Assembly (NCBI RefSeq): GCF_028617075.1
Contig: NZ_JAQKGV010000021.1
Span: 1-40,928, forward strand
Reading direction: 5' to 3'
DNA: 40,928 nucleotides
From: Rubrobacter calidifluminis
GTDB lineage: Bacteria; Actinomycetota; Rubrobacteria; Rubrobacterales; Rubrobacteraceae
Below, one piece after another: positions 1-40,928 of this stretch. Made by a program: the position numbers and the translations under genes. How positions within the stretch are numbered: the stretch's first letter is position 1; the number at the start of each line of letters is the position of its first letter. The notes below the pieces were generated by a model. That model saw only the letters and a list, made by a program, of their open reading frames with translations. It was not told the DNA's origin and did no database searches.

Positions 1-343
1 GCGCCACCCCCTCCACCCCCGAGAGGTCCACCGAGCCGTCGGCCCTCCCCGGCGTCCCCACAGCGACGAAGAGCACCTCCGAGGCGAGGACCGCCGGTCC
101 GAGCTCGGTGCCAAAACGCACCCGCTCCCGGCAGGCGTCCAAAAGCTCCCGCAGGTGAGGCTCGTGGAGGTAGAGGCGCCCACTCCTCCTGAGCGCCTCC
201 ACCTTCCTCAGGTCAGAGTCGACGACGTCCACCTCGCAGCCGAGGTACGCCAGGCACGCCGCGGTCACCAGCCCGACGTGTCCGGCACCCACCACGGCCA
301 CCCGCCGGGGAGCAAACACCTCTCTCCCAAAATCTTCGGGCAT
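1..343 (-). CDS. UDP-glucose/GDP-mannose dehydrogenase family protein, N-terminal part
   Basis: The gene runs off the left edge, leaving about 114 N-terminal residues. These enzymes oxidise a nucleotide sugar (UDP-glucose, GDP-mannose or UDP-ManNAc) to its uronic acid with two NAD+. An ATG at 343-341 opens a Rossmann fold with the dinucleotide loop GAGHVG at residues 19-24. An acidic VDVVDSD strand end follows about 20 residues later, and then FVAVGTP, the motif typical of this family before the second NAD contact. The SDR gene upstream ends 39 bp before this start, so the two are probably co-transcribed. The missing catalytic cysteine domain prevents assignment of the exact substrate. The position beside a glycan cluster suggests it supplies a uronic acid. 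Confidence 0.85.
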   Translation of the reverse strand, partial: MPEDFGREVFAPRRVAVVGAGHVGLVTAACLAYLGCEVDVVDSDLRKVEALRRSGRLYLHEPHLRELLDACRERVRFGTELGPAVLASEVLFVAVGTPGRADGSVDLSGVEGVA

Positions 344-382
344 ACGTCCCAAGGATATACCCGGGCCTGGCGAGACGGGCAA

Positions 383-1276
383 CTAAACAGGCTCTCCCCC
401 GGTCAGCAGGATGACATGCCCGGAGATGTAACCGGACTCCCTCTCCGAGGCCAGGAAGACGTAGCTCGGGGAGATCTCAACCGGCTGGGCGGGGCGTCCG
501 ATGGGCTTGCTCTCCCCGAAGGGTCGCTCCGCGCCCTCCGGCATCGTCGCCGGGATCAGGGGCGTCCATACCGGCCCCGGCGCCACCACGTTCACCCGGA
601 TGCCCCGGGGCGTCGTCTCGAGCGCGAGCCCTTTGGAGAAGGTGACGATCGCCCCCTTGGAGGCTGCGTAGTCGTGCAGGATGGGTTTGGGGTGGAAGGC
701 CTCGATGGAGGCGGTGTTGATGATCGAAGACCCCGGCCGCATGTGCGCCAGCGCGGCCCGGCAGAGGTAGAAGACGGAGAACACGTTGGTCCTGAAGGTG
801 TGCTCGATCTGCCAGGATGGCACCTCGGCGAGCCCCTCACGGGCCATCTGGTAGGCGGCGTTGTTCACCAGGACGTCTATCCTTCCGAAGCTCTCCACCG
901 CCCGCTCGACGACCTCCCGGCAGTATTCCTCGCTCCCGATGTCCCCCGCCACCGCCACGGCTTTCCTGCCCGCCTCCTTCACGAGCCGTAGCGTCTCCCG
1001 CGCATCCCCCTCCTCTTCTTCGAGGTGGGAGATGAGTACGTCGGCCCCCTCCCGGGCGAACGCGATCGCGACCGCCCGCCCTATCCCAGAGTCCCCCCCG
1101 GTCACCACCGCGGCCTTCCCCTCCAGCCGGCCGCTCCCCCGGTAGCTCTCCTCCCCACAGTCCGGTTTGGGGTCCATCTGCGACTCGCTACCGGGATGCT
1201 CCTGACGCTGGGCGGGAAACTCCGGGTGCGGGAAGCGCTCAGTCGGGTTCTCCCGTTCCTCTCTGCCCTGGCTCAA
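383..1276 (-). CDS. SDR family oxidoreductase (glucose/ribitol dehydrogenase-like, YhdF/YhxC type)
   Basis: A 297-residue NAD(P)-dependent short-chain dehydrogenase. The cofactor loop TGGDSGIG lies at residues 59-66, NNAA at 138-141, the catalytic Ser at 190, and YAASK at 203-207. The N-terminal tail contains PAQRQEHPGSESQMDPKP, which matches the Pro/Gln-rich extension of the Bacillus YhdF/YhxC group, so it belongs to the protein. I place the start at a TTG (1276-1274) because GGAGGA lies 6 nt before it. The frame stays open upstream to 1558, but that part looks like intergenic sequence. The substrate is unknown; members are often described as general-stress sugar or alcohol dehydrogenases. 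It is probably transcribed with the nucleotide-sugar dehydrogenase 39 bp downstream. Confidence 0.85.
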   Translation of the reverse strand: MSQGREERENPTERFPHPEFPAQRQEHPGSESQMDPKPDCGEESYRGSGRLEGKAAVVTGGDSGIGRAVAIAFAREGADVLISHLEEEEGDARETLRLVKEAGRKAVAVAGDIGSEEYCREVVERAVESFGRIDVLVNNAAYQMAREGLAEVPSWQIEHTFRTNVFSVFYLCRAALAHMRPGSSIINTASIEAFHPKPILHDYAASKGAIVTFSKGLALETTPRGIRVNVVAPGPVWTPLIPATMPEGAERPFGESKPIGRPAQPVEISPSYVFLASERESGYISGHVILLTGGEPV

Positions 1277-1668
1277 AACTGCTCCTCCAAGTTCCGGATA
1301 ACTCTCTTCGGGGCGCACAGCGACCGGAAGGCTAGATGGATGGTGGTAAACCCCGGACACAACACGCCCTTTCGGATCAATGGTCGCACTAAACCCGCCC
1401 CCCGGCGTCGCCTGGAGGATGCAGGCATCCTGCACACTTGGGACCATCAGGGCTTCAGAACGACCTCTGTCGCACTCCCCGCTCGAGCACGATGTGACGG
1501 CGCGTCCGCCAGATGGCCCCATCGCTGCACCGAAGTGTGCAGCCAGGTTGCATCCCACGGCTCATTGCCAGCCTGCGGCAGCGTGAGATTATCCGGGCAT
1601 GCGCAGGATACTTCCGGGATCATACGGGACCGGGGCTTCACCCCGCACGAGGAGGGTGTAGCGCCGCC
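1277..1668. promoter_or_regulatory. Divergent intergenic region with dyad elements
   Basis: This 392-bp gap separates the minus-strand SDR from the plus-strand heptose-glycan operon, so promoters for both must lie here. I see no convincing gene in it. The clearest structure is the inverted repeat listed separately. A weak plus-strand promoter candidate is TTGCCA at 1565-1570, 17 nt before ATTATC at 1588-1593, but the -10 box is poor. Confidence 0.45.
1417..1555. repeat. Pair of 23-bp inverted repeats flanking a 93-bp spacer
   Basis: The right arm (1533-1555) reads AAGTGTGCAG-N6-TGCATCC. The left arm (1417-1439) carries the same pattern on the opposite strand; 17 of 23 positions match, and the N6 core differs. 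The left arm also contains two overlapping small palindromes, GGATGC-AG-GCATCC and TGCAGG-CAT-CCTGCA. Placement between divergent operons suggests paired operator sites for a looping regulator. It could also be a degraded repeat element. Confidence 0.5.
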
Positions 1669-3324
1669 TTGCGCGTCCTGGGGATCAACGCCGTCTTCCA
1701 CGACCCCGCCGCCGCGCTCGTGATAGACGGCGAGATCGTGGCCGCCTCGGAGGAGGAACGCTTCAGTAGGCGCAAGCACGGCAAGCGGCCCGTGCCTTTC
1801 TCCACCTGGGAGCTCCCGGAGCAGTCCGCGCGCTGGTGCCTGGAGCACGCCGGGCTCTCTCCCGCCGACCTCGACGCGGTGGCCTACTCCTACGACCCGG
1901 CGCTCGCCCCCCGTACGGAGGGCGAGATCACCGCCTACGGGTGGGAGGGTCTGCGCACACTCTACGCCCGCCGCGCCCCGCTCTTTCTGCGCTCCGCGTT
2001 CCCGGGCCTCGATCCGGGCAGAGTCCGCTTCGTCCCCCACCACGTCGCCCACGCCGCCTCGGCCTATCTGGCCGGTCCCTGTGACTCGTGCGCCGTGATG
2101 GTCGTCGACGGCCGGGGGGAGAGGACCTCCTACCTCGCGGGGCGCGCGGCGCGGGGCGGGCTGAAGGTGCTCGCCCGACAGGAACTGCCGCACTCGCTCG
2201 GGCTCCTCTACGAGGATCTGACCGAACACCTGGGCTTCAGGCGCTCCTCCGACGAGTACAAGCTCATGGCGCTGGCCTCCTACGGCGAGCCGGCCTTCCT
2301 GCCGGTGCTGCGGCAGACCATCCGGACCACCGGGGATGGCGGCTTCCGGACCGATCCCGTCGACTGGTGCGCCCTCGCCCCACCGGTTCCGCCAGGGTAT
2401 GAGGCGTGGGAGCGGGAGCATGCGGATCTGGCCGCGAGCCTGCAGGCCCGCCTCGAGGAGGTGCTGCTCGAGCTCGCCCGCTGGCTGTACAGAGAGACCG
2501 GTGAGCCCACCCTCTGCATGGCCGGGGGTGTGGCTCTCAACTGCGTCGCCAACTCCCGCCTGTGGAGGGAGGGCCCCTTCGAAGAGGTCTGGGTACAGCC
2601 CGCAGCCGGAGACGCGGGCACAGCCCTCGGGGCAGCGCTCTACCTCGCCCGTGAACTCGGGGACGAGGTTTCCCCCATGCGCGGCGCGGATCTGGGACGC
2701 TCCTGGACGGAGACGCAGATAGCGAAAGAGCTCTCGCGCGCCGCCCTGCCCTTCGAGCGCCCGGCGGACATCGCGTACGAGGCGGCGCGCATCCTGGCCT
2801 CCGACGGCGTGGTCGCCTGGTTTCAGGGTCGGAGCGAGTACGGCCCACGGGCACTCGGACACCGCAGCCTCCTCGCCCATCCGGGCAGGGAGGAGAACCT
2901 CGACCGCCTCAACGCCATAAAGGGTCGCGAGAGCTTCCGGCCCGTCGCCCCGATGGTCCTCGCCGGGCGCGCACCGGACATCTTCGAAGACGGCCCCCTC
3001 CCGAGCCCTTACATGCTCTTCACCCACCAGGTTAAGGGGTGCTGGAGAAGGAGGATCCCCGCCGTCGTCCACGTGGACGGCACCGCCCGCATACAGACCG
3101 TAAGCCCGGAAGCGGAACCTCTCACCCACCGCCTGCTCGCCTCCTTCGAGAAGCTCACCGGTCTGCCGGTTCTCGTCAACACCAGCCTCAACACCGGCGG
3201 GCGCCCGATGGTGGACTCCCCGCGCGACGCCCTGGAGTGCTTCGGCTCCTCACCGATCGACGCCCTCGCCATCGGCCCGTTCCTGGTACGCAGGAGGAGC
3301 GCTTTCGGAGGCAAGAAGGTTTGA
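1669..3324 (+). CDS. Carbamoyltransferase, NodU/CmcH family
   Basis: A 551-residue enzyme that should move a carbamoyl group from carbamoyl phosphate, through carbamoyl-adenylate, onto a sugar hydroxyl. The N-terminal domain begins with the ASKHA-like strand VLGINAVFHDPAAALV and EEERFSRRKH. HHVAHAAS at residues 124-131 supplies the metal-binding histidines, and VVDGRGE around residue 147 a conserved Asp. The C-terminal YrdC-like half has EYGPRALGHRS and, near the end, NTSLNTGGRPMVDSP. I chose the TTG at 1669, 12 nt after GGAGGG, because homology begins exactly there. It is the first gene of the overlapping operon and its stop overlaps the next start as TTGA. Bleomycin-type sugars also combine a carbamoyltransferase with heptose or mannose pathways, so the likely acceptor is a heptose or mannose unit of this cluster's glycan. 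Confidence 0.9.
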   Translation: MRVLGINAVFHDPAAALVIDGEIVAASEEERFSRRKHGKRPVPFSTWELPEQSARWCLEHAGLSPADLDAVAYSYDPALAPRTEGEITAYGWEGLRTLYARRAPLFLRSAFPGLDPGRVRFVPHHVAHAASAYLAGPCDSCAVMVVDGRGERTSYLAGRAARGGLKVLARQELPHSLGLLYEDLTEHLGFRRSSDEYKLMALASYGEPAFLPVLRQTIRTTGDGGFRTDPVDWCALAPPVPPGYEAWEREHADLAASLQARLEEVLLELARWLYRETGEPTLCMAGGVALNCVANSRLWREGPFEEVWVQPAAGDAGTALGAALYLARELGDEVSPMRGADLGRSWTETQIAKELSRAALPFERPADIAYEAARILASDGVVAWFQGRSEYGPRALGHRSLLAHPGREENLDRLNAIKGRESFRPVAPMVLAGRAPDIFEDGPLPSPYMLFTHQVKGCWRRRIPAVVHVDGTARIQTVSPEAEPLTHRLLASFEKLTGLPVLVNTSLNTGGRPMVDSPRDALECFGSSPIDALAIGPFLVRRRSAFGGKKV

Positions 3325-4871
3325 CGGCGAAAGATCGACCCCCGGTCTCGGTGGACGTGGTGATCCCGACCTCGGGACGCTCCTCGCTCGCGGAGCTCCT
3401 CTCGGCGCTCGCCTCCGGGAGCGTTTCGCCGCCGGGATGGGTGGTCCTGGTCGACGACCGCAGAAGCCCCGATGGACCGCTACTGTCCCGCGGGGCGCCC
3501 GGGCCTCTCAGAAAGAGGCTGCTCGTCGTGCGGGGCCGGGCTGCGGGCCCGGCGGCGGCGCGCAACACGGGCTGGCGCGCATCGGGTGCCCGCTGGGTCG
3601 CCTTCCTCGACGACGACGTCATCCCCGCCCCCGACTGGATGGAACGCCTGCTCGACGACCTCTCAGGCCTCAAAGAGGGGGTCGCCGCGAGCCAGGGCAA
3701 CCTCAGGGTCCCGCTCCCGAAAGGCCGCCGTCCGACCGACTGGGAGCGCAACGTCAGGGGACTGGAGGGTGCGCCCTGGATCACGGCGGACATAGCCTAC
3801 CGCCGGCGGGCGCTCGCACGTCTGGGCGGGTTCGACGAGCGCTTCCCCCGCGCCTACCGGGAGGACGCAGACCTCGCCCTGCGTGCCACGCGCGCGGGCT
3901 ACACCCTGGTACGCGGAGAGCGCACCTCCTTCCACCCCGTCCGTCCCGCACCGCCGTTCGTGAGCCTGCGCCTGCAGTCTGGGAACGCCGACGACGCGCT
4001 GATGCTCGCGCTGCACGGCCGCGGGTGGTGGCGGGCGGCGAAGGTGCCCGCAGGGCGCAGACCCGGCCACCTCGCGACCACCGCCGCCGGGACAACCGCG
4101 CTCCTCGCCCTCCTCGCCAGGAGACGACGCCCGGCCGTCCTCGCGCTCTCGCTCTGGATGGCTTTGACGGCGGAGTTTGCCGCCTCGCGCCTCGCCCCGG
4201 GACCCGGCACACCGCGGGAGGTCGCGGCGATGCTCGCGACGAGCGCCCTCATCCCTCCCGCGGCGAGCGCACACTGGCTGCGCGGGCTCCTGCGCGCCCG
4301 CAGCCTGCTCCGGGACGACTCCCGCGCCCCGCACCCGCTACCCGTCGAGCGGCTCCCCGAAGCCGTCATCTTCGACCGGGATGGCACGCTCGTGCGCGAC
4401 GTCCCCTACAACCGCGACCCCGGGCGGGTCGAGCCCGTGCCGGGCGCGAGGGAGGCCCTGCAGCGGCTGCGGGCCTCGGGCATCGCTCTCGGCATCGCCA
4501 CGAACCAGAGCGGCGTGGCCCGGGGCCTCATAGACCGCAGGGAGCTCCTCGCGGTGAACCAACGGGTCGAGGAGCTCGTCGGTCCCCTCGGCTTCTGGGC
4601 CGTCTGCCCGCATGCCCCGGAGGAGGGCTGCCAGTGCCGCAAGCCCGCCCCCGGGCTCGTACTGCGCGCCGCACGGGCCCTCAGCTCGGATCCCAGCCGC
4701 TGCGTGGTGGTCGGCGACACGGGTGCCGACGTGGAGGCCGCCCGGACCGCCGGGGCACGTGCCATCCTCGTCCCCACCCCGGCTACCCGCCCGGAGGAGA
4801 TCCGGAGCGCCCCCGAGGTCGCACCCGACCTGCCCTCGGCCGTCGACCTCATCCTGGGAGAAACCCTTTGA
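3321..4871 (+). CDS. Fusion: family-2 glycosyltransferase + GmhB-type heptose-bisphosphate phosphatase
   Basis: A 516-residue two-enzyme protein. Residues 10-240 form a GT-A glycosyltransferase: VVIPTSGR at 13-20, metal-binding DDD at 97-99, and the likely base region YREDAD at 179-184. Residues 250-320 are hydrophobic, with about two possible membrane segments. Residues 347-516 are a HAD-IIIA phosphatase with DRDGT at 352-356 (D352 nucleophile), TNQSG from 394, and the zinc loop CPH-X5-CQC at 429-439, which is diagnostic of GmhB. GmhB removes the 7-phosphate of D-glycero-D-manno-heptose 1,7-bisphosphate. GmhA and HldE are encoded in the same operon, completing the pathway. The TTG start overlaps the previous stop, with GGAGG 9 nt before it. 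The anomer used (ADP or GDP route) cannot be read from the sequence. Confidence 0.88.
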   Translation: MTAKDRPPVSVDVVIPTSGRSSLAELLSALASGSVSPPGWVVLVDDRRSPDGPLLSRGAPGPLRKRLLVVRGRAAGPAAARNTGWRASGARWVAFLDDDVIPAPDWMERLLDDLSGLKEGVAASQGNLRVPLPKGRRPTDWERNVRGLEGAPWITADIAYRRRALARLGGFDERFPRAYREDADLALRATRAGYTLVRGERTSFHPVRPAPPFVSLRLQSGNADDALMLALHGRGWWRAAKVPAGRRPGHLATTAAGTTALLALLARRRRPAVLALSLWMALTAEFAASRLAPGPGTPREVAAMLATSALIPPAASAHWLRGLLRARSLLRDDSRAPHPLPVERLPEAVIFDRDGTLVRDVPYNRDPGRVEPVPGAREALQRLRASGIALGIATNQSGVARGLIDRRELLAVNQRVEELVGPLGFWAVCPHAPEEGCQCRKPAPGLVLRAARALSSDPSRCVVVGDTGADVEAARTAGARAILVPTPATRPEEIRSAPEVAPDLPSAVDLILGETL

Positions 4872-5887
4872 GGCCGCATGTCCTCGCCTGCCGGCTGGAC
4901 AACGCGGGGGACGTCCTCCTCGCAGGGCCCGCCCTCCGCGCCCTCGCCGCCGGGGCGGCGAAGGTGACGATGCTCTGCGGACCTCGGGGGGCAGAGGCGG
5001 CGCGGATGCTCCCCGGCGTGCGGGAGGTGATCGTCTATGACGCTCCCTGGGTGGCCTTCGATCCCACCCCGCTCGACCGCGAACGAACGCTCGGGCTCGT
5101 CGAACTCATCTCACGCATGGGAATAGACCAGGCGTTCATCTTCACCTCCTTCCACCAGAGCCCGCTCCCGCTCGCGCTCCTGCTGCGCCTGGCCGGGGTG
5201 CCCTTCGTCGCCGCGAGCAGCGTGGACTACCCGGGCTCGCTGCTGGACATCCGACACCTCCCGGAAGAATGCCTGCACGAGGTCGAGCGCTCGCTCTCCC
5301 TGGTCGAGAGGGCAGGATATACCCTGCCCCCGGACGACGACGGGCGCCTCGCCGTCCGCCTGCCCCAGGGAGAGCATCCCCTCCTTCTTGAGGGTCCCTA
5401 CATCGCCGTCCATCCCGGAGCATCGGTCCCGGCCCGCACCTGGAACCCGGAGCGCCACGCAACCCTCGTCGGACGCCTGCTCGAGGAGGGCTGGCGGGTG
5501 GTCGTGACCGGCGGACCGGAGGAGCGAAAGCTGACGGCCCGGGTGACCAGAGGACGTCCGGGAACACTCGACCTCGGCGGCAGGACCACCCTGTCCGAAC
5601 TCGCCCGCATCCTCGCCGGCGCACGGCTGCTGGTGACCGGCAACACGGGCCCGGCGCACCTCGCCGCGGCGGTGGGAACCCCCGTGATCTCGCTCTTCGC
5701 CCCCACCGTCCCCCTCGAGCGCTGGCATCCCTGGAAGGTTCCCCACCGCCTGCTCTACACGCCTGTCCCCTGTGCGGGGTGCCGCGCCCGCGTCTGTCCC
5801 TTCGAGGAGCACCCCTGCCTCGGCGGCGTCGGCGTGGAGGAGGTGCTCGAGGCCGTGTCCGCGCTGATGGAGGAACGTGCGAGGTGA
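4868..5887 (+). CDS. Glycosyltransferase family 9 (heptosyltransferase-type)
   Basis: A 339-residue GT-B enzyme of the ADP-heptose transferase family. The N-terminus has CRLDNAGDVLLAGPALRAL, the family's LGDxL acceptor-side motif. The C-terminal nucleotide-sugar domain has HPGAS near residue 182, VTGGPEE, and GNTGPAHLAAAVGTPV near 258-273, the classic GT9 donor loop. The tail CAGCRARVCPFEEHPCL is the Cys-rich ending common in this family. In Gram-negatives these enzymes build the LPS inner core. With no LPS genes here and NDP-heptose enzymes in the same operon, it probably adds heptose to a lipid- or wall-linked glycan. It starts at a TTG overlapping the previous stop (TTGA), with GGGAGA upstream. 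Confidence 0.88.
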   Translation: MRPHVLACRLDNAGDVLLAGPALRALAAGAAKVTMLCGPRGAEAARMLPGVREVIVYDAPWVAFDPTPLDRERTLGLVELISRMGIDQAFIFTSFHQSPLPLALLLRLAGVPFVAASSVDYPGSLLDIRHLPEECLHEVERSLSLVERAGYTLPPDDDGRLAVRLPQGEHPLLLEGPYIAVHPGASVPARTWNPERHATLVGRLLEEGWRVVVTGGPEERKLTARVTRGRPGTLDLGGRTTLSELARILAGARLLVTGNTGPAHLAAAVGTPVISLFAPTVPLERWHPWKVPHRLLYTPVPCAGCRARVCPFEEHPCLGGVGVEEVLEAVSALMEERAR

Positions 5888-6819
5888 AGGTCTTTCTCTG
5901 GCACGTCCATGGCTCCTGGACCACCGCCTTCGTGCATGGACCCCACGAGTACCTGATCCCGACCCTCCCCGACCGCTCCCCCGACGGCCTCGGCCGCGCC
6001 CGGACCTATACCTGGCCCGAGAGCGCGATCGAAGTCTCCCCGCAGGAGGCCGCCGCAGCCGATGTGGACGTCGTCATCCTCCAGCGACCGCAGGAGCTCC
6101 ACCACCTAGCCGAAGAGTGGCTCGGGGGACGCAGGCCCGGCCGGGACCTGCCCGCCGTCTACGTCGAGCACAACGCACCGCAGGGTAGTATCAACGACAT
6201 GCGACATTGCGTCGCGGACAGGAGGAACATCCTGCTCGTGCACGTGACGCACTTCAACGCCCTCTTCTGGGATGCGGGCTCCACCCCGGTGCGGGTGATA
6301 GAGCACGGGATCGTGGACCCCGGTTACCTATACGTGGGAGAGCTTGGGCGGGTGGCCGTCGTGATCAACGAGGCCAGGAGGAGGTGGCGGGTGACCGGCA
6401 CGGACCTCCTCGGCTTCTTCCGGAAGGTCGCGCCGCTCGACCTGTTCGGGATAGACGCCGAGAGCCTCGGGGGGCGTGATCTGCCACAGGAAAAGCTGCA
6501 CCGGGAGATGGCCCGCCGCCGGGTCTACCTGCACCCCTTCCGGTGGACCTCGCTCGGGCTCTCGCTCATCGAGGCGATGCATCTCGGGATGCCCGTGGTC
6601 GCGCTCGCCACCACGGAGGTTCCAGAGGCGGTCCCCCGCGGGGCCGGGGTCGTCTCAAACGACCCCGTGGTGCTCGAGGAGGGTCTGCGGCGCCTTCTCG
6701 CCGAGCCGGAGGAGGCCCGGGCGGCGGGGCTCGTGGCCCGCAGGGCGGCGAGGGAGCGTTACGGACTCGAGAGGTTCCTCGCCGATTGGGAGGAGGTGCT
6801 GGTGGAGGTGGCAGGATGA
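5884..6819 (+). CDS. GT-B glycosyltransferase, GT4-like
   Basis: A 311-residue protein that begins VKVFLWHVHGSW at a GTG overlapping the previous stop (GTGA). The C-terminal half has the GT4 donor-site region TSLGLSLIEAMHLGMPVVAL around residues 220-240. The second Glu of the usual EX7E pair is present, but the first position is Thr, so catalysis or donor binding may differ from standard GT4 enzymes. It is shorter than typical GT4 proteins (360-400 residues). An EHNAP segment around residue 98 and EHGIVDPG around 142 resemble GT4 inter-domain motifs. The role is inferred to be one step in assembly of the operon's heptose-containing glycan. Donor and acceptor are unknown. Confidence 0.8.
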   Translation: MKVFLWHVHGSWTTAFVHGPHEYLIPTLPDRSPDGLGRARTYTWPESAIEVSPQEAAAADVDVVILQRPQELHHLAEEWLGGRRPGRDLPAVYVEHNAPQGSINDMRHCVADRRNILLVHVTHFNALFWDAGSTPVRVIEHGIVDPGYLYVGELGRVAVVINEARRRWRVTGTDLLGFFRKVAPLDLFGIDAESLGGRDLPQEKLHREMARRRVYLHPFRWTSLGLSLIEAMHLGMPVVALATTEVPEAVPRGAGVVSNDPVVLEEGLRRLLAEPEEARAAGLVARRAARERYGLERFLADWEEVLVEVAG

Positions 6820-8030
6820 GGGTCGCGATGGTCTCCGAGCACGCGAGCCCCCTGGCGACGCTCGGCGGGGTGGATGCCGGGGGACAGAACGTGCACGTGG
6901 CTGCGCTGAGCACGGCGCTGGGACGCCTGGGGGTCGAGGTGGTGGTCTACACCCGCAGGGACGGGTCGCTCCTGCCACGCCGGGTGTCCCTCGGCCCGCG
7001 CGTCGCCGTCGAGCACGTCGAGGCCGGCCCCCCGGAGCCGGTCCCAAAGGACGAGCTGCCGCCCCACATGGGCCAGTTCGCCGCCGGGCTGCGCAGGGCC
7101 TGGCGGAGCTGGCGCCCAGACGTCGTACACGCGCACTTCTGGATGTCCGGCAAGGCCTCACTGGAGGCCCGGCCACCCGGTGTCCCGGTCGTCCAGACCT
7201 TCCACGCCCTCGGGATCGTCAAGCGCCGGCATCAGGGCGAGAAGGATACCAGCCCCCCGGAGCGCATCGACGAGGAGAGGAAGATCCTGCGCAGCGCGGA
7301 TCGGATCGTGGCGACCTGCAGCGATGAGGTCTTCGAGCTGGTGCGCCTCGGGGCGGACCCCAGGAGGATCTCGGTCGTCCCCTGCGGCGTCGACCTCGGC
7401 ATCTTCCGACCCGACGGGCCCGCGGAGAGGCGCCCGCCGGGGATACATCGGATCGTCGTCGTGAGCCGCCTGGTGGAGAGGAAGGGGATCGGAGACCTCA
7501 TCGGTGCACTTCACCCCCTACCACAAACCGAGCTCGTCGTCGCCGGAGGCCCCGACGCCGCGCGGCTCGATGCGGACCCCGCGGCCCGGCGCTTCCGGTC
7601 GCTCGCCCGCGGGCTCGGCGTGGAGAGCAGGGTACACCTGCGCGGCAGGATCTCCCACGAGGAGGTGCCCGCCCTCCTGCGCTCGGCGGACGTGGTCGCG
7701 TGCGTCCCCTGGTACGAGCCCTTCGGGATAGTGGCGCTCGAGGCGATGGCCTGCGGGGTGCCGGTGGTGGCCTCGGCGGTGGGCGGGCTGGTCGATTCGG
7801 TCGTCCACGGCGTAACCGGGCTGCACGTGCCGCCGGGAGACCCCGGGGCCCTGACCTCGGCGCTCCGGATGCTGCTGGGTGACCCGGAGCGCCGCCGCAG
7901 GCTCGGGGAGGCGGGATCGCGCCGCGCCGCCGCACGCTACGGGTGGGAGAAGGTCGCGCGCTCGACGCTAGAGGTCTACGGCAACCTGCTGGAGTCCGGT
8001 CGCGTCCCGGGCGAGGAGGTCTCGCGGTGA
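6816..8030 (+). CDS. Glycosyltransferase family 4 (sucrose-phosphate-synthase/MshA-like)
   Basis: A 404-residue retaining GT-B enzyme. The N-terminus has the glycine-rich GGVDAGGQNVHVAAL motif at about residues 15-29, found in sucrose-phosphate synthases, MshA and related GT4 proteins. VVHAHFWMSG follows near 104, then VVSRLVERKGIGDLI near 215. EPFGIVALE near 302-310 is the EX7E signature, followed by MACGVPVVASAVGG. The ATG start overlaps the preceding stop as ATGA. The similarity is to a broad family, so it does not by itself imply sucrose or mycothiol synthesis. Within this operon a sugar-transfer step on the heptose glycan is the likeliest role. Confidence 0.88.
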   Translation: MRVAMVSEHASPLATLGGVDAGGQNVHVAALSTALGRLGVEVVVYTRRDGSLLPRRVSLGPRVAVEHVEAGPPEPVPKDELPPHMGQFAAGLRRAWRSWRPDVVHAHFWMSGKASLEARPPGVPVVQTFHALGIVKRRHQGEKDTSPPERIDEERKILRSADRIVATCSDEVFELVRLGADPRRISVVPCGVDLGIFRPDGPAERRPPGIHRIVVVSRLVERKGIGDLIGALHPLPQTELVVAGGPDAARLDADPAARRFRSLARGLGVESRVHLRGRISHEEVPALLRSADVVACVPWYEPFGIVALEAMACGVPVVASAVGGLVDSVVHGVTGLHVPPGDPGALTSALRMLLGDPERRRRLGEAGSRRAAARYGWEKVARSTLEVYGNLLESGRVPGEEVSR

Positions 8031-8635
8031 GAGACGGGGAGCTCCCGACCGGACGCGCGCACCTCGCAGCGCTCTTCGAGGCTCTCGGCTCCCTGGAGGA
8101 CGACCTGGAGAAGATCGAAGGGTGGGGCGTACACCTCGCCCGGGTTCTCACAGGAGGGGGACGCCTGCTCGCAGCCGGCAACGGCGGGAGCGCCGCGCTC
8201 GCCGAGCACCTCTGCGGTGAACTCTCCGGGCGCTACCGCGACGACCGCAGACCACTCTCCGCGCTCGCCCTGCACTCCGACGGGGCCTCCCTCACAGCCA
8301 TCGCGAACGATTATGGGCCGCGGGCGGTCTTCTCCCGGCTCGTCGCCGCCCACGGCAGGCCGGGGGACGTCTTCCTCGCCATCTCCACCTCCGGCGAGAG
8401 CCCGAACGTCCTCTCCGCCGCGCAGGAGGCCCTGCGGCAGGGTCTCACGGTCTGGGCGATGACCGGCCGCCGGCCGAACCCGCTCGCCGGCCAGGCACAC
8501 GACGCGCTCTGCGCCGACGCGGGGGAGACGGCCACCATCCAGGAGGTGCACCAGGTCGCCGTCCACATGCTGTGCGCGGCCCTCGACTGCCGGCTCGGGG
8601 TCTCGGTCCCGCAGCGAGGGGAGGTAGCGCGTTGA
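8027..8635 (+). CDS. gmhA: Phosphoheptose isomerase (sedoheptulose 7-phosphate isomerase)
   Basis: A 202-residue SIS-domain protein of normal GmhA length. It should convert sedoheptulose 7-phosphate to D-glycero-D-manno-heptose 7-phosphate, the first committed heptose step. Phosphate-binding AAGNGGSAALAEHL lies near residues 45-58, SDGASLTAIANDYG near 85-98, STSGESPNV near 123-131, and the C-terminal EVHQVAVHMLCAALD carries the catalytic His region. Glu in AEHLCGEL matches the catalytic Glu of the family. The GTG start overlaps the preceding stop as GTGA. The next gene encodes the kinase and nucleotidyltransferase acting on its product. DiaA, a paralogous SIS protein, is less likely given this context. 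Confidence 0.92.
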   Translation: MRDGELPTGRAHLAALFEALGSLEDDLEKIEGWGVHLARVLTGGGRLLAAGNGGSAALAEHLCGELSGRYRDDRRPLSALALHSDGASLTAIANDYGPRAVFSRLVAAHGRPGDVFLAISTSGESPNVLSAAQEALRQGLTVWAMTGRRPNPLAGQAHDALCADAGETATIQEVHQVAVHMLCAALDCRLGVSVPQRGEVAR

Positions 8636-9978
8636 AGGCCGGGAGGGTCGTCGTGGTGGGCGACGTCCTTCTCGACCGCGACATCGAGGGCAGGGTGGAG
8701 AGGCTGTGCCCCGACGCCCCGGCCCCCGTCGTGGACGAACTCGGGCGGAGCTCACGACCCGGCGGTGCCGGTCTCGCCGCGACCCTCGCCGCCGCTGATG
8801 GAGCCCGGGTCACGCTCGTGTGCGCCCTCGCCCGGGATGCCGCGGGGGAAGAGCTTGGGGCCATGCTCTCCGAAGCCGGCGTGGAGGTCATCGACCTCGG
8901 CTGTGACGGTACGACGCCGGAGAAGGTGCGCATCCTGAGCGGCGGCAGGACGCTCCTGCGCCTGGACCGCGGCTCCCCGGCCCGGCCAGGCCCTCTGCCG
9001 GAGTCCGGCCGCAGGGCGCTGGCCGAGGCAGATGCGGTCCTGGTCTCGGACTACGGCAGGGGCGTCGCCGCCCATCCGGGGCTGCGGGAGGCGCTCGCTG
9101 CGCTCCCTTTCGGCAGGCCCCTGGTGTGGGATCCACACCCCCGCGGACCGTCTCCCCTCCCCCGGTCCACGCTCCTCACCCCGAACCTCTCCGAGGCCCG
9201 GGGTGCCACAGGAGGCAGAGAAGACCCACCGAGACTGGCCCGCGCGTTGCTGCGTCTCTGGCGCGCGGAGGCCGTCGCCATCACCCTCGGGGCGGGCGGA
9301 GCCCTGCTCGCGGACGGGATGGGGCTCTTCGCCGCACCCGCTCCTCGGGTCTCGGGGGGTGATGCGTGCGGGGCCGGCGACCGCTTCGCCTCGCGGGCCG
9401 CGGTACTCCTCGCCTCCGGCTCCGGAGTACGGGAGGCCGTGGAGGAGGGCGTACTCGCCGCCTCCAGCTTCGTCGCCGCCGGGGGTGCCGCCTCGTTCGC
9501 CGCGGAATCCCCGCCGGGGGTTGCTCCCGAGGTGGAGGAGATCGTCGCCCGGGTCCGGGCGGCCGGGGGGAAGGTCGTGGCCACCGGGGGGTGCTTCGAC
9601 CTGCTGCACGCCGGACACGTCGGGCTCCTCGAGGGCGCCCGGGCGCTCGGGGACTGCCTCGTCGTCTGCCTCAACTCCGACGGGTCGGTGCGGAGGCTGA
9701 AGGGAGAGGACCGTCCGCTGGTGCCTCAGGCAGAGAGGGCGAAGGTGCTCGGTGCCCTGGGGTGCGTGGACGCCGTTGTCGTCTTCGACGAGGATACCCC
9801 CGAGGCCGTCCTGGAGCGGCTGCGCCCGGACATCTTCGTAAAGGGCGGCGACTACGAGGCGCGGGAACTCTCCGAAGCCCGCACGCTCGCCCGCTGGGGC
9901 GGGGAGGTCGTCATCCTCCCCTACCACGAGGGACGCTCCACCACCCGGCTGATAGAGGAGGCCGCCCGCCGTGGCTGA
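8632..9978 (+). CDS. hldE: Bifunctional heptose 7-phosphate kinase / heptose 1-phosphate adenylyltransferase
   Basis: A 448-residue fusion. The N-terminal PfkB kinase domain (1-300) has VVGDVLLDRDIEG, SDYGRGV, LLTPNLSEA and the catalytic GDACGAGD loop with D250 as base. The C-terminal cytidylyltransferase-like domain (313-448) has GGCFDLLHAGH (HxGH at 326-329) and VKGGDYE near the end. HldE makes heptose 1,7-bisphosphate, and after GmhB action forms NDP-heptose. One oddity is the sugar-contact motif: RPGGAGLAAT replaces the usual GGAxN, so the conserved Asn is absent. The TTG start overlaps the gmhA stop (TTGA), with GGGGAGG upstream. ADP is the usual nucleotide for this domain order, but specificity is not proven here. 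The 6-epimerase HldD is not in the window. Confidence 0.92.
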   Translation: MKAGRVVVVGDVLLDRDIEGRVERLCPDAPAPVVDELGRSSRPGGAGLAATLAAADGARVTLVCALARDAAGEELGAMLSEAGVEVIDLGCDGTTPEKVRILSGGRTLLRLDRGSPARPGPLPESGRRALAEADAVLVSDYGRGVAAHPGLREALAALPFGRPLVWDPHPRGPSPLPRSTLLTPNLSEARGATGGREDPPRLARALLRLWRAEAVAITLGAGGALLADGMGLFAAPAPRVSGGDACGAGDRFASRAAVLLASGSGVREAVEEGVLAASSFVAAGGAASFAAESPPGVAPEVEEIVARVRAAGGKVVATGGCFDLLHAGHVGLLEGARALGDCLVVCLNSDGSVRRLKGEDRPLVPQAERAKVLGALGCVDAVVVFDEDTPEAVLERLRPDIFVKGGDYEARELSEARTLARWGGEVVILPYHEGRSTTRLIEEAARRG

Positions 9979-10915
9979 GAGAGGTCCGGTCCTGCTCGTC
10001 CTGCGGGCGCTCGGGCTCGGGGATCTGCTCGCGGGCGTGCCCGCGCTGAGGGCACTGCGTCGCTCGCACCCCGGCCACCGCATCGTCCTGGCGGCCCCGG
10101 CCTGCCTGGAACCGCTCGCCCGCCTCTCCGGGGCCGTGGACGCGGTCGCGGACGCCCGGCTCGGCCGTGCCCTCCCGCCGGGGCTGCACGGGGCGGACCT
10201 CGCGGTGAACCTGCACGGCAGGGGCCCCGAGAGCCACCGCACGCTCCTGGCCACGGGGCCACGGCGCATGGTCTCCTTCCACAACCCGGAGGTGCCGGAG
10301 AGCGCCGGGGGTCCTCGCTGGAGGGCGGAGGAGCACGAGGTCGTCCGGTGGTGCCGGCTGCTCGATGAGAGCGGCATCCCGGCCGACCCTTCCGAGCTGG
10401 ACCTGAGACCACCGGAGATCCCCGTGGAGAGGCGGGCGCGGGGGGCGACGCTCATACACCCCGGTGCAGCGAGCCCTGCCCGCCGCTGGCCCGCGGAGCG
10501 GTGGGCCGCCGTAGCCCGGGCCGAGAGGGAGTCCGGGAGGGAGGTCCTGCTCACCGGCGGCCCCGGAGAGGTGGAGCTGGCACGGCGGGTGGCCCGGACG
10601 GCCGGGCTCCCGGAGGGGTGCGTGTACGCCGGACGCACCGGGCTTCTGGAGCTCGCCGCGCTCGTCGCGGCGGCCGGGCGCGTCCTCTGCGGAGACACGG
10701 GGGTCGCACACCTGGCGACCGCGCTCGGCACCCCCTCGGTGGTGCTCTTCGGCCCCGTCTCCCCCCGGCTGTGGGGCCCACCGCCGGAGAGGGAGCGTCA
10801 CCGGGCGCTGTGGGCCGGCAAGAGCGGCGACCCGCACGCCGCGACCCCGGATGCCGGGCTGCTCGAGATCGGGGTCGGTGACGTGCTGGAGGCGATCGGG
10901 GAGCTCCCGCGATGA
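9971..10915 (+). CDS. Glycosyltransferase family 9 (second heptosyltransferase-type enzyme)
   Basis: A 314-residue GT9 protein. It starts LLVLRALGLGDLLAGVPALRAL, the family's acceptor-side LGDLL motif. The donor-side half has IHPGAASPARRWP near 160, LLTGGPGE near 192, and GDTGVAHLATALGTPSVVLFGP near 238-259. The GTG start overlaps the hldE reading frame by 8 nt and has GAGGAGG about 10 nt upstream inside hldE. It differs from the GT9 at 4868-5887 in lacking the Cys-rich tail, so the two probably add different residues. Co-location with gmhA and hldE suggests heptose as donor. Confidence 0.88.
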   Translation: MAERGPVLLVLRALGLGDLLAGVPALRALRRSHPGHRIVLAAPACLEPLARLSGAVDAVADARLGRALPPGLHGADLAVNLHGRGPESHRTLLATGPRRMVSFHNPEVPESAGGPRWRAEEHEVVRWCRLLDESGIPADPSELDLRPPEIPVERRARGATLIHPGAASPARRWPAERWAAVARAERESGREVLLTGGPGEVELARRVARTAGLPEGCVYAGRTGLLELAALVAAAGRVLCGDTGVAHLATALGTPSVVLFGPVSPRLWGPPPERERHRALWAGKSGDPHAATPDAGLLEIGVGDVLEAIGELPR

Positions 10916-11799
10916 GAGCCCTAGTCGCCGGGTGGTTCAGCTTCGTGCGCGGGGAGGCCACGGCGGGTGACCTGCTCGCGAAGGACACCGTCTGCCGGTG
11001 GCTCGAAGAGGCCGGGTGGGAATTCGACGTGGCCCTCTCTCCCGCATTCGGCGGGGAGGGCGTGGACTGGCGCACGGTGGACCCGACGCGCTACGAGGCG
11101 GTGGTCTTCGTCTGTGGACCGGCGAGGGGTGAGCAGATCTCCTCGCTCGCCCGGCGTTTCTCCGGCCGCCGGCTCGTCGGGCTCGGGGTCTCGGTGATCG
11201 AAGGCTCGAAAGAGACGGAGCTCTTCGACGTCCTCGTCCCCCGGGACGGCCCCTCGGGAGCGCTCCCGGACCTCAGCTTCCTCGCCACCCCGCGTAAACC
11301 CCCGGTCGTCGGGCTCATCCTCTCTCACCCCCAGCCGGAGTACGGGGAGCGTGCCACGCACGAGGAGGTACACGAAAGGCTGCTCCGCATCCTCCACGCG
11401 GAGGATCTCTGCATCCTCCCCCTCGACACCCGGGTGGATCCCCGCTCGCAAGGATTCCGCACCTCCGGGGAGGTGGAGGCCGCGATCTCGCGGATGGACG
11501 CCGTGGTCACCACCCGGCTGCACGGGATGGTGCTCGCGCTCAAAAGCGGCGTGCCCGCGCTCGCGATCGACCCCGTACGAGGCGGAGCGAAGGTCGGCAG
11601 CCAGGCGGCGGCGCTGGGCTGGTCCGCCCTGCTCCTCCCGGAAGAACTCGACCGGAAGTCTCTCCTGGAGAACCTGAAGTTCTGCCTCTCACCGGAGGGG
11701 CGTGACGCCGCCAGCCGGGTGAGGGAGCGGGCGGCGCTGCTCCTGGAGACGGCCCGCTGTCGCTTTCTGGAGGCGCTCGGAAGGGCGGACGCAGGCTAA
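10912..11799 (+). CDS. Polysaccharide pyruvyl transferase family protein
   Basis: A 295-residue protein that I place in the polysaccharide pyruvyl transferase/CsaB-like group. The main evidence is TTRLHGMVLALKSGVPALAI near residues 199-218, followed by DPVRGGAK. This is the conserved RxHG region and downstream loop of that family. Members add a ketal-linked pyruvate from phosphoenolpyruvate to a sugar; in wall polymers this can anchor S-layer (SLH) proteins. Some members have other activities, so the substrate is open. The ATG overlaps the GT9 stop (ATGA). It is the last gene of the operon, and its TAA overlaps the stop of the convergent DUF2267 gene. Confidence 0.75.
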   Translation: MRALVAGWFSFVRGEATAGDLLAKDTVCRWLEEAGWEFDVALSPAFGGEGVDWRTVDPTRYEAVVFVCGPARGEQISSLARRFSGRRLVGLGVSVIEGSKETELFDVLVPRDGPSGALPDLSFLATPRKPPVVGLILSHPQPEYGERATHEEVHERLLRILHAEDLCILPLDTRVDPRSQGFRTSGEVEAAISRMDAVVTTRLHGMVLALKSGVPALAIDPVRGGAKVGSQAAALGWSALLLPEELDRKSLLENLKFCLSPEGRDAASRVRERAALLLETARCRFLEALGRADAG

Positions 11800-12173
11800 T
11801 CCCCGAAGAGGGGCGCGTACTCCGATGGAAGCTGGGCGCGCACGTCCCCGATCTCACCGGATGTGACGGCCTCCCGCAGCACCCCGACCACCGCCCGGGC
11901 GTGGTCTTCGGCGGCCTTCTGGTCCGTCCCCTCCCTCTCTGCGACCCTGCGGTAGAACTCCTCGAGCGGGAAGGGATCGGCCTGCGCCCCACCCTCGCGG
12001 CGGACGTACCCCGCCAGTTCCTCGGGAAGCTGGGAGGCGAGGTCGTGCGGCTCTCCTCCGGCAAGCCGTTCGCCGAGGGTTCTCAGCACCGCGGCGGTCG
12101 CCCTCTCTGCCTCCTCCCGCGAGGCCAGGTTCGCGCGCTCCCGTACGGCCTTCAGGAACTCGTCACGCCCCAT
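11796..12173 (-). CDS. DUF2267 family protein
   Basis: A 125-residue helical protein made of two related halves. The pattern LRTLGERLAGGEPHDLASQLP near residues 31-51 is echoed by VGVLREAVTSGEIGDVRAQLP near 97-117. This twofold repeat is typical of DUF2267. Its function is not established; members are common in actinobacteria and often lie near stress or envelope genes. The ATG at 12173 has AGGGAGG 8 nt upstream. It is probably the last gene of a minus-strand set with two other small proteins. Its TAG overlaps the end of the convergent pyruvyltransferase gene by 4 nt. Confidence 0.85.
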   Translation of the reverse strand: MGRDEFLKAVRERANLASREEAERATAAVLRTLGERLAGGEPHDLASQLPEELAGYVRREGGAQADPFPLEEFYRRVAEREGTDQKAAEDHARAVVGVLREAVTSGEIGDVRAQLPSEYAPLFGD

Positions 12174-12190
12174 TGCCACAACCTCCCTTC

Positions 12191-12391
12191 TCAGCCGTTC
12201 TCCTCGCGCTCCCTGAGCTTCTCGGCCACCCGGCGCTTCTCCTCGTCTTCGCCCGGCTCCTTCGAGGAGCCTACCCGCGAGGAGGCGTCGCCCTTCGTCC
12301 CGCGGCCCACGTGGGGGCTCTGCTCCGGGTCCGGCTCTGAGGCCTCCTTCGCTATCTCGGGGTTGTTCTTCGGTCGCTTGTGTCTGCTCAT
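12191..12391 (-). CDS. Small hydrophilic protein of unknown function (66 aa)
   Basis: I do not recognise a family. The 66 residues are almost entirely charged or polar and rich in Lys, Glu, Pro, Ser and Gly. There is no hydrophobic core, so it is probably disordered, with a short helical C-terminus (KRRVAEKLREREENG). The ATG is well placed after GGAGGGAGAGGG, and DUF2267 starts 17 bp after its stop, which supports expression. Such proteins accompany stress-protein sets in desiccation- and radiation-tolerant actinobacteria, but no function is claimed. Confidence 0.6.
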   Translation of the reverse strand: MSRHKRPKNNPEIAKEASEPDPEQSPHVGRGTKGDASSRVGSSKEPGEDEEKRRVAEKLREREENG

Positions 12392-12418
12392 CCCTCTCCC
12401 TCCAACAACACTCCATCG

Positions 12419-12453
12419 GGCGGGGTCGGCCGGGAGGTCCGGCCAACCCCGCC
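12419..12453 (-). terminator. Strong 15-bp hairpin without a T-tract
   Basis: On the minus strand GGCGGGGTTGGCCGG pairs with CCGGCCGACCCCGCC around a 5-nt loop, with only one G-U wobble. It lies in the gap between the 71-aa and 66-aa genes. No T-run follows, so it may be a T-less terminator, an attenuator or an mRNA stability/processing element. Confidence 0.6.
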
Positions 12454-12457
12454 AGAA

Positions 12458-12673
12458 CTACCCGCGTCTGAGCAGCTCCCTGCACCTCCGGGCGCGCTCG
12501 GCGTCCTGCCTCTGCACCTCGCGGAAGAAGTCCGCCAGCTCCCCGTCACCTTCCCTCTCGGCGTCCTCGATGTATCCGGCGTACACGGTGCCGCCCTGGG
12601 CAGCGTGGTAGAAGACGCTCACCAGGTCGTAGACGGCATTGCTCACGCCGGTCTGCGCTTCACCGTTGCTCAA
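12458..12673 (-). CDS. Small helical protein of unknown function (71 aa)
   Basis: I do not recognise a named family. It reads as two amphipathic helices: AVYDLVSVFYHAAQGGTVYA and an Asp/Glu/Arg-rich helix with LADFFREVQRQDAERARR. The pattern of paired acidic residues spaced along helices resembles half of a ferritin-like bundle, but this is only an impression. I chose the TTG at 12673 because GGAG sits 5 nt upstream. An in-frame ATG at 12688 has no ribosome site, and the Shine-Dalgarno sequence for the TTG lies just after that ATG. It precedes the 66-aa and DUF2267 genes on the same strand. Confidence 0.65.
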   Translation of the reverse strand: MSNGEAQTGVSNAVYDLVSVFYHAAQGGTVYAGYIEDAEREGDGELADFFREVQRQDAERARRCRELLRRG

Positions 12674-12776
12674 AGGTGCTCCTTTCATTCGGTCGATACC
12701 CCTGCCGGATGATCCGAGCCGGTCTGCAAACACCGGAGGGGCCGAAGCGGTGGGCCACGGCCTCTGTCGCATCCCC

Positions 12777-13655
12777 TCATCCCGCGCGGGGCGCGCCGAG
12801 CGCCCGAAACCCTCTCTCCCGATCCAGCATCTCAAGGCCCTCCTCCACACTGGGAGGGAGAACCCTCCGGCTGCTCAGCCTCCGGGGCAGACCGCCGAGC
12901 GCCTCGATGAGCGCCGCACCGGCGTCGGGGTCCCGGAGGGCCGAGCGGGCTACCTCGAGCGTCTGGCGCGCCGCGACGCCGGCGGGACGACGCATCCAGG
13001 CAAACCACAAAGCGTTGCGGATCCCGAGCCGCCTCCTCCGCCGCCGGTCACGGAAGGTGGAGGGGTGGTGGCGGCACACGACCTCCTCGACGTAGACCAG
13101 AGCCCAGCCAGCGGCTGCCAGGTCGGCGGCGAGCAGTTCCTCCTCCCCCCCGAAGAAGACGTGGGGGTCGAAGCCGCCCGCACTCAGGTACGCCTCCCGG
13201 CGCACGACCGAGGCGCACGCGAGGAAGCCGAGCACCGGCGGTCCCGGAAGGTCGGGCTCGCGAGGGAGCGGGCTCCTCCTCATCTCCGCACAGATGGGAT
13301 CCTCCCTCCCCTCCGGACCGACGAGGATGCGTCCCGCGAGCAGGGCCAGGCGGGGATGGGCGTCGAGCAGCTCGGCCGCACGCCGGAGCGCTCCGGGCTC
13401 CCACCAGGAGTCGTCGTCCGAGAAGGCCACGTAAGGCGTGCCGAGCAGCCCGACCCCGACGTTTCTCGCCGCCGCCCCCAGGTTCTCCTCAAGGGCGACG
13501 ACCTCCACCTCCGGATGGCGCCGCCGGACCTCCGCCGCGGTCCCGTCGGAGGAGGCGTTGTCCACCACGACGACCCGCGGTCGCTCGGGGAGGGCACGCA
13601 GGTGCGCGAGGGTCACGAGCAGTTCCGGCAGCCGGTTCCGGGTGACCACCACCAC
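12777..13655 (-). CDS. Glycosyltransferase family 2
   Basis: A 292-residue GT-A enzyme resembling rhamnosyl- and galactofuranosyl-type transferases. VVVVTRNRLPELL lies at the N-terminus, VVVDNASSDGT near 35-45, ENLGAAARN near 62, and FSDDDSWW (DDD metal site) near 79. GGFDPHVFFGGEEELLAADL near 158-177 contains the acidic catalytic-base region. I chose the GTG at 13655 because GAGGGG lies 9 nt upstream and conserved sequence begins there. The frame is open further upstream with a GTG near 13750, so an extension of about 30 residues is possible. The acceptor is unknown. It may join the neighbouring heptose-glycan pathway, though it is on the opposite strand. Confidence 0.85.
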   Translation of the reverse strand: MVVVTRNRLPELLVTLAHLRALPERPRVVVVDNASSDGTAAEVRRRHPEVEVVALEENLGAAARNVGVGLLGTPYVAFSDDDSWWEPGALRRAAELLDAHPRLALLAGRILVGPEGREDPICAEMRRSPLPREPDLPGPPVLGFLACASVVRREAYLSAGGFDPHVFFGGEEELLAADLAAAGWALVYVEEVVCRHHPSTFRDRRRRRRLGIRNALWFAWMRRPAGVAARQTLEVARSALRDPDAGAALIEALGGLPRRLSSRRVLPPSVEEGLEMLDRERGFRALGAPRAG

Positions 13656-13919
13656 CGATACACGCCCCTCGCCCGCGTCGACGACAAACGGTCCTCCAGG
13701 TCTCTCGCCACCCGAAACATGCTCGCACGACGCAGGATCGGGGATAAGCACTTTATGGGCTAAAGAGACTGCACCATTCGGGCCAAATTGCCGGTGTGAG
13801 AGGTCGTGCCGCTTCCGGTCGGTCCGGGGGTGGGTTAGAGTGGGGTTCCGGTCGGGATCTGAAGAGCCGGATGCAGCGCCTTCTCCGGGGAGGAACATTC
13901 GCGAGGAAGGAGATAACCG

Positions 13920-14642
13920 GTGGAGGAGATCAAGGGAAGCATGAGGGGAAGCATCGTGCTGGTCACCGGAGCGGGGAGCGGGCTCGGCGAAGCCACCGCG
14001 CGGGTGCTCGCAGCAGATGGAGCCCGGGTCATCTGCGGGGACATAGACGAGGCGGGCGCGCGGAGGGTGGCCGGCGAGATCGGCGGGGAGGCGGCCCGTC
14101 TCGACGTCGCCGACCCCCGCTCCGCAGAGGAATTCGTCCGGTGGGCGATGGAGCATGAGGGGAGGATCGATGCCCTCGTCAACAACGCGGGGGTGGACTA
14201 CGTCCGGTCGGCGGTCGAGATGACCCTCGAGGAGTGGGACAGGGTCCAGCACACCAACCTCAGGGGCCCCTGGCTCCTCTCGCGCGCCGTCTTCTCGCAC
14301 ATGGTCGGGCGGGGCTCCGGCCAGATCGTCAACGTCGCCTCGACCGCCTCGAAGAAGGGTTGGGCCAACGCCACCGCCTACGCGGCCTCCAAGCACGGAC
14401 TACTCGGGCTCACCCAGGCGCTGCATGCCGAGGGCAAGGAGCACGGGGTGCGCGTGATGGCCGTCGTCGCCGGCGGGATGCGGACCGGCTTCTTCCGGAC
14501 GCTGGACCCTCCCCCGCCACCCGAGACCCTCCAGCCGCCCGAGAACGTCGCCCGGGCCATCCTGTTCATGCTCTGCCAGCCCGCGGAGTCCGTAATCCAC
14601 GAGCTGATCATCACCCCGATGACCGAGACCTCCTACCCGTAG
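13920..14642 (+). CDS. SDR family NAD(P)-dependent oxidoreductase
   Basis: A 240-residue classical short-chain dehydrogenase. TGAGSGLG lies near residues 16-23, NNAGVDY near 88, the catalytic Ser in VASTASKKG near 142, and YAASKHG near 153-159. It lacks the C-terminal consensus that would name a substrate and could be a 3-oxoacyl-ACP reductase-like or sugar/alcohol dehydrogenase. The GTG at 13920 follows AAGGAG by 10 nt. The in-frame ATG at residue 8 also has a reasonable site (AAGGGAAG) and is an alternative. The GH31 gene follows 87 bp downstream on the same strand. Confidence 0.85.
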   Translation: MEEIKGSMRGSIVLVTGAGSGLGEATARVLAADGARVICGDIDEAGARRVAGEIGGEAARLDVADPRSAEEFVRWAMEHEGRIDALVNNAGVDYVRSAVEMTLEEWDRVQHTNLRGPWLLSRAVFSHMVGRGSGQIVNVASTASKKGWANATAYAASKHGLLGLTQALHAEGKEHGVRVMAVVAGGMRTGFFRTLDPPPPPETLQPPENVARAILFMLCQPAESVIHELIITPMTETSYP

Positions 14643-14729
14643 CGTCGAACCTTCCCGAAACGGGGAGACATCATCCTTCAGAGACACCCTGCCGCCACGG
14701 CGGTTCCGGAGACCGGAGTGAGGTGAGCG

Positions 14730-17048
14730 ATGGGAGAACAGAGCGTCGGGCTGCAGAACGAGCCGGTGGACGTGAGCGAGGAGTTCGGACGGCAGGAGAA
14801 CCACTTCTTCGCCGCCGCGAAGGCTGAGAGCTTCGATCCGGCGTCCGCCTCCGGAGAGCTCCTCTGGAGGAGCTTTGCGCTCAAACAGCGGGTCTCCTAC
14901 CACCAGCTCACGCTGCAGCTCGAAGGCTACAAGGTGTGGGAGGATGCACCTCCCGGCGAGTACGAGGACGAGCCGGCCTTCCCGTTCGCCCTCTCCTTCT
15001 ACGGCCCGAGGACGGTGCGGCTGCGGGTGGCGGCGAGGCCGCAGACGATCCGGGAGCGCCCCTCGCTCATGGTCCCGCGACCTCCGCAGGAAGACGCCTC
15101 CCCCTGGGAGCTGGTGGACGGCGGCTGCTGCACGGAGTACCGGGGTCCCGCAGGGACCGTAGCGGTGAGCCGGAGTCCCTGGCGGCTTGAGTTCCGCGAC
15201 GCCTCCGGGCGTCTTCTGACCCGGAGCTGGCACGTCTCGGATAAGCCGGGGGTCGTCAGCGGCAGGCCCACCCCGTTCTCGTTCGTCCGCGACGCCGCCA
15301 ACCTGCGCCGGCACCTCGCGGCCAGCTTCTCGCTCTCCCCCGGGGAGAGGCTCTTCGGAGGCGGCGAGTCGTTCACCGCCCTGAACAAGCGCGGGCAGAA
15401 GCTCGTGCTGTGGACCCGCGACGCCTACGGCACACAGTCGCAGGAGATGTACAAGCCGGTGCCGTTCTTCCTGAGCAGCCGCGGCTACGGGATGTTCGCG
15501 CACACCAGCCATCCTCTCACCCTCGACCTGGGAAGTTCCTACGACGGGGCCGCCGTCCTCTACCTCGACGACGACTTCCTGGATCTGTTCTTCTTCCTCG
15601 GTAGTCCGAAGGAGGTGCTCTCTGAGTACACCGCGCTCACCGGCCGGGCTCCCACCCCGCCGCTGTGGTCGTTCGGGCTCTGGATGGGCCGGGAGAGCTA
15701 CTCCTCCGAGCAGGAGGTGCGGGAGGTGGGGCGGAAGCTGCGCGAGGAGAGGATCCCCTCCGACGTGATACATTTGGACGTCGGCTGGACCGAGGTGCCC
15801 CACCGCAACGACTTCAGGTTCTCCCCCTCGCGCTTTCCCAACCCACAGAAGATGCTCTCCGCCCTCAGGGAGGAGGGATTCCGGGTGAGCCTGTGGCAGC
15901 TCCCCTATTTCAACCCGAAGAACGAGCTGCACGCCGAGGCGATAGAGAAAGGATTCGTGATCCTCTCCGCCAACGGCGAGCCTCCGGTGGACGACGCGGT
16001 GATAGACCTCTCGAACCCGGAGGCCGTCCGCTGGTACCAGGAGAAGCTGGCGAATCTCTTGAAGATGGGCGTCGGCGTCTTCACCGCGGACTTCGGCGAG
16101 GCCGCCCCGCTCTCGGGGATCTACAGCGGGAACAGGAGCGGCTTCGAGGAGCACAACCTCTACCCGCTGCGCTACAACCGGGCGGTCGCCGAAATTACTA
16201 AAGAGGCAACCGGCGAGAGCGTCATCTACGCCAGGAGCGCCTGGGCGGGAAGCCAGCGCTACCCGCTGCACTGGGGCGGGGATGCGGAGGTCACCGACGG
16301 CGCGATGGCCGCCACCCTCAGAGGAGGCCTCTCTTTGGGCCTCTGCGGGTTTTCGTTCTGGAGCCACTTCATCGGGGGGTTCTCGCGGCCCACCCCGCCC
16401 GATCTCTACCTCAGGTGGCTGGCGTTCGGTGTCTTCTGCTCGCACGCCCGCTGTCACGGCGCCCCCCCGACCGAGCCGTGGGAGTACGGAGAGGAGTTCA
16501 CGCAGAGCTTCCGGCGCATCGTCGAGATGCGATACCGGCTCATGCCCTACGTCTACGCCCAGGCGCGGGAGTGCTCGGAGAGGGGATTCCCGATGGTGAG
16601 GCCCCTCTTCTTCGAGTACCCGGAGGACAGGAGCTGCTGGACGGTGGAGGACGAGTACCTCTTCGGCGAGGACCTGCTGGTCGCGCCGCTCGTGGAGAGC
16701 GGTCCGGAGAGGGAGGTCTACCTGCCGCCGGGGCGGTGGTTCGGCTACCCCGACGGGCAGATCTACGAGGGATCGGGGTGGCTCGAGCTCAGGGCGCGGG
16801 AGATCCCGATAGTAGTTCTGGTGCGCGAGGGTGCGGTCGTCCCCCACGCGGAGCTGGCCCGGCACACGGGTGAGATCCGGTGGGACCGGATAGAGCTCAA
16901 AGTCTTCGGGGACGGTGAGGCCTCGGGGCTCTTCTGCCGTCCACAGGAGGACGTCCATCCTCACCGTTTGCGTCTCGGCCGCGGGGATGTATCACCGGAG
17001 GAGGACCCCTCCGGAGGCGAGGTGAGGTGGAGCGTAACCCGGGTGTGA
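14730..17048 (+). CDS. Glycoside hydrolase family 31, alpha-xylosidase-like
   Basis: A 772-residue retaining glycosidase, the usual size of YicI-type alpha-xylosidases. The N-terminal galactose-mutarotase-like domain ends near residue 300. The barrel begins PPLWSFGLWMGRESY near 309. The catalytic nucleophile is D454 in TADFGE and the acid/base is D518 in HWGGDAE; both are intact. C-terminal beta domains follow, including RPLFFEYPED and DLLVAPL. There is no signal peptide, so it acts in the cytoplasm on imported alpha-xylosides or alpha-glucosides. The ATG has GAGGTGAG just upstream. YicI-like is an inference from motif spacing; alpha-glucosidase or sulfoquinovosidase activity cannot be excluded. 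Confidence 0.9.
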   Translation: MGEQSVGLQNEPVDVSEEFGRQENHFFAAAKAESFDPASASGELLWRSFALKQRVSYHQLTLQLEGYKVWEDAPPGEYEDEPAFPFALSFYGPRTVRLRVAARPQTIRERPSLMVPRPPQEDASPWELVDGGCCTEYRGPAGTVAVSRSPWRLEFRDASGRLLTRSWHVSDKPGVVSGRPTPFSFVRDAANLRRHLAASFSLSPGERLFGGGESFTALNKRGQKLVLWTRDAYGTQSQEMYKPVPFFLSSRGYGMFAHTSHPLTLDLGSSYDGAAVLYLDDDFLDLFFFLGSPKEVLSEYTALTGRAPTPPLWSFGLWMGRESYSSEQEVREVGRKLREERIPSDVIHLDVGWTEVPHRNDFRFSPSRFPNPQKMLSALREEGFRVSLWQLPYFNPKNELHAEAIEKGFVILSANGEPPVDDAVIDLSNPEAVRWYQEKLANLLKMGVGVFTADFGEAAPLSGIYSGNRSGFEEHNLYPLRYNRAVAEITKEATGESVIYARSAWAGSQRYPLHWGGDAEVTDGAMAATLRGGLSLGLCGFSFWSHFIGGFSRPTPPDLYLRWLAFGVFCSHARCHGAPPTEPWEYGEEFTQSFRRIVEMRYRLMPYVYAQARECSERGFPMVRPLFFEYPEDRSCWTVEDEYLFGEDLLVAPLVESGPEREVYLPPGRWFGYPDGQIYEGSGWLELRAREIPIVVLVREGAVVPHAELARHTGEIRWDRIELKVFGDGEASGLFCRPQEDVHPHRLRLGRGDVSPEEDPSGGEVRWSVTRV

Positions 17049-17230
17049 GGAGCCGCTCGCACGGGGGATCCTCCCGCCGGAGCCCTGCGGGCACATCGTG
17101 TACGGGGACGCGACCAGAAGCAAAGCATCCCGAAGATGGCCGGGAATACCCCCGGCAGCGACGCACGCGAGGGGACGCTGCGCTGCAGCCGGCGGCCACA
17201 TCCTTCTTCTCTGGAGAGGGTGGCATCAAT

Positions 17231-17255
17231 TCCCCCGGGGGATGTAAGCTAAAAT
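17231..17255 (+). promoter_or_regulatory. Putative promoter/operator of the two-component pair
   Basis: The 12-bp perfect palindrome TCCCCCGGGGGA (17231-17242) lies 7 nt before a TAAAAT -10-like box (17250-17255). A GGAGG ribosome site follows near 17270. The -35 is weak. The rest of the 240-bp gap holds a 6-bp hairpin, GCCGGG/CCCGGC (17139-17156), that may help end GH31 transcription. Confidence 0.4.
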
Positions 17256-17288
17256 TCGTAGGCTGGCAGGAGGTTTACAGAGCGGGAG

Positions 17289-18368
17289 ATGGCCCTCTCC
17301 GAAAACTCAATGGTTCGCGTGCAGGCGGCCCGCGTCCTCGAGGAGAACGAGGAAGCGATCCTCGCGGGCTACCTGAGACGACTCAGAGAGGAGGGCAACT
17401 TCCTGATCGCGGGGGGAGAAGAGAAAGAAGCGATCGGGGAGGGGCGCAGGATGCTCAGATGGGCCGTACTCGCGCTGAGGGACGAAGGATCGGAGAAGGA
17501 CACGCTCATTGACGAGCTCGCGGAGAACGCAGAGGCCGTCGGGTCGCCAGAGGAGCAGCACCCGGATGAGGCGTTGCGTGCCGGGGTTGCGCTCTGCCGG
17601 GCGGCGTTCGATATGCTGGTAGAGCGTCTGGACCTCTCCGACATCTCCCCGCAGGAGATCTTCGAGGTCGCGCAGACCATCCAGCAGAGCGTGATGGAAC
17701 GTGTGGCACGGGTCTCGATGGTCTCCTACGTGGACTATCTCCTGACCAAGATAGGCGAGGTGCAGAGCGAGGAGCGCAGGCGATTCTCGCGCGAGCTCCA
17801 CGACAGGGTCGCACACGCGATGGCGCTGGTCAATCAGAGCCTGGAACTCTACGCCGCGACGAGAGACCGGGACCCCGAGCAGGCCCAAAGCAAGCTCTCC
17901 CAGGCACGCGAGGCCAACCTGGAGGCGATCGAGGCGGCCCGCGAGCTCGCCCTCGATTTACGCCAGAGCGGAGCCGGCGAAGGCCTGCAGGTGGCCCTGG
18001 AGAATCTGGGCCGGGCGAGCATCCCGCCGGGGATGCGCTACGAGGTCTCTTTCGAGGGAGACGAAGAGATGATACCCCGCCACGTGCGAGATCAGCTCTA
18101 CATGATCCTGCGCGAGGGGGTCAGGAACGCGGTCTCACACTCCGGCGGCGATCTGGTGGAGGTGGAGGTCAGGATCTCGCCGCGGGAGGTGGTGGCGGCC
18201 GTCACCGACAGCGGAAGCGGCTTCGACCCCCGGCGCGTCCGTCGTAGGGTCGGGCTCCACTCGATGAGGGAACGCGCCTCCCTGCTCGGGGGAAGCTTCG
18301 AGATATCATCCTCGCCGGGCGGAGGGACGAAAGCAGTAACGAAGGTCCCGCTCAGGAGCCGGTCGTGA
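17289..18368 (+). CDS. Soluble sensor histidine kinase (HisKA_3 type)
   Basis: A 359-residue kinase of the NarL-partner class. The dimerisation motif RRRFSRELHDRVAHAM places the phospho-acceptor at H171. The ATPase domain has EGVRNAVSHS (N box) near 276-285, DSGSGFDP near 305 and VGLHSMRERASLLGG near 318. No transmembrane segment or signal peptide is seen. The first 150 residues are a helical, acidic domain without a PAS or GAF signature, so the signal is cytoplasmic and unknown. Its helical build recalls Rsb-type co-antagonist domains, which is only an impression. The ATG is 15 nt after GGAGG; the ATG at 17310 is an alternative. It overlaps the regulator gene by 4 nt. Confidence 0.88.
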   Translation: MALSENSMVRVQAARVLEENEEAILAGYLRRLREEGNFLIAGGEEKEAIGEGRRMLRWAVLALRDEGSEKDTLIDELAENAEAVGSPEEQHPDEALRAGVALCRAAFDMLVERLDLSDISPQEIFEVAQTIQQSVMERVARVSMVSYVDYLLTKIGEVQSEERRRFSRELHDRVAHAMALVNQSLELYAATRDRDPEQAQSKLSQAREANLEAIEAARELALDLRQSGAGEGLQVALENLGRASIPPGMRYEVSFEGDEEMIPRHVRDQLYMILREGVRNAVSHSGGDLVEVEVRISPREVVAAVTDSGSGFDPRRVRRRVGLHSMRERASLLGGSFEISSSPGGGTKAVTKVPLRSRS

Positions 18369-19018
18369 GCAGGAAGATAAAGGTAGCCCTCGCCGACGAT
18401 CACACGATGTTCCGCCAGGGGCTCAGGGAGATGCTCTCGACGGATCCATCTCTGGAGGTCACCTGGGAGGCCGCCAACGGGGCCGAGGTCGTCGAACTGG
18501 CGCGAACCTCCCCGCCCGATGTCCTCATACTCGACGTGGAGATGCCGATCATGGGGGCCGGGGAGACCATGCAACACCTGGGAAAGCTGCAGCCGCCACC
18601 CAGGATTATCATCGTGACCATGTTCGAGGAGCCGCGCCTGGTGCGCGAGCTGCTGGCTGCGGGGGCGAGTGCATACCTGGTGAAGAGCGCCTCGCTCGAA
18701 GAGTTGCTCGCGGCAGTGCACGCCGCCGTGGAGAATCCCAGCGAGGACAACGTCGTACTCTCCGTGCCGCGTGGGGTGCTGGAGAGATCGGGCAAAAGGT
18801 GCGCCCTCTCGGAGAGGGAGCTGGAGGTGCTCCTTCTCGCCGCGCGGGGGCTCTCCAACCGAAAGATCTCCGTCGTCCTGCACCTCTCCGAGGCGACCGT
18901 CAAGCGCCACCTGGCCAACATCTACGCCAAGCTCGGGGTCACCTCCCGCAGCGAGGCAGCCCGCAGGGCCCTCTCGGAGGGCTGGATCTCCACCTACGAG
19001 CTGACCCGCGAGGGGTGA
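18365..19018 (+). CDS. Response regulator, NarL/LuxR family
   Basis: A 217-residue transcription factor. The receiver domain has ADDHTMFRQGL (acidic pair D10/D11), the phospho-acceptor D57 in LILDVEMP, and conserved Thr and Lys in VTMFEE and YLVKSAS. The LuxR helix-turn-helix occupies about residues 145-205, with LSERELEVLLLAARGLSNRKIS and ATVKRHLANIYAKLGV. It is translated from a GTG overlapping the kinase stop (GTGA), so the two form a cognate pair. Target genes are not identifiable from the window; the CCCCCGGGGG palindrome upstream of the kinase is a candidate autoregulatory site. Confidence 0.93.
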   Translation: MSRKIKVALADDHTMFRQGLREMLSTDPSLEVTWEAANGAEVVELARTSPPDVLILDVEMPIMGAGETMQHLGKLQPPPRIIIVTMFEEPRLVRELLAAGASAYLVKSASLEELLAAVHAAVENPSEDNVVLSVPRGVLERSGKRCALSERELEVLLLAARGLSNRKISVVLHLSEATVKRHLANIYAKLGVTSRSEAARRALSEGWISTYELTREG

Positions 19019-19040
19019 GGATCGAAGAACGGGGTCGTCG

Positions 19041-19241
19041 TTACTGCAGAAGCCTCTTCAGGCCCTCTTCGAGGTACTCCGCGGAGACCGAGCCGTCTGG
19101 GGTGTAAGAGACGGCTTCCCTGCAGAGGTGGTAGAGCGCGAGCGTGCGCGTCGGGGAGAGCCTGCGGTTGCCCGCCTGTTCCAGGACCAGACGCATGAGC
19201 TCGAGCGCCACCTCCGCGTCGCTCTTTCTCGGCTGTTCCAC
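19041..19241 (-). CDS. Small protein of unknown function (66 aa)
   Basis: A 66-residue, mostly helical protein with a KSDAEVALELMRLVLEQAG helix and a C-terminal EYLEEGLKRLLQ helix. I do not recognise a family. A GTG start preceded at 8 nt by GAGGGAGGAGG is an excellent ribosome site and the main reason to accept it as a gene. It is convergent with the response regulator (22-bp gap) and divergent from the DUF2225 gene. Confidence 0.6.
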   Translation of the reverse strand: MEQPRKSDAEVALELMRLVLEQAGNRRLSPTRTLALYHLCREAVSYTPDGSVSAEYLEEGLKRLLQ

Positions 19242-19374
19242 CGGGTCTACCTCCTCCCTCAGAGGGCGACGATCAGCCGGGAATCCGCCGGCGCTGTGGT
19301 AAACTCAGCATACCTTGATTTTCGCAGAGAAGACCGCACCGCGCAGCGCGAAAAGCATCCGGCGAGGGTGAGCC

Positions 19375-20049
19375 TTGGGCAGGGTCAGACGCGTCTACGT
19401 CAGATGTCCGGTATGTGAGCGCATCTTTCCCACCCTCCACGCCGGCTCCTACGTGACCGTGGGCCGCGAGACCGATCTGTGCCCCAAATTCCCCGGGCGA
19501 GTCTCGGACGGCTCGCTGCTCCTGCAGAGCGCGGTGACGATGTGTCCGGCATGCTCGTTCGCCTCCCCCTCGGACTTCGGCGAGCTCGACCTCTCCTTCG
19601 ACGAACGCTACGAGCTCGAGGAGCTCCTGAGGGAGGACGGCCTCCTCAAGGTCTTCCGCAGCAGTCCTCCCCCCTGGCTCGCCTTCCACGCCGCGGAGAT
19701 CTGCGGCAGGGAGCTCGGGGCCACCCACCGGGAGCTCGGTGATCTGTGCCTGAGAGCCTCGTGGGTGTGCAGAAAGGAGAAGGAACAACCCTTCGAGAGC
19801 ACCTTCCAGCTGCGGGCGATCCGACACTTCCTGCGCGCGCTTGAAGAAGAGGACCTCTACGGGAGGGAGCTCGCCCTCACCACCTACCTGGTCGGCGAGC
19901 TCAACCGGAGGCTCGGCAACCACCGCGAGGCGCTCAACTGGTACGTCAACGCCGAGCGTACCATGCAGTGGATCTCCGATCCATCCCTCACCTGGCTGGG
20001 GCGGCTCATCTCCCGCCAGCGCGAGCTCGCCGAGTCGCAGGCGGCCTGA
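19375..20049 (+). CDS. DUF2225 family protein (zinc-ribbon-like with TPR-like helices)
   Basis: A 224-residue cytoplasmic protein. Two Cys pairs, CPVC (residues 11-14) and CPAC (57-60), with a TDLCPKFPG segment between them, match the metal-binding head of DUF2225. The C-terminal half is helical with a TPR-like unit, YLVGELNRRLGNHREALNWYVN. Its function is unknown; it is found in clostridia, cyanobacteria and deep-branching actinobacteria. The start is a TTG at 19375. A TAAACT box at 19300-19305 is a possible -10, but about 70 nt of leader would then remain. Its stop lies 3 bp from the convergent LCP gene. Confidence 0.82.
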   Translation: MGRVRRVYVRCPVCERIFPTLHAGSYVTVGRETDLCPKFPGRVSDGSLLLQSAVTMCPACSFASPSDFGELDLSFDERYELEELLREDGLLKVFRSSPPPWLAFHAAEICGRELGATHRELGDLCLRASWVCRKEKEQPFESTFQLRAIRHFLRALEEEDLYGRELALTTYLVGELNRRLGNHREALNWYVNAERTMQWISDPSLTWLGRLISRQRELAESQAA

Positions 20050-20052
20050 GCC

Positions 20053-20901
20053 TCAGCCTATGGTCTCCTGGATCACCTCCTGCGCGGCCTTCCTGTCCGG
20101 GATCCAGAACGAGATCCCGTTGATGTACTGCGGGTGACCCGGGTAGAGGGCGGCCTTCCCCCCTCCCCCGTAGAGCTTGTACTGCAGAGCGAAGCGCAGG
20201 AGAGAGACCGGGTTCATGTTCGTCTTGGTGTTGTCCAGGATCGCCCCGATCACCGCGGGGAGCCGGGGCAGGTTGGCCGGCGAGGTCGCCTGCGCGACGA
20301 GCTGGTCGAGGAACTGCTGCTGGCGCTCCTCGCGCCCGATGTCTCCCTGCGGGTCGTCCCGCCAGCGGACGTAGGCCAGCGCCTGTCCGCCGTTCAGCTT
20401 CTGCACGCCGGGGTCTATCTTGTACACCCTGCCCTCTATGCCGAGGTTTATGGGCTCCTTCACGTCTATGGTGATCCCGCCGAGGGCGTTGACGACGTCT
20501 TTGACCCCGGTGAACTTGACGAGCACGTAGTGGTCCACCGGTACGTTCAGGTCGTCCTTGAGCGTCCTGAGGGTCAGGTCGGCCCCGCCGTAGGTGTAGG
20601 CCGAGTTGACCTTGCCCCAGCCGTATCCCTCTATCCTGACCAGCGAGTCGCGCGGAATGGAGAGCATTCCGCCCGTGGCCCGGAAGATCACCATGGTGTC
20701 GGTGCGCGCCGGGGCTCCATCACCCCGGGTGTCGCTGCCCAGCAGCAGCACCCGCTGGTCCCCGACGGGGACCAGGAGATAGCCGAGGAACAGCAGGACG
20801 AGCGCCGCCACCACGAGCAGTATCCGCCGCCGGGCGTAGTTCGGGCGCTTTTTGCCCAGATCACCGGGCAGCTCCCCGGCTCTGTACACTTTCATCGACA
20901 C
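20053..20901 (-). CDS. LytR-CpsA-Psr (LCP) family wall-polymer ligase
   Basis: A 282-residue membrane-anchored enzyme that should transfer a polyprenyl-phosphate-linked glycan onto peptidoglycan. After a basic cytoplasmic tail there is one transmembrane anchor at about residues 26-46 (RRILLVVAALVLLFLGYLL). The extracellular LCP domain begins LLLGSDTRGDGAPARTDTM. It includes LSIPRDSLV, VNSAYTYGG, ALAYVRWR and IGREERQQQFL, the Arg- and Asp-bearing motifs that bind pyrophosphate and Mg2+. A TATAAT box lies 8 nt before the GTG at 20901, with no ribosome site, so translation is probably leaderless; an ATG two codons later is the alternative. It is a plausible final attachment step for glycans encoded in this window. 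Confidence 0.9.
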   Translation of the reverse strand: MSMKVYRAGELPGDLGKKRPNYARRRILLVVAALVLLFLGYLLVPVGDQRVLLLGSDTRGDGAPARTDTMVIFRATGGMLSIPRDSLVRIEGYGWGKVNSAYTYGGADLTLRTLKDDLNVPVDHYVLVKFTGVKDVVNALGGITIDVKEPINLGIEGRVYKIDPGVQKLNGGQALAYVRWRDDPQGDIGREERQQQFLDQLVAQATSPANLPRLPAVIGAILDNTKTNMNPVSLLRFALQYKLYGGGGKAALYPGHPQYINGISFWIPDRKAAQEVIQETIG

Positions 20902-20909
20902 GGGTCGAG

Positions 20910-20915
20910 ATTATA
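20910..20915 (-). promoter_or_regulatory. -10 box of a likely leaderless LCP transcript
   Basis: TATAAT on the minus strand ends 8 nt before the LCP GTG start, so transcription would begin at about the start codon. The dyad CCGCG-N5-CGCGG (20924-20938) lies just upstream, in place of a recognisable -35. Confidence 0.6.
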
Positions 20916-20957
20916 TCCGCATGCCGCGGTCATCGCGGACACACGGGCGGCACACGA

Positions 20958-20971
20958 TATACATGTATACT
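20958..20971 (+). promoter_or_regulatory. Palindrome overlapping a -10 box (leaderless gene at 20978)
   Basis: The perfect 12-bp palindrome TATACATGTATA (20958-20969) overlaps a TATACT -10 box (20966-20971) that ends 6 nt before the ATG at 20978. No ribosome site precedes the ATG, so the transcript is probably leaderless. A protein bound to the palindrome would block it. Confidence 0.5.
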
Positions 20972-20977
20972 TGATCC

Positions 20978-21805
20978 ATGCAGGGCCTTCAGAGACCATC
21001 TCTCGAGGTCGGGGATGAGCGGGTAGCCTGGGAGGGGCTCGCGTCCTCCTGCGCTTCGCCCGCGCGCCGGCTGGCAGCGACGGGAGGGCTCGCGATCCTG
21101 CTCTTCATGCTGATCTCCACCGCCCTCGACCTCTACTACAATGCCTTCGGCGTGCGGTACGCGCTCGGCGGGATCGTGGCCGTGCCCTACCGGGCTTTCT
21201 ACACCTCTCTGGCAGTTAGCGTCACGGTTGCTCTTTGCGGTTACGGCGTGTGGCTCGTGCGCAGCCTGAGATCATACTCGTCCTTCGCCGGCATCTTGCG
21301 AGATGGGGGGTTGGATCCCAGGAGGCCCACCCGGCGAGGGCTCCGGGTCTACTCTGACGAGCAGTTGCTAGCGCTGCGCAGCCGCTACGAACGCTCCCGC
21401 GACCCGAGGTTCCGCCGGCTGCTCGAGCGCACCTTCGGCTTCCATCCGGACGACTCTTTCTCACTCGCCCCCCTCAACGTCCGCCCGGCCACCTTCGAGA
21501 TGAGCGCCCTCAGGGTAGAGTGGGAGGCCGCCCTGATCCTCGAGCAGGGCCGGGACCCTCTGCCGGAGATCACCTGGTGGATGGAGAGCAGGCTGCACCT
21601 CATGCCCCGGCAGGCCGGCAAGACCCAGAGGCTCATCTACGCCCTGCGCTACACCACGGACTCGGTGCAGGAGCTCAAGCGGCGCTACGGCTATCGGACG
21701 GAGCGCTGGCCGCAGACCGTGCCGGAGGGCAAGCTCTTCGACGCCCTGCGGGATTTCGAAGAGGCCCGGCGCATCCGCGCCGCCCTCAGCAGAAAGAGGT
21801 CTTGA
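20978..21805 (+). CDS. Membrane protein of unknown function (275 aa, two TM segments)
   Basis: I do not recognise a family. Two hydrophobic segments are visible, at about residues 33-52 (TGGLAILLFMLISTALDLYY) and 68-93 (PYRAFYTSLAVSVTVALCGYGVWLV). The remaining 180 residues are a soluble, Arg-rich, helical cytoplasmic domain with WEAALILEQGRDPLPEITWW. It is divergent from the LCP gene, 76 bp away, and is followed after 6 bp by the PhoD-like gene, so it is probably co-transcribed with that phosphatase. A role at the membrane or wall is only suggested by this context. Confidence 0.72.
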   Translation: MQGLQRPSLEVGDERVAWEGLASSCASPARRLAATGGLAILLFMLISTALDLYYNAFGVRYALGGIVAVPYRAFYTSLAVSVTVALCGYGVWLVRSLRSYSSFAGILRDGGLDPRRPTRRGLRVYSDEQLLALRSRYERSRDPRFRRLLERTFGFHPDDSFSLAPLNVRPATFEMSALRVEWEAALILEQGRDPLPEITWWMESRLHLMPRQAGKTQRLIYALRYTTDSVQELKRRYGYRTERWPQTVPEGKLFDALRDFEEARRIRAALSRKRS

Positions 21806-21811
21806 ACTGGC

Positions 21812-23461
21812 ATGACGGCTCTCGTTCTCGGCCCTCTGCTCCGCTACACGGGCCCCACGGAGGCCACCGTCTGGGTCGAGACGGACCAGCCCGGCGAGGT
21901 GGGCATACACATCGAAGGTGAAGCTCACCACGAACGCACCTTCAGCGTCGAGGGGCACCACTACGCGCTCGTCTACCTCACCGGTCTGGAACCCGCGAAG
22001 ACCTACGAGTACGAGGTGACGCTCGAAGGCGTGAAGGTCTGGCCCGAGGAGGACTCTCCGTTCCCGCCGAGCGTCATCCGCACTCCAAAGACCGATGGCC
22101 CGTTCAGGATCTGCTTCGGCTCCTGCCGGGTCTCGGCTCCCCACGAAGAGCCCTACACCCTGAGCCCCGACGAGGACCCGCGAGGCCATGGGCAGGACGC
22201 CCTCTTCGCCCTGGCCCGCAGGATGCTCCGCACCCCCAAAGAGCAGTGGCCCGACGCCCTGCTCCTGCTGGGGGATCAGATCTACGCCGACGAGGTCTCT
22301 CCCGGGACGCTGGCGTTTATCGAGTCCCGGCGCGACACGCGCAGGCCCCCAGGCAGGGAGGTCGCGGACTTCGAAGAGTACACCCGTCTCTACCGGGAAT
22401 CCTGGGGAGAGAAGACCATCCGCTGGCTCCTCTCCACCGTCCCCTCGGCGATGATCTTCGACGACCACGACGTACACGACGACTGGAACACCTCCTGGCG
22501 CTGGGTCCGGAAGATGCGTCAGAAGAGCTGGTGGGGGGAGAGGATTACCGGGGCCTTCATGTCCTACTGGATCTACCAGCACCTCGGGAACCTCTCCCCC
22601 GCCGAGCTCGTCGAGGACGAGGTGTTCTGCCGGGTGCGCGGCTCCCGGGACGCGGGAGGGCTCCTGCGTGCCTTCGCCCGCCGCGCCGACCGAGAGGCCG
22701 GCGGTACCCGCTGGAGCTTCCATCGAGACTTCGGTTCGACCCGGCTCATCATGGTCGACTCCCGGGCCGGCCGGGTCCTGGAGGAAGGGCGACGATCGAT
22801 GCTGGACGAGGCGGAGTGGCGGTGGGTGGAGGATTGCGCCCGCGGGGAGTTCGACCACCTCCTCATCGGCACCTCGCTTCCGCTCCTCCTCGCCCCCGGT
22901 CTGCACGGCCTGGAGTCAGCAAGCGAGGCCGTGTGCGCCGGAGCGTGGGGCGCGCCTGGTTCGAAGGTCGGGGAGGTGGTCCGTCAGGCGCTCGACCTCG
23001 AGCACTGGGCGGCCTTCGAGGAATCCTTCGACAGGATGGTCCGGTTGATAAGCTCGGTCGCCTCCGGCGAGCGCTCCGGAAGACGGCCTCCAGCTTCCAT
23101 CGTGGTGCTCTCCGGAGACGTGCACCACGGCTACCTGGCGGAGATGAACCCGGGCGGCAAAGCAGAGAGCCTCGTCTACCAGGCCGTGGGTTCGCCGCTC
23201 AGAAACATGCTCCCCCGGGCCGAACGGGCCGCCATGAGGGCTGGATGGTCCCGGGGCGGGGAGTTCGCCGGACGGATGCTCGCCCGGCTCGCCGGAGTCG
23301 GGGAACCCTCACCTTCCTGGTGGCTCCTGCACGAAGAGCCCTGGTTCGACAATCACGTCTCGACGCTCGAGATGGCGGGCAGGAGGTGTACGCTGAGGGT
23401 CGAGCGTCCTGCCGGCGGAGACCCCACCCTGACGCCCATCCTCGAACGCCGCCTGGCGTAA
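21812..23461 (+). CDS. PhoD-like metallophosphatase (alkaline phosphatase D family)
   Basis: A 549-residue protein. The N-terminal fibronectin-like domain (about 1-95) has TGPTEATVWVET and LTGLEPAKTYEYEV. The metallophosphatase domain follows with FGSCRVSAP, LLLLGDQIYADE and MIFDDHDVHDDWN, supplying the metal-binding Asp and His residues. A VVLSGDVHHGYLAEM motif near residue 430 completes the site. It differs from secreted PhoD in having no signal peptide, so the enzyme seems cytoplasmic. PhoD enzymes hydrolyse phosphomonoesters or diesters, including teichoic acids; the substrate here is unknown. It follows the two-TM gene by 6 bp. Confidence 0.87.
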   Translation: MTALVLGPLLRYTGPTEATVWVETDQPGEVGIHIEGEAHHERTFSVEGHHYALVYLTGLEPAKTYEYEVTLEGVKVWPEEDSPFPPSVIRTPKTDGPFRICFGSCRVSAPHEEPYTLSPDEDPRGHGQDALFALARRMLRTPKEQWPDALLLLGDQIYADEVSPGTLAFIESRRDTRRPPGREVADFEEYTRLYRESWGEKTIRWLLSTVPSAMIFDDHDVHDDWNTSWRWVRKMRQKSWWGERITGAFMSYWIYQHLGNLSPAELVEDEVFCRVRGSRDAGGLLRAFARRADREAGGTRWSFHRDFGSTRLIMVDSRAGRVLEEGRRSMLDEAEWRWVEDCARGEFDHLLIGTSLPLLLAPGLHGLESASEAVCAGAWGAPGSKVGEVVRQALDLEHWAAFEESFDRMVRLISSVASGERSGRRPPASIVVLSGDVHHGYLAEMNPGGKAESLVYQAVGSPLRNMLPRAERAAMRAGWSRGGEFAGRMLARLAGVGEPSPSWWLLHEEPWFDNHVSTLEMAGRRCTLRVERPAGGDPTLTPILERRLA

Positions 23462-23605
23462 GGGAGGTACGTCCTCGCCCCCGGTGAGTCACGGCACGGT
23501 GAGCCGCACGGCTTCAAAGAGCCTTAACCAAATTTAACCTCAGGGCTGTTGTCCGGCCGGACGAGTTTTGATAACTTATTCACATCAGGGTTTTGGGTAT
23601 GGGGA

Positions 23606-23642
23606 AAGGGAACTCCGGGAAAGGGAAAGGAGGAGTTCCCTT
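23606..23642 (+). terminator. Rho-independent-like terminator after the phosphatase gene
   Basis: AAGGGAACTCC (23606-23616) pairs perfectly with GGAGTTCCCTT (23632-23642) around a 15-nt purine-rich loop, followed by CTTTTG. It lies in the 257-bp gap before fdhD. A TAAACT box (23674-23679) after it may be the -10 of fdhD, without a good -35. Confidence 0.65.
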
Positions 23643-23718
23643 CTTTTGTATCTCTTTCTCTCGCGACCGGTGTTAAACTCCTCAGCGAGGAGGAAAAAGG
23701 GTCGGAGGCCGCAGGACC

Positions 23719-24579
23719 ATGTTGAGAGAGACCCCGGGCACCGCCCGGCGCACCAGCAAGACGCGCATCAGGCTTCGGAAGGTCGAGGATGGTCGGGTGA
23801 CGTCGAGCCGCGACGTGCTCGCCACCGAGGAGCCGCTGGAGATCCGGGTGCTCTCCGGGGGGGAGCGGAGGACGGTCGCCGTCACCATGCGCACGCCGGG
23901 CGCGGACTTCGAGCTGGCCGCGGGCTTCCTTTTCGCAGAGGGGATCGTCTCCTCGAGGGAGGACATCGAGAAGATGAGCTACTGCCTCTCCTCGGAGGTG
24001 GGCGCCGAGCAGCAGTACAACATCGTCAACGTCACGCTGCGCCCCGGCCTCACGTACGACCCTTCATCCCTCGAGCGCCACTTCTACACCACGAGCGCCT
24101 GCGGTGTGTGCGGCAAGGCGAGCCTGGAGCAGCTCGAGATGCGCGGCTGCCGGGTGCTACCGCCCGGACCGCGGGTCTTTCGGGAGGTGATCTGCAGCCT
24201 CCCCGGCAGGCTGCGCTCGTCGCAGGGCCTTTTCGAGGAGACGGGGGGGCTGCACGCCGCCGCGCTCTTCGACACCGACGGCAACCTGCTCGCGCTGCGG
24301 GAAGACGTAGGAAGGCACAACGCAACCGACAAACTGATAGGCTGGGCCCTGCTCGAAGGCAGGATCCCCCTCTCAGAGGGCATCCTCATGGTCAGCGGAA
24401 GGAGCAGCTTCGAGATCATGCAGAAGGCGCTCGCGGCCGGTGCCCCGATCGTCTGCGCCGTCTCCGCCCCGAGCAGCCTCGCCGTGGACGTCGCCCGCGA
24501 GTTCGACATGACCCTCGTGGGCTTCCTGCGCGAGGGCCGCTTCAACGTCTACTCGGGCTTCGAGCGCATCCTCGCCTAG
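23719..24579 (+). CDS. fdhD: Formate dehydrogenase accessory sulfurtransferase
   Basis: A 286-residue FdhD. The protein passes sulfur from a cysteine desulfurase to the molybdenum cofactor of formate dehydrogenase, which is needed for activity. The active-site pair is in TSACGVCGKASLEQL near residue 130. The cofactor-binding motifs LREDVGRHNATDK near 193-205, SGRSSFEIMQKA near 230-241 and VSAPSSLAVD near 252-261 are all intact. The protein begins at an ATG a short distance after GAGGAGGAAAAAGG. The formate dehydrogenase gene follows 81 bp downstream but has its own TATAAT box. Confidence 0.95.
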   Translation: MLRETPGTARRTSKTRIRLRKVEDGRVTSSRDVLATEEPLEIRVLSGGERRTVAVTMRTPGADFELAAGFLFAEGIVSSREDIEKMSYCLSSEVGAEQQYNIVNVTLRPGLTYDPSSLERHFYTTSACGVCGKASLEQLEMRGCRVLPPGPRVFREVICSLPGRLRSSQGLFEETGGLHAAALFDTDGNLLALREDVGRHNATDKLIGWALLEGRIPLSEGILMVSGRSSFEIMQKALAAGAPIVCAVSAPSSLAVDVAREFDMTLVGFLREGRFNVYSGFERILA

Positions 24580-24615
24580 GGCGCCGGCGCGTGGACATCA
24601 CCGCGCCCGCGGGGA

Positions 24616-24633
24616 TATAATCCGCGCATGTAA
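24616..24633 (+). promoter_or_regulatory. TATAAT box followed by an AUG-UAA start-stop
   Basis: TATAAT at 24616-24621 lies 6 nt before ATG TAA (24628-24633), the same geometry as the leaderless genes in this window. The transcript for formate dehydrogenase could therefore begin with, or very near, a minimal start-stop pair 27 nt before the real GTG. A second AT-rich box, TAATAT, overlaps the stop. Confidence 0.45.
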
Positions 24634-24660
24634 TATAGTGATCTTTCGGGCGGGAAAGGG

Positions 24661-26778
24661 GTGTTCTTCGAGGTGAGCGCTACGGAGACCCGCGAGGAGA
24701 GGGTCGGTCCGGCCGGCACGCGTCTCGGGCACACGATCTGCGGCTTCTGCGGGGTCGGCTGCGGGCTCGAGGTGAAGGTGGAGGGGGGCAGGATCAGCAA
24801 GGTCACGGGCCGCAAGTCCAACCCCTCGAGCAAGGGCGAGGCGTGCATCAAGGGGCGAGAAGGCTGGCGGCACATCTACAGCGAGCGGCGCCTGACGCGC
24901 CCGCTGGTGCGTAAGAACGGCGAACTCGTCCCGGCGAGCTGGGAGGAGGCTTTAGACCTCGTCGCGAGCCGCATGAGCCAGATAAAGGAGGAGAGCGGCG
25001 GGGACGCCTTCGGCCTCTTCAGTTCCTCCCGCTCGACCAACGAGCTCAACTACCTGGCCGGGAAGTTCATCCGGCAGGTGATGGGGGTTAGCAACGTAGA
25101 CTCCTGCAACCGCGCCTGACACGCCGCCAGCGTCACCGGTCTGGTGGCGACGTTCGGAGCGGGGGCCTCCACAACCTCCTACGACGAGTTCGAGGACACC
25201 GACCTCATCGTCTGCTGGGGTTCGAACACCCAGGAGTGCCACCCCATCATCTACAACCACATGCGCCGCGGCGTGAAAAACGGCGCGAAGATGGTCGTCA
25301 TAGACCCGCGCAAGACCGAGCAGGCCAGGAAGGCCGACAGGTGGCTCCGGGTCAACGTCGGCACCGACATCTGCCTGGCGAACGCCATGGGCCATGTAAT
25401 CATCGAGGAGGGTCTCTACGACCGAAAGTTCGTCGAGCGGGCGACCGAGAACTTCGAGGCCTACCGTGAGAAGGTCGCGGGTTACACCCCAGAGTACGCC
25501 GAAGGGGTGACCGGCGTCCCGGCGGAGGAGATCCGCGAGGTCGCCCGGATGTACGCGACGGCGGAGAGGGCGATCCTCAACTGGACGCTCGGCATCACCG
25601 AGCACCACAACGGGGCCCAGGCCGTCTTCGCGCTCATCGCGCTCGGGCTCCTCACCGGGCACGTCGGCCGCTACGGCAGCGGGCTCAACCCGCTGCGCGG
25701 GCAGAACAACGTGCAGGGCGGCGGGGACATGGGGGCCCTGCCGAACCGGCTGGTCGGCGGCTGGAGCTGGGACGACCCGGAGGCCCACCGGCGCTTTCGG
25801 GAGGTATGGGGGGTGCCGCTGCCGCAGAAGGTCGGCAAGAACCAGGCTCAGATGCTCGACGCGATAGAGTGTGGGGAGATCCGGTGCATGTACGTCATCG
25901 GGGAGAACCCCTGCCAGTCCGACGCCGACGAGAACCGTTCCGACCGGCTCTTCCGGGGCCTGGACTTCCTGGTGGTGCAGGACATCTTCCTCACCAAGAC
26001 CGCTCGTCTGGCGGACGTGGTGCTCCCGGCGGCGGCGAGCTGGTGCGAGACGGAGGGCACCTTCATCAACAGCGAGCGCAGGGTGCAGCGGGTGCACAAG
26101 ATCGTCGACCCGCCCGGCGAGGCGCGGGCGGACGAGTGGATCCTGCAGGACGTGGCCAACCGGCTCGGGGCGAACTGGCACTACGAGAGCGCCGAGGACA
26201 TCTGGGACGAGATCCGACTCCTCGCCCCCAACTTCAGCGGGATGAGCTACGAGCTGCTGGAGCGCTACGACGGCATCCAGTGGCCCTACACCGGGAGCGA
26301 GGAGTACGACGGACGTCCGGGCACGAAGTTCCTCCACGCCCGGCTGTGGGACGAGGAGGTGGAAAAGCGGGCTCCCTTCACCCCGGTCGACCACGAGGGC
26401 CCGGTCGAGCCCCCGGACGAGGAGTACCCGTTCCAGCTCACCACCGGCAGACGCCTCGCCTTCCACAACACCGGCACGATGACCCGGAGCTACAAGAAGG
26501 TCAAGGACCCGGAGGAGCTCCTGGAGATAAGCCCCGAGGACGCCCGCGCCCTCGGCGTCTCCGACGGGGACTTCGTGCGGGTGAGCTCGCGGAGGGGCAC
26601 CGTCCCGAGGGTGAAGGCCCGGGTGACCGACCGGGTGAGCCGGGGGCTCGTGTTTCTGGGTTTCAGCTTCGCGGATCAGGTCCCGACCAACGTGCTCACG
26701 ATAAACGCGGTCGACCCGCAGTCGGGGACGGCCGAGCTCAAGGCCTGCGCGGTCCGGGTGGAGCCCGCTGAGGGTTGA
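24661..26778 (+). CDS. fdhF: Formate dehydrogenase, alpha subunit, selenocysteine-containing
   Basis: A single 705-residue gene with an in-frame TGA at 25117-25119 read as selenocysteine at residue 153. It oxidises formate to CO2 at a molybdenum or tungsten bis-MGD centre. The N-terminal [4Fe-4S] ligands are C27, C30, C34 and C62. The TGA lies in SCNRA-U-HAASV, aligned with the E. coli FdhF Sec140 context ARVUHGPSV. Downstream are GSNTQECHP, LRGQNNVQGGGDMG, the cofactor-binding MYVIGENP, and a C-terminal molydopterin-dinucleotide-binding domain with TTGRRLAFHNTGTMTRS. The length matches FdhF (715). No electron-transfer subunit is encoded beside it. The GTG at 24661 is preceded by GGGAAAGGG; a GTG at 24673 is an alternative. 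The two halves would be mis-called as separate genes if the TGA were taken as a stop. Confidence 0.9.
25117..25148 (+). promoter_or_regulatory. SECIS-like hairpin directing selenocysteine insertion
   Basis: After the TGA, GTCACC (25132-25137) and GGTGGC (25143-25148) form a 6-bp stem (one G-U pair) around the loop GGTCT. The loop begins 18 nt after the TGA, the same distance and loop sequence I recall for E. coli fdhF. Part of this conservation also reflects the Gly-Leu codons. Confidence 0.75.
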
Positions 26779-26782
26779 GGGA

Positions 26783-26817
26783 GGAAAAGGGGGCGGGGCC
26801 TCCCCGCCCCCTTTTCC
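26783..26817. terminator. Bidirectional intrinsic terminator between formate dehydrogenase and acs
   Basis: A perfect 16-bp stem (GGAAAAGGGGGCGGGG and its complement) closes a 3-nt loop. It is flanked by A-tract and T-tract ends within the stem, so it works on either strand. It lies in the 52-bp gap between convergent genes, which fits a shared terminator. Confidence 0.9.
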
Positions 26818-26830
26818 GTTTCGGAGCCCC

Positions 26831-28789
26831 TCAGGTCTGGCTGTTGGCCTGTCTGCGCAGCTCCTCCACCACGTCCGGGTCGGCGAGCGTGGTGGTATCC
26901 CCGAAGTCCGTTGAGCCCTGGGCGACGGCGCGCAGGATGCGGCGCATGATCTTGCCGCTTCGCGTCTTCGGGAGGGCGCTGGTGAAGACCATGTCGTCGG
27001 GGGTGGCGATCGGACCTATCACCTCGCGGACGTGCCGGCGCAGCTCCTGCTTGAGCTCGTCGGAGCCCTCCAGATCACCCTCGAGCGTGACGTAGGCGAA
27101 GATCGCCTGTCCCTTCTGCTCGTCGGGACGCCCGACGACGGCGGCCTCGGAGACCTTCTCATGGGAGACCAGCGCGCTCTCGACCTCCCAGGTGGAGATG
27201 CGGTGCCCGCTGACGTTTATGACGTCGTCGACGCGGCCGATGATCCAGTAGTAGCCGTCTTCGTCGCGCTTGGCCCCATCTCCGGCGAAGTACACCCCCG
27301 GGAAGCGCGACCAGTAGGTCTCCTGGTAGCGCTGCGGGTCCTTGTACAGGGTGCGCAGCATCCCCGGCCAGGGACGGGTGAGGACCAGATAACCGCCGCC
27401 GGAACCTTCTATCGGTCGTCCCTCCTCATTGTAGATGTCGGCTCCTATGCCGGGGAAAGGCCTGGTCGCGCTACCGGGCTTGGTGGTTGTGATGCCGGGC
27501 AGCGGGGTGATCATGTGCCCGCCGGTCTCCGTCTGCCACCAGGTGTCCACGATCGGGCAGCGCCCGCCGCCGACGAACTCGTGGAACCAGACCCAGGCCC
27601 GCGGGTTGATCGGCTCACCCACCGTCCCGAGCAGCCTCAGAGAAGAAAGATCGTGCTTCTCGGGCCACTGCCTGCCCTCTTTCATCAGCGAGCGGATCGT
27701 AGTCGGGGAGGTGTAGCAGATCGTCACCCCGTACTTCTCGACTATCTCCCAGTAACGGTCCGGCGCCGGGTAGGTGGGCGTACCCTCGAACATCAGGCTC
27801 GTCGCCCCGTTGGCGAGCGGGCCATAGACGATGTACGAGTGCCCGGTGACCCAGCCGATGTCCGCCGTGCACCAGTAGACGTCGTCGTCCTTTATGTCCA
27901 TCACCCACTTGGTGGTGGCGTAGACGAAGGTGAGATATCCGCCCGTGGTGTGCACGATCCCCTTAGGACGCCCGGTCGAGCCGGAGGAGTAGAGGATGAA
28001 GAGCAGATCCTCCGCATCCATCTCCTCCGCCGGGCACTCGGGGTCGGCTTCGGCCATGAGCTCGTGGTACCAGAGATCCCGCCCCTCCTGCATAGGAACC
28101 TCGTCCCCGGTGCGTCGTACGACGATCATGTGCTCGACCGACGGGGCATCCTCGAGGGCTTTGTCCGCGTTCTCCTTCAGCGGAACCCTCTTGCCGCCCC
28201 GTCGCCCGGCGTCGGCGGTGATGACTACCTTGGCCTCGCAGTCGTTGATCCTGCCGCGCAGCGAGTTGGCCGAGAACCCGCCGAAGACCACCGAATGCGG
28301 GGCGCCGATGCGGGCGCAGGCGAGCATGGCGACCGGGAGCTCGGGGATCATCGGCATGTAGATGGCGACCGTATCACCCTTCCCGACCCCCAGGCTCCTG
28401 AGCACGTTGGCAAACTTCTTCACCTCGGCGAGAAGCTCGGAATAGGTGAGCGCGCGTCCCTCCTCGCCGGGCTCGTCCGGCTCCCAGACTATCGCCCGCT
28501 TGTCCCCCCGGCCCTGCTCGACCTGGTAGTCGAGACAGTTGTACGAGACGTTGAGCCTGCCCCCGACGAACCACTTGTAGAAGGGCGCCTCCGAGTCGTC
28601 GAGGACTTTGTCCCACTCTTTGAACCAGTGCAGCTCGCGGGCGAACCCCGCCCAGAAGCCCTCCGGATCGCGCTCGGCCCGCTCGTAGACCGACGGGTCG
28701 CTGACGTTGGCCCGCGCGGCGAACTCCTCCGGCGGCGGGAAGGTCCTCCTCTCCTCCAGTAACGCCTCGATGGTCTTCTCTTCTGTCAT
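26831..28789 (-). CDS. acs: Acetyl-coenzyme A synthetase
   Basis: A 652-residue AMP-forming ligase of the normal Acs length, converting acetate, ATP and CoA to acetyl-CoA. The N-terminus carries the ACAS_N segment with [16 protein letters not shown]. The P-loop-like [11 protein letters not shown] lies near 270-280, [10 protein letters not shown] near 414-423, [16 protein letters not shown] near 525-540, and the acetylation-site lysine at about K613 in [10 protein letters not shown]. All core motifs are intact. The ATG is preceded by AAAGGAGG 8 nt away. The acetate permease gene lies 69 bp upstream on the same strand, indicating acetate uptake and activation. A possible own promoter (TTAAGT-16 nt-TAAGAT) is in that gap. 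Confidence 0.96.
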
Positions 28790-28858
28790 CTCCGGCTCCT
28801 CCTTTCTCTACCGGTCCATCTTACCCCACCGCCAGAACCACTTAACTGCACCTCCGGC

Positions 28859-29515
28859 TCAGGCCCGGGGTCCCACGGGCAACACCACCCGTCCGGAGAC
28901 GGAGTTGATCACCCCGGCCGCCGAGGTGTACCAGGCCGCTATCGCCGTGAGAAGCCCCACGTACCCGCCGACCTTGGAGATGCCGGCCGAGCCCGCGAGT
29001 TCCCCTATGCCGAGCAGGAAGAAGGTTATGGCAAGCAGCAAAAACACCACCATCACCGCGTTGGTCACCCGCATGGAACCGAAGAACATGTACGCGGTGA
29101 AGATGCCCCACGCTATGAGGAACCACCCCACCACCGAAGAGAGATCCGAGGCCGGTATCCTGCCAGCGTAGAAAGTCTCGAGCGCAGCGAATGCGATCCA
29201 AAACGCTCCGTAAGAACTGAACGCTGTGGCTCCGAAGGTGTTGTTGTTCCTGAACTCCCACATCCCGGCCAGAAGCTGCCCTAATCCCCCGTAGAAGAGC
29301 GCGAGCGGCAGAACGACCTGCACCCCGGCGGAAGGCAAAAGCCCCGCGTTGACGAGGCTGAGCAAAAACGTCGTGAGCGCGAACGCCGCGAGCCCGAGCG
29401 GCGCGGGGTCACCGATCGGAGCCGCCGGCGGATTCTCCCGCGCCGTGCGCCCCGCCGTCTCGTCCCGCACCATCTTCCTTATCTCTTCACGCAGCTCTGG
29501 ATCTACCTGAGCCAT
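28859..29515 (-). CDS. Acetate/succinate permease, GPR1/FUN34/YaaH (SatP) family
   Basis: A 218-residue inner-membrane protein with six hydrophobic segments after a 38-residue hydrophilic tail. The family signature NPAPLGL appears as GDPAPLGLAAFALTTF near residue 36. GMWEFRNNNTFGATAFSSYGAFW near 85-107 is the strongest match to SatP proteins. SatP homologues move acetate or acetic acid and succinate across the membrane. Its position directly upstream of acs supports an acetate role. The start ATG is about 120 nt downstream of two TATAAT boxes on the minus strand, giving a conventional leader. Confidence 0.88.
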   Translation of the reverse strand: MAQVDPELREEIRKMVRDETAGRTARENPPAAPIGDPAPLGLAAFALTTFLLSLVNAGLLPSAGVQVVLPLALFYGGLGQLLAGMWEFRNNNTFGATAFSSYGAFWIAFAALETFYAGRIPASDLSSVVGWFLIAWGIFTAYMFFGSMRVTNAVMVVFLLLAITFFLLGIGELAGSAGISKVGGYVGLLTAIAAWYTSAAGVINSVSGRVVLPVGPRA

Positions 29516-29639
29516 CCGCTACTCCTCCCTCCCGGAAAACAAGAAAATGCCCCGCAACAAGCCCGTACAGGCATGGTCTTCCTCTCCTAGAGAACGCCTC
29601 CTTTCTCGAGAAGCCCCTTGTGCTACCCACCAGAGGTGG

Positions 29640-29653
29640 ATTATAGCATTATA
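29640..29653 (-). promoter_or_regulatory. Tandem -10 boxes of the acetate permease/acs promoter
   Basis: On the minus strand two TATAAT hexamers (29653-29648 and 29645-29640) stand in a row. No good -35 is seen 17 nt upstream of the first; instead the 21-bp palindrome occupies that region, suggesting an activator-dependent promoter. Confidence 0.6.
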
Positions 29654-29670
29654 TGCGACTGCAGACCAGC

Positions 29671-29691
29671 GTTTGTCACATTGTGCGAAAC
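29671..29691. promoter_or_regulatory. 21-bp palindromic operator candidate upstream of acetate genes
   Basis: The sequence has the form GTTT-N2-CACA-N-TGTG-N2-AAAC with all arm positions symmetric. Its centre (29681) is about 40 nt upstream of the start predicted from the -10 at 29648-29653, the usual spacing for class II activators of the CRP/FNR type. The half-site differs from the CRP consensus. Confidence 0.55.
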
Positions 29692-29709
29692 TTTTCCTGC
29701 GAAAAGACG

Positions 29710-29734
29710 AACCCGGGCCGGTCAGGCCCGGGTT
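29710..29734. terminator. Hairpin terminator downstream of the OsmC gene
   Basis: AACCCGGGCC (29710-29719) pairs perfectly with GGCCCGGGTT (29725-29734) around a 5-nt loop. The plus strand continues with TTTGG, and the minus strand with CGTCTTTTCG. It most likely ends the minus-strand OsmC transcript and shields the acetate promoter. Confidence 0.75.
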
Positions 29735-29766
29735 TTTGGAGGAGCTGGCTCTTCCTTATCTACGGA

Positions 29767-30204
29767 TCAGGCCAGAGAGGCGTTCAGGGTTATCTCGACG
29801 TTGTTTCTGAGGGCGTTGGAGACCGGGCAACCCTGTTCGGCCTTCTCTGCGGCCTCCCTGAATCCGGCTTCGTCCAGCCCCGGCACGCGGCCGCGCACCT
29901 CAAGGACGGAGGAGGTGATCTTGAGCTGTCCCATGTCGAAGGTGACCTCGGCGCTGACTTCGAGCTCTTCGGGTTCGTGTCCGCTCTCGGAGAGGACGTT
30001 GGAGAGGGCCATCGCGTAGCAGCCGGCGTGGGCGGCGGCGATGAGCTCCTCCGGGGAGGTCTTCCCGTCGGGATCACCGGTGCGGGCGGGGAAACTGATC
30101 TGTGCATCGCTGAGAGCGCCGCTGCTCGCCAGGTTCAGGCTCCCGGAACCTCCGGTCAGGCTTCCTCTCCATCTGACCTCCGCGCGCCGTTGTGCAGAGG
30201 GCAT
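29767..30204 (-). CDS. OsmC family peroxiredoxin (organic hydroperoxide resistance)
   Basis: A 145-residue thiol peroxidase of normal OsmC length. The two redox cysteines are at C62 in HAGCYAMAL and about C126 in QGCPVSNAL, with Glu in SPEELIAAAH. It reduces organic hydroperoxides in the cytoplasm with dihydrolipoyl or other thiols. The OsmC subgroup is favoured over Ohr by SFPARTGDPDGKTSPEEL, but this is not certain. An ATG with GGAGGTGGAG immediately upstream sets the start. The cysteine hydrolase gene ends 84 bp upstream on the same strand. Confidence 0.9.
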   Translation of the reverse strand: MPSAQRRAEVRWRGSLTGGSGSLNLASSGALSDAQISFPARTGDPDGKTSPEELIAAAHAGCYAMALSNVLSESGHEPEELEVSAEVTFDMGQLKITSSVLEVRGRVPGLDEAGFREAAEKAEQGCPVSNALRNNVEITLNASLA

Positions 30205-30288
30205 ACTCCACCTCCGTTCATCGTATCTTCCAGGTGAGCCTCATATACCCGCTCTCGTATGCAGCTAACCGCACCCGCGGATGACCGA

Positions 30289-30894
30289 TCACGCCACCTC
30301 TATGCCCCGGCTCCGTGTGACGGTGCCGGCGAAGAGGAAGGCCGTCTGGCGCAGGGAGGACTCCAGGTCGAACGGGTCGAGCGCGGAGACCGCGTCGCGG
30401 GGCAGCACCACCTCGAACCAGCGCAGGGCAGCACTCGCCGCGGTGTAGTGCACGCAGATGTTGGCCACGGTACCGCAGACGATCAGGGTCTTCGTATCCC
30501 ACAGACGCAGGAAGTGCTCCAGGTGGGTGCCGTAGAAGGCGTCGTAGCGGACCTTGCGGATCACGAGCTCACCCTCGCGCGGGGAGAGTTCGTCCACAAT
30601 CCGCCATCCCCAGGAACCCTCGCGGGCGTGCTCGCCCCAGATCTCCCACTCCGGGTCACCCTCGGCGTGGGTATCCTGGGTGAAGACGACCTTCATACCG
30701 GAGTCCCTGGCCACCTCGAGCAGGTGGTGTATGGCGGGGATCGTCCCTTCGGCGTCCGGGACCCTGAGCGCTCCCCCCTCCTTCACGAAATCGTTCTGCA
30801 TGTCGACGACGACGAGGGCGGTGCGCGAGGGGTCCACCCGCACGCTCTCCCTGACCTCGTACTCCGGGACCACGACCTCTCTGCGGCCGGACAT
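30289..30894 (-). CDS. Isochorismatase-like cysteine hydrolase
   Basis: A 201-residue hydrolase of the nicotinamidase/isochorismatase fold. The catalytic triad is visible: D31 in VVVDMQNDF, K114 in IRKVRYDAFYGT and C147 in GTVANICVH. These enzymes cleave amides or related bonds (nicotinamide, carbamoylsarcosine, N-carbamoyl or peroxyureidoacrylate compounds). The residues that would distinguish nicotinamidase (metal-binding His/Asp cluster) are not clearly present, so the substrate is open. The ATG has GGAGG 7 nt upstream. It lies 39 bp downstream of the EamA permease and may be co-transcribed with it. Confidence 0.88.
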   Translation of the reverse strand: MSGRREVVVPEYEVRESVRVDPSRTALVVVDMQNDFVKEGGALRVPDAEGTIPAIHHLLEVARDSGMKVVFTQDTHAEGDPEWEIWGEHAREGSWGWRIVDELSPREGELVIRKVRYDAFYGTHLEHFLRLWDTKTLIVCGTVANICVHYTAASAALRWFEVVLPRDAVSALDPFDLESSLRQTAFLFAGTVTRSRGIEVA

Positions 30895-30933
30895 CTTCAG
30901 ACCTCCTCGCTCTCTCCTTCCCGGCAGGAAATT

Positions 30934-31812
30934 TTATACGGGATCGGGGGGCAGCCCCTTCTTCGCCCTCCTGCGGGTGAGGAGAGGCAGTATCTCACCC
31001 AGAAAGAGCGCCGAGAGGATGAGGGCGGCCCCCGCCATCTGCACCGCGTCCAGCCGGTCGCCAGCGAGCCAGTAGCCGAAGAGCGCGGCGAAGACCGGCT
31101 CCATCGTCAGGATCACCGCCGCGCGGGCCGCGGGCAGGCGCTGCTGGACGAACGTCTGGGCCCAGAAGGCGGCGGCGGAGGCCAAAAGACCGGTGACGAT
31201 CAGGGCCATCCAGACGCTGCGCGGTGGGAAGGAGACACCGCCCGAGAAAAGCCAGACCCCGGTGAAAAGGAGCGCCATCACGGAGGTCTCCACCGAGGCG
31301 AACCCCAGCGCGTCGTGCCCCGAGGCGTATCGGGAGAGCAGGGCTATCTGCAGCCCCAGGGCGGCCGCACAGAGCAGGGTGAGCAGGTCGCCCAGGTTTA
31401 CGCCGTCGGGACTCCCACCGGCAAGCAGCACCATCCCGGCGAAGCTCAGGATGACGGCGGCGAGCACGGGGCGGGAGATGCGCACCCCGAAGAGGAGGCG
31501 GTCCGAGAGCGGGGCGAACACGACGAACATCCCTGTGATAAGCCCGGAGTTCGTCGGGGTGGTGTACAGCAGGCCGAGCGTCTGGAAGAGGTAGCCCACG
31601 GCCAGCACCAACCCCACACCAGCCCCCGCGACGAGCGTTCCACGGGTGATGCGCCGCAGGGTGAAGGGGACGAGGGCGCAGGCGGCGAGCAGGAAACGGG
31701 CCGCGAGGAACGGTATGACGCCGTAGGCGGAGATCGCGTCCTGCACGACCACGAAGGTCCACCCCCACACAGCCGTCACACCGAGCAGGACGATGGTATA
31801 CAGGAGCCTCAC
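30934..31812 (-). CDS. EamA/DMT superfamily permease
   Basis: A 292-residue integral membrane protein with about ten hydrophobic segments in two repeated EamA halves. The first begins LGVTAVWGWTFVVV and the second LLTLLCAAALGLQIALL. The motif MEPVFAALFGYWLAGDRL in the ninth helix region is typical of the family. Substrates are usually amino acids, nucleobases or metabolites being exported; none can be named here. I place the start at GTG 31812 because a TACAAT box ends 8 nt before it and no ribosome site is present, which indicates a leaderless transcript. A TTG three codons earlier would fall inside that spacing. Confidence 0.88.
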   Translation of the reverse strand: MRLLYTIVLLGVTAVWGWTFVVVQDAISAYGVIPFLAARFLLAACALVPFTLRRITRGTLVAGAGVGLVLAVGYLFQTLGLLYTTPTNSGLITGMFVVFAPLSDRLLFGVRISRPVLAAVILSFAGMVLLAGGSPDGVNLGDLLTLLCAAALGLQIALLSRYASGHDALGFASVETSVMALLFTGVWLFSGGVSFPPRSVWMALIVTGLLASAAAFWAQTFVQQRLPAARAAVILTMEPVFAALFGYWLAGDRLDAVQMAGAALILSALFLGEILPLLTRRRAKKGLPPDPV

Positions 31813-31820
31813 GAGGGACA

Positions 31821-31861
31821 ATTGTAGCGCGGCCGGAAGCCACGGCTTCTTATTGTAATAT
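31821..31861. promoter_or_regulatory. Divergent leaderless promoters with a shared palindrome
   Basis: A minus-strand TACAAT (31826-31821) lies 8 nt before the EamA GTG, and a plus-strand TAATAT (31856-31861) lies 8 nt before the phosphodiesterase GTG. Between them GAAGCC-AC-GGCTTC (31836-31849) covers the -35 position of both promoters, so one bound protein could control both genes. Confidence 0.55.
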
Positions 31862-31869
31862 TAGGGCTC

Positions 31870-32736
31870 GTGACCACCCTCGTACACGTCTCCGACCTGC
31901 ACTTCGGCAGGCCCGCCGTCTCCGAGCAGCTCGACTCTCTACTCAAGTACATCGGGAGGCTCAAGCCCGATGCGGTGGCCGTCTCCGGCGATCTCACGCA
32001 GCGCTGCTCGATAGCCGAGTTCCGGCAGGCCCGTGACTACCTGGAGGCCATCGGCAGGGTGGCACCTTACATAGTCATCCCCGGCAACCACGACATCCGC
32101 TGGCTCGGGGCCGTGCTGCGCAACCTGGGGATAGTCGGTTTCATAGGCAGGCGGGCCCACGAGCACAAATACTCCCGCTACCGGCGCTACATCTCCGAGG
32201 ATCTCAGCCCCTCGCTCACGATCCCGGGTGTGGTCATCGCGGGGCTGAACACGGCCCACGGCATAACCCGCGGCTCGCTTACCCGCCGGCTGCGCGACCT
32301 CGGCGTCATAGGCCACGTCCGGAGCGACGACCTCGCGCACGTCAGGCGCACCTTCGAGGAGGCCCCGCCGGAGGCGGCCCGGGTTGTGATGATCCACCAC
32401 AACCTCATGCGGGGTCCCATCTCCGGTCGCCACGGTCTGGCGAACACCGACGAGGCGCTGCGCGCCTTCGCCTCTCTGGGGGCGGAGCTCGTCCTCTGCG
32501 GCCACGACCACCAGGAGGCGGTGCACAGCGTGGAGACGAGCGAGGCCGGGCTCGTCATCTCGACGGCGGGCACCATCTCGAGCCGCAGGCGACCCGGTCA
32601 CCCCTCCAGCTTCAACCTCGTGCGGGTGCGGGAGGAGTCCCTCAGCATCACCATATACGCCTGGAGCGAGAAGGCCGGCGACTTCTCGCCAGCCGGAGAG
32701 CACCTCTTCCCCCGGCGCGCGCGAAAGAGACCCTAG
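31870..32736 (+). CDS. Metallophosphoesterase (3',5'-cyclic-nucleotide phosphodiesterase-like)
   Basis: A 288-residue calcineurin-fold enzyme. All metal ligands are present in order: HVSDLHFG (D9, H11), AVSGDLTQR near 38-46, IPGNHDIRW near 69-77, IHHNLMRGP near 175-183 and CGHDHQEAVH near 213-222. This five-block pattern resembles class III cAMP phosphodiesterases such as CpdA and Rv0805. Other phosphoester substrates are possible. No signal peptide is seen. The GTG at 31870 is 8 nt after TAATAT, and no ribosome site is present, so it is probably translated from a leaderless mRNA. Confidence 0.88.
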   Translation: MTTLVHVSDLHFGRPAVSEQLDSLLKYIGRLKPDAVAVSGDLTQRCSIAEFRQARDYLEAIGRVAPYIVIPGNHDIRWLGAVLRNLGIVGFIGRRAHEHKYSRYRRYISEDLSPSLTIPGVVIAGLNTAHGITRGSLTRRLRDLGVIGHVRSDDLAHVRRTFEEAPPEAARVVMIHHNLMRGPISGRHGLANTDEALRAFASLGAELVLCGHDHQEAVHSVETSEAGLVISTAGTISSRRRPGHPSSFNLVRVREESLSITIYAWSEKAGDFSPAGEHLFPRRARKRP

Positions 32737-32754
32737 GGCGCCGCGGGCGCGGGT

Positions 32755-32760
32755 TATAAT
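32755..32760 (+). promoter_or_regulatory. -10 box upstream of the small gene at 32805
   Basis: A perfect TATAAT after a GC-rich stretch. An in-frame TTG occurs 5 nt later and an ATG at 32805 after GAGGAGAAGG, so either a short leaderless or a conventional leader is possible. Confidence 0.5.
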
Positions 32761-32804
32761 GGATCTTGAGTCGATGCCCCCGAGAGGAGAAGGTGTTCAG
32801 GGAG

Positions 32805-33020
32805 ATGTGGAGCAGGCTTACCCGCGGCGGGGATGGTCTTCCCCGGGAGAAGGTGGATGCCGTAGTCAGGCTCATCGACCAGTATCTCGCCGAGGAGGCC
32901 GTGAAACGCAACCTCCAGTCGGACAAACAGACCATCCACCCGAGGGACCTTCCCCCCGAGAAAAGGGAGGCTCTGATCTCCGAGATCTTCTCCATCCTCA
33001 GGGAGACGAAGAAGCAGTAG
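32805..33020 (+). CDS. Small hydrophilic protein of unknown function (71 aa)
   Basis: I do not recognise a family. The protein has a KVDAVVRLIDQYLAEEAVKR helix followed by a RDLPPEKREALISEIFSIL helix, both amphipathic, suggesting a helical dimer or partner protein. I chose the ATG at 32805, about 10 nt after GAGGAGAAGG. The frame is open to a TTG at 32766 and a GTG at 32793, which cannot be ruled out. Its last 23 bases overlap the end of the convergent tyrosine phosphatase gene. Confidence 0.6.
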   Translation: MWSRLTRGGDGLPREKVDAVVRLIDQYLAEEAVKRNLQSDKQTIHPRDLPPEKREALISEIFSILRETKKQ

Positions 33021-33471
33021 TCCCACCCCCAAGCTTCCTCACCAGAGGCCCGATGCACTCGAAGAGGTGCCGGGCGCAGGCCCGGTATGCGCTCAGGCTG
33101 AGCCCGTAAGGGTCCGAGATTCCCTCCCTGCCGGAACCGACGTACTCCGTAAGCACGTGTACGCTCTCGGGCAGACCGCCGAACGCGCTTCCCATTTCCT
33201 CGACGTGGGCCGGGGTCATCGTGAGCACCAGGTTCGCCCGGTAGAGCATGGCCTCGGTGAGAGCCCGGGAGCGGTGTTGCCCCACCTGTATCCCCGCCTC
33301 GGCGAGCACCTCAACGGCCTCCGGAGCCATAGGGTAGCCATCGACGGCGAAGACGCCCGCACTCCGCGCCCGCCAGTCCAGCCCCGCGTCCCCGGCCAGC
33401 GCGTTGAAGATGGCCTCGGCCATCGGGCTGCGGCAGATGTTGGCCGTACAAACAAAGAGAACCTCTCTCAT
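32998..33471 (-). CDS. Low-molecular-weight protein tyrosine phosphatase
   Basis: A 157-residue phosphatase. The P-loop CTANICRS gives the nucleophile C8 and R14, and the general acid is D120 in SDPYG. It should dephosphorylate phosphotyrosine proteins in the cytoplasm. In capsule loci such enzymes (Wzb type) oppose a tyrosine kinase that controls chain length; ArsC-like arsenate reductases share the fold but have additional cysteines that are not seen here. It is the last gene of a minus-strand set with a GGDEF cyclase (42-bp gap) and a sugar-phosphate transferase, which supports an exopolysaccharide role. Confidence 0.9.
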   Translation of the reverse strand: MREVLFVCTANICRSPMAEAIFNALAGDAGLDWRARSAGVFAVDGYPMAPEAVEVLAEAGIQVGQHRSRALTEAMLYRANLVLTMTPAHVEEMGSAFGGLPESVHVLTEYVGSGREGISDPYGLSLSAYRACARHLFECIGPLVRKLGGGTTASSSP

Positions 33472-33513
33472 GGTCCCTGCGAGCTTACCACGAGACCGGC
33501 CTGAGGTCGGCTC

Positions 33514-34518
33514 TCATCCGCTCTCCCCGAGGATGGAATACCCGTCACGCCCCGCGCTCTTGGCCCGGTACATCGCCCCGTCGGCCGCCCGGAGCAGGGC
33601 ACCCGCCCCTCTCCCGCCGCCGCTCTCCACGACGACCCCGGCGCTGGCGGTGACCCGCATCCTGTAGCCGCCCACCTCCACCGGCTCACGCAGCGCGCCG
33701 AGCACCCTCTCGACGACCGGCTCCACGCTCCCCTCTCCGATGTCCTCGAGGAGCAGCGCGAACTCGTCGCCCCCGAGACGCGCGGCGGTGTCCGAAGGCC
33801 GGAGGCAGGAGCGCAGCCTTCCACCGACCGCGACGAGCAACCTGTCTCCGGCCTCGTGCCCCATGAGATCGTTGATCCGTTTCATCCCGTCCAGGTCCAG
33901 GAAGACCACGGCGAAGGGCTCACCGCTCCTGGAAGAGCGGGCGCACGCTCTCTCGAGTCGGTCGAGGAAGAGCGCCCGGTTCGCCAGGCCCGTGAGCGGA
34001 TCGTGCAGGGCCTGCCGGATGAGCTCGTCCTCACGCAGCCTGCGCTCGGTGATGTCCCGCAGATAGTAAGCCCGGTAACCTTCCAACTCCACGCTCAGTG
34101 CCTCCAGGTACCTGCAGGAGCTCCCCCGACCTCGCAGCCTGAAGTTCTCGACCCAGGCGTCCTGCCGGTGGGGGGACCTGCGCCGGGGGCCGTATCTCTG
34201 CATAGCCTCCGGCAGACGGTCGCCGACGAGCTCCGCCGGCTCACACCCGAACATCTCGCCGGCAGCCGGGTTGGCGTAGCGCACCCTGCCGTCCCCGTCG
34301 AGGAGGAGCACGACGTCTGGAGCGTCCTGTACGAGCCGGCTCAGCAGGTCGTCCCCGCACCCCCTCCCTCCCTCACGAGCCGCGCCCACCAGCTGTGCGA
34401 CCCCGCGCCAGAGACCGCGCAAGAATCCTGGCAGGCGGTAGAAGACACGCACCCCTGCAGCATCCTCCAGGGAGGAACGCTCGAGGGTGAGGTGTTCACC
34501 TAAAGCCCTCTTCATCAT
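33514..34518 (-). CDS. PAS-GGDEF diguanylate cyclase
   Basis: A 334-residue protein with a PAS domain at about 60-155 (DAPDVVLLLDGDGRVRYANP) and a GGDEF domain at about 165-334. The active-site GGDEF is intact at 249-253. The inhibitory I-site RxxD (R240-D243) lies five residues upstream, so it should both make c-di-GMP and be feedback-inhibited by it. No transmembrane segment is evident. The start ATGATG follows AGGCGGG by only 9 bp after the sugar-phosphate transferase stop, so the two are co-transcribed. c-di-GMP control of exopolysaccharide export is the expected job. Confidence 0.93.
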   Translation of the reverse strand: MMKRALGEHLTLERSSLEDAAGVRVFYRLPGFLRGLWRGVAQLVGAAREGGRGCGDDLLSRLVQDAPDVVLLLDGDGRVRYANPAAGEMFGCEPAELVGDRLPEAMQRYGPRRRSPHRQDAWVENFRLRGRGSSCRYLEALSVELEGYRAYYLRDITERRLREDELIRQALHDPLTGLANRALFLDRLERACARSSRSGEPFAVVFLDLDGMKRINDLMGHEAGDRLLVAVGGRLRSCLRPSDTAARLGGDEFALLLEDIGEGSVEPVVERVLGALREPVEVGGYRMRVTASAGVVVESGGGRGAGALLRAADGAMYRAKSAGRDGYSILGESG

Positions 34519-34527
34519 CCCGCCTGC

Positions 34528-36021
34528 TCAGCAGGCTCCGCGGTCGGAGAAGAGGCTGCGGAAGGTGCGCGCCAGGAGCAGGAGGTCGAGCCATATGGAC
34601 CAGTTGTTTATGTAGTAGAGGTCCATCCTGATCCTCTCGCGAAACGGGGCGTTGCTCCTGCCACCAACCTGCCAGGGACCGGTGATGCCGGGGGTGACCT
34701 GCAGTATGGTCTGCTCGGCCTCGCCCATATCGGGCGACTCCCGGGGGAGGTAGGGCCGGGGGCCGACCAGACTCATCTCCCCCTTGAGCACGTTCCAGAG
34801 CTGCGGCAGCTCGTCAAGGCTCGTGGCGCGCAGGAAGCGTCCCACCCTGGTGACCCTGGGGTCTTCACGCAGCTTGTGGTAGAGTGCGTACTCCTTCCTC
34901 AACTCCTCGTTCTCCTGCAGGAGCCGCTCCAGAGCATCCTCCGCGTCCCGGTCCATGGTACGGAACTTCAGGCACCCGAAAGCCCTGCCGTCCCTGCCCA
35001 TCCGTTCGGCCCGGTAGAAGACGGGTCTTCCAGACTCCAGAAGGATCAGCACACAGAGCACCACGAACAGCGGAAGGAGCACCACCCCCCCGAGCAGGGT
35101 CAACACCACGTCCATCACCCTCTTCACCCTCTGGGTCCAGACATCCAGCAGGTTGTGGCGAACCTCGACCCCGAAGATCCCAGCGAGGTCCCTCGCGGTC
35201 ACCGCGGAGTTGGTCACCCCTTCCAGGTTGGGGATGATGATGACGTGCCGGAATCTGACCCGCGCCCTCTCGACGAATCGGAGCAGGTGCTCCCTGCGGG
35301 TGTACGGCATGGCGAAGATGGCCGTGTCCACACTGCTGTTGTGACCCCACACCACCGCATCCTCCACCGTCCCCCCGTAGGGGACGCCCTCGATCTCTCC
35401 TCCCACAGGCACCCGCCGCCCGTCGAAGATGGCCCGGGGTTCGAAACCAAGCGTCCACTCGCTCCGGAGGGCCCGGATCAGCCTCCCGCCGGTCTCCCCG
35501 AAACTGAGTACCACCACCGGCTTCCCCCACAGTCCCGCCTTACGCAGGGAGAGCTTCGTCAGGTAGCGCGCCGGGGGCGCGAGAACCGCGAGCCCGGCGA
35601 AGCCGAGCACCAAAAGCAGGCGCGAGATGGCATCCCCGATCTGGAAGGAGAACGCGAAGACCGTCGTGATGGCCATCGTCGTGAGCACGGCCTGCGTCTG
35701 CCGGCGAAGCTCCTCGGTCTGTCCGAGGCCGTAGCCCGGATATAGGCCCATGAGCCAGCGCAGTCCGATCCAGACCCCCAGGTTAGAGGCCACCGTGGCG
35801 ATGGTGACCTCGGAGAGGTTTCCTCCTCCGAAGAGACCCCGCAGCAGGGCCGCCAGTTCCCAGACCAGGATGGCCAGCACCGCATCAGAGAGCATCAGGG
35901 CGAGGGCGACCAACTGCGGCGACGCCCCGGTCCTGTTTCCGGCGAGGAGCTCCTCCGCCCGCGCCATCCCGGCGGGGATGTCAAGAGGTAGCGCTTTTCC
36001 AGAGTCTATGGCTCTCTGCAC
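34528..36021 (-). CDS. Polyprenyl glycosylphosphotransferase (WbaP/WcaJ type)
   Basis: A 497-residue enzyme that should start glycan synthesis by moving a sugar 1-phosphate onto undecaprenyl phosphate. About four or five hydrophobic segments fall within residues 35-155, then a CoA-binding-like Rossmann domain with [18 protein letters not shown] reentrant membrane helix ([23 protein letters not shown]) follows at about 300-325. The catalytic domain has [35 protein letters not shown] and the closing [13 protein letters not shown]. It starts at a GTG; a leader of about 39 nt follows the TAATAT box. It heads the set transferase-GGDEF-tyrosine phosphatase. Confidence 0.93.
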
Positions 36022-36066
36022 GCCTTACCATCCCGTCCGTGTAGCAGATCTCCCTGAATGCCCCGG

Positions 36067-36072
36067 ATATTA
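36067..36072 (-). promoter_or_regulatory. Putative -10 of the sugar-phosphate transferase operon
   Basis: TAATAT on the minus strand would start transcription about 39 nt before the GTG at 36021. No clear -35 is seen. The 205-bp divergent gap also holds AT-rich stretches near 36133-36151 that stand out in this GC-rich sequence. Confidence 0.35.
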
Positions 36073-36182
36073 GGGCCGCCTGCGGCGCGGCACATCGGCT
36101 AGACAGCGCATCTTGGGACCGGCCGGGTGGCCTATTTAATGCGCTTTTAATCTCTCTTCCCCCGCCCCGGGCGGACCGTGTG

Positions 36183-36188
36183 TAGAAT
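36183..36188 (+). promoter_or_regulatory. Putative -10 of the plus-strand exopolysaccharide set
   Basis: TAGAAT lies 9 nt before an ATG at 36198 that opens an 18-codon frame ending at 36254. This frame overlaps, in a different phase, the start of the gene at 36227. The small frame may be a leaderless upstream ORF or chance. Confidence 0.4.
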
Positions 36189-36226
36189 CCGGGCACTATG
36201 GCGCGTCCGATCGAGAGTCAGCAACC

Positions 36227-37423
36227 ATGCCCGCCGGGCTCGAGAGACTCCTGAGGCGGGAGCGGGAGGGCCGAACCCTGCCGGAGGTGACGTCCGGGCT
36301 TAAAGAACTGGGCATCCCGGTCGCCCTCGCGGGTGAGGGGCGCGAGTACCGGGCTTACCCGTCCCTCGCGAAGGTGCGCTGGCTCTTCCCGGCCGGCCGG
36401 CGCGGCATCAGGCGTGCCGGCATGGAGGCGCTCTTCCATCCCGTGACCGCCCGAGGCCGGCTGCTCAAGAGCCTCATCTCCGCGGGAGTCCTGCCCGGCG
36501 GCAGGGTGTTCCTGGAGGAAGATGCCGTCGGCCGCCTCGAGGAAGAGATGGCTCACCACCTGACGGAACCAGAGGTGCGCGCGGTCTTCTACGTGGGGAC
36601 CCCGGGCGCCTACCGAAAGGTTACGGCGCAGGCGCTCTCCGAGAACGATCGGGTACTGGCCTTCGCCAGGATAGCCGCCTCGCCGCGCGCCAGGGAGGAG
36701 GTCGAAGCCGAACACCACAACCTGCTGAGGCTCGAAGGCGCCCGGGCGCTGCGCGGCCGGGTACCCGAGGCCCTCGCCCTCTTCGACTGGCAGGGATGCA
36801 GGGTGCTCGTCACGAGCGCGGGTCCCCCGCGAGCCGGGCCGCGAGACCTCCGCCGGGAACACCTCTCCTTCTGCCGTGACCTCTTCCTGCCGTTCGCAGA
36901 GCACCGCACGTTCAACGAAAGCCCGCTGCTGTCGAGGATGTCCGAGAAAGCCGGACGACTTGCCTCCCGGCTGGACGGCCGCCTGTCCTCTCTGCTGGAG
37001 AGGGCGCTCGACCGCCTTCGGAGAGACCTCGGAGAGGTAGAGCTACCCCTTTCGATGGCTCACCGCGACTTCGCGCCCTGGAACACCCGTCTGGGGCCGC
37101 AGGGCCTGTTCGTCTTCGACTGGGACGGAGCCCAGGAGGGCGTAACGCCCCTGTATGACGCCTTCCACTTCTGCACCGTGCGATCGCTGCTGACGGGAAA
37201 GGGCGCCCCCCTCCCGGACCGCCGGTTCCTGAGCGAACTGCTGGACGGGACATGGCCCGGCGCCATCGAGCACCTGCCCTCGTTGTATCTGGCCTACCTG
37301 CTCGACGTGACCCTCCACTACACCGAGGCACGGGTCGCCGCCCCGCAAGCCGGAGACAGCGACCTCAGAGACCGGCTGGCGGGACGCATCGAGGCCTTCC
37401 TGTACGGAGGTTCACCCCTCTAG
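36227..37423 (+). CDS. Phosphotransferase-fold (APH/kinase-like) protein
   Basis: A 398-residue protein with a protein-kinase-like C-terminal lobe. HRDFAPWN at 279-286 is the Brenner motif (D281, N286), and VFDWDG near 297-301 replaces the DFG metal loop. These are typical of aminoglycoside phosphotransferase and related small-molecule kinases. The N-terminal half is unusual: a small helical region, then EYRAYPSLAKVRWLFPAG, without a clear Gly-rich loop. It may be a sugar or lipid kinase for the glycan pathway, since it precedes GT4 and WecG-type genes and is divergent from the polyprenyl transferase. Antibiotic resistance is not suggested by context. The ATG at 36227 has only a weak GAGAG upstream. 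Confidence 0.7.
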   Translation: MPAGLERLLRREREGRTLPEVTSGLKELGIPVALAGEGREYRAYPSLAKVRWLFPAGRRGIRRAGMEALFHPVTARGRLLKSLISAGVLPGGRVFLEEDAVGRLEEEMAHHLTEPEVRAVFYVGTPGAYRKVTAQALSENDRVLAFARIAASPRAREEVEAEHHNLLRLEGARALRGRVPEALALFDWQGCRVLVTSAGPPRAGPRDLRREHLSFCRDLFLPFAEHRTFNESPLLSRMSEKAGRLASRLDGRLSSLLERALDRLRRDLGEVELPLSMAHRDFAPWNTRLGPQGLFVFDWDGAQEGVTPLYDAFHFCTVRSLLTGKGAPLPDRRFLSELLDGTWPGAIEHLPSLYLAYLLDVTLHYTEARVAAPQAGDSDLRDRLAGRIEAFLYGGSPL

Positions 37424-37530
37424 GTCGGGCAACCGCCCCGGAACCCAGCCGCGCCCGGACAAGCCGCGGATAGAAAATGTGCCGTCTGGCAGATGCCCGG
37501 CGCCAGCCACCGCGCGACCATGACCCCGAG

Positions 37531-38772
37531 ATGATCGGAGCTCTGAGCGAGAGAACGAAGCCAGCGGTGGTCGGCCAGCCGGGCCTACCGGCCAGGATCC
37601 TCACGGTCCACAACACCTACCAGCAGGCCGGAGGGGAAGACCTCGTCTTCTTGGAGGAAGCGGCCCTGCTCGAGTCCCACGGGCACCGGGTCGTGTGCTA
37701 CGAAGCCCACAACGACAGGATACAGGGGATGGGCCGGGCGGAGCTCGTCCGGGACACGATCTGGAACCAGCGCGCCTGCCGGGAGATAGGCGAACTGATC
37801 CGGCGGGAATCACCTGACGTGGTCCACCTGCACAACACCTTCCCGCTGATCTCGCCGGCCGTAGCGCACGCGGCGGCCCGCGAGGGCGTCCCGGTGGTCC
37901 AGACACTCCACAACTACCGGCTGCTCTGTCCCAACGGTCTCCTGTTCCGCGGGGGGCAGCCGTGTGAGCAATGTCTGGGCAGGACGCTGCGCTGGCCGGG
38001 CATCGTCCATGGCTGCTACCGCGGTAGCCGGGCTGCCACAGGGGCGGTAGCGGGGATGCTCCTCGCCCACCGGGCGGTCGGGACGTGGTCGCGCAGGGTC
38101 ACCGCCTACATCGCTCTCTCAGACTTCGCTCGCCGGAAGTTCATCGAGGACGGTCTGCCCGCGGGCAAGGTCTTCGTAAAGCCCAACTTCGTCGCCAGGG
38201 ATCCCGGCTGCGGCGAGGGCAGCGGTGGCTACGCCCTCTTCGTCGGACGCCTCTCCCCGGAGAAGGGCGTAAAGACGCTGCTCGAGGCCTGGAAGCTGCT
38301 CGGCGGGGACGCGATCCCGCTCAAGATCGCGGGCGACGGCCCGCTGTCCGGCGAGGTGTCACGGGCCGCGGCGGGGGGCTCGCGCGTCGAGTGGCTCGGA
38401 CACGGCTCCCCGCAGGAGATCCGGGCCCTCATGAAAGACGCGACGACCCTCGTGTTCCCCTCCGAGTGGTACGAGACCTTCGGACGCGTGGTTATCGAAG
38501 CGTTCGCGGCCGGAACCCCGGTCTTGGCAGCCGGGACCGGCGCGGCCGCCGAGCTGGTGGAACACGGGCGCACCGGGCTCCTCTTCCGGACCAGAGACCC
38601 GGCCGACCTCGCCCGTCTGGTGAGGTGGCTCGCGCACAACCCGCGGGAGCATGCCCGGATGCGCCGGGAGGCCCGCGAGGAGTACGAGCGGCGATACACG
38701 GCGGAACGCAACTACGAGTTGCTGATCGGGATCTACAGGCAGGCGATGGAGAAGGTGGTGGCGGGATCATGA
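37531..38772 (+). CDS. Glycosyltransferase family 4
   Basis: A 413-residue GT-B enzyme. Recognisable sequence starts at RILTVHNTYQQAGGEDLVF. HLHNTFPLISP and TLHNYRLLCPNGLLFR follow in the acceptor domain. A Cys-rich stretch with EQCLGRTL lies nearby and is common in capsule GT4 proteins. The donor domain has FVGRLSPEKGVKTLLEAW and the EX7E motif ETFGRVVIE, then AFAAGTPVLA. The start is uncertain: an ATG at 37477 keeps the frame open, but a TAGAAA box directly precedes it, so I prefer the ATG at 37531. The stop overlaps the next gene as ATGA. Confidence 0.86.
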   Translation: MIGALSERTKPAVVGQPGLPARILTVHNTYQQAGGEDLVFLEEAALLESHGHRVVCYEAHNDRIQGMGRAELVRDTIWNQRACREIGELIRRESPDVVHLHNTFPLISPAVAHAAAREGVPVVQTLHNYRLLCPNGLLFRGGQPCEQCLGRTLRWPGIVHGCYRGSRAATGAVAGMLLAHRAVGTWSRRVTAYIALSDFARRKFIEDGLPAGKVFVKPNFVARDPGCGEGSGGYALFVGRLSPEKGVKTLLEAWKLLGGDAIPLKIAGDGPLSGEVSRAAAGGSRVEWLGHGSPQEIRALMKDATTLVFPSEWYETFGRVVIEAFAAGTPVLAAGTGAAAELVEHGRTGLLFRTRDPADLARLVRWLAHNPREHARMRREAREEYERRYTAERNYELLIGIYRQAMEKVVAGS

Positions 38773-39524
38773 CACTGGCATCGCGCTCGGTGATAGGGAT
38801 GCGGGTAGACGCAGCCTCCTGCGACGAGACCACCCGGCAGACGTCGATCTGGGCGCGGGAGGGGCACTCTTCCTACGTCTGCGTCGCGAACGTGCACATG
38901 GCGATGGAGGCCTTCGACTCTGCCTCCTTCCGCAGGATCGTGAACGACGCAGACCTCGTCGTCCCGGACGGCAGGCCGCTCGTCTGGGCGCTGCGGTGGT
39001 TGGGCGTCCGGGGTGCACCCCAGGCGCGGGGGGCGGACCTCCTGGTCTACCTCGTAGAAAACGCGGCCCGTGCGGGGATCCCGGTCGGGTTCTACGGGGG
39101 CACCCCTGAATCCCTGGAGGCCCTGGTCAGGGTGCTGGGGGAGCGGTTCCCGGGCCTGGAGGTGGCCTGCGCCATCTCACCCCCGTTCCGGGAGCTCACC
39201 GAGCAGGAAGATGAAGCCTACGTGAGGCAGATTCGCGCCTCCGGCGCCCGCATCCTGTTCGTGGGGCTCGGCTGCCCCAAGCAGGAGATGTGGATGGCCA
39301 GACACAGAGGGAGCATCCCGGCGGTGATGGTGGGGGTCGGCGCCGCCTTCGACTTCTGCTCCGGCCGTATCCGCCAGGCCCCCGGCCTCCTGCAGAAGGC
39401 TGGCCTCGAATGGGCCTACAGGCTCTCCAGAGAGCCCAGAAGACTCTGGAAACGTTACCTGAAGCACAACCCGAGGTTCGCCGCGATGCTCGCCCTGCAG
39501 ATCCTCGGGCTGCGCACCTATTGA
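38769..39524 (+). CDS. WecG/TagA/CpsF family glycosyltransferase
   Basis: A 251-residue GT26 enzyme. These transfer N-acetylmannosamine(uronate), glucose or a related sugar onto a polyprenyl-linked acceptor. VCVANVHMAMEAF near 33-45 and DADLVVPDGRPLVWALRWLG near 55-74 give the conserved acceptor-side residues. IPVGFYGGTPESL near 99 and LFVGLGCPKQEMWMARHR near 165-182 form the donor site, then VGVGAAFDFCSG and the C-terminal QKAGLEWAYRLSREPRRLWKRY. The ATG overlaps the GT4 stop (ATGA). Together with the upstream polyprenyl transferase it can build the early steps of an exopolysaccharide or wall glycan. Confidence 0.93.
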   Translation: MTLASRSVIGMRVDAASCDETTRQTSIWAREGHSSYVCVANVHMAMEAFDSASFRRIVNDADLVVPDGRPLVWALRWLGVRGAPQARGADLLVYLVENAARAGIPVGFYGGTPESLEALVRVLGERFPGLEVACAISPPFRELTEQEDEAYVRQIRASGARILFVGLGCPKQEMWMARHRGSIPAVMVGVGAAFDFCSGRIRQAPGLLQKAGLEWAYRLSREPRRLWKRYLKHNPRFAAMLALQILGLRTY

Positions 39525-39545
39525 AACTACCGAGGGAGAGACTGG

Positions 39546-40595
39546 ATGAGCAGAAAGGGCTTGATCACAGGCATCACGGGGCAGGACGGCTCCTATCTCA
39601 CGGAATTTCTCATTGAGAAGGGCTACGAGGTGCACGGCATCATCCGCCGCAGCTCATCCTTCAACACCGAGCGCATAGACCACCTCTACCGCGACCCTCA
39701 CGACCCGGAGAGGAGGATGTTCCTGCACTACGGTGATCTCTCCGACGGCAGCGGCCTGAGGCGTATCCTGCAGAGCGTCGCCCCCGATGAGGTGTACAAC
39801 CTCGGGGCGCAGTCGCACGTCAAGACCTCTTTCGAGCAGCCGGAGTACACCTCGGAGATAGACGCGCTGGGTACGCTGAGGCTGCTCGAAGCCGTGCGCG
39901 ACGTGCAGGAGAGCATGGGGCGTGAGATCCGCTTCTACCAGGCCGGAACCTCCGAGATGTTCGGGGCCTCTCCTCCCCCGCAGTCGGAGAGCACGCCTTT
40001 TTACCCCAGGAGCCCTTACGCAGCGGCGAAGGTCTACGCCTACTGGGTGACGGTCAACTACAGGGAGGCTTACGAGCTTTTCGCCTGCAACGGCATCCTC
40101 TTCAACCACGAATCCGAGAGACGCGGGGAGACGTTTGTGACCCGCAAGATCACCCGCGCCGCCACCCGCATCAAGCTGGGTCTGCAGGAGAAGCTCTACC
40201 TGGGCAATCTGGAGGCCAAACGCGACTGGGGGCACGCGCAGGATTATGTGGAGGCGATGTGGCTGATGCTGCAGCAGGATGAGCCCGATGACTATGTGGT
40301 CGCAACCGGGGAGTCCTACACGGTGCGAGAGTTCGCCTCCAGAGTCTTTGATCTTCTGGATCTTGACCTGGAGGAGCACGTGGAGATAGATCCCCGTTAC
40401 TTTCGCCCCACAGAGGTGGAGCACCTGCAGGGAGACGCCACCAAGGCCCACTCCATCCTGGGCTGGAAGCCCACCATAAGCATAGACGAGCTGGTGCGCA
40501 GGATGGTCGAGCACGACTACGAGCTGGCCCTGCAGGAGAAGACCCTAAAAGATGCCGGTCATGCGCTTATCCTGCGGGGGACCGCGGCACAGTGA
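39546..40595 (+). CDS. gmd: GDP-mannose 4,6-dehydratase
   Basis: A 349-residue extended SDR enzyme converting GDP-D-mannose to GDP-4-keto-6-deoxy-D-mannose with [20 protein letters not shown] binds the cofactor (residues 7-22). HYGDLSDGS follows near 61, the active site TSEMFG is at 135-140, and YAAAK is at 158-162. The Gmd-specific [35 protein letters not shown] and the C-terminal [14 protein letters not shown] are all intact. The ATG has GAGGGAG 9 nt upstream. The following gene begins inside its stop codon, giving the classic GDP-fucose pair. Confidence 0.97.
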
Positions 40596-40928
40596 ACAAA
40601 AAGAGCCGTATCTACGTGGCCGGGCACCGCGGGATGGTCGGCTCGGCCATCGTCCGGAGGTTGCGGGGGGAGGGCTTCGAGGGGATCGTGACCAGAGCCC
40701 GCACCGAGCTCGACCTCACCGATGCCAGGGCGGTGGACGCCTTCTTCGCCGACGAACGCCCCGAATACGTCTTCCTCGCCGCGGCGAAGGTCGGCGGCAT
40801 CCTCGCCAACGCCACCTGCCCGGCCGGGTTCATCCGCGATAACCTCGCGATAGAGCTCAACGTCATCGAAGCCGCCCACCGCCACGGGGTGAAAAAGCTC
40901 CTTTTCCTTGGCAGTTCGTGCATCTACC
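40592..40928 (+). CDS. fcl: GDP-L-fucose synthase, N-terminal part (runs off right edge)
   Basis: About 112 residues are present before the window ends. The cofactor loop [16 protein letters not shown] is typical of GDP-L-fucose synthase, as are [28 protein letters not shown] and the terminal LFLGSSCIY. The enzyme epimerises and reduces the Gmd product to GDP-L-fucose with NADPH. The GTG at 40592 overlaps the gmd stop (GTGA). The catalytic Tyr/Lys are beyond the edge, so completeness cannot be judged. Confidence 0.93.

Follow-up and report, generated by a model that had tools for sequence, protein, structure and literature searches.

The reading frame at positions 3321-4871 (forward strand) of the Rubrobacter calidifluminis DNA analyzed here, a stretch of 40,928 nucleotides that we refer to as the window, encodes a genuine two-enzyme protein in which a predicted glycosyltransferase is joined to a predicted phosphatase. 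The encoded product of 516 aa consists of a GT2 domain, a helical segment and a GmhB-type HAD-IIIA domain. We consider it about 80% probable that this is one two-domain protein whose phosphatase works on a heptose precursor and whose GT2 works on the same glycan, with the two steps being non-consecutive. Among the genomes analyzed, the HAD domain follows the heptose genes and not the GT2.

The frame is free of stop codons from the TTG at 3321 to the TGA at 4869-4871, and translation may also begin at a later in-frame codon such as the GTG at 3351. The TTG at 3321 overlaps the TGA (3322-3324) of the preceding gene, and the stop of the fused gene overlaps a possible TTG start (4868) of the next one. 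From its 5' end, the gene contains the GT2 catalytic domain with a GT-A fold (residues 10-236; 3348-4028), three predicted helices that are part of the GT2 (residues 247-331; 4059-4313), a short, variable inter-domain linker modelled with lower confidence (4314-4355), and the HAD-IIIA domain (residues 346-515 plus the last codon; 4356-4868). The predicted structure of the complete protein has a pLDDT of 93.8; its pTM of 0.72 means that the relative position of the two domains is not fixed by the model.

The initial annotation had named a sequencing error joining two genes as a possible source of the fusion. Full-length single-frame homologues with 64-69% identity are present in three other Rubrobacteraceae genomes. 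With the fused protein serving as bait, we then scanned for related loci; of 402 relatives, the best 80 were retained, a procedure that favours fused forms. After one locus (L047) was dropped because it lies on the same contig as L036, 79 loci (L048-L126) remained. The frame is open in 73 of these (72 with one protein of more than 450 aa, and L114, which is cut by the contig end), four have the parts in adjacent genes, and two have the GT2 alone. The split genes belong to Streptomyces (L121, L122) and Eremiobacterota (L125, L126); they have the same order as the window, and their GT2 keeps the helices, but a stop and a start overlap between the domains. Of 396 genomes sampled from the phylum, 48 had a match at a threshold of 1e-30. 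In 30 of these the gene is fused, in six it is split into adjacent genes, and in one the parts lie 40 kb apart; the others have the HAD only (four), the GT2 only (two), partial genes (two) or a weak HAD only (three). In one genome (G047) the gene is in pieces on two contigs. Plasmid records gave four matches; in the best of these, from a Streptomyces, one part carries the annotation "glycosyltransferase" and the other, as a separate entry, "HAD family hydrolase". Since the frame is conserved in many genomes and across genera, a sequencing or assembly error was ruled out.

The proposal that a GT2 protein ends in a GmhB-type phosphatase domain is borne out by active-site residues and predicted fold, and in part by profiles. 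The Pfam HAD families PF00702 and PF13242 match residues 370-478 and 439-503, respectively, and TIGR01656 (HAD-IIIA, histidinol-phosphatase type) matches residues 348-484 with 118.5 bits, above its cut-off of 84.15. The curated GmhB models NF006506 (116.5 of 178 bits) and TIGR00213 (67 of 149.6 bits) fall short of their cut-offs, and for this reason we call the domain GmhB-type, meaning that it would work like GmhB, and do not file it under either model; the NF006506 cut-off was passed in none of the 17 genomes searched. The domain keeps DxD, TNQSG, a lysine and GDxxxD, residues to which we assign catalytic roles. The corresponding positions D352, D354, N395, Q396, S397, K441, D466 and D470 are at least 97% conserved in 76 aligned proteins, as are C429, H431, C437 and C439 of the zinc-loop pattern CxH...CxC, which are presumably the zinc ligands. 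The closest solved structures are GmhB enzymes: Bordetella bronchiseptica GmhB 3l8h (Z 24.0, 1.8 Å over 169 residues, 34% identity) and Escherichia coli GmhB 2gmw (Z 23.8). Moreover, this domain is the sole strong GmhB-family match in the R. calidifluminis genome (119.7 bits, the next being about 24). It has the fold, the catalytic aspartates, TNQSG, lysine and zinc-loop pattern of GmhB, but differs from GmhB in being fused behind a GT2 domain, in scoring below the curated cut-offs and in occurring mainly in Actinomycetota. Most likely, it supplies the GmhB step of the heptose-precursor pathway.

The N-terminal domain matches PF00535 at residues 13-121 (43.4 bits; Pfam cut-off 23.3) and resembles chondroitin polymerase 2z86 in structure comparison (Z 20.1), in agreement with a GT-A fold. 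D46, D97-D98-D99 and E181-D182 are near-invariant, the active-site residues of the GT2, like those of the GmhB-type domain, showing at least 97% identity across the 76 proteins. We take D97-D98-D99 to be the metal-binding DxD-type motif and E181-D182 to be the acidic base.

The gene is part of an operon on the forward strand with the conserved order carbamoyltransferase, GT2-HAD, GT9, GT4-like, GT4, GmhA, HldE and GT9. The first conserved gene encodes a NodU-like carbamoyltransferase (1513-3324, exact start uncertain); 79 of 82 related loci have a match scoring 60 bits or more, five of these matches being weak and on the other strand. Downstream of the fused gene are GT9a, of the heptosyltransferase family GT9 (4868-5887; 78 of 82 loci, a count that includes cross-matches between the two GT9 genes), a GT4-like glycosyltransferase (5884-6819; 66/82), an MshA-like GT4 glycosyltransferase (6816-8030; 65/82), a GmhA-type sedoheptulose-7-phosphate isomerase of the SIS type (8027-8635; 57/82), an HldE-type kinase/nucleotidyltransferase (8629-9978; 58/82) and GT9b, the second GT9 (9971-10,915; 61/82). 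A polysaccharide pyruvyltransferase-like gene (10,912-11,799) is loosely associated (15/82). The pathway partners of GmhB, GmhA and HldE, are thus encoded in the same operon as the HAD domain, and the HldE of the operon is the only nucleotidyltransferase-family match in the R. calidifluminis genome. No dedicated HldD epimerase scored above the cut-off in 17 genomes; the general epimerase family gave many weaker hits, and an unrecognised HldD-type enzyme may be among them.

In the phylum sample, HAD and HldE occur together in 39 genomes, HAD alone in two, HldE alone in 14 and neither in 341, counted without correction for relatedness and with the three weak HAD-only and the two partial genomes left out of the 41 taken as HAD-containing. 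In the 14 genomes with HldE alone, no HAD of this kind reached the search threshold. HldE is present in 28 of 30 genomes with the fused gene, in all six with split genes, in the one with relocated parts, in all four with the HAD only and in neither of the two with the GT2 only. Against the link stand the two fused genomes without a detected HldE: G337, where the gene is at a contig end, and G164, whose divergent fused gene (39% identity) has no operon genes beside it. G047 has no match to the HldE nucleotidyltransferase, and its HldE kinase part is at a contig end. The three weak HAD-only genomes (44-48% identity) are without HldE. Furthermore, HADs free of a GT2 head a GT9a-GT4-GmhA-HldE block in eight loci (L037, L127/L150, L128, L137, L142, L143, L144 and L149). 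Six of these HADs (L037, L128, L137, L142, L144 and L150) belong to the same family, are 54-66% identical and have the same neighbours; they differ in being unfused, with the GT2 located elsewhere or not detected.

These distributions bear on how the two domains might cooperate. In sucrose-phosphate synthase, a GT-HAD fusion, and in trehalose-6-phosphate synthase/phosphatase (TPSP), the glycosyltransferase likewise precedes a HAD phosphatase within a single chain, and the HAD strips the phosphate from the product of the glycosyltransferase itself. That such fusions exist (for example, fused TPSP; PMC3634074) lends some weight to the idea that the HAD dephosphorylates whatever its own GT2 makes and is unrelated to heptose. 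The two domains of the window protein, however, follow different partners: in the sampled genomes HldE accompanies the HAD without GT2 in all four cases and the GT2 without HAD in neither of two, the unfused HADs head GmhA-HldE blocks, and the nearest structures are those of GmhB. In view of this independent occurrence of the parts, the pairing was rejected as very improbable. Nor is the GmhB product likely to pass straight to the GT2: according to PMC10948575 it has to be activated by HldE beforehand, and the likely heptosyltransferases are separate GT9 proteins. In the reading that we prefer, the GT2, with its own three helices, would contribute a different sugar, or a further heptose, to the same glycan; the carbamoyltransferase would be used for this glycan as well. 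The two enzymes would act at non-consecutive steps, and their fusion might fix the ratio of the domains and hold the phosphatase next to the glycan-assembly machinery.

The initial annotation had described a hydrophobic, membrane-like linker at residues 250-320. Three helices are indeed predicted there, but they are weakly hydrophobic, less so than a usual transmembrane helix: helix 2, the most hydrophobic one, has a mean of 1.40 over 19 residues, and the GT2 core (residues 26-44) is slightly higher at 1.45, the top 19-residue stretch of the protein. Nor is the segment a linker created by the fusion. It stops about 14 residues before the HAD domain, and GT2 proteins lacking a HAD align through residue 328 or 329 (L123, L124, L136, L145), so the segment belongs to the GT2. 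That the helices act as the membrane tether suggested in that annotation, forming a true transmembrane hairpin that anchors the phosphatase where transfer takes place, is accordingly unlikely, though by no means negligible. Their position directly after the GT2 and the hydrophobicity of helix 2 favour it, as does a mean insertion energy far better than that of the GT2 core (1.7 versus 6.0 kcal/mol). The best estimated energy in the window is nevertheless +1.6 kcal/mol, and it is below zero in only one of 76 family members. In addition, the loop that joins helices 1 and 2 carries 2.8 Lys/Arg but 0.1 Asp/Glu on average; such a charge speaks against a simple two-pass hairpin that places this loop outside. 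A peripheral or half-buried contact of the helices with the membrane is possible. The PAP2 family also matched the helical segment weakly, with 18.3 bits against a cut-off of 27.2, which was taken as chance.

An internal start or proteolysis could still free GmhB, so that two proteins would be made after all; the former had also been put forward at the outset as evidence that would undo the fusion. We searched the 25 codons next to the HAD domain for in-frame ATG, GTG or TTG and asked whether a ribosome-binding-like site accompanies them. Such codons, 69 in all, are present in 48 of 81 fused genes, but none of them has a site, and in the window this stretch before the HAD contains no such codon. 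Split genes served as a partial positive control: a site was found in six of ten, and in four of 13 genes with a HAD but without a GT2, so the test misses real starts, and linkers of up to 63 residues exceed the region scanned. Split relatives with adjacent, overlapping genes show that separate proteins occur in the family (in nine of ten, the GT2 stop overlaps a HAD start as ATGA or GTGA; in the tenth, as TGATG), but for the fused genes we regard a freed GmhB as improbable. This overlap suggests either that a pair of coupled genes merged into a single frame or that a single frame was divided into such a pair. The fusion might then be a neutral accident inherited from overlapping genes, with no effect on function, a reading to which we give somewhat less than even odds. 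Consistent with it, split and fused forms coexist, with at least four changes on a concatenated tree and eight on the HAD tree (many branches being weak; well-supported branches force one change for the fused label on either tree and two for the split label on the HAD tree), and HADs without a GT2 persist. Against it, 80 of the 90 adjacent GT2-HAD pairs share a frame, versus none of 83 (carbamoyltransferase-GT2), 71 (GT9a-GT4x) and 62 (GT4x-GT4) at other junctions; the first figure is inflated by the fused bait, and much of it could be due to common descent alone.

We found no report of a GT2-GmhB fusion among the matches listed (titles and abstract starts), and Tang et al. 2018/2022 may mention it. 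Tridomain NDP-heptose synthetases of actinobacteria, described as isomerase/kinase/nucleotidyltransferase proteins (PMC11573728), are also fused heptose-pathway enzymes, but they do not unite a phosphatase with a glycosyltransferase. The fused gene marks a heptose-glycan operon that is widespread and conserved, both in Actinomycetota and in some other bacteria, and it now points to what is most likely the phosphatase serving that operon. PMC11573728 describes manno-heptose as little studied with respect to its biological roles. Because activated heptoses trigger the immune sensor ALPK1 (PMC11461863), it is useful to know which bacteria without lipopolysaccharide may make them.

Shared frames between heptose enzymes and glycosyltransferases are not confined to this gene: GmhA and GT4 share a frame in 19 of 68 pairs, and HAD and GT9 in three of 90. 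As such frames recur and none occurs at the two GT-GT junctions tested, we propose, speculatively and as an unlikely rather than a favoured arrangement, that the heptose-precursor enzymes and glycosyltransferases form one physically linked precursor-to-glycan complex at the inner membrane face. The recurrent shared frames offer a direct handle on whether the linkage matters; in two of the loci (L143 and L149), the HAD is in one frame with a GT9 instead of the GT2.

The gene at positions 3321-4871 of the forward strand comprises 516 codons without interruption and encodes a GT2 domain followed by a HAD-IIIA domain, detected by Pfam and NCBIfam at about residues 348-504. In a sequence search against solved structures, the HAD domain was nearest to GmhB (3l8h, 5.6e-22; 4pnh, 2.1e-21; 2gmw, 2.1e-15), and its predicted fold was also nearest to GmhB (3l8h, Z 24.0; 2gmw, Z 23.8). 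These results agree with the initial annotation, which had placed a GmhB-type domain C-terminal to a GT2 domain in one chain. The two-domain protein is therefore real, and it is both conserved and widespread. It represents a known kind of domain fusion, and we found no report of this particular combination in the literature searched, the coverage of which was incomplete.

A sequencing error joining two genes had been considered as the origin of the single frame, and this is contradicted by the conservation of that frame in many genomes. Loci were collected by screening a genome collection with six short peptide patterns and keeping the best 80 of 402 relatives. L047 was left out because it shares a contig with L036; the remaining 79 are spread over many Actinomycetota, with some in records that carry the labels Eremiobacterota, Dormibacteraeota and Chloroflexi. 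For 72 of these 79 loci a single protein of more than 450 aa was found, and L114 has one frame in a cut gene; GT2 and HAD are split and adjacent in L121, L122, L125 and L126, and L123 and L124 have GT2 without HAD. Among 396 sampled genomes of the phylum, 48 gave a match at 1e-30: 30 fused (four of which, G085, G164, G337 and G405, match in pieces or in part and count as fused since a single open frame contains both parts), 6 split, 1 relocated, 4 with HAD only, 2 with GT2 only, 2 partial (G213 and G222) and 3 with a weak HAD.

A search of 60 relatives revealed full-length, single-frame copies with 64-69% identity in G009, G020 and G011, and none in the other two genomes of the same genus. Those two genomes, G001 and G002, lack HldE as well as the fusion; the cluster is therefore patchy within the genus. 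Changes between the fused and non-fused states number at least eight on the HAD tree and four on the concatenated tree, with weak branch support; the seven split forms from Streptomyces and family f19 group together on the HAD tree (96% SH-aLRT). A divergent GT2-HAD fusion in G164 (L141, 39% identity) has no adjoining operon genes, and HldE was not detected in that genome; this fusion possibly arose independently.

In an alternative reading, the fused gene yields two separate proteins, for example through an internal start. In ten split relatives the GT2 stop and HAD start overlap (ATGA or GTGA in nine, TGATG in the tenth), and six have a ribosome-binding-like site at the HAD start. None of the 81 fused rows has such a site at the junction, and in the window no candidate start lies within 25 codons of the HAD domain. 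The test can miss real starts, as the site was also seen in only 4 of 13 rows with HAD but without GT2; because its sensitivity is lower than first taken, we put the odds of two proteins slightly higher, and still regard them as improbable. In the single two-domain chain, the stretch between G322 and D352 is 29 residues long in the window protein (median 19, range 15-63, 76 rows).

The hydrophobic region at about residues 250-320 had been described as a membrane-like linker, perhaps a tether. Helices are predicted at 246-264, 268-290 and 297-330 (model numbering, which is the protein's minus one), and near-invariant residues in the segment include H250, R290, G294, P295, E300, S308, P312 and G322. 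In the HAD-less GT2 proteins L123, L124, L136 and L145 the match runs through residue 328 or 329, and in L146 and L148 it ends at 290 and 295, L148 being cut by a contig end. The best 19-residue hydrophobicity averages 1.34 for residues 245-285 (at least 1.6 in 15 of 76 rows) and 1.12 for 296-325 (at least 1.6 in 4 of 76). The estimated insertion energy averages 1.7 kcal/mol for the segment (below 0 in 1 of 76 rows) and is 6.0 kcal/mol for the GT2 core; an average of 2.84 Lys/Arg is found in the loop that joins helices 1 and 2. Given these values, the segment could touch the membrane, but they do not point to a standard two-pass anchor. Tethering is possible, but the segment on which this idea depends is part of GT2, being kept in HAD-less GT2 proteins.

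Of 82 loci compared with the window's genes, the number with a match of 60 bits or more was 79 for carbamoyltransferase, 78 for GT9a, 66 for GT4-like, 65 for GT4, 61 for GT9b, 58 for HldE, 57 for GmhA and 15 for pyruvyltransferase; these counts are rough because some matches are distant or on the opposite strand, the GT9 pair and the GT4 pair cross-match, and many loci meet contig ends. At six Amycolatopsis loci (L066, L067, L079, L086, L090 and L091) GT9a alone is close by; all six genomes contain HldE, and in that of L066 GmhA and HldE lie on the same contig, adjoining a carbamoyltransferase gene (L129). In three genomes the cluster is broken at the GT2/HAD junction (L123 with L127/L150, L124 with L128, and L136 with L137), with carbamoyltransferase-GT2 on one side and HAD-GT9a-GT4-GmhA-HldE on the other. 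Four loci in other genomes of the window's own family (L041, L042, L043 and L044) contain a different heptose cluster, GmhA-HAD-HldE plus GT9 genes, with the two GT4-type genes in three of the four and a separate HAD about 40% identical.

Other junctions were screened for one open frame at the same loci, leaving out L040-L045 and L141; bias from the fused bait bears mainly on the GT2-HAD junction. Shared frames were found for GT4-GmhA (19 of 68: L052, L056, L057, L068, L070, L073, L075, L089, L095, L097, L100, L102, L103, L106, L110, L115, L118, L139 and L147), GmhA-HldE (4 of 69) and HAD-GT9a (3 of 90), and none for carbamoyltransferase-GT2 (0/83), GT9a-GT4x, where GT4x is the GT4-like gene (0/71), or GT4x-GT4 (0/62). 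In L131, L143 and L149, HAD shares a frame with the downstream GT9 and not with GT2; in the window, GT4 and GmhA are separate, overlapping genes. Ribosome-binding-like internal starts occur in 5 of 19 GT4-GmhA frames, which may therefore be two proteins, versus 25 of 49 loci where these genes are separate; the corresponding figures are 0/4 versus 36/65 for GmhA-HldE and 0/3 versus 35/87 for HAD-GT9a. This joining of a precursor enzyme to a glycosyltransferase at several junctions is the main reason against dismissing the fusion as an accident.

HAD follows HldE, which is present in 39 of 41 genomes with HAD versus 14 of the other 355; as related genomes are not independent, no use is made of the formal p-value. 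The three weak-HAD and two partial genomes are not among the 41, and of these five only G213 has HldE. The window's genome has one HldE and no other strong GmhB candidate. According to PMC10948575, the GmhB step falls between the two reactions of HldE, that of its kinase and that of its nucleotidyltransferase, so on that description the HAD product cannot pass straight to a glycosyltransferase; any benefit of the fusion would lie in ratio or location, not in direct hand-over. The window's HldE (8629-9978) carries the motif YHEGRSTT, with Tyr and not Phe/Leu as its first residue. PMC11461863 ties arginine at the position it occupies in this motif to the additional synthesis of CDP- and UDP-heptose. 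The motif is seen in the HldE match of 45 other loci, and 42 of them have Arg there.
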